Of a stretch of 64,000 bases of DNA, positions 1 through 64,000 are shown piece by piece. The position numbers and the translations under genes are program-made. Source of the DNA: Planctomycetota bacterium (GTDB lineage: Bacteria; Planctomycetota; Planctomycetia; Planctomycetales; Planctomycetaceae). Under the pieces are notes generated by a model, which was not told where the DNA came from, did not search any database, and saw nothing but the letters and a program-made list of their open reading frames with translations. The DNA is taken from the NCBI GenBank assembly GCA_027623235.1, contig JAQBVJ010000013.1, forward strand, positions 1 to 64,000, read 5' to 3'. Numbering within the stretch: the stretch's first letter is position 1; every line of letters starts with the position of its first letter.

Positions 1-120
1 CTTACGGCTACAGAAACAAAGAACACTTCCGTCTGCGAATCCTCACGCTGCACCACACACGAATCAAAATCACCGGATAGAATACACTACACAATTAACC
101 CCAGCTTTTCGCGAAGAACC
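1..120 (+). mobile_element. Right end of an ISL3-family-like insertion sequence
   Basis: The first 80 bases encode the tail of a transposase, and 81-120 look like the non-coding end of the element. Read from the outside, the complement of the last bases begins GGTTCTTCGCGAAAAGCTGG, a GG-starting end of the kind ISL3 elements use. The restriction-gene reading frame begins immediately after position 120, so the element boundary can be placed there. ISL3 elements normally duplicate 8 bp of target, which would make 121-128 the right-hand copy; the left copy is outside the window. The family call rests on the transposase tail and the end sequence, and is an inference. Confidence 0.6.
3..80 (+). 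CDS. C-terminal tail of an ISL3-type transposase (5' end outside window)
   Basis: Only 25 residues and the stop codon (TAG at 78-80) are inside the window. The peptide contains YGYRNKEHFRLRIL, which matches the conserved end of DDE transposases of the ISL3 (IS204/IS1001/IS1096/IS1165) family, where a G-[FY]-R-N-x-x-[HN]-[FY]-R-L-R motif lies just before the stop. The start and the catalytic residues lie upstream, so whether the transposase is intact cannot be judged. The gene runs towards the hsdR remnant and ends 40 bp before the inferred element border. Confidence 0.6.
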   Translation, partial: YGYRNKEHFRLRILTLHHTRIKITG

Positions 121-1286
121 AACAATTCGCCGTGATCGCTGATGAAGCTCACAGTTCACAATCCGGAGAAGCAGCGTCCAAGCTGAAACAGGTGCTGTCC
201 GCTGAAGAACAACAGGAACTGGCTGACGGCGGAACGGTCAGCACGGAAGATCTTATTCTGGCCGCACAAATGTCCGCTCGTGCCAGCGACAAGGGCATCA
301 CGTACGTGGCGTTCACAGCGACTCCGAAGGCGAAGACGCTGGAACTGTTCGGCAGGCGACCTGACCCGTCTCAGCCTGCCTCAGAAGATAATCTGCCGGA
401 ACCATTCCATGTGTACTCGATGCGTCAGGCTATCGAGGAAGGTTTCATTCTGGACGTGCTGAAGAACTACACGTCGTACAACCTGGCTTTCAAACTGGCG
501 AACGGTGGTCAGGAATTCGACGACACGGAGGTCGAACGCAGCACCGCCATGAAGGGCCTGATGAACTGGGTTCGGCTGCATCCCTACAACATCGCACAGA
601 AGGTCCAGATCGTTGTCGAACACTTCCGCGAACTGGTGGCTCCGCTGCTGGACGGTAAAGCCAAAGCGATGGTCGTGGTCAGCAGTCGGCTGGAAGCTGT
701 CCGCTGGCAATTGGCAATTGGCAATCGATAAGTACATCAAAGAAAAAGGCTATCCGCTTCGATCGCTGGTGGCGTTTTCCGGTGAAGTCAACGACAAGGA
801 ATCAGGACCGGAACCGTTCAAGGAAACCAGCAAGGAGCTGAACCCGGATTTGAAGGGTCGCAACATTGCCGAAGCCTTCAAGGACGACCAGTTTCAGATC
901 CTACTGGTGGCGAACAAGTTTCAAACCGGTTTTGATCAACCACTGTTGTGTGGCATGTACGTCGACAAGCGGCTGGATGGGATTCAAGCCGTACAGACCC
1001 TGTCACGACTCAATCGCTGCTATCCGGGCAAGGACGACACGTACGTCCTGGACTTCGTCAATGACTCAGAGCAAGTCCTGAACGCATTCAAGACCTACTA
1101 CACGACCGCCCAACTGTCGGATGCCACCGACCCGAATATCATTCTTGATCTGCGGACCAAGCTGGACGCGACAGGGTATTACGACGAACACGAGATTGAT
1201 CGCGTGGTCAACGTGATCCTGAACCCGAAGGCAAAACAAAGTCAGCTCGAAACTGCCATCACGCCAGTGGCTGACCGACTGCTCAA
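121..1286 (+). pseudogene. hsdR: Type I restriction enzyme R subunit (HsdR), internal fragment, frameshifted
   Basis: This is the middle of a type I restriction-modification R subunit, the ATP-dependent DNA translocase and nuclease. It opens at the helicase motif II (VIADEAHSSQSG) and continues through ATATPK-like motif III (TATPKAKTLELFG), FILDVLKNYTSY, AMVVVSSRL, QILLVANKFQTGFDQP and VQTLSRLNR, all HsdR landmarks. The N-terminal nuclease domain and Walker A are missing because an insertion sequence abuts at 120. The reading frame shifts at 705-725, where TGGCAAT occurs three times in tandem; removing one copy joins the two frames as RWQLAIDKYIKEKG. The C-terminal helical domain is lost at 1286, where an inverted-repeat element begins. 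No hsdM or hsdS is present. The gene cannot make a working enzyme. Confidence 0.93.
705..725 (+). repeat. Three tandem copies of a 7-bp unit that break the hsdR frame
   Basis: TGGCAAT occurs at 705-711, 712-718 and 719-725 without a mismatch. Two copies would keep hsdR in frame; three give a +7 shift and a stop at about 729. This is a typical replication-slippage product. Because 7 is not a multiple of 3, gain or loss of a unit toggles the frame, but the gene is also truncated at both ends, so switching would have no effect here. Confidence 0.9.
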
Positions 1287-1533
1287 GGGTGTAACCGACG
1301 TCCCGAGACGCGAAATGCCTGGTTTTTCGTTGTTTCTTACTGATCTCTAGCACGGAAAGGTCGTCTTACAGAATGGACGACGACCGAATGATGAGCATGT
1401 ATAAGTTCAAATCACATAACATTTTACGCAAAACGCCCCGTGATTCGGAGTTTTCTTGATCCCCGCCGAGCCGGACGCCTTGTGATTTCGCATATAGACT
1501 TCCCATTTTCTCGCCGGATCGTCGGTTACACCC
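1287..1533. mobile_element. 247-bp inverted-repeat element (MITE-like) at a gene junction
   Basis: The segment starts GGGTGTAACCGACG at 1287-1300 and ends with its exact reverse complement at 1520-1533; similarity continues weakly for a few more bases inward. It contains no convincing coding region. The left flank is hsdR and the right flank is a redoxin gene on the opposite strand, both cut exactly at the repeat ends. No matching target duplication is visible (CTCAA versus GTACG). A simple insertion would leave the same gene on both sides, so the element probably took part in a deletion, or is the remnant left by one. The element family is not recognised. Confidence 0.6.
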
Positions 1534-1809
1534 GTACGCTTCGTGCAGCGTCTGAAAATACGCGAGTTCTTTGTCGCAGCCTGAGCAGCCGCAGGTCAAC
1601 CGGACCAGAACCGGGCCCTTCTTTGTCAGATCAGCCAGCTTGATCAGCTTGCCATTCGAGTCCTTGATCGCGAACTCCGGCGCCTGATCGCCAATCTGCA
1701 GAGGCTTCTCGGCTTTCGGATCGGCCTTCTTCTCGCCTTCTTTCTCTCCCGCATCCAGCACCGAAACCGACAGCAGCACAATCAGGACGCCTGGCAAAAA
1801 CGATTTCAT
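1534..1809 (-). pseudogene. Redoxin / AhpC-TSA-like exported protein, N-terminal fragment
   Basis: Ninety-two residues remain. A signal peptide (about residues 1-20, ending LDA) is followed by a short Lys/Glu-rich linker and the start of a thioredoxin-fold peroxiredoxin domain: LQIGDQAPEFAIKDSNGKLI, then VLVRLTCGCSGCDKELAYF with the redox Cys-x-x-Cys (TCGCSGCDK). Homology stops at LHEAY, exactly where the inverted-repeat element begins; the reading frame then runs on into element sequence and stops at 1366 without family resemblance. The thioredoxin fold is therefore incomplete. Before truncation it was probably a periplasmic thiol-disulfide or peroxide-related protein. About 140 bp upstream (1810-1947) hold nothing I recognise. 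Confidence 0.75.
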
Positions 1810-1947
1810 AACTGACCCTCTTAGCTTGTGAATCGTGGCAGAACAGCTTCGGTGCAGGACTTATCCGACACTCGCAATTCAGGCCCGGATCGTTTCGGTC
1901 AGAATTGATGCGTGAAAGGTAGAATCGAAACAGTTCCAGATGGCAGG

Positions 1948-3234
1948 TCAGATTCCCGAAAGCCGTTCGGTCGAGTCGCCGAATTCGGGCAGTTCCAGAC
2001 CCATGCGATCCATGATCGACAGGTACAGGCTGCAGAGGCGGCGGTTGTCGTCACCGGCTTTCAAGTAGTCGATCGACCGGCCGGTCTTCAGTGTTCCGGC
2101 CAGCCCACCCGCCAGGATGCACGGAACCTGCGTCCCGTTGTGGGCGTTCCAGTGTTCGGACACGAACATCAAGCACGAATTGTCGAGCACCGTCGCATCG
2201 CCTTCCTGCATTTCGGACAGACGCTTGATGAGGTACGCGTACTGCTCGACGTGGCAGTTGACGATTGACTGGAACTCCGGCCCCTCGTTCGAGTGCGAGT
2301 AGCTGTGGTGATCGTCCTTGATGTTGAGGAACGGGTAGACCTGCCCGGACAGGTCGTGAGACATCAGCAGCGTCGCGATCCTTGACCGGTCCGTCTGGAA
2401 GGCCATCGCGATAATGTCGCACATCAAACGTGAGTATTCGCGGAAGTCGCGCGGCTGGCCTTCCGGTGGTCGCAGTTCGTCGGTGACAGTTTGAGAGAGA
2501 CCTTCCTGCTTCTCCAGTTTCTTCAGACGCTTTTCGGTTTCGCGGACCGATGTCAGGTACTCGTCGATTTTGACTCGATCGGAGTTGCTGACCTGACGCC
2601 GCAGATCGTTCGCCTGCTCGCGCACCTGGTCGAGGATGCTGGCCTGCAGCTTGCTCGTTTGTGTTCCAAAGAGCGTGTCAAAGGCGAGTGACGGATAAAG
2701 CTCAATCGGCACCGGCGAGCTTGGATTTCGCCACGAAATGTGTGAGGCGTAGACCATCGAGTACTGGCTTTCGTGAAAGCCGCTGACGGGTTGCTCGCAG
2801 CCAAGCACGAGGCTCGGGACGAACGTGTCGTCCTCAAAGTGCTTTGCGAGCCGCTGATCCATGCTGACGCCGCCGAGGATTTCGCGGCCTCGTTTAAGGT
2901 TGGCACCCGACAGAATGTTGCCCGTGCACTTCGCGTGACCGCCCGATCCGTGGCGGTTGTAGAGGCCGTTGATGACGTTGATTTTTTCTTTAAACGGCTC
3001 GAGCGATCTGAGGCTCGCTCCGAGCTCCATCTCTTTTCCATCGCCCTTCGACCACCAGTACGGCGGAGAAATCCCGTCACCGATGAAGAAGCAGGCAAAC
3101 CGCTGCGGCTTCTTCGTCGGAGAAGCGGCGGATTCGTTGCCCCACACGTGAGCGGATTCCAGCCACGGCAGCGCGAACGAAAAGCCAAGTCCTTTGAGCA
3201 GCACTCGTCGCGAAAGATTGGGCGGATGACTCAT
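1948..3234 (-). CDS. DUF1552 domain exported protein
   Basis: This 428-residue protein belongs to DUF1552, a planctomycete-rich family of secreted proteins of unknown activity. The N-terminus has a twin-arginine-type signal: SRRVLLKGLGFSFALPW, a double arginine followed by a hydrophobic stretch. The body carries family landmarks such as GDGISPPYWW near the start, NGLYNRHGSGGHAKC, SMDQRLAKHF and the end region VSEHWNAHNG. It starts 15 bp after the DUF1592 cytochrome gene, with a ribosome-binding-like AGGAAA upstream. DUF1552 and DUF1592 genes are routinely paired, so the two probably act together in the cell envelope, though the chemistry is not established. The length is normal for the family. 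Confidence 0.92.
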   Translation of the reverse strand: MSHPPNLSRRVLLKGLGFSFALPWLESAHVWGNESAASPTKKPQRFACFFIGDGISPPYWWSKGDGKEMELGASLRSLEPFKEKINVINGLYNRHGSGGHAKCTGNILSGANLKRGREILGGVSMDQRLAKHFEDDTFVPSLVLGCEQPVSGFHESQYSMVYASHISWRNPSSPVPIELYPSLAFDTLFGTQTSKLQASILDQVREQANDLRRQVSNSDRVKIDEYLTSVRETEKRLKKLEKQEGLSQTVTDELRPPEGQPRDFREYSRLMCDIIAMAFQTDRSRIATLLMSHDLSGQVYPFLNIKDDHHSYSHSNEGPEFQSIVNCHVEQYAYLIKRLSEMQEGDATVLDNSCLMFVSEHWNAHNGTQVPCILAGGLAGTLKTGRSIDYLKAGDDNRRLCSLYLSIMDRMGLELPEFGDSTERLSGI

Positions 3235-3249
3235 AGTCGGTTTCCTGAA

Positions 3250-6200
3250 TCAGTTTGGAATTCGGGCCACGCGGAATTTCGCTGCCGAGAAGTCGCGGCA
3301 ACGTTCGTTTTGGAATTGAGGACTCAACACCACGGTCTCAAAAAGCGAACTGAAACGATAGTCATTTTCCTTCAGGTTCGTCTGCATCTTTTCCAGAAGT
3401 AGCTGATCGGACAGCAGCAGCGACCGGCCCAGGGCATACCCCAGAAACTTGCGGCAGAGCGTCCGCACGAAGTCGTCTCGGCGGTGAGTCGCGAGGTAAT
3501 CGGCAAATTCGGGGACGCCACGAGCCTCTTGACCATTCGGCAATTGGACCAGGTTGTCGACAGGCCGTCCGGCAAGATCCGTGCTTCGAGCTCGCCCCGT
3601 CGCGTCGAACCCCTCCATGGCCAGCCCGATCGGATCAAACCGCACGTGGCAGCGGGCACATTTCGCGTCATCCGTGTGCAGCTTCAGCAGTTCGCGAATG
3701 GTCTTTCCGTTGGTGTCCGTTTCGCTCTTCGGCAGAACGGCGACGTCGGCGGGCGGAGCCGGGATGTGCTCGCCCAGAACCTTGTGGAACACCCAGAACC
3801 CGCGTTTCACGGGGCTCGTCCGTTCCGGCTGAGAGTTCTTCGTCAGGAACACCGCCATGCCGAGCAGCCCGCCTCGCCCTTTTTCCTTGAGGCCGTCGAT
3901 CCGCGACCAGAGTTTTTCGACGCCGTCGCCGACCGGCTGCGAAAACGGGACGCCGTAGTGCTTTGCCAGGCGCGCGTTGACGAACGTTGAATTGCTGCTG
4001 AGCAGATCCGTCACCGGCAGGTCGCTCTGAATAAGGTGAGCGATGACGCGCGTCGGTTCGTCAAACATCGCTTGTTTGAGCTCGTCATCGAACTCACGAA
4101 AGACCTCGCGGTTGACGGACTCCCGGCTGAGGAAGTCGCGATGGCCGAGCCACTGCCCGAAAAACTCGAGGGCAAACTCGCTGACCTTCGGATCTTTCAG
4201 CATGCGTTTCGTCTGAGCTCGCAACGTCGCTTCGTTCTGAAGCCCACCTGACTCGGCCGCGGAAAGCAGTTCCGCATCCGGCATCGATGACCAGAGGAAG
4301 TAGCTCAGCCGCGAGGCCAGCGCGATGTCCGAAAGCGGCTCGACGGATTCCCCGTCCGGTGCAGCCGCCATCCGATAAGTGAAGTGCGGCGAGACGAGCA
4401 GCCGGATCAGTGAAGCTCGAACAGCCTGCGCGACGCCGTACTCCGGCTGCCGGCTGACCTCGGCGAAGAATGTGCGAAGCTGGTTTCGTTCCGCGTCGGT
4501 CAGCGGTCGGCGCCAGGCTCGTCGAGCGAGCTCTTCCAGCTGGCGGAGATAAATCGGCTCGGCCTGCTTCCACGTTGAGGCCTGTTTTTTCAGTCCGCTG
4601 CGGACGGTTTCGAAGAACCGGTAGACGGGCTCGTTCTTAAGTTCGTCGCCGGTCGTTTTCACGTTGAACCGCGCCAGATAAAGGTCACGAAAACGAGAGA
4701 GCGCTTCGTCCCCAACCAGTTTCGGATCCTCTTCCTTGATCGAATCGAAACTTTCGTGCTTCATGAAGTTCCGCTCAGACCGCTCGAAAAAGACGAAGCC
4801 CCTCAGAAACTTCTCGGTGATGCCGGTGCCAAAGTAGAGCTCATCCCACAGCCGGTTCAGTTCCGCGTTCTGCTGCTCATCGAGCACCAGTTTGCAGAGC
4901 GGTTGATCGTCCCGGAAAAACCCTTCGATCAGGTGAAAACCCGCCGAGAGTCCGCGAGTGTCGTCGACGTACAGAAACCGGTTCGGGAATGTCGAACAGA
5001 ACTCCTCGCACGATTTTTTCAGCCTGGCCGCCGTCGGATGGTCGGGGTTCACCAGGGGGAACTCGGATCGGGCGATTTCCTCTTCGGATGGCTCGTGATC
5101 AAACACGCCCAGTCGGACGAAGCCTGCCGTTGAGTTTTCGCGATCGAATTTCGCCTTCGCATGGAAGTGAATTCTTTTTTCTTCTCCGAAGGCCTTTGAC
5201 GGGAGCTTGATCTTCAACAGAGTCGGCGAGGCGAGAACGAGGCTCGCCGGATCGGCGTCTTTGCCGAGCGGATGCCGACCGAATTTCAGTTGCTCCAGCT
5301 GGTCGGGAGCGTGCTCCTTCAGGACGTCCTGCAGCGACGTATTTCGCTCGTGGTCGCCGGGTCGGTACTGGCCGACAGATTGCGTGCTGAAATCCAGCTC
5401 GCTCAACGTCACGAATCCGCTGCCCTCTGCTTCGCCGACCCGGATGACGAGACTGACGAATGGTTGCTTGTCGAGGTCCCGCAGTTCCACGTGCAGCGGT
5501 CGTGTGTCGCTGATCAGAGTTTCGTTGAACAGGTCTCGTTCTCCCGCCGTTTTGCTTCGACGTTCGATGTGAACGATTGGCGGGTTGCCCGCGTTCGACA
5601 CGATGGCCTGAGTTTCCTGCCGGCACAGCAACTGGCTGAGCCGTCGAATTTCCCCGGCCAGCGCTCCAACACCGTTGGGAGTTTCCTGCGAGGCGAGCCT
5701 GCTCCAGCGCTGCCTCAGCCAGCCGACGTAGAATCCGTCCTCGCCGTCGCCTTCGAGCAACTCGTGAAGCCGCCGAAGATAATTCGGGCTGAGGTTTCTT
5801 TCGATGGCCCACTCCCCGATCGACTTCGTCCGGAACTCGGTACCCGTGCGGTTGCGGTACGACCACGCCGCCGTCAGGTACTTTTCATAACTGACGTTGT
5901 GCTGCTCATAGAAACTGAGAATTGCTCTTTCATGAAATTTCTCCTGGTCAGCGTAGGTGACGACCGAATACGGAGCGAACTTCATCCCGGACGGCGTGAG
6001 CAGCACGTGATCGGCCACCTGCTGAGCCGCCGCGTAGTGCTTCTTAAACAGGCTTGGCGACATCGTCAGCGCCTCGCCGGTATTGTTGAATCCTTCGCCA
6101 GATGCCGGGTCGACGGGAAATGAATTGGTTGGCTGAATGTCGACGCCGGTCAGGTCGCGAATCGTGTAGTTGTACTCCGCATTAGTCAGCCGTCGCGGCA

Positions 6201-6561
6201 GCACGGGGCCAGGGTCGCCGGCCAGTTTGCGTGCCTCGCCTTTCAAAAGTTCGTCGATCGTCTTGAGCATCCCGGCGCGAAGAGCGGGCGAGGGCTGCTT
6301 CGCATCCTCGGGCGGCATCTCCTCTTTCTTCATAAACGAGATGACGTGTTCCCACTGCCGAAAATGCTCGCCGAGCATTTCCACTGACGTGTATTGCGTC
6401 AGGTTGAGCTCGCCTTCGGACGTTGTTTCGTTGTGGCACTCGACGCAGTATTCCTTGACGAAGGGAAGAACGCGTTCACGAAACGCGTCTTGAGCCTCGA
6501 CCGAAGTCACGCCGACAAGCAGGACCAGCAGAACGAGAACGAAGGCAAGCTTTTGAGTCAT
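3250..6561 (-). CDS. Planctomycete cytochrome c multidomain protein (DUF1587/1592/1588/1585)
   Basis: A 1103-residue exported protein if started at the ATG at 6561, just before a strong signal peptide (MTQKLAFVLVLLVLLVGVTS). In-frame ATGs at 6573 and 6636 would only add a polar leader. Order of domains: haem c site CVECH (residues 39-43), DUF1587 (RRLTNAEYNYTIRDLTG), a middle carbohydrate-binding-like region, DUF1595/DUF1592 (AVRASLIRLLVSPHFTYR, LSYFLWSSMPD), DUF1588 with a second CxxCH (CARCHVRFDPIGLAMEGFD), and DUF1585 near the end (FVRTLCRKFLGYALGRSL). The family is expanded in Planctomycetota and is presumed to carry out envelope redox or polysaccharide-related reactions; the substrate is unknown. 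It is cotranscribed with the DUF1552 gene. Confidence 0.92.
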   Translation of the reverse strand: MTQKLAFVLVLLVLLVGVTSVEAQDAFRERVLPFVKEYCVECHNETTSEGELNLTQYTSVEMLGEHFRQWEHVISFMKKEEMPPEDAKQPSPALRAGMLKTIDELLKGEARKLAGDPGPVLPRRLTNAEYNYTIRDLTGVDIQPTNSFPVDPASGEGFNNTGEALTMSPSLFKKHYAAAQQVADHVLLTPSGMKFAPYSVVTYADQEKFHERAILSFYEQHNVSYEKYLTAAWSYRNRTGTEFRTKSIGEWAIERNLSPNYLRRLHELLEGDGEDGFYVGWLRQRWSRLASQETPNGVGALAGEIRRLSQLLCRQETQAIVSNAGNPPIVHIERRSKTAGERDLFNETLISDTRPLHVELRDLDKQPFVSLVIRVGEAEGSGFVTLSELDFSTQSVGQYRPGDHERNTSLQDVLKEHAPDQLEQLKFGRHPLGKDADPASLVLASPTLLKIKLPSKAFGEEKRIHFHAKAKFDRENSTAGFVRLGVFDHEPSEEEIARSEFPLVNPDHPTAARLKKSCEEFCSTFPNRFLYVDDTRGLSAGFHLIEGFFRDDQPLCKLVLDEQQNAELNRLWDELYFGTGITEKFLRGFVFFERSERNFMKHESFDSIKEEDPKLVGDEALSRFRDLYLARFNVKTTGDELKNEPVYRFFETVRSGLKKQASTWKQAEPIYLRQLEELARRAWRRPLTDAERNQLRTFFAEVSRQPEYGVAQAVRASLIRLLVSPHFTYRMAAAPDGESVEPLSDIALASRLSYFLWSSMPDAELLSAAESGGLQNEATLRAQTKRMLKDPKVSEFALEFFGQWLGHRDFLSRESVNREVFREFDDELKQAMFDEPTRVIAHLIQSDLPVTDLLSSNSTFVNARLAKHYGVPFSQPVGDGVEKLWSRIDGLKEKGRGGLLGMAVFLTKNSQPERTSPVKRGFWVFHKVLGEHIPAPPADVAVLPKSETDTNGKTIRELLKLHTDDAKCARCHVRFDPIGLAMEGFDATGRARSTDLAGRPVDNLVQLPNGQEARGVPEFADYLATHRRDDFVRTLCRKFLGYALGRSLLLSDQLLLEKMQTNLKENDYRFSSLFETVVLSPQFQNERCRDFSAAKFRVARIPN

Positions 6562-6639
6562 GGCGGGCAACATGCGGGAGTTGTCATCAGGCGGACTGAA
6601 AGGTGGGAGACGTCGTTCAGGAACGCGTCCTCCCAACTT

Positions 6640-6719
6640 AACCCGAAGCGTGAGCGAGGGCGAACGTCGGGCGGTGTCGCTATCTCTAACGACGTTCGCC
6701 CTTGCTCACGCTTCGGGTT
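6640..6719. repeat. 80-bp palindrome with 30-bp arms between two minus-strand genes
   Basis: AACCCGAAGCGTGAGCGAGG and about 10 more bases at 6640-6669 pair with 6690-6719 with one mismatch and a 20-bp loop. A degenerate relative of the arm is found at 55152-55204. It lies just downstream of the CehA-like gene and upstream of the DUF1592 gene, and could end transcription of the former. Its recurrence suggests a dispersed palindromic repeat family rather than a gene-specific site. Confidence 0.8.
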
Positions 6720-6743
6720 GGTAAAGACACGACCATGCTTTTC

Positions 6744-9257
6744 CTATCGTGAGGCGGCTTCAGCAGCGATCTGTTCGTAACGACGGATGGCCCGGTCGTA
6801 GGCGGCGCGGGCGGCGGGACGTTCGGGTTCGGAGATTCGTTGATGCCGGTTTCGCCACAGCTCGTGAATCGTCTCGATGCACCAGCGGGCGCTGTCGGCG
6901 GAAACTCGAATCGGTTTTTCATCGACGATGACGTTGACCGGGTTCGAGTGGAGCTGCGGGAAGTGCCGGACGGCGACCCAGCTGCTTTGAGCGATCTCCA
7001 CCGGAAATTCCAGATCGTGAGCGTTGCCGTCGGCTGGAACCTCGCGGGACGCGACGACTCGCCCGTTGACGACGATCTCGATCAGGCGGCTGCCTCCGGT
7101 GACGTAGTCTTCTGAGCGAGGGGCGTGCAGGTTGACCGTGTCGCCGAGCATTCGCCGACCCGTCGACGGAGCGACGTTTCCGTAGGCGACCCCGACGGGA
7201 GTCCGCGGCGCGAAGGCGACCGTCGTCCTGACGTTGATTTTTCCCGCCTTTGCGAGAGCCACGTCTGTTGTGCCAGGAGTTTTCCCGTCGACTTCAAACT
7301 TCAGCGCGTGAGCGTAGCCGTCAGAAACGTACGAGCGGCCGGCGGCAATGCCGTTGCACCAGTCCGTGAAGTCGACCTCTTTCACTTTGCCGAGCTGGAC
7401 GTAGACGCGGCCCTGTCCGACCTGCCGGCTGCTCATGCAGGGGAAGTCCGTCTCACCGCTCAGCTTCAGCGGGAAGCCACAATTCATCAGGTGGTACCAC
7501 GTGTTCCACTCGGGAATACGGGCAGTGTCCATCGCGGAAATGAAATCGCAAACGCCTTCCGCAGTGCTCACGCAGATTTCGAGGGCTCCGCCACCGGCCA
7601 TGTCGGGCACGGCGAGGTTTGGCAACTCGTTGGCGGCTCGGCCGAAGCTCGCGACCAGTTCCCGTTCGGTGAGCGAGCCATCGCCGTCCTCATCCATTTT
7701 CTCAAACGGTTCCGGCATCAGGAGCTTTGATGCTTCCTCGCGAGAGATGGACGCGGACTGATCGGTGTCGTGTTTGTTGAGCCAGCGTCTGGCCGACGAT
7801 TCCGCGTTGACGTGCATGGCCGAGTGCGGGTAGCCGGTCACGCCTCCCTGATCCTTGCACCACTTTAAAACGGGCACGGTCCAGGTCGGCCAGCCTTTCG
7901 TTTTTGTGCCGTCGGAGTTCGGGTAGGTCTGATCTTTGAGGTTCAGAAGACAGACGTGCCCGAGCGCGGCCGAACCGAAGCCGCTGATTTCCAGGTCGTA
8001 CTTGATGAGCGTTTTCGGCTCGCTGATCTTGCTGGCAAACGGGTTAAAGTAGTCGCGTTGAAAATCGAAGCACGGTCCCCAGGTGAGGATGCAGCCGACG
8101 TTGAGGCCCTCGCCTTTGACCTGAGCGAACATGTCGATTGGTCGCACGCCCTCGGTCGGGCTTTCGTAGTGCGAACAGCCGGCTCCGTGAATGTGATGGT
8201 CGCCCGAGTAGAATCCGAAGTCCGACGGAGTGACCCATCGCTTGAGGTTGAACGTGAACGTGCCGGCTCCATCGGACAGGTCGACACCCGCCGGAATCTT
8301 CTTCGGCGAGCTGAGCGGTTCCTCAGTGCGGACGACTTTGGAAAGCACGTGGTATTCCGGGCCGCGCGAGTACTCGACCTGGAACTCACCAGGAGGCAGG
8401 AAGATCTTTGCTCCGTCGTGACGGTAAATCTGCTTCTGAAAGAAGAAGTCCGGCGCGAGCCGTTTGGCCTGCGGCGGGTAGACTCGCCCGTGCTTGTCGC
8501 GGATCGTAAGCCGCGCGGCCGTGGGCTCACCGTCGAAATCTCGAATCGCCAGGCGGGCTGCGATCGCCGGTCGAATGTCAAACAGCACGGGGACTTCGCC
8601 GCGGAAACCGATGTCCTGCGTTCCGGCTCCGACGTCGAATTCGATGGTCGCTTCGCGCTTGCCGGATTCCTGGCTGTAGATCAGCGCGATGGCGTATTCG
8701 ACCTCCAGGCCGCTCAGCTTCATCGTCATCGGCGGTTTCTGAAAGAGGTCGACTTCCAGGAAACGGTCGGTTTCTCGTTTTGTATTCTCGTTGTCGTTCA
8801 GTTCGGTCTGAGCCTGACGTTGAAGAATCGCCAGCGCCGCCCCCGAGTAGACCGGTCCAGCCTGCGGGCTGCGGATGCGAAGTTGCCGCGTGACGGTACT
8901 CTCGTTGATCATCTTGACGAGGAGCGGCGTGAAGCCTCCCTGCTGGATCGTCGCCTTGCCGGGACCTCGCTCGACTTTGACGCGCACTTCCGGGTTGAGC
9001 GACACGACAAACGTCGCGTGCGGGTCGAGCAGTTTCTGAAGCTGTTTCGCGTCGCGTTTCTTCGCCGCGTCTTCCAGTTGTGCGACGAGAGAATTCGGCA
9101 GCGGAGCTCCCAGAAACTCCAGCGTCTGAGTGACCCTTGCGATGCCGGCTCCCAGCGGCTGACCTTCGACGGCGAGAATTCGTGGCGCGTCGTCCGCGGC
9201 AAACGAGACACACGGCACAAGCCACACGACAAGCAGAATGAAATGACGCATGATCAA
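6744..9257 (-). CDS. CehA/McbA-type PHP-like metallohydrolase with embedded EF-hands
   Basis: An 837-residue exported protein with a signal peptide (MIMRHFILLVVWLVPCVSFA). After an N-terminal beta-rich region comes a metallohydrolase core resembling the CehA/McbA family: GFYSGDHHIHGAGCSHYESP near residue 355 supplies the metal-binding DxHxH-like cluster, followed by LNVGCILTWGPCFDF, a GYPHSAMHV histidine and, near the end, CNGIAAGRSYVSDG. Between these, around residues 495-535, are two EF-hand loops (DTDQSASISREE and DEDGDGSLTERE), which would bind calcium. Characterised relatives hydrolyse carbaryl-type carbamates or act as phosphoesterases; the substrate here is unknown. The calcium-loop insertion inside the catalytic domain is unusual. 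A large palindrome follows the stop codon. Confidence 0.82.
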   Translation of the reverse strand: MIMRHFILLVVWLVPCVSFAADDAPRILAVEGQPLGAGIARVTQTLEFLGAPLPNSLVAQLEDAAKKRDAKQLQKLLDPHATFVVSLNPEVRVKVERGPGKATIQQGGFTPLLVKMINESTVTRQLRIRSPQAGPVYSGAALAILQRQAQTELNDNENTKRETDRFLEVDLFQKPPMTMKLSGLEVEYAIALIYSQESGKREATIEFDVGAGTQDIGFRGEVPVLFDIRPAIAARLAIRDFDGEPTAARLTIRDKHGRVYPPQAKRLAPDFFFQKQIYRHDGAKIFLPPGEFQVEYSRGPEYHVLSKVVRTEEPLSSPKKIPAGVDLSDGAGTFTFNLKRWVTPSDFGFYSGDHHIHGAGCSHYESPTEGVRPIDMFAQVKGEGLNVGCILTWGPCFDFQRDYFNPFASKISEPKTLIKYDLEISGFGSAALGHVCLLNLKDQTYPNSDGTKTKGWPTWTVPVLKWCKDQGGVTGYPHSAMHVNAESSARRWLNKHDTDQSASISREEASKLLMPEPFEKMDEDGDGSLTERELVASFGRAANELPNLAVPDMAGGGALEICVSTAEGVCDFISAMDTARIPEWNTWYHLMNCGFPLKLSGETDFPCMSSRQVGQGRVYVQLGKVKEVDFTDWCNGIAAGRSYVSDGYAHALKFEVDGKTPGTTDVALAKAGKINVRTTVAFAPRTPVGVAYGNVAPSTGRRMLGDTVNLHAPRSEDYVTGGSRLIEIVVNGRVVASREVPADGNAHDLEFPVEIAQSSWVAVRHFPQLHSNPVNVIVDEKPIRVSADSARWCIETIHELWRNRHQRISEPERPAARAAYDRAIRRYEQIAAEAASR

Positions 9258-9289
9258 CTCCTGCCCCTGCGAATCGAGGTTTCAATCAG

Positions 9290-9361
9290 AGTAGGACGGA
9301 TGCCCACATCCGTCCGGCTGAGGCCGCATTAACGATGACGGACGTGGGCGTCCGTCCTACT
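9290..9361. repeat. Palindromic repeat in the gap upstream of ligA
   Basis: AGTAGGACGGATGCCCACAT and the next five bases (9290-9314) pair with 9337-9361 with two mismatches around a 22-bp loop. The 309-bp gap 9258-9566 holds nothing else I can name; it should contain the divergent promoters of the CehA-like gene and ligA. The stretch can be read in some frames without stops, but with no family resemblance. Confidence 0.75.
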
Positions 9362-9512
9362 GAGTGTTTTCTCATCACACGAAATTCGCGGTGGCACCGT
9401 AACGTCCCGTGGCGGAGTTTCGAAGTCGCTGGCGTCTCCAACCAGACAGGGCCGTGTCTGCTCACGTGCCGGCGGTTCCTCGCGGCGATCCGTTCGGCGG
9501 AAGCTTGATTGA

Positions 9513-11602
<2,090 letters not shown>

Positions 11603-11606
<4 letters not shown>

Positions 11607-12274
11607 GACGGGTAGCCGTCTCCCGGCAGAACGGACACTCCGGCGATCAGGAACGCGGCCATGATTGCCAGCCAGGCGAGTCCGAGGGCGTGCCAGAACC
11701 ACGCACAAAAAGTAACTCCCCACGAATACTCGTGGTCGTATTTGTCGGCGAGAGCTCGCAGAAACACGAACGCGACGAACAGCAGCGCGACGACGAAGTG
11801 AATTCCGTGAAGCAGCACGAAAGCGAACGCTCCGTCTTTCAGACCAACTGACCTTGCGGCCTCACTCTGAGCGATGAGACACCACAACCCGTAAGTCTGC
11901 ACAGAGACGAAGGCTGTCCCCAGCACGAGCGACAACGCCAGGCTCCGGCGGAACTCAGGCTGTTTTTCGAAGCGGACCAGCAGCGAGGCCCGATGAAGCA
12001 GAAGACTGCCGCCGGCAAGCAGGACTGTGCTCACCACAAAGGCGGCGGGAAAGAGGATGCGGTTCTCAGCCGGTCGAAACGAGAAGGCCACGATCATCCC
12101 CCACGCAGAGGCGAACGAGACTCCCAGCAGCAGCAAAGACAGCCCGAAAAACGCCAGAGCCAGATTGCTCGATCGCTGTAGAAATCGGTTCTGCTTAAAG
12201 TTGGCCTGGCGACTGTGCATCGTTGGTCCATCTTCGAAATTCACGGTCCTCGATTCCGGGCTGGAGCGTGGCAA
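11603..12274 (-). CDS. Haem-copper oxidase subunit III-like membrane protein
   Basis: A 223-residue protein (205 if started at the ATG at 12220) with about five membrane segments. The C-terminal half reads AFAFVLLHGIHFVVALLFVA, then DHEYSWGVTFCAWFWHALG, which matches the late helices of cytochrome c/quinol oxidase subunit III, including the HxxHF-like helix and the W-H of the last helix. Subunit III contains no cofactor and stabilises subunit I. No subunit I or II is nearby, so this is an orphan; it may serve a distant oxidase or have another role. It is divergent from the penicillin-acylase-like gene, with 259 bp (12275-12533) between them that hold no recognised gene. Confidence 0.75.
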
Positions 12275-12533
12275 CCAGCAGGGACGGATTTGATTGGAAC
12301 AGAAGGAACGAAGGAAACGAAGCGACCCGTGCCGGCAGTCGCGTCACGACGTTCCTTGAATCCGACTTTTCGAGAAATTGACAGGAGCGATTCGGCATGA
12401 CGACCCATCCGGCTTGACGACCACGGCGACCGGAGTTCTGTGACCATCGCCCTCTTTGACAGGTCGAGCTACTTTGCACCGGAAACGGCAGCTTCCTCCG
12501 ATCACTCCGCCTGGCCTCAACAAGGATTTTTCA

Positions 12534-14906
12534 ATGGCAATATCAAATCAGGAACGGCTCAGACGACTCGGCAGCGGCGAGTCCATCGACAGTGTCTGCA
12601 ACGGAGCAGGCATCACCCGGTCGGAATTTGACACGTGGTGGCGGGAAACCATCGAGGCCTGCGCTGTCCCGGCTTCCGGATCCGTTTCTGTCGGCGTCTC
12701 CTCGGAAGTTTCGATCCGGCGCGACTCACATGGCATTCCGCATATTTTTGCCGAGAACGATCGCGATCTGTTTTTCGGATTCGGATTCGCGATGGCTGAG
12801 GACCGGCTGTTTCAGCTCGACTGGCTTCGGCGGAAGGGGCTCGGGCGTCTCTCGGAAATCATCGGGCGGGACGGCATCGAGCTCGACACGATCGCTCGGA
12901 CCGTGGGGCTCAACCGGATCGCTGCTGCCGAGTGGTCGCGTCTCTCACCGGAAGTTCAGGCGACTCTCGAAGCGTTTTCAGACGGAGTCAACGCGCTCAT
13001 CGCGAGTCGCCGCGACAACCTGCCACTTGAGTTCGCGTTGCTCGACTACCAGCCAGAACCGTGGTCACCGGTCGACAGCCTGGCGATCGAATGCGAGTTC
13101 CGGTGGTACCTGACCGGGCGGTTCCCAGTCATCTGCATGCCGGAAATTGCCAAGCGCGAACTCGGTGAGGGCTCTCTTTACGAGGCGTATCTGCTCAGCG
13201 AGATCGACGACGAGTCGATTCTTCATCCCGGCGACTATAGCCCGGCGATTGGCAGGCCGCTTGAGACTGTAGGTGAATCAGTTGCCGATCCGGACGCCTC
13301 GACCGGCAGCAATAACTGGGTCGTCGCCGGCCGGAAAACGGCGACGGGAGCACCGCTGCTGGCCAGCGACCCGCACATCGCGTTCGAAGCGGTTTCGTGC
13401 TGGTACGAAGCTCATCTGTGCGGCGGGTCGTTCAATGTTGCCGGCATGGCTTATGCCGGGATGCCAGCCATCATGTTCGGCCGGAATGAGAAAGTCGCCT
13501 GGGGAATCACAAACAACATCTGCTCGCAACGAGACCTCTACCAGGAACGCGTCAGCGACGAACATCCGGGAAGCTTCGAATTCGACGGTGAGTGGGAAGC
13601 CGCTCGCGAACTGACCGAAACGATTTCCGTCCGCGACGGCGACCCGATCACGAAGACAGTCCGGTTTTCTCGAAATGGGCCGATCGTCGATGAAATTCTG
13701 CCGGCTCCCGCCAATGAACTCGGACCCGTTTCGCTGAGGTGGCTCGGAATGTCGCAGGGAGGCTGGCTGACTTCGCTGTTGAGCATCGATCGCGCGGCAA
13801 CAGTGTCCGAATTTCGCGAGGCACTTCGACCGTGGCACGTACCGACGTTTGCACTGGTCATTGCTGACGTCGACGGTCACATCGGCTTCCAGGCGTCCGG
13901 CCGCGTCCCAGTGCGAAGTCGCAACGAAAGAGCGTTCCGACGCGGGTGGGATCCGCAGGACCAGTGGCAGGGCCTCATCCCGTTCGAGGAGATGCCGTCG
14001 CTCGACGATCCCGATCGAGGCTGGATCGGCTCGGCCAACAATCGCGTCGCGCCGAACGATTTCCCGCATCGCATGTACGGCTGCTGGGTGTCCGGCGCGA
14101 GGGCTCAGCGGATTCGCGAAATGTTCGGTGACCGCGATTCGCTCACCGTCGAGGATATGCGCGACGGCCATCAGGACGCACTGAATCTGCGAGCGGCCGA
14201 GCGAGTGCCGCAGCTTGTCGCTCAGCTGGAATCGGTCCCCGATGAGCAAACTCAGCAAGCGATTTCGCATCTTCGCGACTGGGACTTTGTATCCACACCC
14301 GAGGCTGTTGGACCAACGATCTTCAACGTCTTTTACACGCACTGGTGCGAGACGCTCAGCCGAGCCCGCTTCAGAGGAACGGCCGCGGAGTTGATGTCAA
14401 AAGGAGTGGAACCAAGTGCCGGAGGCCTCATCGCTGCCGACGAGCACGGCTGGTTTCCGGACGGAAACCGCGCGGAGAAACTTCAGGAGACATTTTCCAG
14501 GACGCTGGCATTCCTTGAGGATCGCCTGGGATCAGACATGGCCACGTGGACCTGGGGGCGGCTGCACGTCATGCCGCTTCGGCACGTGCTTTCGTCGCGA
14601 GGTGACCTTGCCAAGTTGCTCGACCACGGCGGAGCCGGCGTGCGGGGCGACATGCTGACGGTCTGTAACACCGGCGGCGGCCCGGAATGGATCGCCGCAA
14701 GCGGAGGCGGATATCGAATGATCGCCGACCTGAGTTCGTCTCCCCCGGTCCTGCGAGCGGTCGACGGGCAAAGCCAGTCCGGCCAGCCGGGAAGCCCGCA
14801 TTACTCGGACCAGTTCGAAGATTGGGCCGGAGGCAGGTATCACGAGATCCCACTCACTCACGACTTTGCAGGAGCGACAACGGTGTCGCTCGTTCCCGCT
14901 GACTGA
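12534..14906 (+). CDS. Penicillin acylase (amidase) family N-terminal nucleophile hydrolase
   Basis: A 790-residue Ntn-hydrolase of the penicillin acylase family, which cleaves amide bonds such as those of beta-lactams or acyl-homoserine lactones. I start it at 12534, where AAGGA lies 7 bp upstream. The alpha part begins with VSIRRDSHGIPHIFAENDRD and FGFAMAEDRLFQLDWLRRKG. Autoproteolysis should occur at GSNNWVVAG, exposing Ser259 as the beta-chain nucleophile; the usual ASDPHI follows (LLASDPHIAFE), then MFGRNEKVAWGITN and a late GSPHYSDQFEDW. No signal peptide is apparent, although family members are usually periplasmic. The first 45 residues resemble a short helix-turn-helix-like appendage before the family starts. 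Substrate unknown. Confidence 0.9.
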   Translation: MAISNQERLRRLGSGESIDSVCNGAGITRSEFDTWWRETIEACAVPASGSVSVGVSSEVSIRRDSHGIPHIFAENDRDLFFGFGFAMAEDRLFQLDWLRRKGLGRLSEIIGRDGIELDTIARTVGLNRIAAAEWSRLSPEVQATLEAFSDGVNALIASRRDNLPLEFALLDYQPEPWSPVDSLAIECEFRWYLTGRFPVICMPEIAKRELGEGSLYEAYLLSEIDDESILHPGDYSPAIGRPLETVGESVADPDASTGSNNWVVAGRKTATGAPLLASDPHIAFEAVSCWYEAHLCGGSFNVAGMAYAGMPAIMFGRNEKVAWGITNNICSQRDLYQERVSDEHPGSFEFDGEWEAARELTETISVRDGDPITKTVRFSRNGPIVDEILPAPANELGPVSLRWLGMSQGGWLTSLLSIDRAATVSEFREALRPWHVPTFALVIADVDGHIGFQASGRVPVRSRNERAFRRGWDPQDQWQGLIPFEEMPSLDDPDRGWIGSANNRVAPNDFPHRMYGCWVSGARAQRIREMFGDRDSLTVEDMRDGHQDALNLRAAERVPQLVAQLESVPDEQTQQAISHLRDWDFVSTPEAVGPTIFNVFYTHWCETLSRARFRGTAAELMSKGVEPSAGGLIAADEHGWFPDGNRAEKLQETFSRTLAFLEDRLGSDMATWTWGRLHVMPLRHVLSSRGDLAKLLDHGGAGVRGDMLTVCNTGGGPEWIAASGGGYRMIADLSSSPPVLRAVDGQSQSGQPGSPHYSDQFEDWAGGRYHEIPLTHDFAGATTVSLVPAD

Positions 14907-14932
14907 GCTTCGCAGTCCTTTTCAATTCTGGG

Positions 14933-15026
14933 CTCACACAAAGACACGAAGGCACAAAGTTTAGAAGGGACGTGGAGTCGAGCATTCGAAATCCCTCCAC
15001 TTTGTGCCTTTGTGACTTCGTGTGAG
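14933..15026. repeat. Imperfect palindrome between the acylase and sialidase-like genes
   Basis: CTCACACAAAGACACGAAGG plus 8 bases (14933-14960) pairs with 14999-15026, about 25 of 28 positions matching, around a 38-bp loop. It lies in the 147-bp gap after the acylase stop codon and may act as a terminator, though without a T-run. Confidence 0.75.
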
Positions 15027-15053
15027 ACCCCACCGCCTTGTTGGAACCGACAA

Positions 15054-16208
15054 ATGATTCGACTTCCTTCTTTCGTCCTCGTCCCATTGATCGGCTGCTT
15101 TTGTTCGCTGGCTCTGCGTGCCGACGAACAACCCGCACCATTTCGCGCGGCTGAAGGACTCTTCGACAAGGCTCAGCCCGGAACGCTCGGCCTGAAGCCG
15201 ATTCCGGGTCAGCACACAATGCTCTACCGGGCTCCCGACGACGGGTACCGGTTCTGCCATCATCCGAATCTGGTCGTCTTTCGCGGTCGGATGTACTGCA
15301 TGTGGTCGAACGGCAAAGTGAACGAGGACGACGCCGGACAGCGAATTCTTTTTTGTCACACCGATGACGGGAACATGTGGTCGAAACCAGTGCAACTGAC
15401 CGACCATCGGGGCGGCGTTGGAATCTGCGTGGCCGCTGGATGGCACGTCGACGGGGAGACTCTGGTTGCCTTCTACACAACGACCGGCGGGTCCAACTTC
15501 CATTCGGAAACGTGCCTGCGGGCTCGAACATCGCGTGATGGAGAAAACTGGAGCGACCCGAAGCGGTTGGCGAGTGGATTTTTCATTGAGAGCCCACAGG
15601 CTCTACGCGACGGCAGACTGTTGATGGCGGGTGAGCATGTCGGCGAGAGCCGCGAGACACACCGCATGACGTTTCTGATCACGGACGATCCGACCGGACT
15701 GGCCGGTTGGCGGGAAGCGAAACTCAAACCGCTCCCGGCACCGGACCTCAAGAACTATGGCTACACCGAGCCGAGTTTCTTTCATCGGCCGGACGGAACC
15801 CTTGTGGCTTCGCTGAGAAATTACAGCGGCTTCCTCTACTCGACCGCCAGCCGCGACAACGGGCAGACATGGAGCGCGCCAGTTCGCACCAACTACCTGG
15901 ATTCGACGGCCAGGACCTCGGCCGGAAACCTGCCGGACGCAACGGCCTTCCTGATCAATAACGCCATGCCCACGCGGTCGGACCGCAGCCTGCTGACGCT
16001 CGGCCTCAGCGAAGACGGAGTTGTATTTGATCGTGCCTGGATCGTTCGTGGCGAGCCGACAAAGATGCGGCATAGCGGGAGAAGTAAGGTCGACGGCTGG
16101 CAGTACCCTCATGCCATCTCCTGGAAAGAGTCGCTCTTCGTTGCGTACTCGATTAACAAGGAGGATGTCGAGGTGACCCGGATCGCTCTGGATCAACTGG
16201 CCAGGTAA
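15054..16208 (+). CDS. Sialidase-like (BNR/Asp-box) exported protein
   Basis: A 384-residue beta-propeller protein of the exo-sialidase/neuraminidase fold, starting at the ATG at 15054 in front of a signal peptide (MIRLPSFVLVPLIGCFCSLALRA). Three Asp-boxes are visible: HTDDGNMWSKPVQL, SRDGENWSDPKRL and SRDNGQTWSAPVR. These stabilise propeller blades and do not by themselves prove sialidase activity; the catalytic arginine triad and tyrosine cannot be assigned with certainty by eye. Planctomycetes carry many such proteins, presumably acting on marine glycans. The gene is 30 bp upstream of the DUF1501 gene, which suggests cotranscription. Confidence 0.85.
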   Translation: MIRLPSFVLVPLIGCFCSLALRADEQPAPFRAAEGLFDKAQPGTLGLKPIPGQHTMLYRAPDDGYRFCHHPNLVVFRGRMYCMWSNGKVNEDDAGQRILFCHTDDGNMWSKPVQLTDHRGGVGICVAAGWHVDGETLVAFYTTTGGSNFHSETCLRARTSRDGENWSDPKRLASGFFIESPQALRDGRLLMAGEHVGESRETHRMTFLITDDPTGLAGWREAKLKPLPAPDLKNYGYTEPSFFHRPDGTLVASLRNYSGFLYSTASRDNGQTWSAPVRTNYLDSTARTSAGNLPDATAFLINNAMPTRSDRSLLTLGLSEDGVVFDRAWIVRGEPTKMRHSGRSKVDGWQYPHAISWKESLFVAYSINKEDVEVTRIALDQLAR

Positions 16209-16238
16209 GATCAACGTGCGTCGCTTGACCCGGAGACA

Positions 16239-17663
16239 ATGATGGCTGGATTCCCATTCGAACTGCATTCCCACCGGCCATCGCGACGTGAGCTGCTTCG
16301 ACTTGGCAGCGGAATGGGCCTGTTGAGCTCCCTGTCGGCAGTGAAGTCCGCTTGCGCCGCTGCAGCGGCCGTCGGGACTTCGAGCAGTTCATCGTCGATC
16401 CAGTCCTGCATCGTTGTCTTTTATTATGGGGGACCAAGCCATCTGGACACCTACGACGTAAAACCCGACGCGCCGGATTCCGTGCGCGGCGAGTTCTCAA
16501 CGATCGACACCTCGCAACCGGGACTTCGAATTTCGGAGCATCTGCCGAACATGTCGAAGGTCATGCACAAGGTCGCTTTGATTCGCAGCGTGCATCACAC
16601 CAACCGGCTCCACGATTCCGCGTCGACAGAGACTCATACGGGACGCCAGGGTCCGAAGGGCGATCGTGAAGAGTTTGCGGCGATCGAGCAATTCTTTCCG
16701 TGCCATGGTGCCGTGCTGTCGAAACTGCGTCCTGGACAGCAGGTGGATGTTCCACACGCGGTCCTGCCCTGGCAGTTTCATAACGTCGTCACGACTCCGT
16801 GCCAGGGTGGCGGATTTCTCGGCCATCGATTCGACCCGCTGCTTGTCGACGGCGACTCCAGCAAGCTGCAGTATCAGATGAAGTCCCTGCTTCGACCGGA
16901 AGAATTGACCCTCGACCGAATCTCGCAGCGGAGAAATCTGCTGAGCGGACTCGATCTGAACCCGACTCTGGCGAGCCACGCGTCGCCGTTCGGCGAGTTT
17001 CGTGACAAGGCTCACGAACTTTTACGATCCACGAAACTGCAGAAGGCATTGAGCATCGAGGAAGAATCCGTCGCGATGCGGGAACGCTACGGAACGCAGG
17101 AGCCCAAAGCGGAACCCGGCGACGGAGCCGCGGCCGCGGCACCGGCGAGGAATCTTCGAGGCCAGAATCTGCTGCTCGCGCGACGACTGGTCGAGTCCGG
17201 GGTTCGTTTCGTCAACATTCACGACTTTCGGCAGCAGGGGCAGAACTGGGACTCGCACGGCCAGAATTTCATTCAGCACAAACGATATCTGCTGCCGCAG
17301 GCAGACCAGGCTCTCGCGGCGCTGATTGACGACCTCGACGATCGCGGCCTGCTCGACACAACGCTGGTCGTCGCGCTGGGCGAGTTTGGACGGACTCCGA
17401 AAATCAACGGCAACGCGGGGCGGGATCACTGGCCGGATTGCTACACCGTGCTCATGGCCGGCGGAGGCATTCGCGGAGGAGCCACGTTCGGTTCGAGCGA
17501 CCGCCTTGGTGAGTTTCCGGCATCCGATCCAGTCACGCCGGCCGATCTCGCGGCCACGATCTACTGGCGATTCGGCCTCGAACCAGAAACCGAAATCCAC
17601 GATCAGACAGGCCGCCCCTACCGGATTGCCGATGGCCGACCGATCACAGAGATTTTCGCGTAG
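16239..17663 (+). CDS. DUF1501 Tat-exported protein
   Basis: A 474-residue DUF1501 protein, related in fold to alkaline phosphatase/sulfatase-type enzymes. It has a twin-arginine signal (SRRELLRLGSGMGLLSS) followed by a low-complexity Ala/Ser stretch. Family marks are CIVVFYYGGPSHLDTYDVKP, LPNMSKVMHKVALIRSVHH, DSASTETHTG, a middle RNLRGQNLLLARRLVESG, NWDSHGQNF and LGEFGRTPKINGNAGRDHWP. The activity is unknown. The start may be the first or second of two adjacent ATGs. It follows the sialidase-like gene closely, and a hairpin with a T-run comes right after its stop codon. Confidence 0.93.
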   Translation: MMAGFPFELHSHRPSRRELLRLGSGMGLLSSLSAVKSACAAAAAVGTSSSSSSIQSCIVVFYYGGPSHLDTYDVKPDAPDSVRGEFSTIDTSQPGLRISEHLPNMSKVMHKVALIRSVHHTNRLHDSASTETHTGRQGPKGDREEFAAIEQFFPCHGAVLSKLRPGQQVDVPHAVLPWQFHNVVTTPCQGGGFLGHRFDPLLVDGDSSKLQYQMKSLLRPEELTLDRISQRRNLLSGLDLNPTLASHASPFGEFRDKAHELLRSTKLQKALSIEEESVAMRERYGTQEPKAEPGDGAAAAAPARNLRGQNLLLARRLVESGVRFVNIHDFRQQGQNWDSHGQNFIQHKRYLLPQADQALAALIDDLDDRGLLDTTLVVALGEFGRTPKINGNAGRDHWPDCYTVLMAGGGIRGGATFGSSDRLGEFPASDPVTPADLAATIYWRFGLEPETEIHDQTGRPYRIADGRPITEIFA

Positions 17664-17672
17664 CCCCCCGTT

Positions 17673-17750
17673 TAGCGGAACGGCACAAGCCGCCCGGTCG
17701 AGCACAGGAAACGCGTCCCGACCGGACGGCTTACAACGTACCGCTTTTTT
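17673..17750 (+). terminator. Palindrome followed by a T-run after the DUF1501 gene
   Basis: TAGCGGAACGGCACAAGCCG and the next bases (17673-17700) pair imperfectly with 17719-17744, directly followed by TTTTTTTT. This is the layout of a rho-independent terminator. The same palindrome, with a different T-run position, occurs at 48029-48096, so it is also a dispersed repeat that may have been recruited as a terminator. Confidence 0.75.
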
Positions 17751-17783
17751 TTCGCACTTATGAAGTGAGAAGCGGAGAACTCA

Positions 17784-20768
17784 ATGACTCAGCGCGGCCT
17801 GGTTTGTCTTGGTTTTGTGTTCGTCAGTCTCACTCTGAATGCCCCGGCACGGTCTGAGCTCACTCGATTCGAAATCGAGCGACGGGAACCGTTTGCCGGC
17901 GGACAATCGTTCGGTGAGGTCGGAGCTTACGAGCGAATCGTCGGACGCGCGTTCTTCGAGATCGATCCGAAGCGGCTGCAGAATCGGCAGATCGTCGATC
18001 TGCAGCACGCCGCCGTGAACGATCGCGGGCTCGTCGAGTTCAGTGCCGACCTCGACCTGCTGGCTCCGAAAGATTTGAGCAAGGCTCGCGGCGCCGCGCT
18101 GTACGACGTCAACAATCGCGGCCGAAAGCTCGCCGTGCGATTCTTCAACGACAGCCTCGGCGAGAATGAGCCGAAGGACCCCGGCAACGGATTTCTCATG
18201 CGGCACGGCTGGATCGTTGTCTGGAGCGGCTGGGACGGCGAGTTGCTTCCCGGCGACGGTCGAATGCAGCTGAATGCTCCGACGGCTGGGTCGAAGAAGA
18301 CGCCGATCACGGGAAAAGTGCGATACGAAATCGCCGTGTCGAACGACGGCGAGACGCGCATCTCTGTCAATCGGGATGCCCACGGTGCTTACCTGCCGAC
18401 TGCCAGCGGCCTCAAGTCCGCAACGCTGACCTGGCGACTGCGACCGAGCGATCCGCGCGTGCCGATCCCTCGCGATCAGTTTCACCTGTACATGCAGGAC
18501 ATCGATACGAAACGTAAAGGACAGTTGCCGCGTGTCGATCTTGAGATCCCCGCCGGATTCCAAAAGGGCTATCTCTACGAAGTGATTTACGAGGCGCAGG
18601 ATCCTCTCGTCCACGGCGTCACGTTTGCTTCCGTGCGGGACCTGATGTCTGCCCTCAAGCACGGCACGGGTGCCGGGAATCCCCTGCTTCGAAACGGCAA
18701 ACCCGTTGTGAAACGAAATCACGGATTCGGCGTTTCTCAGAGTGGCCGGTACCTGCGCGAGTTTCTGTATTCCGGATTCAACGCGGACGAAGACGGGCGA
18801 AAAGTTTTTGACGGTCTGATTCCTCACGTGGCTGGCGGAGGCCTCGGCTCGTTCAACCACCGGTTCGCTCAGCCGACAACTTACAACTCGCAGCAGGAAC
18901 TGCACGAATGGCCGAGCGATCGGTTTCCGTTTACGTATGAGGAACAGACCGATCCGCTCACCCGTCGGACTGACGGGATTTTCAAACGGGCGGTCGAGGA
19001 CAACGTCGTGCCGTTCGTCCTGCACACGCAGTCGTCAGCCGAGTACTGGTCGCGGAGCGGTTCTCTGGCTCACACAGACCCGGAAGGAAAACGCGACGCC
19101 GTCATCCCCGAGTCAGTTCGAATTTTCGCGTTCGGCGGCACACAGCACGGTCCGAGCGGGTGGCCACCGAGTCGCGGGATCGGCCAGACCCTCACCAATC
19201 CGGGAGACTACCGCCCGCTTCTTCGCGGACTGCTGACTGCGCTCGACGAGTGGAGTCACACCGGCAAGTCGGTTCCGCCGAGCGTCTACCCGACACTCAA
19301 ATCTGGAACGCTGGTTGACTGGCGACAGCCGGCCACCGGGTTTCCCGCGATCCCCGGAGTTCGTTACCCGCAACTCATCCAGCAGCCGCCAGCTTTCGAC
19401 CTTGGCCCGCGCTGGCATTCCGAGGGCATCATTGATCGTCAACCGCCGCAAATCGTCGGCCGCTATCGCACACTCACGGCAAAAACCGGCCCCAGCGGGA
19501 ACGAACTCGGCTGTCTGCTGCCGCCCGAAGTGGCTGTTCCTGTCGCGACCTTTGCCGGCTGGAATCTGCGAGGAACGGAATTCGGTGCTCAGAGCGAGCT
19601 CGTGAAACTCGCGGGGTCGTACATCCCGTTCCCGCTGACTCGATTCGAACGTGAGTGGACCGGCGATCCGCGACTGTCGATCGAAGAGCGTTTTCTTTCT
19701 CTCGATGACTACAGGAGCCAGTTGGAGCGAGCCTGCGCCGAACTGGTTGCGAACCGATATCTTCTCTCAGAGGACGTCGCCCCGATCGTCGATACTCACG
19801 TCAAAAGAGTGCAGTCTCTGTTCAAGCAGATTGAGCGTGACACCGTCGTTGAATCCGGTCCCGAGCAACTGCTTGATCAGGGAGCGGGCGAAGGGCCTGC
19901 CTGGCACCCGAAGCTCGGCCTGCTCTTCAGCGGGCATGGCGGAATCAATCGGCGAGACCACGACGGCAAGCTGCACCCGCATCGCCCCGACGCGGGCACG
20001 AACGGATTGTTGTTCGACCGACAGGGTCGACTGGTCGCGTGCGAACCGAAACTCCGCCGAGTTACCCGCACGGAGCTCGACGGGACTCTCACTGTTCTGA
20101 CTGAGCAGTACGACGGGCACCGCTACAACCAGCCGAACGATCTGACGATCGACTCGAAGGGCCGCATTTATTTTTCCGATCCGAAGTACGGTCCACGGGA
20201 CAACATGGACATGCAGGATTCGGACGGACGCGAAGTGGAGGGCGTTTACCGGATCGATCTGGATGGCAAGGTCACTCGCATCATCACTCACGAAGCCGAC
20301 CGGCCCAACGGACTGCTCGTCACGCCGGACGACCGGCATTTGTTCGTGGCGGACAACAATAATAATACGGTCGGGGGAGCTCACATTCTCTGGCGGTTCG
20401 ATCTCAAGCCGGACGGAACGATCGATCCGGCCAGTCGCAAGAAGATCTACGACTGGCAGACCGGTCGCGGCCCGGACGGAATGATTCAGGACGTCGACGG
20501 TCGACTTTATGTCGCGGGAGGTCGCAACAAACCTGCGCCGCCATTTGAAACGGCGGTCCGGCATGTCGGCGGCGTTTACGTTTTCAGCCCGGACGGCCGG
20601 TTGATCGACCTCATCCGGATTCCAAACGACGAAGTAACGAACTGCACCTTTGGCGAGAGCGATCTTCGCTCTTTGTTCATCACCGCCGGCGGTTCGCTCT
20701 GGCGGGTGAGGACCAAATCGTCAGGCCGAGTGATTTTTCCGGCGGCCGATCAGGAAAAGAAAGACTGA
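17784..20768 (+). CDS. Fusion of an alpha/beta hydrolase (Abhydrolase_10-like) and an SMP-30/gluconolactonase propeller
   Basis: A 994-residue exported protein with a signal peptide (LVCLGFVFVSLTLNAPARS). Residues about 25-670 match the 'alpha/beta hydrolase domain-containing' family: EIERREPFAGGQSFGEVGAY at the start, ALYDVNNRGRKL, and the nucleophile elbow GVSQSGRYLREFLYSGFN. Residues about 690-985 form an SMP-30/gluconolactonase-like six-bladed propeller: GEGPAWHPKLGLLFSG, NGLLFDRQGRLVACE, YNQPNDLTIDSKGRIYFSDP, RPNGLLVTPDDRHLFVADN. The first is a presumed esterase, the second a calcium-dependent lactonase-type fold. A single polypeptide carrying both suggests sequential ester/lactone hydrolysis, but this is inference. 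No frameshift or stop lies between the domains. Confidence 0.88.
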   Translation: MTQRGLVCLGFVFVSLTLNAPARSELTRFEIERREPFAGGQSFGEVGAYERIVGRAFFEIDPKRLQNRQIVDLQHAAVNDRGLVEFSADLDLLAPKDLSKARGAALYDVNNRGRKLAVRFFNDSLGENEPKDPGNGFLMRHGWIVVWSGWDGELLPGDGRMQLNAPTAGSKKTPITGKVRYEIAVSNDGETRISVNRDAHGAYLPTASGLKSATLTWRLRPSDPRVPIPRDQFHLYMQDIDTKRKGQLPRVDLEIPAGFQKGYLYEVIYEAQDPLVHGVTFASVRDLMSALKHGTGAGNPLLRNGKPVVKRNHGFGVSQSGRYLREFLYSGFNADEDGRKVFDGLIPHVAGGGLGSFNHRFAQPTTYNSQQELHEWPSDRFPFTYEEQTDPLTRRTDGIFKRAVEDNVVPFVLHTQSSAEYWSRSGSLAHTDPEGKRDAVIPESVRIFAFGGTQHGPSGWPPSRGIGQTLTNPGDYRPLLRGLLTALDEWSHTGKSVPPSVYPTLKSGTLVDWRQPATGFPAIPGVRYPQLIQQPPAFDLGPRWHSEGIIDRQPPQIVGRYRTLTAKTGPSGNELGCLLPPEVAVPVATFAGWNLRGTEFGAQSELVKLAGSYIPFPLTRFEREWTGDPRLSIEERFLSLDDYRSQLERACAELVANRYLLSEDVAPIVDTHVKRVQSLFKQIERDTVVESGPEQLLDQGAGEGPAWHPKLGLLFSGHGGINRRDHDGKLHPHRPDAGTNGLLFDRQGRLVACEPKLRRVTRTELDGTLTVLTEQYDGHRYNQPNDLTIDSKGRIYFSDPKYGPRDNMDMQDSDGREVEGVYRIDLDGKVTRIITHEADRPNGLLVTPDDRHLFVADNNNNTVGGAHILWRFDLKPDGTIDPASRKKIYDWQTGRGPDGMIQDVDGRLYVAGGRNKPAPPFETAVRHVGGVYVFSPDGRLIDLIRIPNDEVTNCTFGESDLRSLFITAGGSLWRVRTKSSGRVIFPAADQEKKD

Positions 20769-20802
20769 GCCAGCAGGACGAGGCTCGTTTTCTGAGTTCC
20801 AG

Positions 20803-23800
20803 TCAATTTGCGTGGAGCCAGCCATCGGCGTCTTCGATCTGCCCCTCGGCAATCAGCTCGTCGATCGCCCCGGACAGCCGCTCTTTGAGAACGGTGCTCG
20901 TCGAGCGGAATCCGAACAGCCGTCCGGCTTCGACGATCGCCTCATCACGCGTCACACCAAAGTGCTCGCGCAGAAGTGTCAGCAGAGCCATCTGCATTTC
21001 CGCTGGAGGCAGCATGTCCGGGTGACGGCTGCCGGCGTCGAGATTGGACCGATCGCGGACGCGAATATCCCGCCCGATTAACGTGACGAACGAACCCGAC
21101 ACCTCGACCAATCTCTGTCTAGTCAGCCAGGTCACGGCATCCTCGGCCGCACTTTTTGCGCGGTCGCCAGTCCGTTTCTGGCCGGACACGGCAGCCACGC
21201 GGCGGCATAGCTCGTCGAAGTGGATCGGCGATTCGACTTCAAGAATTCGCACAACAGCCTTCGCAAGATCTTCCGGCAGAATGTCAAGCTGCGAGTCAGG
21301 AATTCGAAAACCCGCGAGTTCATAGGGAATGCTGGACGGCTCTTCCGGATCCGGAACCGAGGCGGCATCCGTCCGTTCCAGCGCCACCGGAGCTGACGAG
21401 ACTTCCGGCTTTCCCTGCCGACCCTCTTGCTTCGCGGCCACGGCAGCTCGGATCAACCTGTCGAGCTGTTCGCCGGGCTGGTTGAGCCAGTCGATCGTCC
21501 AGACCCGATGAATGTCCCAACCCTGTCGACGCAGCACGTTCGTGCGAATGCGGTCCCGATCGCGCGCCGAGCGTGCCGAGTTGTAATCCTCGCCGTCGCA
21601 TTCGATGCCGAGCAGGTAGCAGCCTTCTTTATCGGGATCTTTGATGGCGAGGTCGACAAACAAGCCGGCAATCCCGATCCGGCGATCGACCTGGTAGCCG
21701 CGACTCGTCAGAGCGTCAGCAATCTGAACTTCGAGCGGCGGCAGCTTCGCCTCGTCATCATCGAAATCCCGTGCGGGGTCACCGTGCTCAGCCGTGTGCA
21801 GAAACGTTTTGAGGGCCGCTGTGCCGCGAGCCTGCGTTCGGGTGAGGTCGATCTCGTCGGCACGCATTGATGAAAAGACCTCGCAGCGACGCCGTGCCCG
21901 GGTGATGAGCACGTTGAGTCGACGCTCGCCACCCTCGTTGGACAGCGGGCCAAAGTTCATTCGCAGCTTGCCCTCGTCGTTCTTCGCGTAGCCGATCGAG
22001 ATGAGGATTACGTCACGCTCGTCGCCCTGGATGTTTTCCAGATTTTTGACAAAGAACAGTTCGTAGCGGTCCGCTTCGAAAAACGATTCCAGTTCCGGAT
22101 GCTCGCGGCGCTGCAGTTCCAGTTCGTCGAGAATCGCGTTTCGCTGAGCTACTGAAAACGTGCCGACGCCGAGCGTCAGGTGCGGAGTTTCCTGCGCGTG
22201 CCGCATGACCGCCGCGACGACGGCCTCGGCCTCGACCTGATTCGTCGCCGTGCCGCCGCTGTCGAATTCGCCGTCCGCAATGAAGCGGAAGCGAAGGCCG
22301 AGTTCATCGCTCTCGTGCTCCGGGCTGGGAATGACGTACAGCTGGTTCTGGTAGAACTCACGATTCGAAACGGAAATCAGCGAGTGGTGCCGGCTGCGGT
22401 AGTGCCAGCGGAGCATCCTCTGCGACACATTTTGAGCCGAACACAAGCTGAGGATGCTCTCCATGTGACCGGCCTGGAACTCGTCTGCAGAACCCACTTC
22501 GGAGTCGTCATCCGCCATTTTCTGAAAGAACCTGGTTGGCGGCAGCTGCTTGTCGTCTCCCACGACAACGATCTGTTTCGCTCGGGCGACGGCTCCCAGC
22601 GAATCGACTGGCGGAACCTGACTCGCCTCGTCAATCACCAGAATGTCAAACTCGATCTGGCCCGGCGAAAGGAACTGCGCGATCGATGTGGGGCTCATCA
22701 TGAAGACCGGTTTGATCGCCTGAACGGCCCGGCCCGCTTCCGCAAAGAGGCGACGCAGTGGCAGGTGCTGACGCTTTTTCTGTATCTCGCGCCGCACGAT
22801 GCCGACCTGACCAATATTGCCCGCGCGATTCGGCATTCGCTCAAAGTGACTCCGCGCGACGCGTTTTCGCGAAAGCAGCATCCCGTCCATATCGAGCTCT
22901 GCGAACTTCGCGAGCTGCTGCTCGTGCGAGGCGCCGGTGAATTCTGTTAGGTGCGAGTGAGTCTCCATCGCGGCACGAGTCAGCTCTTCCGCCCGCGCAA
23001 ATCGAAACTGTTCGAGGAGACTTCTCGGACCGAGTTCGCCGGACTCGATTCGTGCTGCAAGCTCACCAAGACCGGCCTCCGGCAGTCGACGGCAGCGCTG
23101 CCAGTAGCTGATCCAGGCCGCAATCGTCTCTGGCTGCCTCTGCCAGTTCGCAAGCCGATCCCGCAGGTCCGTCAGCGGTACAGACTCCGCGCCGGTTGCT
23201 CCGAAGGCGGTTTTCAGATTCCACTGCAGCGACTCACCAAGTTTCGTGAGGCATTCAAGAAATGAGGCCGTCGCCTGGTCGGCCGTGTCAGCCGCTCGCG
23301 AGGCAGTGTCCCGGTCAGACAGTCCGGCAAGCATTCCGCGAAGCGACGGCTTTCCGGCGAGTTGGGAAGCGGCTCCGACATCGGAGTTCCATTTCAAAAA
23401 CGCGTCCAGCGTTGCCCAGTCCGAATCGGCTCCACGCCAGAATTTGCCGAACGCACTCACCCCCAGCCGGCGGTGGTGAGCATCATCCTCGATCGTCGTC
23501 GTGGCCTGCCGGGCTTCCAGCAGACTATCCAGCAGGCGAAGCCGCTGGTCATACGACCCCGGCGGCGGCCCCGTAAGAATTCCCTTGAGTATTGCCATTC
23601 CGGCCCGGTAACTGCCGTTGAAAATGCGAAACCACGATCGGCCGTGCGCTGCGATGGCGACTCGCGCAGCGGAGACGTCTGTCGTCCACGCAACAGTCGC
23701 CACCTTGTTTTCCAGCTGCGACCGCGTAGCGGCAAGAGTGACTCCAGTGGAGACAAGCTTCGTCACATCGGCGAGCGAATCGTCCCAGACAGAGTCGCTG

Positions 23801-25797
23801 AGCGAGGTCAAATCGACCTGAGGAGCGGCCACAAGACGTCTGGCGATTCGCGAGAGGTTCGTGACCTCGTCGCAGTTGCCAGGATTCATTTCTGTGTTGA
23901 GGGCTGCCGCAAGATCGGTCGCGGCCACCTCGACCTTATCAAGCGCGGCGAGCACGTCAGGAATCTGCAACAGGATTCGGTCACGGTCGGTCGGCAACAA
24001 ACTCTCGCACTGAACTCCGCGCCACACGTGCTCGCCCGGCTTTCCAACGTCCGCGAGGTGCGATGCCAGCTCGTCCAGCAACTCGATACGCTGCTTTGCC
24101 TCCGCGGGTGTCCAGCCTCGCGCCGCGCCGAGGCGGAAACTGGGAGCGGCGATGCCGCGCTGCCTCATCAGGATCAGCTCGCCGATCGCCTGACAGGGAG
24201 CGACTCCGGATGGCTGCAGTGGATCGGCGAGCGATGCCGCGTGCTGGTTGAGGCGGTCACGGAGAAGGCGGAACTCATTCGCATGCTCTCCCGCGCCGTC
24301 GATGCGGGTGCAGCCGAGCGACAGCGTGTTGCCCAGATCGGCAAGGACACTTCGCTTGCTGGCTTTGTGGCTGTGAAGTTCCAGGCACATTTCTCCCAGG
24401 CCCAGCGCGTCGAGTCGCTGTTTAACGACCTCAAGAGCTGCCATTTTCTCTGCGACGAACAGCACTCGTTTTTTTTCGTGAACGGCGGCCGCGATCAGGT
24501 TGGTAATGGTCTGCGACTTCCCCGTTCCTGGCGGCCCCTGGATCACCAGATTGCGACCGCGTCGAACTTCCTCGATCGCGATGGCCTGAGAACTGTCCGC
24601 GTCGGTGACGTGAATCGTGTTTCGCGGATCCAGCAGCGCGTCGATGTGAGCATTCTCACCACACAAAGGAGGCTGCGTAGCGAAGCCTGTTGTGAGCAGC
24701 GACTCGACGAGCGGATGCTGATCGATCGGTCGCGTGGCCGGCCAGTTTTCCGACTGCAGGTCGCGGTACATCAGAAACTTGGAGAACGAGAAAAACCACA
24801 GCACGATGTCGTTGTCGAGAACCTCCCAGCGTTCTTCGCCGGCGATGGCCGTGCGGACGGCTTCGAAGTAGGCCGTCGGGTCGAGATCCTCGTCTTCCGA
24901 GATCAACGGCAGCTCGACTTTGAAATCGACCTTCAGTTTCTCGCCCAGCGAGAGATTCGTGATGATCTCCTCGTCGGCGTATCGGATGCGGAATTTCGTG
25001 CCGGCACTGCGACGCGCGAGGACGACCGGAACGAGGATCAACGGCGCGTAGCGAGGTCGGTCCGGCTTGTCCGGTTCGTACCATTTCAGAAAGCCCAGCG
25101 CCAGAAACAGGATATTGACGCCCTGCTCTTCTTCGTAGGTGCGGGCGTCGTAGAACAGCCGTAGCAGTCGCTTCTGAAGTTTTTCGGAGGTGAGCGATGT
25201 CTGCAGATTGTCGTCGTTGTGTCGCGCCGCGGAGCCGTCCTCATCGACAGCTGGCTCGCCGTCTTCCGGCTGTCCCAGCGCGAGCGGCCGATGAGAATCG
25301 CCTGGCGAGTCAGCCTCGACAAGTTCCTCCAGTGAGGGACCGCCGTTGCTCTCCTCAGGCCCGGATTCGGAAACTGCCTTTGGACTCAGCGACGCGGAAT
25401 GTGCGAGGGATTCCGGTTCGCCTGACGCCGGGTCGCCTTCGCTTGAAGTGCCGGCTTCTCCACTGACGGACTCGGTCTCCAAAGACGAACCATCGTTGGC
25501 GAACTCCAGATCAGCCGTCGGCTGCAGCGCGGGCCCTTCGTCGTCGAAGTCGAGGTCGCCCGTAGTGTCCGGAAGATCGGGTTCCTGGTCCGGGTCGATG
25601 CCGGGGAGAAAGCCCATCGCTTTCGCGTCGATGACAAGATGCCGGAAAATCTGCTGCGACTTCTCGTCGATGATCTCCAGCCGTGTTGAGCGGCTCGACG
25701 TTCGCTGCGTGTTGAGTAACCGGTTCCGGCCGGTCAGGTCGAGCAGCTCGCGCCGCGCGGCTTCGAGCTTCTGCTGGATGACTTCCTGGGCTGGCAT
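20803..25797 (-). CDS. DUF4011 superfamily 1 helicase with C-terminal endonuclease-like and DUF3320 domains
   Basis: A 1664-residue enzyme. Residues 1-60 are the DUF4011 start (RRELLDLTGRNRLLNTQR). An acidic, repeat-poor linker of about 130 residues follows (about 75-200). The superfamily 1 (Dna2/Upf1-like) helicase core has Walker A GPPGTGKSQTITNL (about 420), VLFVAEKMAALEVV, DEAD-type LVIDEASQVPPVDS (about 1055), VVVGDDKQLPPTRFF, MLRWHYRSRH and ITRARRR. A Vsr/DUF559-like nuclease domain is near 1370-1460 (FVDLAIKDPDKEGCYLLGIE, CDGEDYNSARSARDRDRIR, GWDIHRVWTIDW). DUF3320 and a winged-helix-like end complete it. Such proteins are large nucleic-acid remodelling nucleases, often found near defence genes; the role here is not established. 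It is cotranscribed with the small gene 21 bp upstream. Confidence 0.9.
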   Translation of the reverse strand: MPAQEVIQQKLEAARRELLDLTGRNRLLNTQRTSSRSTRLEIIDEKSQQIFRHLVIDAKAMGFLPGIDPDQEPDLPDTTGDLDFDDEGPALQPTADLEFANDGSSLETESVSGEAGTSSEGDPASGEPESLAHSASLSPKAVSESGPEESNGGPSLEELVEADSPGDSHRPLALGQPEDGEPAVDEDGSAARHNDDNLQTSLTSEKLQKRLLRLFYDARTYEEEQGVNILFLALGFLKWYEPDKPDRPRYAPLILVPVVLARRSAGTKFRIRYADEEIITNLSLGEKLKVDFKVELPLISEDEDLDPTAYFEAVRTAIAGEERWEVLDNDIVLWFFSFSKFLMYRDLQSENWPATRPIDQHPLVESLLTTGFATQPPLCGENAHIDALLDPRNTIHVTDADSSQAIAIEEVRRGRNLVIQGPPGTGKSQTITNLIAAAVHEKKRVLFVAEKMAALEVVKQRLDALGLGEMCLELHSHKASKRSVLADLGNTLSLGCTRIDGAGEHANEFRLLRDRLNQHAASLADPLQPSGVAPCQAIGELILMRQRGIAAPSFRLGAARGWTPAEAKQRIELLDELASHLADVGKPGEHVWRGVQCESLLPTDRDRILLQIPDVLAALDKVEVAATDLAAALNTEMNPGNCDEVTNLSRIARRLVAAPQVDLTSLSDSVWDDSLADVTKLVSTGVTLAATRSQLENKVATVAWTTDVSAARVAIAAHGRSWFRIFNGSYRAGMAILKGILTGPPPGSYDQRLRLLDSLLEARQATTTIEDDAHHRRLGVSAFGKFWRGADSDWATLDAFLKWNSDVGAASQLAGKPSLRGMLAGLSDRDTASRAADTADQATASFLECLTKLGESLQWNLKTAFGATGAESVPLTDLRDRLANWQRQPETIAAWISYWQRCRRLPEAGLGELAARIESGELGPRSLLEQFRFARAEELTRAAMETHSHLTEFTGASHEQQLAKFAELDMDGMLLSRKRVARSHFERMPNRAGNIGQVGIVRREIQKKRQHLPLRRLFAEAGRAVQAIKPVFMMSPTSIAQFLSPGQIEFDILVIDEASQVPPVDSLGAVARAKQIVVVGDDKQLPPTRFFQKMADDDSEVGSADEFQAGHMESILSLCSAQNVSQRMLRWHYRSRHHSLISVSNREFYQNQLYVIPSPEHESDELGLRFRFIADGEFDSGGTATNQVEAEAVVAAVMRHAQETPHLTLGVGTFSVAQRNAILDELELQRREHPELESFFEADRYELFFVKNLENIQGDERDVILISIGYAKNDEGKLRMNFGPLSNEGGERRLNVLITRARRRCEVFSSMRADEIDLTRTQARGTAALKTFLHTAEHGDPARDFDDDEAKLPPLEVQIADALTSRGYQVDRRIGIAGLFVDLAIKDPDKEGCYLLGIECDGEDYNSARSARDRDRIRTNVLRRQGWDIHRVWTIDWLNQPGEQLDRLIRAAVAAKQEGRQGKPEVSSAPVALERTDAASVPDPEEPSSIPYELAGFRIPDSQLDILPEDLAKAVVRILEVESPIHFDELCRRVAAVSGQKRTGDRAKSAAEDAVTWLTRQRLVEVSGSFVTLIGRDIRVRDRSNLDAGSRHPDMLPPAEMQMALLTLLREHFGVTRDEAIVEAGRLFGFRSTSTVLKERLSGAIDELIAEGQIEDADGWLHAN

Positions 25798-25818
25798 CGA
25801 GTCTCGTTCCGAAATGAC

Positions 25819-26286
25819 TTATCCCGCGGCGGCCGCCGAACTGGCTGCCCGGCGCCAGAGTATCAGGACAAACCAGATCAGAAAAACCCGTACGTCGAGC
25901 GGAAGTCCATCAGGAAAATCCGCATTCGCACGTCGACTCCAGAATCCGACGGGAGCCATTTTCCCGATGAGCTCGCCGTTTTCGTAGAGCCCCATCGTGC
26001 GGCCGAAGATGCTGATCGCAGACAGCTCGAACCGGCGCTCACCCGCCTCGATATCAAATGATCGGACGAATGTCCGTTTGGTCGCCTTCGCAACGAGCTC
26101 ACCCTCATGACTCAATTCAAAGTTGCCGCCGACCAACGCGTACCGGCCGAGCTTGTATTCCGCATCGCCGATTCGGACGTCTGCCCGCTCCCGAAGCCAG
26201 GCCATGTCGATCGCCGCGACGGCCTGCGAAAGATCTTCGATCTGGTAACTCCACGAACACCAGCTGATCGGGATGGCGGAAAGCAT
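25819..26286 (-). CDS. Small conserved-looking protein with C-terminal membrane anchor
   Basis: A 155-residue protein I do not recognise. Residues about 30-125 look like a beta-sandwich of short strands (RIGDAEYKLGRYALVGGNFE, SFDIEAGERRFELSAIS), broadly reminiscent of LURP1/scramblase-like folds. Residues about 130-146 are a single hydrophobic helix (VRVFLIWFVLILW), ending in an alanine-rich tail. It lies 21 bp upstream of the DUF4011 helicase-nuclease gene on the same strand, so the two are probably cotranscribed. That position makes it a candidate partner or membrane sensor for the enzyme, which is inference only. Confidence 0.6.
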   Translation of the reverse strand: MLSAIPISWCSWSYQIEDLSQAVAAIDMAWLRERADVRIGDAEYKLGRYALVGGNFELSHEGELVAKATKRTFVRSFDIEAGERRFELSAISIFGRTMGLYENGELIGKMAPVGFWSRRANADFPDGLPLDVRVFLIWFVLILWRRAASSAAAAG

Positions 26287-26427
26287 TTTCGCACCTCACT
26301 CTGCCTGACAGGTGTCGAGTTTGAATCGACCTGACAAACGCAGAGAAGTGGACCTTGACCATCGAAATCAGGGGACTGCGAAATCAGGGGGCGCACCTAC
26401 GATTTGCGAAGGCCTTCCCGTCGATCT

Positions 26428-26985
26428 TCACGCGCCTTCGCGGGTCGATGTAATTTCCTGATCCGGATTCCCTGTCAGATTCATCACTTCATCTGGATAC
26501 AGAGCTGCGATGTAGCTGACGATGTCGCGCATTGAGACGACCGCAACCGGAGCTCCGGTTTCGTCAATGAGCGGAATGTGCCGGTAGCCGCCCATCGACA
26601 TCTGATGCAGCGCGTAAACCAGCGGGTTTTCCGGACGAAGACATTCGGGCTTCTTCGTCATCAGTTCTGCAACCGGGGTCGCATCGATGTCGATGTCCTT
26701 CCCAACAACTTTGCGAAGCACATCTCGTTCACTGAAGACGCCGGCCAGTTTGCCCGTTTCATCAACGACCAGAATGATGCCAACTCGCTTGGACGTCATC
26801 GCATTCACGGCGTCCCGGACGGTTGACTGAATCGTCAGTGTGACGACCGGCTGCAGTTCAGGTAATTCACTGAGCGGCGCCTGAAGCGTGGCAGAATCCA
26901 GAAGCCCGGCCCGTTCCTGTTCGTCACCGACCTGTTGTTCATCATCAAGAAACGCATCGCTCATGGTCAATCCTCGCTTAGCCAA
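26428..26985 (-). CDS. Tandem CBS-domain protein
   Basis: A 185-residue protein made of two CBS domains, which bind adenosine nucleotides and act as energy sensors. Domain one covers about residues 50-105 (LTIQSTVRDAVNAMTSKRVG, ILVVDETGKLAGVFSERDVL). Domain two covers about 115-170 (TPVAELMTKKPECLRPENPL, HIPLIDETGAPVAVVSMRDI). There is no fused enzyme or membrane domain, so it probably regulates another protein in trans. It is transcribed alone, divergently from the serine hydrolase gene (134-bp spacer). The 141-bp gap on its downstream side contains no recognised gene or RNA. Confidence 0.93.
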   Translation of the reverse strand: MAKRGLTMSDAFLDDEQQVGDEQERAGLLDSATLQAPLSELPELQPVVTLTIQSTVRDAVNAMTSKRVGIILVVDETGKLAGVFSERDVLRKVVGKDIDIDATPVAELMTKKPECLRPENPLVYALHQMSMGGYRHIPLIDETGAPVAVVSMRDIVSYIAALYPDEVMNLTGNPDQEITSTREGA

Positions 26986-27119
26986 AAGTGTTAGCCCTGC
27001 TGACCGGAAATCCTGGGCAGGGACGATCCGTCGGAGCCGCGCAGCATACCGCTCTCAGACGCTGTCTGCCAGAATCCGGTCCGTTTGACCTCCCCGCCGT
27101 CGGACCAGACACTCGCGAA

Positions 27120-28241
27120 ATGACAGATTCGTTGTCCCAGATTCTTCCGCGAACGGCAGCGGTCATCCAGTCCGGACTGGAACGAGGCCTGCACAGCGGC
27201 GTCCAGATTTACGTTTCAATGAACGGCAAAGCCATTCTTGATGCCGCTCACGGTGAAGCTCGGCCCGGCGAGCCGATGACGACGGATGCGATTCTTCCGT
27301 GGCTTTCCGCCGGAAAGCCGCTGGCTGCCGTCGCGATTCTGCAGCTTGTTGAGAGAGGCTTGCTCGACCTGGACACGACAATCGCGGCGTTCCTCCCGGA
27401 ATTTGGATCGGGCGGGAAAGAGTCTGTCACCCTCCGGCACCTGCTCACGCACACGGGAGGATTTCGCAACGTGGAGTCCGGCTGGCCGCACGCTCCGTGG
27501 CAGGACGTGATTTCCCGAATCTGCGAGGCACCGATCGAGGACGGCTGGACCGTTGGTCAGACAGCCGGCTATCACCCGTCGTCGAGCTGGTACATTCTGG
27601 GCGAGTTGATCGAACGGCTGGACGGTCGCCCGTGGCCGCGATTTCTTCGCGATGAGATCTGCGAGCCGTTGAATCTCACTGACACCTGGAACGCGATGTC
27701 CGCAACGGTCTGGAAGGAACACAGCGATCGCATCGCTCCGCTGAGTCAACGAGACCGCGGCAAGGTGGAGCCGCTGTCGTGGCACGACTCGACCCACTGC
27801 GAACAGTCGTCTCCGGGCGTCAGCACGCGCGGCCCGATTCGACAACTGGGCCGCTTCTACGAGTGGCTCAGCGGTGTTTCATCCGTTCCGGAAATCCTCT
27901 CTTCTGAAACAAAGACGTTAATGACGAGTCGACATCGCGAAGCCGCGTTCGACAAGACGCTCTGCCACAAAGTCGACTTTGGCCTGGGAGTCATCGTCAA
28001 CTCAAACCGCTACGGTGCCGAAACGGTTCCTTACGGCTTCGGTCGATTCTGTTCTGAAGGCACGTTCGGGCATGGCGGCTCGCAATCGTCGATCGGGTTC
28101 GCCGATCCGGAACACGGCCTCGTCGTCGCCTGGGTGGCGAACACGCGGGCCGGCGAGGGGCAACATCAGAAACGAAATCGCGAGATGAACTCGGCCATTT
28201 ACCAGGACCTTGGACTCGTGCAGACACAGGATTCAAAATGA
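27120..28241 (+). CDS. Class C beta-lactamase-type serine hydrolase
   Basis: A 373-residue serine hydrolase of the beta-lactamase/transpeptidase-like family. I start it at the ATG at 27120 because the family resemblance begins there (ILPRTAAVIQSGLERGLHSG). The S-x-x-K motif is LSAGKP (Ser63, Lys66), followed by LLTHTGGF. YHPSSSWYILGELIERL provides the second-motif tyrosine, and HGGSQSSIGF near the end stands for the HxG motif. No signal peptide is visible, so it is probably cytoplasmic. Such proteins are often esterases or D-amino-peptidases rather than antibiotic-resistance enzymes. The stop codon overlaps the next start (ATGA), so it is translationally coupled to the DUF1295 gene. Confidence 0.9.
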   Translation: MTDSLSQILPRTAAVIQSGLERGLHSGVQIYVSMNGKAILDAAHGEARPGEPMTTDAILPWLSAGKPLAAVAILQLVERGLLDLDTTIAAFLPEFGSGGKESVTLRHLLTHTGGFRNVESGWPHAPWQDVISRICEAPIEDGWTVGQTAGYHPSSSWYILGELIERLDGRPWPRFLRDEICEPLNLTDTWNAMSATVWKEHSDRIAPLSQRDRGKVEPLSWHDSTHCEQSSPGVSTRGPIRQLGRFYEWLSGVSSVPEILSSETKTLMTSRHREAAFDKTLCHKVDFGLGVIVNSNRYGAETVPYGFGRFCSEGTFGHGGSQSSIGFADPEHGLVVAWVANTRAGEGQHQKRNREMNSAIYQDLGLVQTQDSK

Positions 28242-29080
28242 CGGACGTATTCCTGGCTTCGGCCGGATCCCTCATGGCACTGCTGATCGGCGTCTGGCTG
28301 CTGAGTATTCCGCTGAAAAATGTCAGCATCATCGACATCGCCTGGGGATTCGGGTTCGTCGTGGTTGCCTGGGCGAGCTTTCTGACCGCTCACGTCGAAA
28401 CACCGTCCTGGCCGAATCTGATTCTGCCAATCCTGGTCACCGTGTGGGGGCTGAGACTGACCAGCTACCTCGCCTGGCGGAACATCGGCAAGCCTGAGGA
28501 TTACCGCTACGTCGCGATGCGTGAAAAAAGAGGCTCATCCTTTGTGTGGTCGAGCCTGCTGCGGGTCTTCGCGCTGCAGGGAGTCATTCTGTGGGTCGTC
28601 TCTCTTCCGATCCAGGCGGCCGCCGCGAATCCCGCCTCGGCAGGTGGTGAGGGGGAACCGTGCCTCATCCTGACTTCGCTCGGCGTCACGTTCTGGGTCG
28701 TCGGAGTTTTCTTCGAGTCGGTTGGCGACTGGCAGCTCGCCCGCTTCAAGGCCAACCCCGATCACAAAGGCCGAGTCATGGATCGCGGATTGTGGCGGCT
28801 GACTCGCCACCCCAACTACTTCGGAGACTTCTGCGTCTGGTGGGGACACTGGCTTGTCTGCCTCGGCGTCAGCGAGATGGCCGCCACCTGGTGGACGGTG
28901 CTCAGCCCGGTGATCATGTCGTTCTTCCTGATCAAAGTGTCCGGCGTCGCTCTTCTGGAAAAGGCGATGAAAAACCGCTCACCCGAGTACGAAGACTACA
29001 TCCGCCGCACCAGTTCCTTCCTCCCGTGGCCACCGAGGCCCGGCGAACAGAGCATCGAATCGCCGCCTGCTGGTTCGTGA
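28238..29080 (+). CDS. DUF1295 membrane protein (steroid 5-alpha-reductase-like)
   Basis: A 280-residue integral membrane protein with about seven hydrophobic segments, belonging to DUF1295. The C-terminal half carries the reductase/methyltransferase-like signature: DRGLWRLTRHPNYFGDFCVW, then GVALLEKAMKNRSPEYEDYIRRTSSFLPW, where the R-H-P-N-Y and E-x-x-Y-x-x-Y residues are characteristic. Relatives reduce double bonds in lipids or sterols or methylate isoprenylated groups; the substrate is unknown. The start overlaps the stop of the serine hydrolase gene by 4 bases. Gap 29081-29365 holds a small dyad but no gene. Confidence 0.9.
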   Translation: MTDVFLASAGSLMALLIGVWLLSIPLKNVSIIDIAWGFGFVVVAWASFLTAHVETPSWPNLILPILVTVWGLRLTSYLAWRNIGKPEDYRYVAMREKRGSSFVWSSLLRVFALQGVILWVVSLPIQAAAANPASAGGEGEPCLILTSLGVTFWVVGVFFESVGDWQLARFKANPDHKGRVMDRGLWRLTRHPNYFGDFCVWWGHWLVCLGVSEMAATWWTVLSPVIMSFFLIKVSGVALLEKAMKNRSPEYEDYIRRTSSFLPWPPRPGEQSIESPPAGS

Positions 29081-29211
29081 ACCACGTGCACAACTGGCCA
29101 GAACAGGACTGCGGTTTGTCGCAGATTTGTACGAGTTTCGGCTGAATTTGCTCTCGCTGAAAAAGCATCTGTCCCAACTGCGTGCGGCTTGCCGAAAAGT
29201 GACCTCACAAC

Positions 29212-29230
29212 GACTGTACACACTTCAGTC
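29212..29230. promoter_or_regulatory. Small dyad upstream of lexA
   Basis: GACTG (29212-29216) and CAGTC (29226-29230) form an inverted repeat with a 9-bp spacer, 135 bp before the lexA start. LexA usually represses its own gene, so an operator is expected here. The arms are short and match neither the classical CTGT-N8-ACAG nor the GAAC-N4-GTTC box, so this is only a candidate. Confidence 0.25.
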
Positions 29231-29365
29231 GGGGATTAGCATCCCTGCCCTTCGTGTGGAAGCGTCGTCGGTTTCGGTTTTGGCAAACTGAATCGAGCTT
29301 CCTGAACCGCAGACATCCGGGCCAGATTGTCTGCTCATTTCCCTCCAGAGCCACTCGCAGGAACC

Positions 29366-29971
29366 ATGATCCATAAACCGCTTTCCACCCGCCAGCAGCA
29401 GATTTTTGATTTCATCATTGAGGAGATTCAGCAACGCAGCTACGCCCCCACCGTGCGGGAAATCGTCCGCCACGTGGGAGACAAATCGCCCACCAGCGTA
29501 CACCGCCATCTGAAGACGCTTGAGTCTCGCGGCTATCTCATCCGGGAAGCCAACAAGTCTCGATCGATCCGCCTGGCCGATCAGTTTCGAGGCCTCCCGC
29601 TCGACGGAATCTTCGCGGCCGGCAGCCCGATTCAGGCGGTCGAAGATGTCGAGCGGTTCGACCTCGGCCACATGTACGACCCGGCAACGCACTACATGCT
29701 GCGAGTCCGCGGCGACTCGATGATTGAAGATCACATCGATGATCGCGACCTGATCATCGTACGCCGGCAGACAACCTGCCGTGACGGCGACACTGTCGTC
29801 GCGCTGGTTGACGGCGACAACGCGACGCTCAAGCGGTTCTATCGTGAGGACGACGGCCGAGTGCGACTGCAGCCAGCCAACGAAACACTCGAACCGGTTT
29901 TCTCGACAAACGTCGACATCAAAGGCGTCGTCGTGGGAGTCATCCGCCCGGTCAAAGCTTCCAAATGCTGA
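29366..29971 (+). CDS. lexA: LexA SOS repressor
   Basis: A 201-residue LexA, the SOS-response repressor that cleaves itself when RecA is activated. The start at 29366 gives the usual MIHKPLSTRQQQIFDFIIEE; an earlier in-frame ATG at 29327 would add 13 non-conserved residues. The winged helix has APTVREIVRHVG and SPTSVHRHLKTLESRGYL. The cleavage site is Ala85-Gly86 (IFAAGSP), and the catalytic dyad is Ser118 (RGDSMIEDHIDD) and Lys156 (NATLKRF). All key residues are present, so the protein should be an active, self-cleaving repressor. It is transcribed alone. Together with ligA and the AddAB-like pair it makes this stretch relatively rich in DNA-repair functions. Confidence 0.96.
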   Translation: MIHKPLSTRQQQIFDFIIEEIQQRSYAPTVREIVRHVGDKSPTSVHRHLKTLESRGYLIREANKSRSIRLADQFRGLPLDGIFAAGSPIQAVEDVERFDLGHMYDPATHYMLRVRGDSMIEDHIDDRDLIIVRRQTTCRDGDTVVALVDGDNATLKRFYREDDGRVRLQPANETLEPVFSTNVDIKGVVVGVIRPVKASKC

Positions 29972-30011
29972 GCCTCATCGGTAGTCGTCCGAAGAGGCTG
30001 TGAGTTTTCAG

Positions 30012-30083
30012 CAGGCCGGAACAGGCACAACGCCGTTCCGGCAGTTCCAGTTGCCGGAACGGCGCTGCGCTTGGTCCGGCCTA
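30012..30083. repeat. 72-bp palindrome after lexA
   Basis: CAGGCCGGAACAGGCACAAC plus 12 bases pairs with 30052-30083 around an 8-bp loop; the inner part (GCCGTTCCGGCA / TGCCGGAACGGC) is perfect. One arm recurs at 62527-62559, showing a dispersed family. It may end lexA transcription. It is the first of three repeat structures filling the 466-bp gap 29972-30437. Confidence 0.8.
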
Positions 30084-30087
30084 CGCC

Positions 30088-30391
30088 TGGGCTGTTAAAA
30101 ATTCGGGGTTGACGGTGGAGGCGGCCTGATCCGTTTTTGTTCCGCGTGATGTTTGCTCATCCCGGCGTGTGCCTTGCTTGCGTTGGACCTGCTTTCGTTT
30201 CTCCGCGCTCTCCACTTCTCTGTGTTGCAACTCGCAAAGGCGACAACGCAGAGAACTGAAGAGCGCAGAGAAGCACAACGTCGGAAATCAATCTCTGAAC
30301 CCCGGCAAGCGGAGCAGAAGCAGACGCTGCAAAAACAGACGCTGCAAAAACGGTCAGATCGCCACTGCAACCCCAAACTTTTAACAGCCCA
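30088..30391. mobile_element. 304-bp inverted-repeat element (MITE-like)
   Basis: The ends TGGGCTGTTAAAA (30088-30100) and TTTTAACAGCCCA (30379-30391) are perfect inverted copies, and similarity continues inward for about 20 more bases (GGGGTTGACGGTGG versus GGGGTTGCAGTGG). GCC lies on both outer sides, a possible 3-bp target duplication. Inside are a second imperfect palindrome (30198-30227 with 30244-30273, CGCAGAGAA-rich) and two tandem copies of CAGACGCTGCAAAAA (30321-30350). There is no convincing coding content. A non-autonomous transposable element is the simplest reading; the family is unknown. Confidence 0.5.
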
Positions 30392-30437
30392 GCCTGCGCC
30401 TCTCGATGACGCCTTGATTGAGGACACTTCCTCGCGA

Positions 30438-31391
30438 CTACTTTTCGTGCTCCATCTTCCAGCCGGGCGACGTGACTGACTCGTGCGGCTCGACGAGCTT
30501 GTCGTAGAGCTCCGGTCGTCTCGCCTGGATGTAGCGGTGTCCGGAAGACTGTTCGAGCTTGTCTGGAGTCAGCACTCCCACCACAACGTCATCTTCCAGC
30601 GCGTGGCTTTCGGTGAGCACTTCGCCGAACGGGTCAAGAATCATCGCGAGGCCGGGCTTGACGGTGTCGTAGTCCCAGCCGATCGGGTTGCTGAAAACCG
30701 CGTAGATGCCGTTTTCCCACGCTCGGGCCGGCAGCCATTTCATGAGCCATTCCCGACCTTTCGGTCCGCGGAATTCCTGTCGCAGCCGCACCGGATCGGC
30801 GTGCCGGTTGTCCCACAAAGCGCGATCAATCGTGCCTCGACCCGGCATCGGCGAGGGCAGCCCACACGTGACGTGCGGCATAAAAATGATTTCCGCACCG
30901 AGCATCGTCGTCGCCCGGACGTTCTCGGGCAGGTTGTTGTCGTAGCAGATGGAAAAGCCGATCTTGCAGCCGAGCAGGTCGATGACGTTATAGCGGGATC
31001 CGGCCGTCAGATACGGATTCACAAAGGTGTGCAGCTTGTGGTACTTCGTGATGAAACCGTCCGGACTGACCGTGACGTAGCAGTTAAAAACGCTGCCATC
31101 GCTGTCGAGTTCGCACAGGCCTGCCATGACGACCGTCGAAAACTCCCGCGCGATTTCGATCAGCCGCTTTGTCGAGGGTCCATCAGGAACCGGCTCGGCG
31201 ACGTCCTGCAGTTGCTTCCGGCTGAGCGGTTGCAGCCACGTGTAGCCCGGGATGCAGCCTTCATGAAAGCTGACGATTTCCGCTCCCTGATCAACCGCTC
31301 GCCGCGTGAGCTCCCGAACCCGCGAGAGGTTGTACTCCGGATCGTTGTCCCGATTCTCGAACTGTGCCGTCGCTACTCGAATCTCGCGCAT
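30438..31391 (-). CDS. Carbon-nitrogen hydrolase (nitrilase superfamily)
   Basis: A 317-residue nitrilase-superfamily amidase with the complete Glu-Lys-Cys triad: Glu44 in SFHEGCIPGY, Lys119 in KYHKLHTF and Cys149 in GFSICYDNNLPEN. The start is MREIRVATAQFENRDNDPEY and the length is normal. Members cleave carbon-nitrogen bonds of amides, nitriles or carbamoyl groups; the substrate cannot be read from sequence. No signal peptide. It lies 17 bp after the conserved hypothetical gene on the same strand, which suggests they are cotranscribed. Confidence 0.93.
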   Translation of the reverse strand: MREIRVATAQFENRDNDPEYNLSRVRELTRRAVDQGAEIVSFHEGCIPGYTWLQPLSRKQLQDVAEPVPDGPSTKRLIEIAREFSTVVMAGLCELDSDGSVFNCYVTVSPDGFITKYHKLHTFVNPYLTAGSRYNVIDLLGCKIGFSICYDNNLPENVRATTMLGAEIIFMPHVTCGLPSPMPGRGTIDRALWDNRHADPVRLRQEFRGPKGREWLMKWLPARAWENGIYAVFSNPIGWDYDTVKPGLAMILDPFGEVLTESHALEDDVVVGVLTPDKLEQSSGHRYIQARRPELYDKLVEPHESVTSPGWKMEHEK

Positions 31392-31408
31392 CGTTCACTT
31401 TCTGTGGG

Positions 31409-32275
31409 TCACTCAAACTGGCCTTCGTCCGTAGCGCCGCCCTCTGGTTTTTTGTAGAACTCAGTGAGGTCGATGCCGCCCTTCAGTTCCTGCTCCATCA
31501 GCTTGAGCTTCTTTTCCATCTGCTGCAGCCGCTGCTCAATAACCGGGTGGATGAGAGTTTCCTCGGACTTCCTTTTCGGCTGAGGCACCTCCGGATAACC
31601 CAGTTGCCGTTGCAGAGCCTGAAACATGTAGAGCGGATCTTTGCCACGATTGGCCTTCGCAATGCGGCCTTCCCGAACTCCGAAAAGGATGTCTTGCGCC
31701 GCGGTCCATTCCGGATCTCTCAACGCGCGACGTTTCTCCTCGACGGCGAATTCGGATCTCAGATAGAGGAAATCGGAAAACTCTGCGGCACCAAGCTGCT
31801 GCTTCATCCAGCGAATCCACCGCTGCCATCGTTCGTCGAAAAACGGATCGGCGGCGACTGCTTTGAGCCCGTCCTCGTACCCCAGTCGGTTTCGTGCGAT
31901 GCACTCAAAATGAAAAATGAACAGCCCCGGAGGAGAGGCTTTATCGCTCGCCCGGTAGGCTGCCTCTGCCGCGAGAATCTGCAGAGCGATCAGGATGTCG
32001 AACCGGATCTTCTCTTCCTCGGCCCGGTTCATGATGTAGGCCTGAAACGGAGTGAAGTAGTGCGACATCCTCGTCATGGCATCGCTCAGCCGGCCGTTGT
32101 GACGGACCTCGCCCAGCAGAAAGTCGAGAGCCATCGGCAGATTTGTGGTGCTGAGAATCTCTTCGTGCAACTGCGCGAGGATTTCCTGAGCGGGCACGCC
32201 GTCGAGCAATCGCTCGCGGAAAGTCCGCCAGAGGTAGGCCTGTTCGATGTATTCTTCTTTGTCGAGCTGAGGCAT
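31409..32275 (-). CDS. Conserved-looking hypothetical protein, predicted helical, cytoplasmic
   Basis: A 288-residue protein I do not recognise. It is predicted to be almost wholly alpha-helical, with no signal peptide or membrane segment. Residues about 1-110 hold amphipathic helices (ERLLDGVPAQEILAQLHEEI, LSDAMTRMSHYFTPFQAYIM), 110-225 a region rich in tryptophan and aromatics (FDERWQRWIRWMKQQLGAAE), and the last 60 residues look coiled-coil-like (PVIEQRLQQMEKKLKLMEQE). It is 17 bp upstream of the nitrilase gene and divergent from the flavin oxidoreductase (107-bp spacer, likely shared promoters). A functional link with the amidase is possible but unproven. Confidence 0.7.
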   Translation of the reverse strand: MPQLDKEEYIEQAYLWRTFRERLLDGVPAQEILAQLHEEILSTTNLPMALDFLLGEVRHNGRLSDAMTRMSHYFTPFQAYIMNRAEEEKIRFDILIALQILAAEAAYRASDKASPPGLFIFHFECIARNRLGYEDGLKAVAADPFFDERWQRWIRWMKQQLGAAEFSDFLYLRSEFAVEEKRRALRDPEWTAAQDILFGVREGRIAKANRGKDPLYMFQALQRQLGYPEVPQPKRKSEETLIHPVIEQRLQQMEKKLKLMEQELKGGIDLTEFYKKPEGGATDEGQFE

Positions 32276-32382
32276 GTATCGCCTGGTCCGTTTATGATCC
32301 GGTTGGAATCCGAATTCTTCCCGGGACAGGCCTCAACGTCGAGGGCTGTGACGAAAGCCAGACAAACCGGCAGCGTTTCCGC

Positions 32383-33996
32383 ATGAACCGCCGCGAACTT
32401 CTCACATCATTCCTCGGCCTGCCGTTCGCCCTGGCGAGCGGTTGCAGCCTCGTCACGCCAAAGCTGCCGGCCGCAGGAGAGATCGTCGGCGGCTCGGCGA
32501 GCGTGGGGCACCGGATTCGGGACGGCTTTCAAGTCACCGTCTCGAATGATCGCTGGACCGAAACGGATGTCGTGATTGTCGGCGGAGGAATCGCCGGGCT
32601 GTCTGCGGCGAGGAAGCTCCTGCAGTCCGGCGTCGATCGGTTCGTGCTGCTCGAACTGGAGGAAAAGCCCGGTGGCACGTCGGTTTCCGGTGAGTCCGAC
32701 CTGATCGCGTACCCGTGGGGAGCTCATTACCTCCCGGTCCCGCTGCCGCACAACAAGTCGCTCATCGGTCTGCTCGACGAACTCGGCATCGTCGAGGGAC
32801 ACGGCGCCGACGGTTCGCCGCGCATCGCCGAACAGTACCTCTGCCGCGCTCCGCAGGAGCGGGTTTTCCACGACGGTGTCTGGCACGAGGACCTCTATCT
32901 GCGGGCCGGAGCCAGTGAATCCGACCTGGCCGAACTCGACGCGTTCAGAAAACGCATCGACAACTTCGTGGCCTTTCGCGACGAGTCCGGTCGGCGAGCC
33001 TTCACGATCCCCGCGGCAGACTGCTCGGACGAGAAGGAACTTCTCGCGCTGGATCAGCGATCGATGGCCGAATGGCTGCGCGAGCAGGGATTCTCATCCG
33101 AGCGGCTTTTCAAATTCGTCGACTACGCCTGCAGAGACGACTACGGCATGACCGTCGAGCAGACGAGTGCCTGGGCAGGTCTCTTTTACTTTGCGTCGCG
33201 AGTTGGCGAGGCGGGCGCGACATCGCAGCCGTTTATCACGTGGCCGGAGGGCAATGGCCGAGTCGTTTCGCATCTGGCAGGTCTCTGCGAAAAGCAGATC
33301 CTGTCCGGCTGGGCGGCCACGAAAATCGAGCCGCCGGAGTCTGGTTCCGGCTCGATCGAAGTGACCGCGTTTCGAGCGGGCACGAACGAAGCGCGAGCCT
33401 GGCGCGCGAAGCGAGTCGTGTTCGCCGCCCCGCCGTTCCTCGCCCCGTACATGATTCGTGGGCTCGAAGAAAATCGGTCGAGCGCGTTTCGAAAATTTGA
33501 ATTCGGCAGCTGGCTGGTCGCGAACCTGCACCTCACCGATCGGCCAGTGTCCGAGGGCTTTCCGCTTTGCTGGGACAACGTCATTTTCGAAAGCCCCTCG
33601 CTGGGCTACGTCGCAGCGACTCACCAGAAAGGCCTGGATTTCGGGCCGACTGTGCTGACCTGGTACTACCCACTTTGTGACGACGATCCGAAAATCCCCC
33701 GCGAACGACTGCTCAGTCTCACCTGGGAAGAATGGGCGGACGTCGTCCTGACCGACCTCGAACAGGCGCATCCGGAAATTCGCTCCCTCTGCCAGCGTCT
33801 CGACATCATGCGCTGGGGCCACGCGATGGTGAGGCCAACGCCGGGATTTATTTTCGGCGAGGCCCGAGCACTCAGCGCCGAGCCGTTTCGCAACATCCAC
33901 TTCGCCCACTCATCCCTGAGCGGCCTGGCTCTGCTCGAAGAAGCGTTCTACCACGGCGAGCGAGCGGCGACCGAGATCCTGACCGCCACGTCGTAG
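32383..33996 (+). CDS. FAD-dependent oxidoreductase (amine-oxidase-like), exported
   Basis: A 537-residue flavoprotein. The N-terminus MNRRELLTSFLGLPFALASGC combines a twin-arginine-like start with a lipobox ending at Cys21, so it is probably a folded, lipid-anchored export. The FAD-binding Rossmann motif DVVIVGGGIAGLSAARKL starts near residue 63, followed by LLELEEKPGGTSVSGE. The NAD(P)-binding/amine oxidase-like body includes AYPWGAHYLPVPLPHNKSL, and MRWGHAMVRPTPGFIFGEAR followed by FAHSSLSGLALLEEAFYHGE at the end, where FAD contacts are expected. The substrate (amine or protoporphyrin-like) is unknown. It is divergent from the hypothetical/nitrilase pair and convergent with the pseudouridine synthase gene. 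Confidence 0.88.
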   Translation: MNRRELLTSFLGLPFALASGCSLVTPKLPAAGEIVGGSASVGHRIRDGFQVTVSNDRWTETDVVIVGGGIAGLSAARKLLQSGVDRFVLLELEEKPGGTSVSGESDLIAYPWGAHYLPVPLPHNKSLIGLLDELGIVEGHGADGSPRIAEQYLCRAPQERVFHDGVWHEDLYLRAGASESDLAELDAFRKRIDNFVAFRDESGRRAFTIPAADCSDEKELLALDQRSMAEWLREQGFSSERLFKFVDYACRDDYGMTVEQTSAWAGLFYFASRVGEAGATSQPFITWPEGNGRVVSHLAGLCEKQILSGWAATKIEPPESGSGSIEVTAFRAGTNEARAWRAKRVVFAAPPFLAPYMIRGLEENRSSAFRKFEFGSWLVANLHLTDRPVSEGFPLCWDNVIFESPSLGYVAATHQKGLDFGPTVLTWYYPLCDDDPKIPRERLLSLTWEEWADVVLTDLEQAHPEIRSLCQRLDIMRWGHAMVRPTPGFIFGEARALSAEPFRNIHFAHSSLSGLALLEEAFYHGERAATEILTATS

Positions 33997-34014
33997 GGTG
34001 GGCCGAGCAAACTG

Positions 34015-34036
34015 GTCGGAGACGCTTCGCTCCGAC
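34015..34036. terminator. Hairpin between convergent genes
   Basis: GTCGGAG (34015-34021) pairs with CTCCGAC (34030-34036) around an 8-base loop, in the 43-bp gap between the flavin oxidoreductase and the convergent pseudouridine synthase gene. It could terminate both, though no T-run follows. Confidence 0.45.
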
Positions 34037-34039
34037 GAC

Positions 34040-34759
34040 CTACATTGGCAGTTCCGGCCAGTGCTCCGGCAGCGGAGCTTCAAACAGCATTTCGTCGTAC
34101 CGAATGGGATGCTTCACTTTCAGCGTTCGGGCATGCAACGCGATTCGCTCAACCGGCAGTTGGAATTCCTCGGGACGAGCCCACTCGCTGCCGCCGTACT
34201 TCGTGTCGCCGAGCACCGTCCAGCCGCGTGATGCGAACTGAACTCGAATCTGGTGCATTCGGCCGGTGATCAGCGTGACCTCAACCAGCGTCCCGCCTTC
34301 CACCGGGCCCAGCGTGCGGTAATCCAGTCGAGCCTCTCTGGCTCCGTCGGTTTCCGGAGTGGCGATGTCGGAACGAGCGGCCTCGCGGTTTTTCGTCAGC
34401 CAGTCGACCAGCAATCCTTCAGCCGGCTCGGGAGGCTGTGCGAGAATCGCAAGGTACTTTTTCGTCACGGTCCGTTCCGAAAACTGCTCGGAAAGTCGCT
34501 TGCTGACTTTCGAATTCTTTCCAAACACGAGCACGCCGCTGGTGGCTCGATCAAGCCGGTGCGGAACGCCGAGGTAGACGTTTCCTTCTTTGCCGTACTT
34601 CTTCGCAAGCCACGCTTTGATTTCGTTGACGAGCGACCGCGGCCCGATGAGCGGTCCTTCGGTGAGCCAGCCAACTGGCTTGTTGACGGCCAGCAGCGGA
34701 CCGTCTTCCAGCAGCAGCCAGTCCGGATCGGTCGTTGTCGAGAGGAGTTCGTCCGTCAT
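34040..34759 (-). CDS. RluA-family pseudouridine synthase
   Basis: A 239-residue pseudouridine synthase of the RluA family, which isomerises uridine to pseudouridine in rRNA or tRNA. The start at 34759 is chosen because homology begins soon after (GPLLAVNKPVGWLTEG); the upstream in-frame extension overlaps the preceding gene. The catalytic motif is PHRLDRATSGVLVFGKN, with the conserved aspartate. It is followed by TVTKKYLAILA, LDYRTLGPVEGGTLVEVTLI and TGRMHQIRVQFASRGW. It has no S4 domain and is short, closer to TruC/RluA than to RluC/RluD. It begins 2 bp after the stop of the GNAT gene, so the pair is translationally coupled. Confidence 0.95.
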   Translation of the reverse strand: MTDELLSTTTDPDWLLLEDGPLLAVNKPVGWLTEGPLIGPRSLVNEIKAWLAKKYGKEGNVYLGVPHRLDRATSGVLVFGKNSKVSKRLSEQFSERTVTKKYLAILAQPPEPAEGLLVDWLTKNREAARSDIATPETDGAREARLDYRTLGPVEGGTLVEVTLITGRMHQIRVQFASRGWTVLGDTKYGGSEWARPEEFQLPVERIALHARTLKVKHPIRYDEMLFEAPLPEHWPELPM

Positions 34760-34761
34760 GT

Positions 34762-36054
34762 TCAGATTTCTGGTTGATTTTTGAATGGATTCCGCTCCGG
34801 AGGTTCGGCGTGCGGGACGGCTCGAAGGAGTTGCTTGACGACGATGTTCAAAACCGGAACACGATGCCGGATCCAGACAAACGTCGGCTCCGGCGTGCAG
34901 CCCAGTCGAGCCTTCGCGTCGAGCGCGGTGCGACCAAACGAGACGCGGCGACATTTCCACTCGATGGCCTGCTCAATAACGGCAAACAGCAGCCGATGAT
35001 AGACAGGCAACTCCGCATTCTTTTCATAATCGACGCCGAGGTAGTACCCGACGGCTGTCTCGCCATCGCGGACAACGGTCACGAAACCGATTATTTCCTC
35101 ACCTTTTCTGGCGACGACCGTCGCAAACCGGTCTGGACCGAGTGACCGCGCGAGCGTCGGGAAAAACTCTTCAGGAATTCCGGCGAGCCGAACGTCCGCC
35201 CGCTCCGCAACGTTTCGGTAAAGTTCGTGAAGCCGCGTCGAGGCCGCATCCACTTCGGCGATCGGCGAGACGGAGATCCCCGCATCCTCGATCGACTTCA
35301 AAACGCCTCGCGCGGACTTCCGGTATTTTTTATTCAGATCGCCGAGGTAGTCGTCGAGGCTCGACCACGCTTCCGAAACGGCGAGCACCATGTCCGGTTC
35401 GGTCTCGACCGCCCGATACCCGAATCGAGACAGCACGCTGGCCTGCTCGCTGATCGACTTCGGCAGGTCCTTGACGATGACGTAATCGGTCTGACCGTGG
35501 AGCTTGTCGCCGCGCCGCAATCGGTAAAGCGCCTCCGCAATCGCCGTCCAGATTTCCTCCGAATTCTCGCCGTCGCGAATCGCGATGCCGTGCGGACCCC
35601 ACGAGATCACATTGCCGCACACCATGACTCGCCGACGGATCGTTCCCAGCGCTTTACGGGTGAGTTTTTTGATCGCGAACTGCGCTTTGTCTTCGTCGGA
35701 CAACAGCTCGACCGAACCGACAAGTTGCGTGCCGTCGACTTCGAAGGTCTGCGTGGCGAAACACGCAACCGGAACGCCGCCACGGTAAATGATCCCGGCC
35801 CGCAACATGAGGTCTCGCGGCCCGGCCTCGCGAAACGCCGAAAGATACTCGCGGCTGAGAAACACCGACCCGTAGGCAGCGAGCTTGTCCCAGTGTTGTT
35901 CATTCAGAAAATCGAGACGATCGGCGAGAGCAAATTCCAACCCGGACGGCTGCCTTGCGGCCTTCGCATCGCCGACCGCGAGACGCAGCCTGCTGAACGG
36001 TTTCGGTTTCGACGGTTTCTCGACGGGAGCGGATTCTGAAGGAAGATCGGCCAC
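34762..36054 (-). CDS. GNAT/FemAB-like acyltransferase
   Basis: A 430-residue protein. The first 35 residues are a polar, lysine- and proline-rich leader. The body is a double GNAT fold of the FemAB/peptidoglycan bridge or DUF482-like type: LGDLNKKYRKSARGVLKSIE, LHELYRNVAERADVRL, FATVVARKGEEIIGFVTVVR, GYYLGVDYEKNAELPVYHRL and the end CRRVSFGRTALDAKARLG. Such proteins transfer amino acids or acyl groups to cell-wall or lipid precursors; the donor and acceptor are unknown. It is coupled to the pseudouridine synthase gene, an unusual pairing with no obvious shared pathway, and divergent from the sulfatase (93-bp spacer). Confidence 0.8.
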   Translation of the reverse strand: MADLPSESAPVEKPSKPKPFSRLRLAVGDAKAARQPSGLEFALADRLDFLNEQHWDKLAAYGSVFLSREYLSAFREAGPRDLMLRAGIIYRGGVPVACFATQTFEVDGTQLVGSVELLSDEDKAQFAIKKLTRKALGTIRRRVMVCGNVISWGPHGIAIRDGENSEEIWTAIAEALYRLRRGDKLHGQTDYVIVKDLPKSISEQASVLSRFGYRAVETEPDMVLAVSEAWSSLDDYLGDLNKKYRKSARGVLKSIEDAGISVSPIAEVDAASTRLHELYRNVAERADVRLAGIPEEFFPTLARSLGPDRFATVVARKGEEIIGFVTVVRDGETAVGYYLGVDYEKNAELPVYHRLLFAVIEQAIEWKCRRVSFGRTALDAKARLGCTPEPTFVWIRHRVPVLNIVVKQLLRAVPHAEPPERNPFKNQPEI

Positions 36055-36147
36055 GGTGAATTCCTTTCGGTTGACGATCAGCGAAGGACGGCGAGGATAC
36101 TCGACCAGCTTGCGGTCACACGAGCCAACTCAACAACGGAAACGTCC

Positions 36148-37620
36148 ATGCGAATCTTTTTGCTGATGCTGAATCTGTCACTGACCTGCTCGACCTTTTT
36201 TGCCGAAGCCAGGGGAGCAGACCAGAACCGATACAACGTTCTGTTTATCGCGATCGACGATCTGCGGCCCGAACTGGGTTGCTACGGCGTCGAACATGGC
36301 CAGTCGCAATACCTCGATGAGTTCGCAAAGTCGGCGGTCGTGTTTGACCGGCACTACGTCCAGGTCGCGACGTGCGGCGCCTCGCGATTTGCTTTGCTGA
36401 CGGGGCGAAGTCCGGCGACGTCCGGAGTGACTCGCAGCAACGCCGCTCTTTATTCCGGGAAGTCGGCCCTCAGTCAGGAGCAGCTGCCCGGAGCGCAGTC
36501 GATGCCGGAACTGTTTCGCCGGAGCGGTTACCGCACGGTCTGTATCGGCAAGATTTCCCACACCGCCGACGGTCGCGTCTTCGAGTACAACGGGAAGGGC
36601 GACGGCCGCGACGAACTGCCGCACGCGTGGGACGCGCTGCCGACGCCGTTTGGTCCGTGGAAACGTGGCTGGGGAATTTTCTTTGCGTATTCCGGCGGCC
36701 GATCCCGCGAGGACGGTGGCGGTCACCTCGACCTCATGGACTTCAAAGCGGAAAAAGATGAAGACCTGCCGGACGGACTGCTCGCCCAGGAAGCGATCTC
36801 ACAGCTCCGCAGCTTCAAGGAGAAGGATGAGAGATTCTTCCTCGGCCTGGGACTTTTCAAACCGCACCTGCCATTCGTCGCGCCGAAACAGGACTGGGAT
36901 GCGATCGCCCAAGAAGACATCGACGGGTCGTTGAGCCCGAAGATCGATTCACCCTACTGGCATAACAGCGGCGAGTTTTACAAATACAGAACGCCCTATG
37001 AGAAAACGCGTCCGCTTTCGAACGAGGCACGTCAGACCGCGCGGCGAGCGTATCTCGCGTGTGTCCGCTACGCGGATCGGCAGGTCGGCAAGGTGCTCAG
37101 CGAGCTCGACAAGCTCGGCCTGGCCGACAGCACGATCGTCGTCGTGTGGGGCGACCACGGCTGGCACCTGGGTGAGCAGCAAATCTGGGCCAAGCACTCG
37201 CCCTTCGAACGAGCCAACCGCAGCGTTCTGATCGTCCGCGCCCCAGGCCTGTCAAAGCCCGGCGTGAAATCGTCAGCTCTGGCGGAGACGATCGATCTTT
37301 ACCCGACACTGACGGAAATCTGCCTGCCGTCCTTTCAGAAGACTCGCTTCAGCCTCGACGGCGTCTCGCTGAAACCAGTACTCACGGGAGAAAAAGAGAG
37401 CGTCCGGGAAACGGCCATCAGCTACTGGGGAGACGCTGTCAGCGTCCGCTCAAAAACGCATCGCCTGATCGCGAAAGTGCAGAAACAGAAAGTCGTACAC
37501 ACCGAACTGTACGACCTCTCCAAAGATCAGGACTCGATCGAAAATCTCGCCGGGAAAGATTCGGGAACGGTGGAATCGCTGTTGTCTCAAATCCCGGCTC
37601 ATCTGCTCGAAGAGAAATGA
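36148..37620 (+). CDS. Type I sulfatase (iduronate-2-sulfatase-like)
   Basis: A 490-residue sulfatase with a signal peptide (MRIFLLMLNLSLTCSTFFAEARG). The metal-binding start is YNVLFIAIDDLRPELGCYG. The formylglycine site is CGASRFALLTGRSP, a Cys-x-Ala-x-Arg version with Cys76 the residue to be oxidised by a formylglycine-generating enzyme. Next come CIGKISHTADGR and the second metal site VVWGDHGWHLGEQQIWAKHS. The overall order matches iduronate-2-sulfatase-like S1 sulfatases. Planctomycetes use such enzymes on sulfated marine polysaccharides, which is the likely role. Length is normal. It is transcribed alone and is convergent with the cytochrome c'-like gene. Confidence 0.95.
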   Translation: MRIFLLMLNLSLTCSTFFAEARGADQNRYNVLFIAIDDLRPELGCYGVEHGQSQYLDEFAKSAVVFDRHYVQVATCGASRFALLTGRSPATSGVTRSNAALYSGKSALSQEQLPGAQSMPELFRRSGYRTVCIGKISHTADGRVFEYNGKGDGRDELPHAWDALPTPFGPWKRGWGIFFAYSGGRSREDGGGHLDLMDFKAEKDEDLPDGLLAQEAISQLRSFKEKDERFFLGLGLFKPHLPFVAPKQDWDAIAQEDIDGSLSPKIDSPYWHNSGEFYKYRTPYEKTRPLSNEARQTARRAYLACVRYADRQVGKVLSELDKLGLADSTIVVVWGDHGWHLGEQQIWAKHSPFERANRSVLIVRAPGLSKPGVKSSALAETIDLYPTLTEICLPSFQKTRFSLDGVSLKPVLTGEKESVRETAISYWGDAVSVRSKTHRLIAKVQKQKVVHTELYDLSKDQDSIENLAGKDSGTVESLLSQIPAHLLEEK

Positions 37621-37649
37621 CAATCCGCCTGGAAGTTTCGACGGGCCGC

Positions 37650-38393
37650 TCAGTCGCGAAATTGCGCGTGGCAGTCCGCACAGACCTTGTTCGAAGCTTC
37701 AAAATATTTGCTGGCTTCTTCCGCTTTGTTGGCCTTCATGGCGAGTCCCAGCTTCGCGACGTTTGAGCGGTAGTCCTGCGACCAGGTTTTCCACTTCGGC
37801 AGGTTCTTCTCGTCTTTGACTTCGTGCGTGTCCGCTTCCATCGCCAGCGCGAGGACGGTCAGAACCGTCGCATGAGAGCTGTCCCGCTCCAGAGTTCTCG
37901 GACGACGCAGCGTGCGGCGAAGCCGGCCTTCCCGGTATTCCATCTCTTCCATCATGCGATGCATGTTGATCAGCTTGTTCCAGGGATAGTCGCTGGCGGC
38001 CCCGGTCTTTTTCCCGGCGAGAGCTGCCTCAACGGCGGCCAGGCCTGTCTTCGCGTCGTCGAGCTGTTTTGCTTTGCTCAGCGTGAGCGCTGCGTCGCGA
38101 AGACTGGCAGCCGCGATCCCCGAGGCTTCGCCCTGCTCGTGCTCAACCAGTGCCTGAGCCAGGCACGCGATCACGCCCGCGTCGGTGGCGATCGTTTTGA
38201 ATTCGAGAGCCCGCTTGAAGGCGTCCTCGTCGGCCATCGACTCGCCCAGCTTCACAGCCTTCGCTTTCGCTTCCGTGGCAAGTTGTTTCGCGTCGAGCAG
38301 ATCAGTGACCTTCGCCGGAGCGGCTCCGTCAACAGGGAGAAGCAAAGCGGCAATCAAAGCGAAGGCCGAAGCGGCCAGGGCAATTTTTTTCAT
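37650..38393 (-). CDS. Cytochrome c'-like exported protein
   Basis: A 247-residue exported protein with a signal peptide (MKKIALAASAFALIAALLLPVDG). I place the start at 38393, where this signal begins. The single haem c attachment site is at the extreme C-terminus (SNKVCADCHAQFRD), the position it has in the four-helix-bundle cytochrome c' family. The region before it (WKTWSQDYRSNVAKLGLAMKANKAEEASKYFEA) fits the last helices of that fold. The N-terminal 140 residues are a helical extension absent from typical cytochrome c'. Its redox partner is unknown. The 235-bp gap 38394-38628 upstream holds nothing I recognise. Confidence 0.8.
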   Translation of the reverse strand: MKKIALAASAFALIAALLLPVDGAAPAKVTDLLDAKQLATEAKAKAVKLGESMADEDAFKRALEFKTIATDAGVIACLAQALVEHEQGEASGIAAASLRDAALTLSKAKQLDDAKTGLAAVEAALAGKKTGAASDYPWNKLINMHRMMEEMEYREGRLRRTLRRPRTLERDSSHATVLTVLALAMEADTHEVKDEKNLPKWKTWSQDYRSNVAKLGLAMKANKAEEASKYFEASNKVCADCHAQFRD

Positions 38394-38628
38394 CGTGAAA
38401 TCTTCCGGTCGTGCAGGAGCAGGTGTCGAGAAAATCAGCCCGGCCACTCACAGGCAACCGGGCTGCAAGGGAGATTCTTTCGGTCCGCGTCGAGAGTGTC
38501 AAACGGCAAATCAAAATGCAAATGGAAGCGAGCAAAGACGCAATGATTAGGTGAGGACGACGATCTTCGCGGCTTTGCGGGCGAACTGACCGCGCCGCCG
38601 GAAATGTGTTCTCTCCAGCGAGGCCGCG

Positions 38629-39348
38629 TCATTTGAGAGCGGAAAACGAATTAATGCCCACTTCCTCGCGGCAGGCGAATGGCTCGGCGAAGGCGGTGCC
38701 GATCGTCCAGCCCCAGTAGCGGGCCCGGTCGCGGATGTCGTCGAGGATCGTCGGGTGCTCCGTCGAGCGGCCGGCGATGACCTGACTTTCGAAGCACCGC
38801 ACGGCTTCCATTTTCCGTTCGATCTGATCGGAAACGTCGAGCACGAACGAAGCCTTCGGATGAATCCGCAGATGGATGCTCCAGAAGTAAAACAGCCGCG
38901 GAGGCCAGAAGGGTTCGCCTTCGAGAGGAAGCTGCCCACGCTCGTCGGTACGCGTCAGCTTGCTCCAGAACCGCGCGGCATCGACGAGGTCGCTGGCAAC
39001 GACGTGGTCCGGGTGAGCGTCTTCCCAATACGGGGCGAGGATGATTCCCGGGCGGGTTTTCCGAAACACATTGGCGAGAGCCTGTCGCGAATCCAGCGTG
39101 TGCGCCAACTGGCGATTCGGCAGTCCGAGATTCTCACGCCACGAAACTCCGAGCACAGCCGAAGCGGCCTCGGTTTCTTTCGCGCGGAGTTCACGGGTGC
39201 CGTTGGGAGTCGGCTCACCGTCCGTCAGCTCGACGATGCCAACCCGCATCCCTTCTTCGAGGCAACGTACAATCGTGCCCCCAACGCTGATTTCCGCATC
39301 GTCCGGGTGCGGAGACACGACAAGCACATCGAGTTGATCATTGATCAT
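38629..39348 (-). CDS. bshB1: Bacillithiol-type N-acetylglucosaminyl-malate deacetylase (BshB1-like)
   Basis: A 239-residue zinc deacetylase of the LmbE/PIG-L family, most like BshB1, which removes the acetyl group from N-acetylglucosaminyl-malate in bacillithiol synthesis. Zinc and catalytic motifs are [14 protein letters not shown] near the start and [20 protein letters not shown] in the middle; [12 protein letters not shown] and LGLPNRQL are also family-typical. The start falls inside a palindromic stretch (39347-39420) and has no good ribosome-binding sequence, so the start is less certain than the identity. No bshA or bshC is in the window, so the bacillithiol role is by family only. Confidence 0.85.
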
Positions 39349-39420
39349 TGGTCACTGTTCATTCAAGTTTGGTCACTGGTCGGAACAAAAACTACCAGTG
39401 ACCAGGGGCCAATGACCAAT
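39347..39420. repeat. Nested palindrome between bshB1 and the cysteine-rich gene
   Basis: An inner perfect pair TGGTCACTGGT (39370-39380) and ACCAGTGACCA (39394-39404) lies inside an outer pair ATTGGTCA (39347-39354) and TGACCAAT (39413-39420). It overlaps the bshB1 start codon, so it may restrict translation or simply be a dispersed repeat. Confidence 0.65.
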
Positions 39421-39426
39421 GACCAG

Positions 39427-39462
39427 CAAAAAAAAGCCCCTCGATCACTTTGATCGAGGGGC
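39427..39462 (-). terminator. Strong rho-independent terminator of the cysteine-rich gene
   Basis: On the minus strand GCCCCTCGATCA, loop AAG, TGATCGAGGGGC (39462-39436) form a perfect 12-bp stem followed by TTTTTTTT. It lies 36 bp after the cysteine-rich gene and is the clearest intrinsic terminator in the window. That would separate this gene from bshB1 and is in keeping with high expression. Confidence 0.93.
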
Positions 39463-39497
39463 CTTGTACTTACTCACTCGTTGCTTTTCTCAGCGGC

Positions 39498-40826
39498 TTA
39501 ACGGAGGCCGAAGAGTCCAGCGAGTCGGCTGCGGAGCTTCAGAGGCTGAGCGGCAGACTTTTCTTCCGGCGGAGCCGGAGCAGGAGCAGCGTCTCCACCG
39601 GCTGGCATTGGAGCCGGAGCCATCGGAGCCGCACCAGGAGCGTGGCAGGCTGGGTCACAGGCCGGACCAGCCGGCATGCATCCACCATTCGTACCACATT
39701 TCGGACCACAGCCAGCACCACATTTGGGCTTGCAGCAGTCGACAACTTCATAACCACACTCTTCAAGAGCTTCTTCCGCTTCGTTGCGGACGCCACGGTC
39801 ACAGTCGGCCAGAGCACCTGTGAGTGCTTCGACGACTTTGTCCGTCATGCAGCAGCAGCCGTTCCGACGAACCTGGTCGCCGATTTCGTCTGCAGCTTCC
39901 TTACGGACACGCTCATCGCAATCGTTCAGAGCGTAGACGAAGGCACACATGATTTCCGGGTTGCAGCGGCAGTCGTAATGATCGCCAAGACGATCGATCG
40001 CTTTTGCACGATCTTTGGCGTAGCAGGCAGTCTGCGACTTGTAGATCAGCTCAGCGATTTCACAAGAGTTGTCTTTGCAGCAGCGATTGTCGCCACAGCA
40101 GGCTTTCGGACCACAGGCAGCTGCAGCAGGAGCGGCACAGTGAGCACCCTGAGGAGCACATGCCGGAGCACATTTTCCGTTGGTTGCACACGGAGCTGCA
40201 CAGTCAGCACCCTTCGGGCCACACGCCGGAGCACAATTTCCATTGGTGGCACAAGGAGCTGCACAGTTCGCAGCTTTCGGGCCACACGCAGGAGCACAGG
40301 CGGCTGCAGGAGCAGCACATTCGGCACTCTTCGGAGCACAGGCAGGAGCACAGTTTGATCCAGCCGGAGCGGCACAGGTGTTAGCTTTCGGGCCACACGC
40401 CGGAGCGCATTTTCCGTCAGCCGCACAAGGAGCCGCACAGTTGGCAGCATTCGGTCCACACGCCGGAGCGCATTTCGCGTCAGCCGCACACGGAGCAGCA
40501 CACGCAGCCGCATTCGGGCCACATGCAGGAGCACACGCTCCCTTGGAACCGCAAGCAGGACCACATCCGCTGACCTTGGAAGGTGCACAGCAGCTCGGCT
40601 TGCAGCACGGTGGAGTCAAATTGGAAATGACTCGCTGAAAAGTAAACGTCGTCGGGTTGCAAGGACGCTGAATCGTCGGTTTGCAACAGCGCGGCTGGCA
40701 CGTCGGCTTCGCCCCGCAACTTTTTTCGGCGCCACACTTACCACCGAACGAGAAGAGACCAGCGTCAGCGCTGGTGCTCAGTCCGATCAATGCGGTAACC
40801 GCAGCCAGTGTTCGAATCCACTTCAT
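39498..40826 (-). CDS. Cysteine-rich exported protein with repeats and HEAT-like segment
   Basis: A 442-residue exported protein with a signal peptide (MKWIRTLAAVTALIGLSTSADA) and about 60 cysteines. Residues about 75-235 consist of irregular repeats of the type CAPACGPxxxxCAAPCAxxG, roughly 20 residues long and repeated seven or eight times. Residues about 255-355 look like HEAT-type helical repeats (KAIDRLGDHYDCRCNPEIM, DERVRKEAADEIGDQV, RGVRNEAEEALEEC), also cysteine-bearing. The tail is Pro/Ala-rich, ending in a short basic helix. A strong AAGGAG (40836-40841) sits 9 bases before the start, and a strong terminator follows, so expression is probably high. Disulfide-cross-linked cell-wall or surface material is plausible for a planctomycete, but the function is not known. 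Confidence 0.85.
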   Translation of the reverse strand: MKWIRTLAAVTALIGLSTSADAGLFSFGGKCGAEKSCGAKPTCQPRCCKPTIQRPCNPTTFTFQRVISNLTPPCCKPSCCAPSKVSGCGPACGSKGACAPACGPNAAACAAPCAADAKCAPACGPNAANCAAPCAADGKCAPACGPKANTCAAPAGSNCAPACAPKSAECAAPAAACAPACGPKAANCAAPCATNGNCAPACGPKGADCAAPCATNGKCAPACAPQGAHCAAPAAAACGPKACCGDNRCCKDNSCEIAELIYKSQTACYAKDRAKAIDRLGDHYDCRCNPEIMCAFVYALNDCDERVRKEAADEIGDQVRRNGCCCMTDKVVEALTGALADCDRGVRNEAEEALEECGYEVVDCCKPKCGAGCGPKCGTNGGCMPAGPACDPACHAPGAAPMAPAPMPAGGDAAPAPAPPEEKSAAQPLKLRSRLAGLFGLR

Positions 40827-40835
40827 TCTTTACGT

Positions 40836-40841
40836 CTCCTT
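40836..40841 (-). promoter_or_regulatory. Strong ribosome-binding site of the cysteine-rich gene
   Basis: AAGGAG on the minus strand, 9 bases before the ATG at 40826. Most genes in this window have weak or no Shine-Dalgarno sequences, so this one stands out. Further upstream a dyad GTGAC-tcac-GTCAC (40952-40965) and a stem AGCTGCCT/AGGCAGCT (40923-40944) could be control sites. Confidence 0.7.
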
Positions 40842-41581
40842 GCGCAACAGGACATGTCGGCCAGACAGTTCCGGGCAGTAGTGACTCACTCATGTAACGG
40901 TGGCTCGATTTGTCCACCAGGAAGCTGCCTGGTCGGAGGCAGCTGCCGAATGTGACTCACGTCACTTCTTCCCGGCTGGACCAGAGTTGTCTGGCATCGA
41001 CAAAAAAGTTGTACGTCTCCAAATTCCGAAACCCCTCGGCTGAGCCGTTGCCGAAAAGGCCTCAACTGGTGTGGAACAGGTCAATGGTGTCTCAAGTGGG
41101 AGGGCCTCAAATTGAGTCACCTGAGGACGCCGTTTTGCTGTCCCCTCCTGCCGACTTGTGGTGAACCTTGCCACCAACCGGAACGAGTCCAGAAGGCACA
41201 TTGCTCACCACCCAATCAGCAGGAGTCGTACGTGATATCGGCGGAGTCGTTTTGGTCCCTTGAACTTCTTAAGTCGTGAAATCCCATAGAATTACACCTT
41301 CGAAAGCGACCTGTTATGACCTCTGATCCGGTTACGGAAGATGCACTCGACCCTCCTGCCCGCCACCAGCGTGAATCGACTCGTAAAGCGCGAAGACAGG
41401 TAATCTGCCTACCATCTGGTAAAATGCGGCGACACGTTCAGGCTGTAGGAATAGAAACGCCGCGCAGTCTGAAGAAGCGGGTTTCGACGGCTCTCGGGGA
41501 GCGGCAATCGCACCAACTGCGAGGATCGGAGCATCCAGTCGGTCAGGCTCTGCCTGACCTTCTTGTCTCAACACGATCGAT
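40842..41581. other. 740-bp intergenic region without a convincing gene
   Basis: The region holds the leader of the cysteine-rich gene, the dyads at 40923-40944 and 40952-40965, and a palindrome at 41541-41559. Two reading frames in 41316-41702 (plus) and 41332-41574 (minus) are open but match no family I know; the plus one runs into the symporter gene on the other strand. Codon choice there is less GC-biased than in neighbours. I regard it as regulatory or decayed sequence. Confidence 0.5.
41541..41559. terminator. Short palindrome after the symporter gene
   Basis: GGTCAGGC (41541-41548), loop TCT, GCCTGACC (41552-41559), a perfect 8-bp stem 23 bp past the symporter stop codon. It resembles the hairpin at 11582-11606. 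No T-run is seen, so termination is a guess. Confidence 0.5.
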
Positions 41582-43063
41582 TCAAAAGTCGAGGACGGCT
41601 TCGATGTCGGAATCCAGTTTCGGCGGCGGGCTCAGGAACGAGATCGTCAGAAACAGCGTCAATGACACAAGCAGCGCGATCGCTCCGGAGTCGATCGAGT
41701 AGGGCACCTCGACTCCGCTGACCTTCAGACCGAAGTTGATGATCAGGCTGGAGGCGATCGCGACGCAGGCCGCGGTCGGGGTCGCTCGTTTCCAGTTGAA
41801 GCCGATCGCCACGGTCGGGACGAGGGCGGCCGCGAAGGTGCCCCAACCAAACGCTCCCAGAAGAGCGACGAGGTCTCCGGAGTAGAGTGCAAAGACTGTC
41901 GCCACGCACGCGATGGCGACAGTCGCGACACGCGCCCAGAAGAGTTCGTGCTTCAGTGAGCGTTTCCGGATCGCGCGTGGGATGTCGTGGACGATGGCGG
42001 CGGCTCCGATGTTCAGAAAGCTGTCTGCTGTCGACATGATCGCTGCGAACAAGCCGGCGAAGACGACTCCAGCCAGCAGCGGATGGGCGTAACTCTGCAG
42101 AAAAGCCGCGGCGGCCCCGTCGGCCTGTTCGAGACTCGGATGCTTCCCCTGAAGCACAAGTGCCCGCATCGCCAGGCCGATCCCCAGCCACAAAAGGGCA
42201 GTCGTTGCAAATCCGAAGACCGTCACTGGAAGTGTGTAACGAGCGTCCTCGACTTTGCGGCTCATCATGAACTTCGTAATGACGTGAGGCTGCCCGGCGA
42301 TACCCAGTGAAAAGACAAAGTACCACGAGAGGGCGCCGAACATCCCCTTGGTGCCCCAGGGACTCATCGCGCCTTTATCGTCCTGCAGAATCGTTTCGGA
42401 CATGCCGGCGAATCCGCCCTCGACCGATGCGATCACGGCAAAGAAGACCAGCAGAGCGGCGATCATCATGATGAGGCCCTGAGCAAGGTCCGTATAAACA
42501 GAGGCAATAATTCCACCGGTCACACAGTAAAAAACGAGCAGCCCGACGGAGATGAAGGCGCAGACAGGGAGCGAAATTTCCACCGGCAGAACTCCGGCGA
42601 GGACCTGCTGCATCACGGTCGCCATCGCCAGAATCTGCGTGCCGAGGTAACCCAGCACGCCCAGCAGAATCGCAACGGCCGTCAGAAAACCCGCCAGCCG
42701 ACTGCCGTACCGGGCCTGCACGGCGTCCGGCAGCGAGATCGACTCACGCACCTCCGCAAGAATCCGCAGCCGCTTGGCGAGCAGGAAGAAACAGACGGTG
42801 TAGCTGAGCCCGGTGCAGACAATCATCCAGGCAGAGCTCATGCCCATCTGATAAACGAGCCCCGGCCCGCCGACGAACCCAAAGCCGCTCATTGTGCTCG
42901 AAAAAACCGCAACGGCCGTCACGATGAATCCCAGATCGCGGCCAGCCATGAAAAAGTCGGAAGCGGACTTCGTTTTGCGCATCGCCCACAAACCGACTGC
43001 GATGCACATGGCAAAGAACGCGGCGACGCAACCAAGGATGATCCAGGCCCGGTACTCTTCCAT
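41582..43063 (-). CDS. Sodium/solute symporter (SSS family)
   Basis: A 493-residue membrane transporter of the sodium:solute symporter family, with about 13 hydrophobic segments. The start at 43063 (MEEYRAWIILGCVAAFFAMC) is 7 bp after the stop of the small membrane gene. Family features are RKTKSASDFFMAGRDLGFIV, STMSGFGFVGGPGLVYQMG, ARYGSRLAGFLTAVAILLG, YTDLAQGLIMMIAALLVF and the sodium-site helix FAAIMSTADSFLNIGAAAIV. The substrate cannot be assigned; proline, acetate, pantothenate and sugar carriers share these features. The small 178-residue protein encoded just upstream may be an accessory subunit. Confidence 0.93.
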   Translation of the reverse strand: MEEYRAWIILGCVAAFFAMCIAVGLWAMRKTKSASDFFMAGRDLGFIVTAVAVFSSTMSGFGFVGGPGLVYQMGMSSAWMIVCTGLSYTVCFFLLAKRLRILAEVRESISLPDAVQARYGSRLAGFLTAVAILLGVLGYLGTQILAMATVMQQVLAGVLPVEISLPVCAFISVGLLVFYCVTGGIIASVYTDLAQGLIMMIAALLVFFAVIASVEGGFAGMSETILQDDKGAMSPWGTKGMFGALSWYFVFSLGIAGQPHVITKFMMSRKVEDARYTLPVTVFGFATTALLWLGIGLAMRALVLQGKHPSLEQADGAAAAFLQSYAHPLLAGVVFAGLFAAIMSTADSFLNIGAAAIVHDIPRAIRKRSLKHELFWARVATVAIACVATVFALYSGDLVALLGAFGWGTFAAALVPTVAIGFNWKRATPTAACVAIASSLIINFGLKVSGVEVPYSIDSGAIALLVSLTLFLTISFLSPPPKLDSDIEAVLDF

Positions 43064-43070
43064 TCGATTC

Positions 43071-43607
43071 CTATGACCCCGTTTCAGAACAGGGCTGTCG
43101 AGCCGCGATGAGAGCCTCAAGCCGCTTGCGATCGTCCTCGGTCATGACCCACCGTCGAAAGCCCGCGACATAAACGGCCAGGAACACGACGGGACTCATC
43201 CAGACGCCGAAAACCATCCACGCGGTCGGGATCGGAAAACCGCCGACCAGTTGCGGAGAGGGATCCCCCACGTAGTCGTCAAACGAAAACGTCATCGCCA
43301 GAAACGAACCGACGACGAGGCACGACGAAGCGGCTACGACGCCGACAAACGTGAGGCTGGCTCCGTTCTTTCCCGCGCCCAGCAGCAGGCACAGCAGATA
43401 GACGGCGATGACCAGGACGCCAGCGATGGCTCCCGGGACGATCATCTCTGCGTCGAATGCCGCGGCGGCCCCGGCGACGTGCATTTCACTTTGTTCCGGA
43501 TGCGTGGCCGCGCCCGGGTAATGTTCGTCCGGCGAAAACACCGTATAAAGAAGGACTCCCCACAGAGCAGCCAGCGTGGCAAGCAGAATGGCGGGGAGTT
43601 TTGTCAT
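43071..43607 (-). CDS. Small membrane protein paired with the symporter
   Basis: A 178-residue protein with four hydrophobic segments (about 5-22, 58-77, 83-105 and 128-150) and a polar, slightly charged C-terminus (VMTEDDRKRLEALIAARQ). I do not recognise a family. It ends 7 bp before the symporter start on the same strand, so they are almost certainly cotranscribed. Several SSS carriers are encoded with a small membrane protein, and a supporting role in transport or stability is the simplest inference. Confidence 0.75.
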   Translation of the reverse strand: MTKLPAILLATLAALWGVLLYTVFSPDEHYPGAATHPEQSEMHVAGAAAAFDAEMIVPGAIAGVLVIAVYLLCLLLGAGKNGASLTFVGVVAASSCLVVGSFLAMTFSFDDYVGDPSPQLVGGFPIPTAWMVFGVWMSPVVFLAVYVAGFRRWVMTEDDRKRLEALIAARQPCSETGS

Positions 43608-43680
43608 GTGATTCTCGCCGGGCGGGTGAGTCGGGATTCTTGCAACCTGACTGGTGCCGTGCCACGCCGATTCGGTGGAG

Positions 43681-45027
43681 TTACGTTGCTGCGGAAACGG
43701 GCTCGCGGAAAAACGGCACGACGTACGGTCCCTCAGGAATCACGGCGATGCTGCCGTCGCCGCGTGAGACGCCGTTGCCGCGTGAGACACTGCCGCGTGA
43801 GACACTGCCGCGTGAGACACTTTCCGCAACGGCCTCGTCCAGAGAGTTCACCACGCGGACTCCGGTCAGCGAGTGGTCATCGGGATTCAGGCCGGTCGTG
43901 CAGAGAGTGATTCCACCAATGGCCATCGGTTTGAGCTGCATCTGTGTCTGCCACTCGTCAATGCTCGCGTGAGACTTCTTGAGGATGCTTTCCAGGAAGG
44001 CCTTCGGTCCGAGCTCGACCAGGCGACGCTGAGATTCGACGAACTCCGGCGAACCCATTCCTTCGGAACATTCCGACACGATGATTAGCTCCCCGCCCGG
44101 AGCCAGAATGTCCATCGCTCCAACCATTCCCTTCACCGTCTGGTAATACGTCTTGTCGAGCGGGTAGCCGGCGGCACTCGTGACGACCGTTGAGAACTGT
44201 CGCGGGACGGACACCTCGCAGAACTCGCGGACAAAGTCGACCGCCTCATGGTGGCTCTGCAGAATCTCGCCGAAGTTGACGAACGAAAGATTCCGGTCCT
44301 CATCGATGATCGTGTTGAGCGCGAGTGCTCCGCCGACGAGTTTCACAATTTCCAGCTGTTCCTCGTGAAGTGGATTGCCAACGAAGTTGCAGTTGACGGC
44401 GGCCAGATCGGCCATGAATCGCGAGCTGTGAAACGTCGTAATCGTTTCGGCGTGTGCAAGCCCCGGCGCGATCACTTTCCGGCCGCCCGAGTACCCCGCC
44501 ATGAAATGCGGTTCGACCAGCCCCGTCGCAATCCGGATGTCGGCCTCAACAAATCGCCGGTCAATCCGCACGACCGTTCCGCGAGTTTCCGTCCGGCCGA
44601 GATCGACGTGCGCCGCGTCGTCCCGCGCAAAGTGGTTCTCGACTCTGACCGTGTCGAGCACCGACGGATCGCCGATCAGTTCGGCGAGTTCCTCACCCTC
44701 GTTCGGTCGGTGAAGACCCGTCGCGATCAGCACAGTGATCCCGGTCGCTGGAATGCCGGCGGCGAGAAGTCGCTCAATCATCGGCCGAAGAAAAAGATGA
44801 TTCGGCACCGGCCGAGTGATATCGCAAATGGCGATGCACGCCGTACTGGCTCCTCGTGCGATCTCGACAAGCGGTCGTGTTCCGACCGGCTGATCGAGAG
44901 CGCTCGCGATTGCGGCGTGAGGATCGGCCAGTAGCGGCATGACAGGTTTCCGCACAACCGTGACGTCGGCATCGCCAGGCAGCGTGAGCGGCAGGACACC
45001 GCGTCCGTATCGCAGGTCGATTCTCAT
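43681..45027 (-). CDS. larA: LarA-type nickel-pincer lactate racemase family protein
   Basis: A 448-residue LarA/DUF2088 protein. Lactate racemase uses a nickel pincer nucleotide attached to a lysine. The key residues are all here at nearly canonical positions: His106 (ATGLHRPNEGEE), His174 (GLVEPHFMAGYSGG), Lys184 (GRKVIAPGLAH), the residue to which the cofactor attaches, and His200 (ITTFHSSRF). The substrate may be lactate or another 2-hydroxy acid. No larB, larC or larE is in the window, so cofactor synthesis must be encoded elsewhere. Near the C-terminus the sequence contains a five-residue SVSRG unit, repeated exactly, from a 15-bp tandem repeat (43776-43820). The start ATG at 45027 fits the family start. 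Confidence 0.92.
   Translation of the reverse strand: MRIDLRYGRGVLPLTLPGDADVTVVRKPVMPLLADPHAAIASALDQPVGTRPLVEIARGASTACIAICDITRPVPNHLFLRPMIERLLAAGIPATGITVLIATGLHRPNEGEELAELIGDPSVLDTVRVENHFARDDAAHVDLGRTETRGTVVRIDRRFVEADIRIATGLVEPHFMAGYSGGRKVIAPGLAHAETITTFHSSRFMADLAAVNCNFVGNPLHEEQLEIVKLVGGALALNTIIDEDRNLSFVNFGEILQSHHEAVDFVREFCEVSVPRQFSTVVTSAAGYPLDKTYYQTVKGMVGAMDILAPGGELIIVSECSEGMGSPEFVESQRRLVELGPKAFLESILKKSHASIDEWQTQMQLKPMAIGGITLCTTGLNPDDHSLTGVRVVNSLDEAVAESVSRGSVSRGSVSRGNGVSRGDGSIAVIPEGPYVVPFFREPVSAAT
43776..43820 (-). repeat. In-frame 15-bp tandem repeat in larA
   Basis: TGCCGCGTGAGACAC (plus-strand reading) occurs three times exactly at 43776-43790, 43791-43805 and 43806-43820, with a degenerate further copy around 43758-43775. 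In larA this encodes SVSRG units. As the unit is five codons, copy-number change alters protein length but not frame. Confidence 0.92.
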
Positions 45028-45218
45028 CGAGTCTCCCAGCTCGGGATCAATTCAGGAGGTCTTCGTGCGCGACCATCGTCGCAGATTCACCGCGAATCGC
45101 GAACCGTCCTGCCTGTCCCGGGCATCCTCGTGAACGTCAGCGTGCTTTGACTTCCGACCTGGCGAAACTACGATCGCGGCTCACTCCCCCGCTGCCCTTC
45201 TTCCCCCGAGTTTCTGCC

Positions 45219-46382
45219 ATGAAAAACTTCCTGCCTGGTTATTTGAATCTTCTCTTTTGTCGGACGCTCGCTGGCATTGCTTTCTCAGTTGCGATTTGTG
45301 GTGCCTCAAGCGCGGATGAGGCCACGCAGGCGATCGACGTCGCGACGGCTCGCGTTGAGGAAAACGTCGCCTGGTACGACATCCATCAGTTGGGAGTCGA
45401 AGGCCAGGGCTGGTCCGACACCGCGGCTCCGTTTGATCGGCTTCCCGCGAAGGCAGAGAAAACAGTGCGAGGCTCGGTATGGGGCTTGAGCCGCCACTCG
45501 GCCGGCCTCTGTGTGAGATTCGTCACGGACTCGCCGGAGATTCATGCGAAGTGGACGCTGACCTCGCCGAACCTCGCCATGAACCACATGCCGGCCACCG
45601 GTGTGAGCGGACTCGACCTGTACGTCAAAACGGAAAGCGGAAAGTGGCGCTGGCTGGCGGTCGGCCGCCCGACGGAGCAGACAAATCAGGCGCGTCTGGT
45701 CGGCAGCATTCCGAAGGGGACTCGGGAGTACATGCTCTACCTGCCGCTTTATAACGGTGTGAAAGAAGTTGAAGTCGGCCTGCCGACAACGGCGGTCCTG
45801 CAGAAAGCACCGCCGCGAAAGTCCGGTCTGAAGCCGATCGTGTTTTACGGAACGTCGATCACGCAGGGCGGTTGTGCGTCGAGGCCCGGCATGGTCCACA
45901 CGGCAATCCTCGGTCGGTGGCTGGACGCTCCCGTCATCAACCTGGGCTTCTCCGGAAACGGTCGGATGGAGCTGGAAGTTGCCGAACTGATCGCCGAGCT
46001 CGATCCATCCGTCATCGTGCTGGACTGTCTGCCAAACATCTCGGCGGGCGATGTCACGGCGAGGACCGGGCCGGTGATGGAGATCCTCCGCAAGCGGCAC
46101 CCAGAGACGCCGATTCTCCTCGTCGAAGATCGCAGCTACACCGATTCGTTCTTGATCGAATCCAAGCGGATTCGGAACGAGACCAGCCGCGATGCTCTGA
46201 AGGTTGAGTTTGCAAAACTCAAGAAAGCTGGCGATGAAAACGTCTTCTATCTGAAGGGTGAAGATCTTCTGGGAGACGACGGCGAAGGAACCGTCGACAG
46301 CTCGCACCCCACGGACCTCGGTTTCGTCCGTCAGTCAGAGGCATTTCAAAAAGCGCTGGTGCCACTTTTGAAGAAGCGGTAA
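45219..46382 (+). CDS. SGNH/GDSL-family hydrolase, exported
   Basis: A 387-residue exported hydrolase starting at 45219 in front of a signal peptide (LLFCRTLAGIAFSVAICGAS). Residues about 30-195 are a beta-sandwich accessory domain (YDIHQLGVEGQGWSD, GLCVRFVTDSPEIHAKWTL). The SGNH hydrolase follows: catalytic serine in IVFYGTSITQGGCASRPG (about residue 213), NLGFSGNGRMELEVAELI, IVLDCLPN and the Asp-His pair in DSSHPTDLGFVRQSEA. The family includes carbohydrate and lipid esterases. The architecture (an N-terminal jelly-roll domain and the GTSITQGG serine block) matches the DUF4886/SGNH-type glycan esterases common in Planctomycetota and Bacteroidota. Confidence 0.9.
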   Translation: MKNFLPGYLNLLFCRTLAGIAFSVAICGASSADEATQAIDVATARVEENVAWYDIHQLGVEGQGWSDTAAPFDRLPAKAEKTVRGSVWGLSRHSAGLCVRFVTDSPEIHAKWTLTSPNLAMNHMPATGVSGLDLYVKTESGKWRWLAVGRPTEQTNQARLVGSIPKGTREYMLYLPLYNGVKEVEVGLPTTAVLQKAPPRKSGLKPIVFYGTSITQGGCASRPGMVHTAILGRWLDAPVINLGFSGNGRMELEVAELIAELDPSVIVLDCLPNISAGDVTARTGPVMEILRKRHPETPILLVEDRSYTDSFLIESKRIRNETSRDALKVEFAKLKKAGDENVFYLKGEDLLGDDGEGTVDSSHPTDLGFVRQSEAFQKALVPLLKKR

Positions 46383-46428
46383 GGAACGGATCCGAAATCA
46401 CTTCCCGAGCTGCCGCCGCGTACCGGGA

Positions 46429-46490
46429 GGGCAAGGCTCCTGCCGAGCCGCGCTGCTCCCGTGATTAACAGCTCGGCGGAAGCCTCGCCC
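46429..46490. repeat. Palindrome upstream of the PLP decarboxylase
   Basis: GGGCAAGGCTCCTGCCGAGC (46429-46448) pairs with GCTCGGCGGAAGCCTCGCCC (46471-46490) with three mismatches. It lies in the 199-bp gap after the SGNH hydrolase and could end its transcript. Confidence 0.75.
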
Positions 46491-46581
46491 CACCGCTGAA
46501 AACATCAATGTCGGCGGATTTCGCGGCGGCGGACTCTTTCCGAATGTCGTGCAAACAAACTGGCCAGGGCATTTCATAAAA

Positions 46582-47988
46582 ATGGCATCGGAAGAACGAA
46601 AATCGCTCGACCCGGACGCGGACGAGATGCGGCGGCTGGGCTACGCGCTGATCGATCGGGTCGTCGAGCATCTTTCGTCGCTTCCCGATCAGCGGGTCGC
46701 CCGGCGCGGTGATCGCGTCGAGTTTTCGGCGCTGGTGGATGAGCCACTGCCGCAGGCATCGTCGAGCCTCGACAGCTGTCTCGACTTTTTCTTTGAGCGG
46801 GTTCTGCCGGGAATGACGCGAGTCAGTCATCCGCGTTTTCACGCTTACATTCCGTGCCCGTCGAGCTTTGCCGGAGCGCTGGGCGAAATGCTTGCGGCCG
46901 GAACGAATCCGTTTGTCGGAAGCTGGCTCGGCGGAGGAACGGTGAGTGCTCTGGAGCTGACTGTCTTGCGGTGGATCGCCGAACTGCTTGGCTATGACCC
47001 GGACGCGGGCGGAATCCTCACCAGCGGCGGCTCGATGGCGAATCTCGTCGGGCTCGCTGCGGCGCGTGCGAAATTCGGCGGCGAGGTTCTCGAAAACGGC
47101 GTCCTCTATCTGTCGCGGGAAGGGCACGCGTCGGTCAATAAGGCGGCGTCAATCCTCGGTTTTCGTCGTGAGGCGATTCGGACGATTGCCGTGGACGATC
47201 GCTGCCGCATGAATGTCGACCAGCTGGCTCGGGCGGTGGAGCAGGATCGGTCCGAGGGCCGGATTCCGTTTTTCGTCTGTGCAAACGCCGGTACGACGAA
47301 CACAGGGGCGATCGATCCGTTGCCGGAAATTTCCGACTTGTGCGAACGCCTCAATTTGTGGCTGCACGTCGATGCGGCTTACGGCGGATTCGCAGCGATC
47401 GCTCCGGAAGGGCAGGAACTTCTGCGAGGCATGGAGCGGGCGGATTCGTTGACGCTGGATCCTCACAAGTGGCTTTACTGTCCGATGGGCGTTGGCTGTG
47501 CACTCGTTCGCGACCCGTTGATTCTGGAGCAGGCATTCTCGGCGGAAGGCGAGTACCTCAAGGATCTGCCGGACGACGAAGTGAACTTTCTGAACCGGGG
47601 ACCCGAGCTGTCTCGCCCCGGACGAGTCCTGTCTGTGTGGATGCTGCTTCGGTCGGCCGGTCGTGAGGAACTGGCGGTTCAGATTCAGGCAGACCTGCGA
47701 CTGGCACGGCTGGCGGCGAGCCTGCTGCGAGACGACAATCGCCTGGAAGTCGATCAGCCGACTCTTTCGGTCGTGACGTTTCGGCATCGAGGTCGCGACG
47801 GAGAATCCGAAGCCGACCGCTCGGCTCGGGATACGGCACTCATGGAAGCCACGCTGGCCGACGGACAGCTCATGCTGTCCACCACGTTTCTCGGTGGCCG
47901 GAATACGTTGCGGCTTGTCGTGATGAATCATCGAACGACGGAACGGGACATTCGAATTTCGGTCAGCCGGATTCGTGAACTGGTATGA
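46582..47988 (+). CDS. PLP-dependent group II decarboxylase (aromatic-L-amino-acid type)
   Basis: A 468-residue pyridoxal-phosphate decarboxylase. The start at 46582 (MASEERKSLDPDADEMRRLG) is preferred to the ATG 33 bp upstream. Family landmarks are HPRFHAYIPCPSSFAGALGE, GGILTSGGSMANLVGLAAAR, LYLSREGHASVNKAASILG, FFVCANAGTTNTGAIDPLPE, LHVDAAYGGFAAIAPEG and the PLP-binding lysine Lys296 in LTLDPHKWLYCPMGVG. It is closest to aromatic-L-amino-acid/tyrosine or tryptophan decarboxylases; the substrate is not decided by sequence. It is transcribed alone. The downstream region has a dispersed palindrome. Confidence 0.93.
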   Translation: MASEERKSLDPDADEMRRLGYALIDRVVEHLSSLPDQRVARRGDRVEFSALVDEPLPQASSSLDSCLDFFFERVLPGMTRVSHPRFHAYIPCPSSFAGALGEMLAAGTNPFVGSWLGGGTVSALELTVLRWIAELLGYDPDAGGILTSGGSMANLVGLAAARAKFGGEVLENGVLYLSREGHASVNKAASILGFRREAIRTIAVDDRCRMNVDQLARAVEQDRSEGRIPFFVCANAGTTNTGAIDPLPEISDLCERLNLWLHVDAAYGGFAAIAPEGQELLRGMERADSLTLDPHKWLYCPMGVGCALVRDPLILEQAFSAEGEYLKDLPDDEVNFLNRGPELSRPGRVLSVWMLLRSAGREELAVQIQADLRLARLAASLLRDDNRLEVDQPTLSVVTFRHRGRDGESEADRSARDTALMEATLADGQLMLSTTFLGGRNTLRLVVMNHRTTERDIRISVSRIRELV

Positions 47989-48028
47989 GCAGCCAGTTGA
48001 AAAACAGTCGTTTTTTTGTTTTTAGCTG

Positions 48029-48096
48029 AGCGGCGCGAGCCGCCCGGTTTTGCATGGGGAAACTCGCTCAGACCGGACGGCTTGCGCCGTGCCGCT
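48029..48096. repeat. Second copy of the GCCGCCCGG palindrome
   Basis: AGCGGCGCGAGCCGCCCGGT (48029-48048) pairs with 48070-48096, ACCGGACGGCTTGCGCCGTGCCGCT in the main. It is the same family as the terminator-like palindrome at 17673-17750. It lies in the 170-bp gap between the decarboxylase and the metallopeptidase-like gene, and two copies of a TTTTTTT/TTTTT-rich motif precede it. Confidence 0.8.
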
Positions 48097-48158
48097 ACAG
48101 TTTCAACCGGCAGCAAGAATTCAACCGGCAGCAAGAACCAGTAAGAGGAAACTGACGG

Positions 48159-49460
48159 ATGCTTCGATTTGCGTTTTGTGTGATTGCCGTTCTGTCGACG
48201 GTCGTCGGCGTTTCTGAGAATGAAGCGGCGGGCCAGGGGACTGAGAACTCGGCGTCGACAAAGAGCCGAGCGACGGTTTCTCCCCGCACTGTCCGTTCGC
48301 GGAATTTCTCGATGCGCACGGACCTGGGCGATGCGGATTCGGAAGAGCTGGTGGAGCAGCTCGAAAAAATGCTCGCACTGATTTCCAGATACTGGGGGCG
48401 ACCCAATCAGCAGACGATCGAAATGTTTGTCGTCAAGGATTTGAAAAACTGGCCGGCGGGTTCGCTCGATCCGGACGGGTTGCGAAGCATCGAGGCGAAA
48501 GCGGGCGTGACGAAGCATGTCAAACAGACCCAGGGCACCCGTTTCCGCGCGAAGTCCGTCGTCTTTGCCGTCGCGGATCGCGGGACACCTCAGCACGAAG
48601 CCGTGCATGCCTACTGTTTTCAGACGTTTGGTGAGACGGGGCCGGTCTGGTACAGCGAAGGCATGGCCGAAATGGGTCAGTACTGGGTTGAGAACTCCGC
48701 CGCCGTGAACTGTCCTCCGTACATCGCAGAGTACATTCGGTCGGTCGAGCCAAAGTCGCTGAACGAGATCGTCAACGGCGGCCGCGAAGTGACCGGCGAC
48801 TCGTGGCAGAACTATGCCTGGCGGTGGGCGTTGTGCCACCTGCTCGCGACGAACCCGAATTACAGTCAGCGATTCCGTCCGCTGGGGCTCGGGATTCTGA
48901 CCGGACAGAGAACGTCCTTCGAGGGCGTTTACGGCAGCATGGCGAAGGAGATTTCGTTCGAGTATCGCTTTTTTCTGGATCACGTGGGCGTGGGATTTCG
49001 AGCTGACCTTTGTGCGTGGGACTGGAAATCGAAATACCGAATTCCACGTTCAACCGGGACGCCGGTGGTCGCCAGCGTGTCGGCTCGTGGTGGCTGGCAG
49101 CCGTCGCGGTGCGTCGTGAAAAAGGACCAGGAATACGATTTCATGGCGAGCGGAGAATGGCAGTCTGAGGAGGGCTCGCCGCTGGTCAGTGCCGACGGAG
49201 CGGACGACGGTCGCGGAAAGCTCGTTGGCGCGATTTTCAACGACGACACGTACGCGATCGGCAAACCGTTTGAGCTGGGAGCGTTCGGAACCTGGACAGC
49301 TCCGGCAGACGGACAGCTCGTGTTGCGATGCCAGCAGCCCTGGACCGAGATCAACGAAGAGGACGCCGGCAAGCTCTCTTTCCGGATCAAGATTGCCGGC
49401 GCGGGCAAGGCGTTTGAGGATCCCCGGACCGCCACCAGTCCCGAGACTAAAAAACCGTAG
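48159..49460 (+). CDS. Exported HEAVH metallopeptidase-like protein with lectin-like C-terminal domain
   Basis: A 433-residue exported protein with a signal peptide (MLRFAFCVIAVLSTVVGVS). The middle contains HEAVHAYCFQTFGETGPVWYSEGMAEMGQYW: an HExxH zinc motif (HEAVH) followed 20 residues later by a glutamate in SEGMAEMG, the layout of gluzincin or DUF1570/peptidase MA-like families. The last 110 residues (SARGGWQPSRCVVKKDQEYDF, ASGEWQSEEG, GKLVGAIFNDDTYAIG, FGTWTAPADGQLVLRCQ) resemble the PA-IL/LecA-type galactose-binding beta-sandwich. A secreted protease or its non-enzymatic relative with a sugar-binding module is the likely role. The start is the first ATG after the palindrome, with a short AAGAGG-like sequence ahead. 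Confidence 0.75.
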   Translation: MLRFAFCVIAVLSTVVGVSENEAAGQGTENSASTKSRATVSPRTVRSRNFSMRTDLGDADSEELVEQLEKMLALISRYWGRPNQQTIEMFVVKDLKNWPAGSLDPDGLRSIEAKAGVTKHVKQTQGTRFRAKSVVFAVADRGTPQHEAVHAYCFQTFGETGPVWYSEGMAEMGQYWVENSAAVNCPPYIAEYIRSVEPKSLNEIVNGGREVTGDSWQNYAWRWALCHLLATNPNYSQRFRPLGLGILTGQRTSFEGVYGSMAKEISFEYRFFLDHVGVGFRADLCAWDWKSKYRIPRSTGTPVVASVSARGGWQPSRCVVKKDQEYDFMASGEWQSEEGSPLVSADGADDGRGKLVGAIFNDDTYAIGKPFELGAFGTWTAPADGQLVLRCQQPWTEINEEDAGKLSFRIKIAGAGKAFEDPRTATSPETKKP

Positions 49461-49468
49461 CGAGTTCT

Positions 49469-50857
49469 CTACGCCGCGTCCGGGGAAGCCTCTTCGTCCG
49501 AGTCGTCGGTCGGGACGAACGGCTTCACACCGAGAAACTTCGCGAGGGCGATCGAAAGCCCGGCTGCGCCGAAGCTGGCGAGCGCTCCCATTTTCGCCGC
49601 GTCGAGGTTGCTGTCTCCCGCTTTGAAAGCCGCCGTCGAGACAAACAGAGCGACCGTAAATCCGATGCCGGCAATCATGCCGAGCGTGACGACGTCGCGG
49701 TAATTCATGCCGCCGGGGATTTCCAGCTTCAGAACTTTCTGAGCAAACCAGGTCAGCAGGGTGATACCGATCGGCTTTCCAATCAGCAGGCCAGCCAGGA
49801 CCAGCCAGGTCGCCGCCCCCACGCTCGAAAACGAAACGCCAGCGTTCACCAGGCCGAACAGGCCGAGGATCAATTCGACGGGGTCCGCCCACCAGTTTGT
49901 AAAACGGTTGAGCGTGTCGTCCTGGTTGAGCTCTTCGCGCGCGAAGATCCCCAGGTCCGTATGCGCGTGCGGCATCGTGACGATCACGGGAACCAGGCCG
50001 AGTGCCGGATGGATGCCGGACTTCAGAAAGCCAATCCAGCTGAGAGCACCTGGAATGAGCAGGTACCACCAGAAGCTGTGCAGCTTCAATTTCTGAAAAG
50101 CGAAACCAATCACGACCGCCAGGACGCTTGCCAGCAACCAGCTCAAATGGAGTTCACCTGACGGGTAAAACACGGCCAGAATGATGAGTCCCGCCGCGTC
50201 GTCCGCGATGGCAAGAAGAAGCAGGAACGCGATGGCCGGATGCCCCGCCCCGAAGATGAATCTCGCCACGAGATAGCTGAACGCGATATCGGTCGCACAC
50301 GGAATCGCCCAGCCGCTGCTGATGTCCATCCTGCCAGATGCGTAGCAGCCAGCCATGTAAATTGCAGCAGGGCCAGCCAGCCCACCGAGCGTCGCGAGCA
50401 GCGGTGTTGCCGCCTTTTTGGGATTCGAGAGTGCCCCGCCAGGCAGCAGAGCTTCCCAGACTTCGGATCCGGCGATGGCAAAGAAAAAGGCCATCATCAG
50501 ATCATTGATCAGGAAATAGAGCGAGAAGTTGTGGTGGCCGGTTGAGGCATCCTCAGCTTCTTTCGCCGCTTCGCCTTCTTCGGCCTCATTGCCGTTCCGT
50601 GTTTCTGCCGCCGCGGATTCGCCTGTGGACTCTTCTTTTACATTGGCTTCCGTAGAAGGCTCAGCCGCGTGCTCAACAGCCGCGTGCTCAACAGCCGCGT
50701 GCTCACTTCCCAGCAGATCGTGGTGAATGAAATGGTTGTAAGAATCGGGCGCGACGTTCGCCCAGATCAGCGCGATGATCGACCCGCCGATCAGGAAGAT
50801 CGAATTCTCAAAGACGAACGCGGCCACACGGGACCGCGGATTTTTCGAACCGGACAT
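49469..50857 (-). CDS. nhaA: Na+/H+ antiporter NhaA with an acidic repeat insertion
   Basis: A 462-residue NhaA, exchanging sodium or lithium for protons across the membrane. The family's transport aspartates are in LLLAIADDAAGLIILAVFY. Helix landmarks are FENSIFLIGGSIIALIWANV, LYFLINDLMMAFFFAIAGSE, AGPAAIYMAGC, GWAIPCATDIAFSYLVARFI and GIGFTVALFVS. Between helices 1 and 2 there is an extra loop of about 60 residues, rich in Glu, Ala and Thr, starting with the fivefold-codon repeat EHAAVEHAAVEHAA encoded by a 15-bp tandem repeat. Such an insertion is unusual and might bind cations or sense pH. It converges on the metallopeptidase-like gene with an 8-bp gap. Confidence 0.92.
   Translation of the reverse strand: MSGSKNPRSRVAAFVFENSIFLIGGSIIALIWANVAPDSYNHFIHHDLLGSEHAAVEHAAVEHAAEPSTEANVKEESTGESAAAETRNGNEAEEGEAAKEAEDASTGHHNFSLYFLINDLMMAFFFAIAGSEVWEALLPGGALSNPKKAATPLLATLGGLAGPAAIYMAGCYASGRMDISSGWAIPCATDIAFSYLVARFIFGAGHPAIAFLLLLAIADDAAGLIILAVFYPSGELHLSWLLASVLAVVIGFAFQKLKLHSFWWYLLIPGALSWIGFLKSGIHPALGLVPVIVTMPHAHTDLGIFAREELNQDDTLNRFTNWWADPVELILGLFGLVNAGVSFSSVGAATWLVLAGLLIGKPIGITLLTWFAQKVLKLEIPGGMNYRDVVTLGMIAGIGFTVALFVSTAAFKAGDSNLDAAKMGALASFGAAGLSIALAKFLGVKPFVPTDDSDEEASPDAA
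50662..50706 (-). repeat. In-frame 15-bp tandem repeat in nhaA
   Basis: CAGCCGCGTGCTCAA occurs at 50662-50676 and 50677-50691, with a third copy differing in the last base (50692-50706). In nhaA it encodes EHAAV-type units. Its length keeps the frame. It shares a GCCGCGTG core with the larA repeat, which may be chance. Confidence 0.88.
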
Positions 50858-51167
50858 TCTGGACTCTGAAATGCTGCTCCGCAGCGGCCGGAGAAGTCGG
50901 CTCAGACGGAAATTCTTTGATTGGGAATTGTGAAGGGCAGAGGTTCGACGTGCTCAATCCGAAGACGCTCACGCAAAGCCTGCAGAGGGCAGACGATGGA
51001 GAGGTCGTTTCCCTCCGGCAAGTGAACATTCGCCGAGTTTGCGACGAAGCCAGAACAAGCTGTGTCACATCCCTCTGGAGTGACTATAGTCCGCAACCGG
51101 CTGTGCGGAACGAATTTTCTTCCGCGTTTCCGACACAAATCCTGTCGCCGACGAGACGGACCTCGCC
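50858..51167. other. 310-bp divergent intergenic region
   Basis: It separates nhaA (minus) from the PVC dehydrogenase (plus) and must carry both promoters. I find no repeat longer than the arms of chance and no family resemblance in the open frames. The complement of an early stretch reads as a weak leader, nothing more. Confidence 0.5.
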
Positions 51168-54100
51168 ATGAACGTGACCTCGCACCTGCCTGCACTTCGA
51201 CTTTCGACACGTTTCGGAACGCATCCGAAATCAGCCGGAACCCGGACGTTGTATCGGTCGCTTTGTCTGCTTGCGGTCCTCGTCGCAGCGGTGCCGGCCA
51301 CCGCGTTTGCTGACGCCTCCGACGAAATCTCCGTCCCGGACGGGTTTCGGGTCTCGCTGTTTGCCGACGACGACCTCGCACACGACGTTTACTGCATGAC
51401 CACCGATTCGCAGGGGCGAATTGTCGTTTCCGGGCCGGGTTATGTGCGAATCCTGATCGACACAGATGGAGACGGGAAAGCCGACGAGGCGAAGACGTTT
51501 GCCGACGGTCCGGAATCGGGAGCTCAAGGAATGTTTTTCCTGGGGCGGGATCTGTTCTGCATCGGCGACGCCGGTCTGCTGCGATATCGCGACGCCGACG
51601 GAGACGACCGGGCCGACGGGCCACCGCAGGCATTTCTGAAACTGAAGACCGGCGAAGAGCACCATGTTCACTCGATCCAGAAAGGCCCGGACGGCTGGTG
51701 GTACCTCATCGCCGGAAACTTCGCGGGCATCGATTCGAAATACGTCACGCTGCCGACCTCGCCGGTCAAGCAGCCTCAGGCGGGAACTTTGTTTCGGCTG
51801 AAGCCGGACCTCAGTGGCGGCGAGGTGGTTGCTCACGGATTTCGCAACGCGTACGACTTCGCATTTAACTCGCTCGGCGATGCCTTCACGTTTGACAGCG
51901 AAGGAGAGCGGGAAGTCTCTCTGCCCTGGTACCAGCCGACGCGGGTTTATCACGTTGTGCCGGGAGGCCACGCCGGCTGGGTGAGTCGCAGCTGGAAACA
52001 GCCAAGCGACTTCACGGACATGCCGCCGGTTCTGGCCGAGTTCGGACGCGGTTCGCCGACCGGAGTCGTCTGCTATCGCCACAACGCGTTTCCGGTCGAG
52101 TATCGCGATTCGCTCTTCGTCCTCGACTGGACCTACGGTCGGGTTCTCAATGTCAAATTGAAGCGGGATGGAGCGAGCTACGCGCCGACTCCGTCCGTTT
52201 TTATGAGGCAGAAAGGTCAGTTCGGATTTGCTCCGACAGATGCGACGATCGGCAAAGACGGCAGCGTGTTCGTGAGCATCGGCGGTCGAGGAACCCGCGG
52301 CGGAGTTTACCAGGTGACGGCAACGACTGGCGACAGACCTGACTGGCCGGGCGAAGCGAGCACTCTGGTTCAACAGGCAGTTGCCTGTGTGACCGCGCCG
52401 GAGCCTCTGTCGAGCTGGTCGCGCGAAGTCTGGCTGCCGTTGTCAAAGTCGGCCGGCCGTGGCGAATTCGTGAAGGTGGCGGTGAACCCAAAGAGCCCGA
52501 CTTCGCAGCGAGTGCGGGCGATCGAAATTCTCGTTTCCGAATTCGGCGGGCTGCTGGCCGATGAAGTGACGGCACTGCAGCAGGATGAGGTGCCGGAAAT
52601 CCGCGCGCGAGCCATCTGGGCCGTTGGACGAACGTCGCTGCCTGGCGAGAAACTGGCCGCACAATTCCTCGCTGATTCCGATCCGTACGTCGGTCGAGTT
52701 GCCTCGGAATCGTTGCTCGGTCAACCGGGCGAACTGTCCGATCCGGCGTTGATCAAGTCGCTGGTCGAGCGTCTGAACAGTGCTGACCGGTTCGACCGAA
52801 TGGCGGCTGCGCGGCTTGTGCCACAACTCGACGATAAGGCGTTTCGACAGCTCGCAACTGCGGCCGCGAAAGCAGGCTGGCAGGCAACCGTCGCGAACGC
52901 GTTCGGGTATCTCGGCCGAAATCCCGGCTACAGCCAGCACGCATTTCGAGCGGCGCTGCCGGTGCTGGAACGCGACTTTCCCGTCGAACTGAAGCTCGAA
53001 GCCGTTCGCCTGATGCAGATGGGACTCGGCGATCTGGCTCCCGTCGGACGCGTCAAACCGGTTTTCGAGGGATACGCACCGGCGATCGACCTCACCGAAG
53101 TTGAACGCGAACTCGACCTGCACCGCATCCGTCTGGCCGAGCTGTTTCCAACCGGCAACGATCGGCTGGACTTCGAGCTCGCCCGACTGCTCGCGATGCT
53201 CGAGCCGTTTAACGCGGAGCTGCTCACAAGAGTCCTCGCAAAAATCACCACCGAATCGCACCCGACCGCCGATCTGCACTATCTCATCGTGGCCGCGCGG
53301 TTGCCCGCTTCGCGCGACAAGGCTCACCGTGAGAAAACGGCGTCGGCTTTTGTCGCGATCGAACGAAAAATGAAGGAGCGGAAGCTCAATCAGGACTCCA
53401 ACTGGGAGCCGCGGCTGAAAGAACTTTACAAGACACTCATCGATCACGATCCGCTGCTGCCGGATGCGATCGTTGCGGAAGCAGGCTTTGGCCTGCCGGG
53501 CCACGTGCTCTTCATGAGTCATATTCCGGGCGAGCTGCTCGACACAGCCATCGACGCGTTTGCAAAGCAGGTCGCGGTCGATAAAGCATACCCGTGGTCG
53601 AACGACGTCGTCTTTGTGTTTGGTGAGTCACAGAAGCCCGAGCACCGCGAACTGATCCGCAGCCTTTACGATGAACACTTCAACGTGCGGGGCGCTGTCC
53701 AGGTCGTGCTGTCCGGCAAACCCGAGGAAACAGATCGAAGTAAATTTCTCGACGGCCTCGATTCGTCGCAACTGGAGATCCTCACGGCGTGCCTGGATGC
53801 GCTCGAAAAACTTCCGCCCGCGAAAGACGAATCGCAGATCGTCGCGCTGACCCGATGTCTGCGTCGGCTGGGATCGGACAAGAGTGAGTTCCCTGCCAGG
53901 CAACGCGTCGTCTCACTCCTGCGAGCCGCCACTGGGCAGAGTTTTGGTTTCGTCGACGGTCCGTCCGGATTCAACCGCCAGCAGGACGCTGTCGACCGCT
54001 GGTCGAATTGGGTCAGCGGTACGTTTCCGAATGCGGCCGCTGAAATCGAAGGCGCCAGCAGTCAGGACCTCGCCGCCTTGAAATCTCTCCTGGCGGACGT

Positions 54101-54518
54101 CGACTGGAGCGCTGGCGACACCGCTCGCGGCCGGATGCTGTTTGAAAAGCGAGCCTGCATCCAGTGCCACGGCGGTCGAACGGCGCTGGGCCCGGACCTG
54201 GACGGAATCGCCGGCCGGTTTTCTCGCGAGGATCTTTTCACCGCGATCGTGCTTCCGAATAAAGATGTCTCCTCCCGCTACCGCACAACGATGCTGGAAC
54301 TCGAAAACGGCAAGGTCTATTCCGGTCTGATCATCTACGAATCGGTCGACGGAGTGCTGCTGCGGAATTCGACCAATCAGACTTTCCGCATCGAAACCCG
54401 CGACGTTGCTTTACGAAGGCAACTGCCGACCTCCCTGATGCCGGCGGGTCTGCTGAAAGGACTGAAGCCTGAAGATCTGGCCGATCTGTACGAGTACTTG
54501 AATTCGCTGCGTCGCTAG
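51168..54518 (+). CDS. PVC-type membrane-bound dehydrogenase with C-terminal haem c domain
   Basis: A 1116-residue exported protein with a long N-terminus; the hydrophobic signal is LYRSLCLLAVLVAAVPATAFA at about residues 28-47. Residues about 55-390 are a PQQ/sugar-dehydrogenase-like propeller (VPDGFRVSLFADDDLAHDVY, MTTDSQGRIVVSGPGYV, LIDTDGDGKADEAKTFADGP, HHVHSIQKGPDGWWYLIAGN). About 420-960 is HEAT-repeat-like. Residues about 985-1116 form a haem c domain with CIQCH (RACIQCHGGRTALGPDLDGI) and the LENGKVYSGLIIYESVDGVL end typical of the family. The protein probably oxidises a sugar or alcohol at the envelope and passes electrons to the haem; the substrate is unknown. Confidence 0.92.
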   Translation: MNVTSHLPALRLSTRFGTHPKSAGTRTLYRSLCLLAVLVAAVPATAFADASDEISVPDGFRVSLFADDDLAHDVYCMTTDSQGRIVVSGPGYVRILIDTDGDGKADEAKTFADGPESGAQGMFFLGRDLFCIGDAGLLRYRDADGDDRADGPPQAFLKLKTGEEHHVHSIQKGPDGWWYLIAGNFAGIDSKYVTLPTSPVKQPQAGTLFRLKPDLSGGEVVAHGFRNAYDFAFNSLGDAFTFDSEGEREVSLPWYQPTRVYHVVPGGHAGWVSRSWKQPSDFTDMPPVLAEFGRGSPTGVVCYRHNAFPVEYRDSLFVLDWTYGRVLNVKLKRDGASYAPTPSVFMRQKGQFGFAPTDATIGKDGSVFVSIGGRGTRGGVYQVTATTGDRPDWPGEASTLVQQAVACVTAPEPLSSWSREVWLPLSKSAGRGEFVKVAVNPKSPTSQRVRAIEILVSEFGGLLADEVTALQQDEVPEIRARAIWAVGRTSLPGEKLAAQFLADSDPYVGRVASESLLGQPGELSDPALIKSLVERLNSADRFDRMAAARLVPQLDDKAFRQLATAAAKAGWQATVANAFGYLGRNPGYSQHAFRAALPVLERDFPVELKLEAVRLMQMGLGDLAPVGRVKPVFEGYAPAIDLTEVERELDLHRIRLAELFPTGNDRLDFELARLLAMLEPFNAELLTRVLAKITTESHPTADLHYLIVAARLPASRDKAHREKTASAFVAIERKMKERKLNQDSNWEPRLKELYKTLIDHDPLLPDAIVAEAGFGLPGHVLFMSHIPGELLDTAIDAFAKQVAVDKAYPWSNDVVFVFGESQKPEHRELIRSLYDEHFNVRGAVQVVLSGKPEETDRSKFLDGLDSSQLEILTACLDALEKLPPAKDESQIVALTRCLRRLGSDKSEFPARQRVVSLLRAATGQSFGFVDGPSGFNRQQDAVDRWSNWVSGTFPNAAAEIEGASSQDLAALKSLLADVDWSAGDTARGRMLFEKRACIQCHGGRTALGPDLDGIAGRFSREDLFTAIVLPNKDVSSRYRTTMLELENGKVYSGLIIYESVDGVLLRNSTNQTFRIETRDVALRRQLPTSLMPAGLLKGLKPEDLADLYEYLNSLRR

Positions 54519-54541
54519 ACTCACAGACCTTCCCCTTGCCT

Positions 54542-54562
54542 CTCACCCCTCACCCCTCACCC
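54542..54562 (+). repeat. 7-bp tandem repeat just before the HD-domain gene
   Basis: CTCACCC occurs three times in tandem (54542-54548, 54549-54555, 54556-54562), ending 4 bp before the start codon of the HD-domain gene. There is no Shine-Dalgarno sequence. Copy-number change would alter the leader rather than the frame. Confidence 0.85.
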
Positions 54563-54566
54563 CGAC

Positions 54567-55136
54567 ATGAGCCGCGAAGACGATCTTGCCCTGTTGCGTG
54601 AATACACGCAGAGCGAAAGCCTGATCCGCCACATGTTCGCCGTCGAGGCCGCCGTGCGTGCCTACGCGCGGAAGTCTGGCGAGGACGAAGAGAAGTGGGG
54701 CACGGCCGGGTTGCTTCACGACTTCGACTACGAGCGCTGGCCGGACCCGCCGGATCATCCCCTGAAGGGATCCGCGATTCTCGCCGAGCGAGGCTACTCA
54801 GAAGAAATCATCTACGCGATCAAGTCTCACGCTGACTATCTGGAAGACTGCCCGCGTGTCTCTCGCCTCGACAAAACGCTTTACGCCTGCGACGAACTGT
54901 GCGGGTTCATCACGGCCTGCGCCCTGGTGAGACCTCAGCGACTCGACGGCCTGAAGGCGAAAAGCGTGCGGAAGAAAATGAAAACGGCCTCATTCGCGGC
55001 CGCTGTCAATCGCGACGACATCGTCAACGGAGCCGAGGATCTCGGCATGGACCTCAACGAGCACATTGAATTCTGCATCGCCGCGATGAGTGCGATCGCG
55101 GAGGAGCTGGATCTGGTGCCAAAGCCGACCGAGTGA
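54567..55136 (+). CDS. HD-domain (HDIG-type) metal-dependent phosphohydrolase
   Basis: A 189-residue HD-domain protein. The metal-binding motif is LLHDFDYERWPD (His-Asp), preceded by LIRHMFAVEAAVRAYARKSG (the first His). AIKSHADYLEDCPRVSRLDK supplies a further histidine and YACDELCGFITACALVRPQ the C-terminal aspartate. It looks like the small predicted hydrolase subgroup with HDIG signatures. Relatives hydrolyse nucleotides, but the substrate is unknown. It is 48 bp after the PVC dehydrogenase gene, with a 7-bp tandem repeat in between, and converges on the DUF3179 gene. Confidence 0.93.
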   Translation: MSREDDLALLREYTQSESLIRHMFAVEAAVRAYARKSGEDEEKWGTAGLLHDFDYERWPDPPDHPLKGSAILAERGYSEEIIYAIKSHADYLEDCPRVSRLDKTLYACDELCGFITACALVRPQRLDGLKAKSVRKKMKTASFAAAVNRDDIVNGAEDLGMDLNEHIEFCIAAMSAIAEELDLVPKPTE

Positions 55137-55151
55137 TGGCCGCGCGAAAGC

Positions 55152-55204
55152 ACCCGAGGCTTCAGCACTCGTCCGACGATCCGCCCGCGCTCACGCTTCG
55201 GGTT
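55152..55204. repeat. Degenerate palindrome between HD gene and DUF3179 gene
   Basis: ACCCGAGGCTTCAGCAC (55152-55168) pairs imperfectly with 55188-55204 (13 of 17). The right arm, CGCTCACGCTTCGGGTT, is the same as the arms of the palindrome at 6640-6719. It separates convergent genes and may stop transcription from either side. Confidence 0.7.
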
Positions 55205-55215
55205 TCCTTACAGAC

Positions 55216-56184
55216 TCACTCCACGGGACGGCTTTCGGAATGAAACGTCTTCCAGGCATGGGCAAAAGAGACGATTCCCACGTGAGGCTCGAGCGACGTT
55301 CCTTTGAGCTCGCCCTCAACGGCCGTGCCGGATCGGCGATCCCAGAGGCTCTTCGTCTGCGTGTCGCGAAGCTGCTCGCCAGCGGGCTCGAAGGTCAGCT
55401 CGCGTTTTCCGACGCGACGGACAAAGAGTCGCACCGAAGTCGATTTTGACTCGCTCAGAATCAGCAGCGGCAGGCCTCTGGCATCGACATTGAGCAGCGG
55501 CGACTTCTGCAGCTTCGAAAACGCAACATGATGCGGACCGTACTGGCCCATGAAGCCAACCACGAATCGCTCCGGATCTTTGTAGAACTCCTTTGTGAAA
55601 TTCTTTGAAGTGCGGGGCATGTTGAGCACTGTCGAGTCGGGATGCTCTTTCTTCCAGGCATCCCATGTGAGCATGTCTGACGGCAGCGACTTCAGTTCTG
55701 TGCCCTCGAGCTCGCCCTTCACACACTCACCAAGGATGTGACTCCACAGCGACCTCGTCTCCTGGTCCATCATGACAAGGCTGCGGTTCCACAACTGGCC
55801 GGAGACGACAAATGTCAGCTTCTGATCTTTGACTTTTCTGGCATACACGATGCCGTTGTGACAGAGGTGTCACCACGTGGCCGCGATGGCCGAACCTCCC
55901 AGCTCATCGTTGATGATTTCCCGGATCGGTCCGGTGAGCTGGTTGATCGGATAGGCGCGCGCCTTGCCGTTCACGACGACGCCCAGCACCAGTTCGTTCG
56001 GCAGCACCTCGTCTTTCACGTCCGCTGCTTTCAGCAATGGCACCTCGACGATGGCGTCAAACGGTTTCATGAGAACGCGCGGGCGGAATGGCAGTTTCTC
56101 TTCCGCCGATGAGTTTCGATCGGGCAGTCCCGCCACGAGAGCCACAAGGGCCGCCGGAATGAACAATGTCACGAGAGGTTTCAT
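55216..56184 (-). CDS. DUF3179 exported protein with in-frame TGA at a conserved Cys position (candidate selenoprotein)
   Basis: Read through one TGA (55872-55870), the gene encodes 322 residues of a DUF3179 protein. A signal peptide is at the start (MKPLVTLFIPAALVALVAGL). Both sides of the TGA match the family: VNGKARAYPINQLTGP and GGSAIAATW before it, HLCHNGIVYARKV, then FVVSGQLWNRSLVMMDQET and RSLWSHILGECVKGELEGT after it. Relatives have Cys-x-x-Cys in a T-[WFY]-C-P-L-C-type context. Here the first cysteine is replaced by TGA (residue 105) and the second kept (Cys108), giving a candidate U-x-x-C. The next 15-30 nucleotides hold a possible SECIS hairpin. No other disruption is seen, so this is either a selenoprotein or a single nonsense mutation. 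Function of the family is unknown; it starts 17 bp after addA. Confidence 0.75.
55840..55854 (-). promoter_or_regulatory. Candidate bacterial SECIS hairpin after the TGA codon
   Basis: On the transcript GGCAU pairs perfectly with AUGCC around the loop CGUGU. The stem starts 16 nt and the loop 21 nt after the UGA; the second loop base is G. Bacterial SECIS elements need a short stem, a small loop with a guanine among its first two bases, and a loop lying roughly 16-37 nt after UGA; these conditions are met. A second hairpin, GUGACA-CCUC-UGUCAC (55873-55858), includes the UGA itself. Five-base-pair stems occur by chance, so this is suggestive only. Confidence 0.35.
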
Positions 56185-56201
56185 GGTGGTCCTCAATTCG
56201 G

Positions 56202-59200
56202 TCACTCGCACGTCACCGGGCAGACGGCACCGGTCGTCACGAAGAGTAACCTTGCGGAAATCTGGTTCTGTGAGAGGCGATACAATTCTCCGACGGCTCG
56301 CCGGTACGCGGAGATCTGGTCACGATAAAATTCCGCACGGGAATCAGCCGCCGCCTGGCCGGAATCAATCTCGTCCGTCTTGTAGTCGACGATGTCTGCC
56401 CCAAGCAGCTCAAACGACGCGGCATCGTAGACCAGCACCAGCCGGTCGATGATCCCGGTCATGAGCGTGCCCTCGCGATCCGGCGCGGTGAAGCCCCACT
56501 CACGATGAACTTCCAGCCGCGTTTCCGCTTGCGCAATCCGAACCTGAGCCTCCTTCGAAATCGCGAGTTGGCAGCCGTCGTCACGCGAGTGTCGCGAGAG
56601 TAGTGCGATTGTCGCTGGCTTCTGCAGGAACTTTTCAAACCGCGCGATCTCGTCGTCGATGTCGACTCCGGCCGAAGCGTGCAGCCCGGCGAGCTTCCTC
56701 AGACGCTGCTCGTCCGGCGGTCCCTCGTCGAGCCACTCGATTTCCTCGAACCAGCGATGCAGCAGCGTGCCACGTTCCAGTCGCTCGGCTCGGTCCAGAC
56801 TGAGCAGATCGTTGATCCGCACCGTACTGCCACCTTCCAGTCCGGACGGCTCAACCATGGCGAGCCCGCGCTGGCGGCCGGCCGGCATCGGGGCAAGTTC
56901 AATCCGGCCTCGCCGAACAACTTCTCTCGCAACCTCGGGAATCGAATCCGGTGGGTTGGTCTGCTCGTACCAACGCGAGTCGCCCGTCTCAAACAAAACA
57001 GTATCCGGATCAGCCGACGCGCCGGACCGGGCGAGCCCTTTTCTCAACAAACCGCTCAGGCTGGAACGAAGCGTATCCTTCTTCCCCAGAGCCGGCGGGA
57101 TGAGCATGTAGCACGCATGCCGGGCCCGCGTGATCGCGACGTAAAGGACGCAGAGTGATTGCGTGACCGCTTCCTCAGTCCAGCCGGAAAACACAGTTTG
57201 AAACTCTTCCGGCAGCAGTTTCTGAATTTCCGTGCGACGATAAATACTGACTCGATCGATCGGCGAAGTCGGCGTAGGCCGTCCGGAAACAACGCGCGGC
57301 GATGGGCCGTGCAGATTCGAATCGAGCTCCGGCAGCACGACAATGTCGAACTCCAGCCCCTTTGATTTGTGAATCGTCATGACGCGAATCCGGTGAGTCG
57401 ACGGGTCCTGCACCCGCTCGTTCCGGACGACGTCGATGAACTGCCGCGTGCGGATCTCGTCTGAAGCCTGAGTTCGCGAAGCCAACGCGACGAGTTGTTC
57501 GAGCCGCCTCGCGTCGCGCGCACTGCACGAAGAAACGAGCCGGCGCGACCACAACTCAAGCATCGCATGCAGACCGTGCGTCGCGATTTCTCGACGCAGC
57601 CGGCGCGACAGATCATGCGCGACCTCATCACAGGAGTGATCTGAATAATCGAAGAGAGCTCCGACCGGCGACGTCGCCACGTGAAACCGCGCGACGGTGT
57701 TTCCCGGGTGATCGGCAATCGTCAGCAGCGAGAGGATGACCTCAACCGCTGCCGAATCCGTCAGTGGGTTTCCGCCTTCTTCGCTGGCCTCAACCTGACG
57801 CTCGCGAAGCTCGAACATCAGCCGCGCGATCGTCGCGTTGCTGCGACAGAGAATGCCGACCGTCGCGTGCGGAGCAAGCCGTGCCAGCTCAGCGACCCGG
57901 TCCGCAGCCGCAGCGAACGTCGTCTGCTTCTGCGTGCTGCTGGAAATTGAGTCGGCGCTATCCTGCGAATCGGGGTCTTCCGCCAGCGGCGCGGTCCGCA
58001 GTTCACAGTACCCGGGAAGTTCCTTCAGAAACGTCGAGTGCTCTTCGAATCGACCAGACCACCGCGCGACAGCCTGCTTCTCGGCGTCACTCAGTGCGGA
58101 CAGCTCGGTGAGGCGTTCCTCGCCAAACAGTCGATTGACTGTGTCGATCACCGCCTGCGATGAACGTCGGCTTTCGAGCAGTTGCTCTTTCTTCAGGCCG
58201 TTGAGCTGTGACTCGACCTTGTCGAAGATGTCGGCCACGCCGCCGCGCCAACTGTAAATCGCCTGTTTGACATCGCCGACGCAGAAGAAGGTCCGCCCCG
58301 GTTTGTCCTGCGTCACCTGCCGCGCGAACGGTTCCAGGATCGACCACTGCGGCAGCGAGGTATCCTGAAACTCGTCGAGCAGCAGATGCTGCATCTTCGA
58401 GTCCAAACGAAAGGCGATCTGGTCGAGGTCCATCTGCGCGACGGCCTCAGCCAGGCGTCGCGTTACGTCGTCGTGAGTCAGCCAGCGGCGTTCCTGTTTG
58501 AGTCGCATGTAGACCGCGTGAAACTGCTGCAGCAACTGAAACAGCGCGGCCGTCTGCTCAGCCATCTGCGGAATGATCACCCCTCGCGCGTGTCGGATCA
58601 GTCGTTCAAAGAGACTTCGCACGTTCGGCTCAATCGTCTTCCTGTCGTATGCGGCTTCTCCATCGAGCACTTTGCCGGCAATGCCACCCTCGATGAATTT
58701 TTCCCAGTCTTCATGCTCGAATGCGGCGAGCGCTTTGTCGCGGGACTTGCGCCAGTTCGCATGTTCCTTCCCCGCTTTTGTCAGCGGAAGTTCCATTTCC
58801 TGCAGATCCGCGATGGCCACAAGAAGTTGATCCGGGCCGAGCGGATGGAACTCCGGGAACTGCTTCCAGGCGGACTCGTCACTTTCGAGAAACGTCTGGT
58901 AGGCGTCGCTCACGGCGGCGTCGATCAGTCGCGTGACCGAGCGGTTCGAAGCGCCCACGGTGAAGAGCTCCAATTGACTGGCGAGGTTCGTCTGTTCTTC
59001 TCGCAGCAGCACCTCGATGGCCTCGCGCCGCATTTCTCGATCGCTGTTGCCGTCGATAATTGTCCAGCCGGGCGGCAGACCGAGGTCCAGCGAGCAATTC
59101 GTCGCAATCTGTGCGAAGAAGCTGTCCAGTGTCGAAACCCGCAACCGGTGCAGATCGCGCGTCAGTTTGTCGAGCAGCGTCTGGCACCCGTCACAGGTCA

Positions 59201-59516
59201 AAGGCCGATTCAAAAATCCAGAGAGAGCGTCACACTTCTTCTGGTCAAGAGCCGCCTCGGCGAGCCTGACGAGAATTCGGTCGAGAATTTCCCGAGCCGC
59301 CTTGCGCGTGAACGTCGTGGCGAGAATCTGAGCCGTGTCGGCGCTGGAAAACAGCTCACCAAGAAACCAGTTGGAAAGTCGAAACGTCTTGCCAGTCCCG
59401 GCGGATGCCCGAATGAGGACGCGGCGCGGCGACGCAGTTTCGTCCGCCGGGTCTGAGACCGGCAACGGATCGTCGGGTTGTGTGGATGTGTCCGGCATGA
59501 TTTTCTGAGCCAGCAT
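56202..59516 (-). CDS. addA: AddA-like UvrD-type helicase-nuclease
   Basis: An 1104-residue superfamily 1A helicase with a RecB-type nuclease end, closest to AddA, the helicase-nuclease subunit that processes broken DNA ends for recombination. Features in order: Walker A RASAGTGKTFRLSNWFLGEL (about 38-50), LATTFTRKAAREILDRI, LHRLRVSTLDSFFAQIATNC, LLLDEFQDTSLPQWSIL, FFCVGDVKQAIYSWRGGVAD, RIRVMTIHKSKGLEFDIVVL, and LCVLYVAITRARHACYML. The nuclease motif is TGIIDRLVLVYDA with DIVDYKTDEIDSG. The partner nuclease gene lies just upstream (66-bp gap). An alternative start at 59498 would shorten it by 6 residues. Confidence 0.92.
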   Translation of the reverse strand: MLAQKIMPDTSTQPDDPLPVSDPADETASPRRVLIRASAGTGKTFRLSNWFLGELFSSADTAQILATTFTRKAAREILDRILVRLAEAALDQKKCDALSGFLNRPLTCDGCQTLLDKLTRDLHRLRVSTLDSFFAQIATNCSLDLGLPPGWTIIDGNSDREMRREAIEVLLREEQTNLASQLELFTVGASNRSVTRLIDAAVSDAYQTFLESDESAWKQFPEFHPLGPDQLLVAIADLQEMELPLTKAGKEHANWRKSRDKALAAFEHEDWEKFIEGGIAGKVLDGEAAYDRKTIEPNVRSLFERLIRHARGVIIPQMAEQTAALFQLLQQFHAVYMRLKQERRWLTHDDVTRRLAEAVAQMDLDQIAFRLDSKMQHLLLDEFQDTSLPQWSILEPFARQVTQDKPGRTFFCVGDVKQAIYSWRGGVADIFDKVESQLNGLKKEQLLESRRSSQAVIDTVNRLFGEERLTELSALSDAEKQAVARWSGRFEEHSTFLKELPGYCELRTAPLAEDPDSQDSADSISSSTQKQTTFAAAADRVAELARLAPHATVGILCRSNATIARLMFELRERQVEASEEGGNPLTDSAAVEVILSLLTIADHPGNTVARFHVATSPVGALFDYSDHSCDEVAHDLSRRLRREIATHGLHAMLELWSRRLVSSCSARDARRLEQLVALASRTQASDEIRTRQFIDVVRNERVQDPSTHRIRVMTIHKSKGLEFDIVVLPELDSNLHGPSPRVVSGRPTPTSPIDRVSIYRRTEIQKLLPEEFQTVFSGWTEEAVTQSLCVLYVAITRARHACYMLIPPALGKKDTLRSSLSGLLRKGLARSGASADPDTVLFETGDSRWYEQTNPPDSIPEVAREVVRRGRIELAPMPAGRQRGLAMVEPSGLEGGSTVRINDLLSLDRAERLERGTLLHRWFEEIEWLDEGPPDEQRLRKLAGLHASAGVDIDDEIARFEKFLQKPATIALLSRHSRDDGCQLAISKEAQVRIAQAETRLEVHREWGFTAPDREGTLMTGIIDRLVLVYDAASFELLGADIVDYKTDEIDSGQAAADSRAEFYRDQISAYRRAVGELYRLSQNQISARLLFVTTGAVCPVTCE

Positions 59517-59527
59517 TGAACCCGTTG

Positions 59528-59563
59528 CCGCAGGCGAGGCGTCACGTCCAGCCTTGCCTGCGG
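59528..59563 (-). repeat. Hairpin between the AddB-like and AddA-like genes
   Basis: CCGCAGGC (59528-59535) pairs with GCCTGCGG (59556-59563), with further partial pairing inside (GAGGC and GCCTT). It lies in the 66-bp gap upstream of the addA-like start. It may be a dispersed palindrome or weaken readthrough from the upstream gene; no T-run follows in the direction of transcription. Confidence 0.6.
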
Positions 59564-59582
59564 CGGCGGCGGGTTAAACGGG

Positions 59583-62408
59583 TTACCAGTTTTCCTTGTC
59601 GTCAATTGGGTCCGCTGCGTACGCCGGCGGCGGCAGTTGTTTCTCAAACACGTTTGCCTGGCAGATCGCGGCGAAGTCGTCCGACTCTCGTTTCAATGAG
59701 GCAACGGGCAGAAACTCTTTGTTGAGGATCCTTCGCGCAACCCGACGAGCTTCGGTGTCGGCCTCACTTAATTCCGTCGGAGACCAGTCCGCGTAGATGG
59801 CTCGGACGGTGTCGCGATCTTTTGGCAGGACGATGTAGCCAAGCCGAGGGACTGATACTCCCAGCGGCTTTGCCAGATGCCGGTACAGAGGAAGCTGCAG
59901 ATCAACCCACTCGCAGTTGCCATCTCTCGTCTTTTTCTGATGCGCCTGCCGGGGATTCCGTTCTGTCTCGCTCGTCTTGTAATCAAAAATTTCCCACTCG
60001 TTTTTCTCCGGGTGGTAATCGATCCGGTCGATGCGGCCTCGCAGCTCGATCACGCGGCCGTCGTCGGTCTGCAGTTTCACGGGCTCACGTTGCTCCGCCT
60101 CGACATGCTGGATCACCCAGCCCGCGCTGGCACGTTCCGCCTGCCAGTCTGCAAACGCGGCGAGGCGGCGGCGCATCTGGAGCAGCTGAATTTCAATCGC
60201 TGCCAACCGTTGCTGTCCGTAATCCTGCCTCGCGATCCAGTCGAGCCGGCTCTCGAGCGAGCGGCGAATCTGTCCGGCATCCACGCTCGACTTCAGCTCG
60301 GACTTTCCAAACCAGTCGAGCACCGAGTGAGCCAGATTTCCAAACTGCATCGGGTTGAGTTCCACACTGCTGTCGTCGAGCCGCTCCAGCTTCAAGACAT
60401 GCCGCAGATAAAACCGGTACGGACATTCGAGGTACGTGCGAAACGCCGTCACGCTGACAGCGGTCACTGTCTCGTCCGGGGATGGCACCGGCACTTTGAA
60501 GTGTCCTGCTCCACTTGCCTGGCGGGCGACTGTGATTCGGAGCGCCGGCTCAGCTTCAGGGGCCTCACCGAAAAACGCGATGCACCGCTCGGCGGTTTCG
60601 CGGCCGCCGCTCGTGAAGAGGAGGCGGCTCGGCAACTGCGGCTGATCCTCAAGCCCGCGCCGCGGCACCAGAAAACGCACATCCTCGCGTGAGGCCAGCA
60701 CGGCGCTGAGTGCGTAAGCGTCCCGGGCGAAGTAGCGGGCACTGTCAACCAGGCCGAGCGTCCTTCGCAGATCGTTTGGCAGGAAGAGATCCGACGTGAT
60801 CGATCGCGGCACGAAGCCATCATTAAAGCTGGTCACAATGGCGGCCGGAGCATCGTCGAGCGGCAGTTCCAGCCAGCCAAGCATCTCGATGGCTGCTTCG
60901 TCGGGCTCCGAAATGAGCGACTCGCCAGAGAGCTGATCGAGCACGAGCCGGACGGTCTCACTGGCCGTCAGCTTCAACGTGATCTCCTGGGGAATTCGGG
61001 TCAGATCGAGCAGCACTTTGTGAACCTGCTGCAGCGCCGACACGGTTGCAGCTTCTTCGGGGACGTCCCGGTCGAACTCGACGCCGTCGTAAAGATCGAG
61101 GATGACCCGCAGAACGAGCGGTGACCAGTCGGCTGGCGACCGCCTGCCACGCCGCAGGACACGCGTCGTCTGCTCGACCAGAGCATGCACGTTGCGAATC
61201 TGCTGATGCTTTTCTTCCTGGCCAAGCCACTCACCCATCTGCGACGGCAGATGCCGATCGAAATAGCGGTCGAGTTCGGTCAGCCAGGCGGGATTCGCGT
61301 CTTTGCGAAGCAGCCAGGACTCGACATCGGCATGCCGCACGAGCGTCGCGAACCGCGAGAACTTTTCATCGTCGAGGTAGTCGGCGAGCGCGGACAGAAA
61401 CCGGCACGGCAGCGTCTCGGTGATTTCCTGCGCGACGAGCCATCGCGTCGGCACGTCCAGATGGTTGAGGTGCCCCTGAAGATTTCGCACGATGTGCTCG
61501 TCGCAAACCCCGATCGTGATTTCGTCCGCTCGGTATTTCCCGTCAAAGCCGCCCAGGCAGCCGGCGACGACTGCGGCTTGATCATCCGGGTCGTCGGCGA
61601 GAAGGAGCTGTTCATCGCGGATCGGAATCGCCCGCGTCGTCCACTTGTCCGTTCGAAGACAGCCGAGCTTGTCGAAGCCCGACTTTTCCGTTTCCGGAGC
61701 GTGAATGAGAACCGTGACTCGATCGGCAATCTGCTCCACCACGTGTCGCGTGGCAACATTCATGTCGACCGTGCCGAGCAGCACGATCGAGGCGCTCGCC
61801 CGCAGCGATGATTCCGCAGCAAACTCCCGATGTTCGATCGCGAACAGCCGCGCGGTCTGCAGATCCCACAAAGCCAGATCGTCGAGCAGCCGCAGGTACG
61901 ATTCCTGAACGGTGCGCAGGACGCTCCAGCGCCGGGATTCGCGGCGGACTCCTTTCTCAGCGACATCAGCGAAGTTGAGTCCGTCGGCCGCCAGCTCTCG
62001 ATGCTGCTTCGAAAGCAGCTCGCCGAGTTCCAGCCACCGCGCGTCGTCCTTCTCATCCGGGAGTTTCGGAATGACTCGCGACAGCTCTCGCCGATCGGTC
62101 CGTCGCAGCGCGTGCGTCCAGGCGAGCCTCTGAACCAGCTCCGACGCGAACGGGAATTTCGGTTCGTAAAGCAGCTCCGGCAACTGACCCACCGTCGTCA
62201 CCGTCGGCCGGGAGAACCGCCAGCCGTGCTGCTGAGTCCGCTCGATCAGCAGCTCCAGAAGTCGCCGTCCCGCGCGTTTTCCTGGCACGACGACGATCGT
62301 GTTGCTCAGGTCGACGTGGCTCATCATCCGCGCGTCGCGGATAAGCCAGTCGGCCGCCTGCGGCAGTGCGGGCTGCGACCAGTCCAGAAACGTCCGTGGG
62401 ATCGCCAT
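59583..62408 (-). CDS. AddB-like PD-(D/E)XK nuclease family protein
   Basis: A 941-residue protein; the start at 62408 (MAIPRTFLDWSQPALPQAAD) follows a short unlikely leader from 62471. The N-terminal part resembles the inactivated helicase of AddB/RexB-type subunits (NTIVVVPGKRAGRRLLELLI, TVTTVGQLPELLYE). The C-terminal RecB-like nuclease has TAFRTYLECPYRFYLRHVLK, FGNLAHSVLDWFGKSEL, ELRGRIDRIDYHPE, WEIFDYKTSETE and LQLPLYRHLAK. In AddB the nuclease holds an iron-sulfur cluster formed with C-terminal cysteines; only one cysteine (FAAICQANVF) is near the end here, so the cluster may be absent. It is followed directly by addA, and the pair should act as a DNA-end resection complex. Confidence 0.85.
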   Translation of the reverse strand: MAIPRTFLDWSQPALPQAADWLIRDARMMSHVDLSNTIVVVPGKRAGRRLLELLIERTQQHGWRFSRPTVTTVGQLPELLYEPKFPFASELVQRLAWTHALRRTDRRELSRVIPKLPDEKDDARWLELGELLSKQHRELAADGLNFADVAEKGVRRESRRWSVLRTVQESYLRLLDDLALWDLQTARLFAIEHREFAAESSLRASASIVLLGTVDMNVATRHVVEQIADRVTVLIHAPETEKSGFDKLGCLRTDKWTTRAIPIRDEQLLLADDPDDQAAVVAGCLGGFDGKYRADEITIGVCDEHIVRNLQGHLNHLDVPTRWLVAQEITETLPCRFLSALADYLDDEKFSRFATLVRHADVESWLLRKDANPAWLTELDRYFDRHLPSQMGEWLGQEEKHQQIRNVHALVEQTTRVLRRGRRSPADWSPLVLRVILDLYDGVEFDRDVPEEAATVSALQQVHKVLLDLTRIPQEITLKLTASETVRLVLDQLSGESLISEPDEAAIEMLGWLELPLDDAPAAIVTSFNDGFVPRSITSDLFLPNDLRRTLGLVDSARYFARDAYALSAVLASREDVRFLVPRRGLEDQPQLPSRLLFTSGGRETAERCIAFFGEAPEAEPALRITVARQASGAGHFKVPVPSPDETVTAVSVTAFRTYLECPYRFYLRHVLKLERLDDSSVELNPMQFGNLAHSVLDWFGKSELKSSVDAGQIRRSLESRLDWIARQDYGQQRLAAIEIQLLQMRRRLAAFADWQAERASAGWVIQHVEAEQREPVKLQTDDGRVIELRGRIDRIDYHPEKNEWEIFDYKTSETERNPRQAHQKKTRDGNCEWVDLQLPLYRHLAKPLGVSVPRLGYIVLPKDRDTVRAIYADWSPTELSEADTEARRVARRILNKEFLPVASLKRESDDFAAICQANVFEKQLPPPAYAADPIDDKENW

Positions 62409-62526
62409 GCGGAAAAAGTCCTCGTGAGTCCGTTCTGCGAGAAGAATAGCGAGCCGGCCTGACAGATTCACGCAGCGCCGACACGCGCTGACGGTTCGAG
62501 GTTGTAAATTTCAGATCAGAAGGCTG

Positions 62527-62580
62527 CAGGCCGGACCAGTCGCAGCGCCGTTTCGGCAATTTGAACTGTGGCACTTCGGG
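62527..62580. repeat. Degenerate copy of the GGCCGGACC palindrome
   Basis: CAGGCCGGACCAGTCGCAGC and the next 13 bases are one arm of the palindrome found after lexA (30052-30083, reversed). The second arm is decayed. It lies in the 229-bp divergent gap between the AddB-like gene and the last gene, and no other feature is recognised there. Confidence 0.65.
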
Positions 62581-62637
62581 CAACCTCGGCTAAGGAACGT
62601 GTTGACACGCCACGAACTCCCCGGTATCCCGGCCACG

Positions 62638-64000
62638 ATGAGGACTCTCAACATTCACTCCTGCCGACTGGCGATCGCTGCTGCGCTGACACTTCTGGTA
62701 AGTGCTGCGCCGGTCTCCGCTGAGATCTCCTTCGAAGAAACCCGCACCTATTTCGAGGGACTGCGACAGCGACGGCTTTTCACGGTCGCGGAAACCGTCT
62801 GCCTGAGAAAGCTCAACGACCGCAGCCTCAACATTGCCGAACGGTCGTGGTACAGCGTCGAACTGTCCCGCACGTTTGCCGCGCACGCCGCGTTTGCCTC
62901 GTCGCTGGACGAGGAGCGGGAGCTGCTCGATCGTGCCCGGCGAATTCCCGAAGCACTGCTTGAGCAGAAGCCGGATCACCCGCAACGTCCGCTTTTGCAG
63001 GCTCAGTCGCTGTTCGTGTCGGCGGGCGAGGTCGAAACGCTGCGGCTTCGTCTGGAACTCACGCCGTTTTCTGACGAGCTCCGCAAGCGCGCCCTCGCTC
63101 TCGCCGAGGAGACTCTCCCGGCGCTGGCGAAACTCGAAACACAACTCGGAGCCGAACTGCGCGACCCATCGCGCGATGTGCTCGGCGAGAAACTCAAGCC
63201 GTTCGAGCTTCGCGGTCTGCAGCGGACCGCGAGGTTCCGGCTGGCCTCGCTGCTGCTCGATAAATCGCTGCTTCTGCCGTCCACTTCGCCGGATCGAGCG
63301 GAAGCTCTCTCGCAGTCGGACGAACTGTTTCGGCGACTCGCCGCGGGAGAACCCGGTGTCCTGGTGACGTGGCAAAGTCAACTGGGACTGCTTCGGGTCA
63401 ATCGGCTGCGGGGCGATCTGGAAGCCGTCTCGCGGATGATCAACGCGATGGAGAAAGACGAGCCGCCGCCCGAAATTCTGGATGAAGTCATCGCCGAAAA
63501 AATCGAGCTGCTGCATCGCGAACGGAAATTCGCCAGCGCTCTGGAGGAACTCCGTGTCCGCCGTGAAGCCCGGCATCAGTTGACGGGCCGACTCACCTGG
63601 CTGATGACGCGAACGATGCTCGAGCTGTGGACACTGGCTCGCGACCGCGGCGAGCCGGAACTCGCGCAGGGACTCATGCAGGACGCGGCGTCGTTTGTCG
63701 CGCTGGCTCAGTCGGACCCCGGCGGATTCTGGGGCGAGCGATGCCGGCTGCTTCTTTCGACCGCAACGGTGACTAGAAATTACGGCCCCGTCGTGGCGCC
63801 GCTCGTCCAGAAAGCGCAGATCAAATTCGCTGAAGGAAAAACGTCCGACGCGACACAGCTTTACGCTGAGGCATTTCAAATTGCTCAGAAAGCAACGCCC
63901 GCCGACCCGGAAACAACCGCCGAGCTCGGTTACACGTTCGCGTCGCTCCTGTTGAAGTCAGAGCAACCGGCTCAGGCCGCGCAGATTTTCGGAGCAGTCG
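62638..64000 (+). CDS. Exported helical-repeat (TPR-like) protein, 5' part only
   Basis: An open frame of 454 codons runs from the ATG at 62638 to the end of the window with no stop, so the 3' end is outside. The N-terminus is a signal peptide (LAIAAALTLLVSAAPVSA). The rest is predicted helical with a TPR-like rhythm: ETRTYFEGLRQRRLFTVAET near the start, FELRGLQRTARFRLASLLLD, DELFRRLAAGEPGVLVTWQS, EKIELLHRERKFASALEELR and QIKFAEGKTSDATQLYAEAF near the end. No enzymatic motif is seen. Secreted TPR-type proteins usually mediate protein-protein interactions in planctomycete envelopes; the role here is unknown. It is divergent from the AddB-like gene. Confidence 0.75.
   Translation, partial: MRTLNIHSCRLAIAAALTLLVSAAPVSAEISFEETRTYFEGLRQRRLFTVAETVCLRKLNDRSLNIAERSWYSVELSRTFAAHAAFASSLDEERELLDRARRIPEALLEQKPDHPQRPLLQAQSLFVSAGEVETLRLRLELTPFSDELRKRALALAEETLPALAKLETQLGAELRDPSRDVLGEKLKPFELRGLQRTARFRLASLLLDKSLLLPSTSPDRAEALSQSDELFRRLAAGEPGVLVTWQSQLGLLRVNRLRGDLEAVSRMINAMEKDEPPPEILDEVIAEKIELLHRERKFASALEELRVRREARHQLTGRLTWLMTRTMLELWTLARDRGEPELAQGLMQDAASFVALAQSDPGGFWGERCRLLLSTATVTRNYGPVVAPLVQKAQIKFAEGKTSDATQLYAEAFQIAQKATPADPETTAELGYTFASLLLKSEQPAQAAQIFGAV

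What the first reader, a model, noticed from the sequence alone, without database searches (positions are those of the whole stretch)
55216..56184. Candidate selenoprotein: DUF3179 gene with TGA in place of a conserved cysteine
The two reading frames on either side of one TGA are in the same frame and together make a full-length DUF3179 protein. The TGA falls exactly on the first cysteine of the family's Cys-x-x-Cys (TW-TGA-HLC), the classic sign of selenocysteine. The sequence on both sides is intact and family-like, with no other stop or shift. A short hairpin at 55840-55854 sits at a SECIS-compatible distance with a G in the second loop position. The alternative is one recent nonsense mutation (TGC to TGA) or a sequencing error.
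Basis: partly seen in the sequence, partly recalled or inferred. Interest (0 to 1): 0.9.

Follow-up and report, generated by a model that had tools for sequence, protein, structure and literature searches.

The report
Selenocysteine DUF3179 protein in a planctomycete
A bacterial gene that looks broken by a stop codon is almost certainly intact and uses that codon to insert selenocysteine; it is a new member of an already predicted selenoprotein family, found here in many planctomycetes and some other bacteria.

Summary
On the minus strand, ATG 56184 to stop 55216 is one DUF3179 gene with a single internal in-frame TGA (55872-55870, codon 105) at the first Cys of CxxC (TW-U-HLC). The genome has tRNA-Sec, SelA, SelB and SelD. 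The same TGA is at this column in 63 of 69 close GTDB relatives whose site could be read (Planctomycetota, Verrucomicrobiota, Poribacteria), which all but excludes a sequencing error or recent nonsense mutation. The hairpin at 55854-55840 fits the published bacterial SECIS model; it covaries strongly in TGA genes and not in Cys homologues, and a model built without this gene finds it at E 1.3e-9. DUF3179 is already catalogued as a predicted selenoprotein family, UxxC/T, so this is a new member, not a new kind. Added here: Sec is the prevailing form in this subfamily; the protein is an internal duplication with UxxC only in lobe 1; some TGA genes keep Sec without the second Cys. The biochemical role, probably an exported redox enzyme, is inference; a Rieske-like fold is only a weak lead.

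The parts
55216..56184 (-). DUF3179 selenoprotein gene, ATG 56184 to TGA stop 55218-55216, 322 residues with Sec at 105
   Evidence: GAGGA five bases before the ATG (read)
55870..55872 (-). in-frame TGA, selenocysteine codon 105, at the first Cys of CxxC
   Evidence: same column TGA in 63 of 69 GTDB relatives read
55840..55854 (-). SECIS hairpin core, stem GGCAU/AUGCC, loop CGUGU, loop starts 20 nt after the UGA
56125..56184 (-). likely N-terminal signal sequence (first ~20 residues, MKPLVTLFIPAALVALVAGL)
   Evidence: judged by eye; low pLDDT in the first 30 residues; no signal-peptide predictor was run
55570..56067 (-). lobe 1 (about residues 40-205), carries Sec105 and Cys108
55219..55569 (-). 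lobe 2 (about residues 206-322), homologous to lobe 1 but without the Sec/Cys pair
   Evidence: hhalign probability 99.8, E 3.7e-28

Best explanation
The gene is a functional DUF3179 selenoprotein. SelB, carrying Sec-tRNA made by SelA with selenophosphate from SelD, binds the hairpin 20 nt downstream of the UGA and inserts selenocysteine at residue 105, giving an intact 322-residue, probably exported protein of two homologous beta-rich lobes; only lobe 1 carries the U-x-x-C pair. Shown by computation: the machinery, TGA conserved at one column, SECIS covariation, the internal duplication. Inferred: that the protein is made, that it is exported, and that Sec105 with Cys108 works as a selenol/thiol redox pair on an unknown substrate outside the cytoplasm, Sec being the reactive residue and the partner Cys helpful but dispensable. 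The confidence given is for Sec decoding; for the redox role I would say about 0.5.
For: tRNA-Sec 75.9 bits, gathering 47 (ARAGORN); selB, selA, selD over curated cut-offs. Of 80 TGA-flagged DUF3179 matches that I read (own gene included) 79 have the TGA at this column; L072 is the exception. GTDB relatives: TGA 63, TGC 4, TGT 2 of 69 read. SECIS: covariation 0.542 against 0.169 in shuffles (0 of 500 as high) in 63 TGA rows, 0.186 against 0.174 in Cys rows; complete inner stem in 62 of 63 TGA and 0 of 6 Cys GTDB rows. Held-out model E 1.3e-9 in the window, 1.5e-7 in the genome. Strong SelA in 48 of 53 genomes with a TGA form and 37 of 68 without, p 1.6e-5. Both sides of the TGA stay conserved against the nearest relative L174 (50 of 74 residues before, 129 of 217 after). 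Sec kept without the second Cys: of 79 TGA rows 66 have Cys at +3, 7 Ala, 3 Thr, 2 Glu, 1 undetermined.
Against: No protein or mRNA evidence. Five of 53 genomes with a TGA form lack strong SelA (G212, G082, G164, G173, G061; drafts 77-92% complete). No second selenoprotein was found in this genome: no in-frame TGA in the listed FdhA or DUF1573 matches, and SelD is the Cys form. Rfam finds no SECIS here and the single-sequence fold is ordinary. 15 of 78 TGA rows form the hairpin only in a shifted register. No conserved neighbour, solved relative or significant fold match supports the redox role.
Confidence: 0.93

Rival explanations
1. Pseudogene or sequencing error: one Cys-to-TGA change in a dying or misread gene.
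For: The gene stands alone in its genome, and one base separates TGA from TGC or TGT.
Against: The same TGA in 63 of 69 GTDB relatives and a matching SECIS; both sides of the TGA equally conserved with third-position-rich change against L174.
Confidence: 0.02
2. UGA is read in this organism as another amino acid, or by ordinary leaky readthrough, not as Sec.
For: An open frame under a changed code proves nothing about Sec by itself.
Against: The gene itself ends in TGA; the site alternates with Cys codons; the Sec machinery is complete; the SECIS covaries.
Confidence: 0.02
3. Sec is inserted, but it and the neighbouring Cys/His serve to bind a metal or cofactor in a Rieske-like fold, not as a thiol/selenol redox pair.
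For: Among the 50 listed Foldseek matches of each model, those with probability 0.30 or more are, to my knowledge, Rieske-type domains (3c0d 0.82 and 0.75, 3gce 0.75 with TMt 0.61, 8h2t 0.63, 4aiv 0.38, 3gcf 0.35, 4nbc 0.30, 4nbh 0.30; similar). His109 follows Cys108.
Against: No Foldseek PDB match reaches E 0.001; the best of these has E 0.17 or 0.21. hhalign against 30 Rieske domains of related genomes gives probability under 1%. No Rieske Pfam model among the hits of 49 members. Loss of the second Cys in some TGA rows argues against a fixed ligand set.
Confidence: 0.2

Closest known systems
DUF3179 (PF11376) selenoprotein family, UxxC/T, in the tables of PMC9312934 and PMC13188914 (table passages seen); PMC9312934 credits Zhang and Gladyshev 2007 (reference line seen; paper not held)
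   Same: Same Pfam family, Sec at the first position of UxxC, SECIS downstream
   Different: A different member; the passages seen do not describe the planctomycete-centred, two-lobed HLCHNG subfamily or its SECIS covariation. The primary paper was not read.
UxxC thioredoxin-fold selenoproteins (general class named in PMC13188914, passages seen)
   Same: U-x-x-C motif, presumed redox role
   Different: The predicted fold is a beta-rich duplicated domain; no entry titled as thioredoxin is among the 50 listed PDB matches of either model
Rieske-type domains
   Same: Highest Foldseek probabilities
   Different: Not significant by E-value; sequence profiles do not align; no C-x-H ... C-x-x-H pattern seen by eye in the window protein

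Membership tests
Bacterial selenoprotein gene | In-frame UGA at a position where homologues have Cys | tested here: met
Bacterial selenoprotein gene | SECIS hairpin downstream, G in one of the first two loop positions, 16-37 nt from UGA (model as described in PMC13188914, passage seen) | tested here: met
   distance 20 nt
Bacterial selenoprotein gene | tRNA-Sec, SelA, SelB, SelD in the genome | tested here: met
Bacterial selenoprotein gene | Selenium in the full-length protein | not testable with these tools
   needs labelling or mass spectrometry
DUF3179 (PF11376) | Match over the curated cut-off of 27 bits | tested here: met
   191 bits
DUF3179 selenoprotein family (UxxC/T) | Sec at the first position of UxxC/T | tested here: met
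   U105-H-L-C108
Rieske-type domain | Significant fold match | tested here: inconclusive
   best probabilities are Rieske-type, none with E of 0.001 or less
Rieske-type domain | Sequence-profile similarity | tested here: not met
   hhalign probability under 1%; no Rieske hit

The most novel reading that the evidence does not exclude
DUF3179 is a two-lobed, cluster-less derivative of the Rieske-type fold in which a U-x-x-C pair in one lobe makes an exported selenoenzyme on a fold other than thioredoxin. In planctomycetes and relatives the Sec form is the old, prevailing state with several later changes to Cys, and this enzyme is one of the genes that keep the Sec machinery in these genomes.
Probability: 0.2. 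Interest if true: 0.6.

Novelty: new member of a known kind. Interest (0 to 1): 0.38.

Why it matters
A gene caller that reads every UGA as stop cuts this gene in two, as the mechanical ORF list does here. The set gathered here (63 TGA relatives, 62 with a complete SECIS inner stem) would let the subfamily be annotated correctly and gives Sec/Cys pairs for biochemistry. DUF3179 has no known function, so a conserved Sec shows where its chemistry is likely to be.

Tried and rejected
Rfam scan of the region: three weak hits below their gathering scores, no SECIS. Single-sequence folding: the hairpin is not special; over all rows the mean z is -1.10 for TGA and -0.33 for Cys (p 5.5e-4), real but modest, so I went to covariation. 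Neighbourhood: UvrD-type and PD-(D/E)XK genes lie upstream, but ten neighbours taken from eight relatives were of other kinds or (three of ten) without a Pfam match, so no operon-based function. PDB by sequence: one hit at E 0.51, none. NCBIfam: no hit. Other selenoproteins in this genome: no in-frame TGA in the listed FdhA and DUF1573 matches, SelD has Cys; the only other SECIS-model hit, L254 (20.2 bits, E 1.33), shows no convincing frame by eye, and that search scored 150 of 2259 candidates. Rieske homology by sequence: not supported. Plasmid records hold only distant DUF3179 genes, 27 records, all under 60% identity.

Limits of the counts. In one search loci were chosen with preference for TGA-flagged matches, so its 79 TGA, 36 TGC and 24 TGT (of 213 aligned rows; 74 rows have other codons, by eye mostly second-lobe or degenerate copies, not counted) is not a frequency. 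SelA counted as strong at about E 1e-77 or better; one counted genome (G176, 6.9e-78) may lie just under the curated score. Alignment A1 leaves out 15 of 78 TGA rows that share other protein motifs and a shifted hairpin; I left them out, so 55 of 78 is the unselected figure. L121 was dropped for undetermined bases. The held-out model R1 also carries conserved coding letters, so its score is not structure alone, and its 62 rows include members of the same subfamily. GTDB loci and genome-search loci overlap (for example L176 and L135). Rows are related, so p-values are descriptive.

Full report
OBSERVATION. The gene lies on the minus strand, ATG at 56184, final TGA at 55218-55216. One internal in-frame TGA at 55872-55870 splits it into two ORFs in a mechanical list. 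Read through, the protein has 322 residues and matches PF11376 (DUF3179) at 191 bits. The TGA is the first position of the family's C-x-x-C (ATW-U-HLCHNG). A GAGGA precedes the ATG by five bases (read). The UvrD-type gene upstream ends 17 nt before the ATG.

MACHINERY. The genome (G000, 7.4 Mb, 253 contigs, 93.65% complete, 0.57% contamination) has tRNA-Sec at 75.9 bits against a gathering score of 47 (ARAGORN agrees), SelB, SelA and SelD, each over its cut-off. SelD has Cys at its active site and is preceded in the same frame by an oxidoreductase-like stretch (by eye). One search lists no second DUF3179 gene in this genome (both of its matches lie in this gene).

SAME CODON ELSEWHERE. In a phylum sample 139 of 392 genomes have a DUF3179 match, and many printed matches carry exactly one TGA; in the family sample it is 79 of 170 genomes. 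I read the site in 152 loci chosen with preference for TGA-flagged matches: TGA 79, TGC 36, TGT 24, so this is not a frequency. Of 80 TGA-flagged matches read (own gene included), 79 have the TGA at this column; L072 has it elsewhere with Cys at the site. 77 of the 79 TGA rows have no other in-frame TGA or undetermined codon within 60 residues (L121 has undetermined bases, L146 one more). A GTDB scan with the subfamily alignment gave 70 loci; the site could be read in 69: TGA 63, TGC 4, TGT 2. One of the two patterns used spells the site as Cys, so the scan if anything favours Cys forms. The two sets overlap. Record titles name Planctomycetota, Verrucomicrobiota and Candidatus Poribacteria among others. 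The window's organism is inferred to be a planctomycete: G427 of its own family has a contig of the same length (345,384) as the Planctomycetaceae contig of L176.

GENOMES. Among genomes whose DUF3179 match was printed, 48 of 53 with a TGA form have strong SelA, against 37 of 68 without (Fisher p 1.6e-5). The five exceptions (G212, G082, G164, G173, G061) are drafts of 77-92% completeness.

SECIS. With U of UGA as 1, positions 19-23 pair with 29-33 around a loop at 24-28. All five pairs form in 55 of 78 TGA rows and 1 of 60 Cys rows. With a floating register and G required in the first two loop bases, a stem of six or more pairs is found in 60 of 78 TGA rows and 9 of 60 Cys rows. In the 63 rows of one register each of the seven pairs 17-23/29-35 has changes on both sides, 88.4% of cells pair, and the covariation score is 0.542 against 0.169 in shuffles and at most 0.129 in slid versions. 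The Cys rows give 50.5% and 0.186 against 0.174. The stem is written GGCAU/AUGCC, GCCAU/AUGGC, GGAGU/ACUCC, GCUAU/AUAGC and so on. The second loop base is G in 63 of 63 rows of A1, and G at this place is also frequent in Cys rows (52 of 60), so the G alone says little. The bacterial SECIS model described in PMC13188914 (passage seen) asks for a G in one of the first two loop positions, often followed by G or U, 16-37 nt from the UGA; here it is 20 nt. A covariance model built without the window gene finds it in the window at E 1.3e-9, next hit E 1.5, and in the genome at E 1.5e-7. In the GTDB set the inner stem is complete in 62 of 63 TGA and 0 of 6 Cys genes.

HISTORY. On a tree of 77 proteins (64 Sec, 13 Cys; quick method) the window protein groups with Sec forms of planctomycetes (nearest L174, 57% identity); the Sec/Cys label needs 7 changes, at least 5 of them forced by well-supported branches. 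Cys rows fall in several places within the mostly-Sec subfamily, which fits Sec-to-Cys replacement; the tree is not rooted, so direction is inferred.

PROTEIN. AlphaFold2 on 49 sequences gives mean pLDDT 93.6, lobe 1 alone 95.7. Profile comparison shows that lobe 2 repeats lobe 1 (probability 99.8, E 3.7e-28) without the Sec/Cys pair. Of 79 TGA rows, 66 have Cys three residues after Sec, 7 Ala, 3 Thr, 2 Glu, 1 undetermined: Sec can outlast its partner. No useful PDB relative by sequence. By fold, no PDB match is significant; those with the highest Foldseek probabilities are Rieske-type, but a sequence-profile test against 30 Rieske domains is negative. I keep it as a lead. The aligned ranges were not printed, so I cannot say whether the Sec loop falls on the Rieske cluster loops.

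FUNCTION. No shared neighbours among those scanned. The apparent N-terminal signal sequence (by eye) and the U-x-x-C pair suggest an exported selenol/thiol oxidoreductase; this is inference.

KNOWN. A text search for DUF3179 found three papers; two list it as a predicted selenoprotein family, UxxC/T (table passages seen); the third was seen in the listing only. PMC9312934 credits Zhang and Gladyshev 2007, which is not held; PMC13188914 cites its reference 60, which I did not look up. A search with Verrucomicrobi and Poribacteria found no paper.

Noticed in passing
L021 (G000:C122:100587-104534), minus strand: SelD of this genome has Cys at its active site and follows, in one open frame, an FAD/NAD oxidoreductase-like N-terminal stretch, like a fused gene (domain by eye).
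   Followed up: no
L048, L050, L051, L088, L089, L093, L130 (Ala); L116, L126, L128 (Thr): TGA kept although the second Cys of UxxC is replaced by Ala or Thr.
   Followed up: partly
L077-L080, L083, L085-L087, L090, L091 and L081, L082, L084, L144, L145: 15 TGA genes whose SECIS hairpin sits a few bases further on with loops such as GUUU or AGUUUC; a second hairpin register in the same family.
   Followed up: partly
L062 (G519:C2): Two DUF3179 genes side by side, both with Cys, one of them (L062:178-1323 -) of the HLCHNG subfamily.
   Followed up: no
L167, L168 (Ala), L170 (Ser), L172 (Gly), L173 (His): DUF3179 copies with neither Cys nor Sec at the site; function without the reactive residue is unexplained.
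   Followed up: no
window 51168-54518 +: 1116-residue protein with DUF7133, HEAT repeats and a weak cytochrome c match, on the other strand near the gene.
   Followed up: no
window 56202-59516 - and 59583-62471 -: UvrD helicase with PD-(D/E)XK nuclease and a second PD-(D/E)XK protein, an AddAB-like pair (name recalled) just upstream of the selenoprotein gene.
   Followed up: no
BFVD A0A1V0SD44 (Indivirus ILV1): A giant-virus protein of unknown function has a predicted structure like this one (Foldseek E 2.8e-7, TMt 0.52).
   Followed up: no
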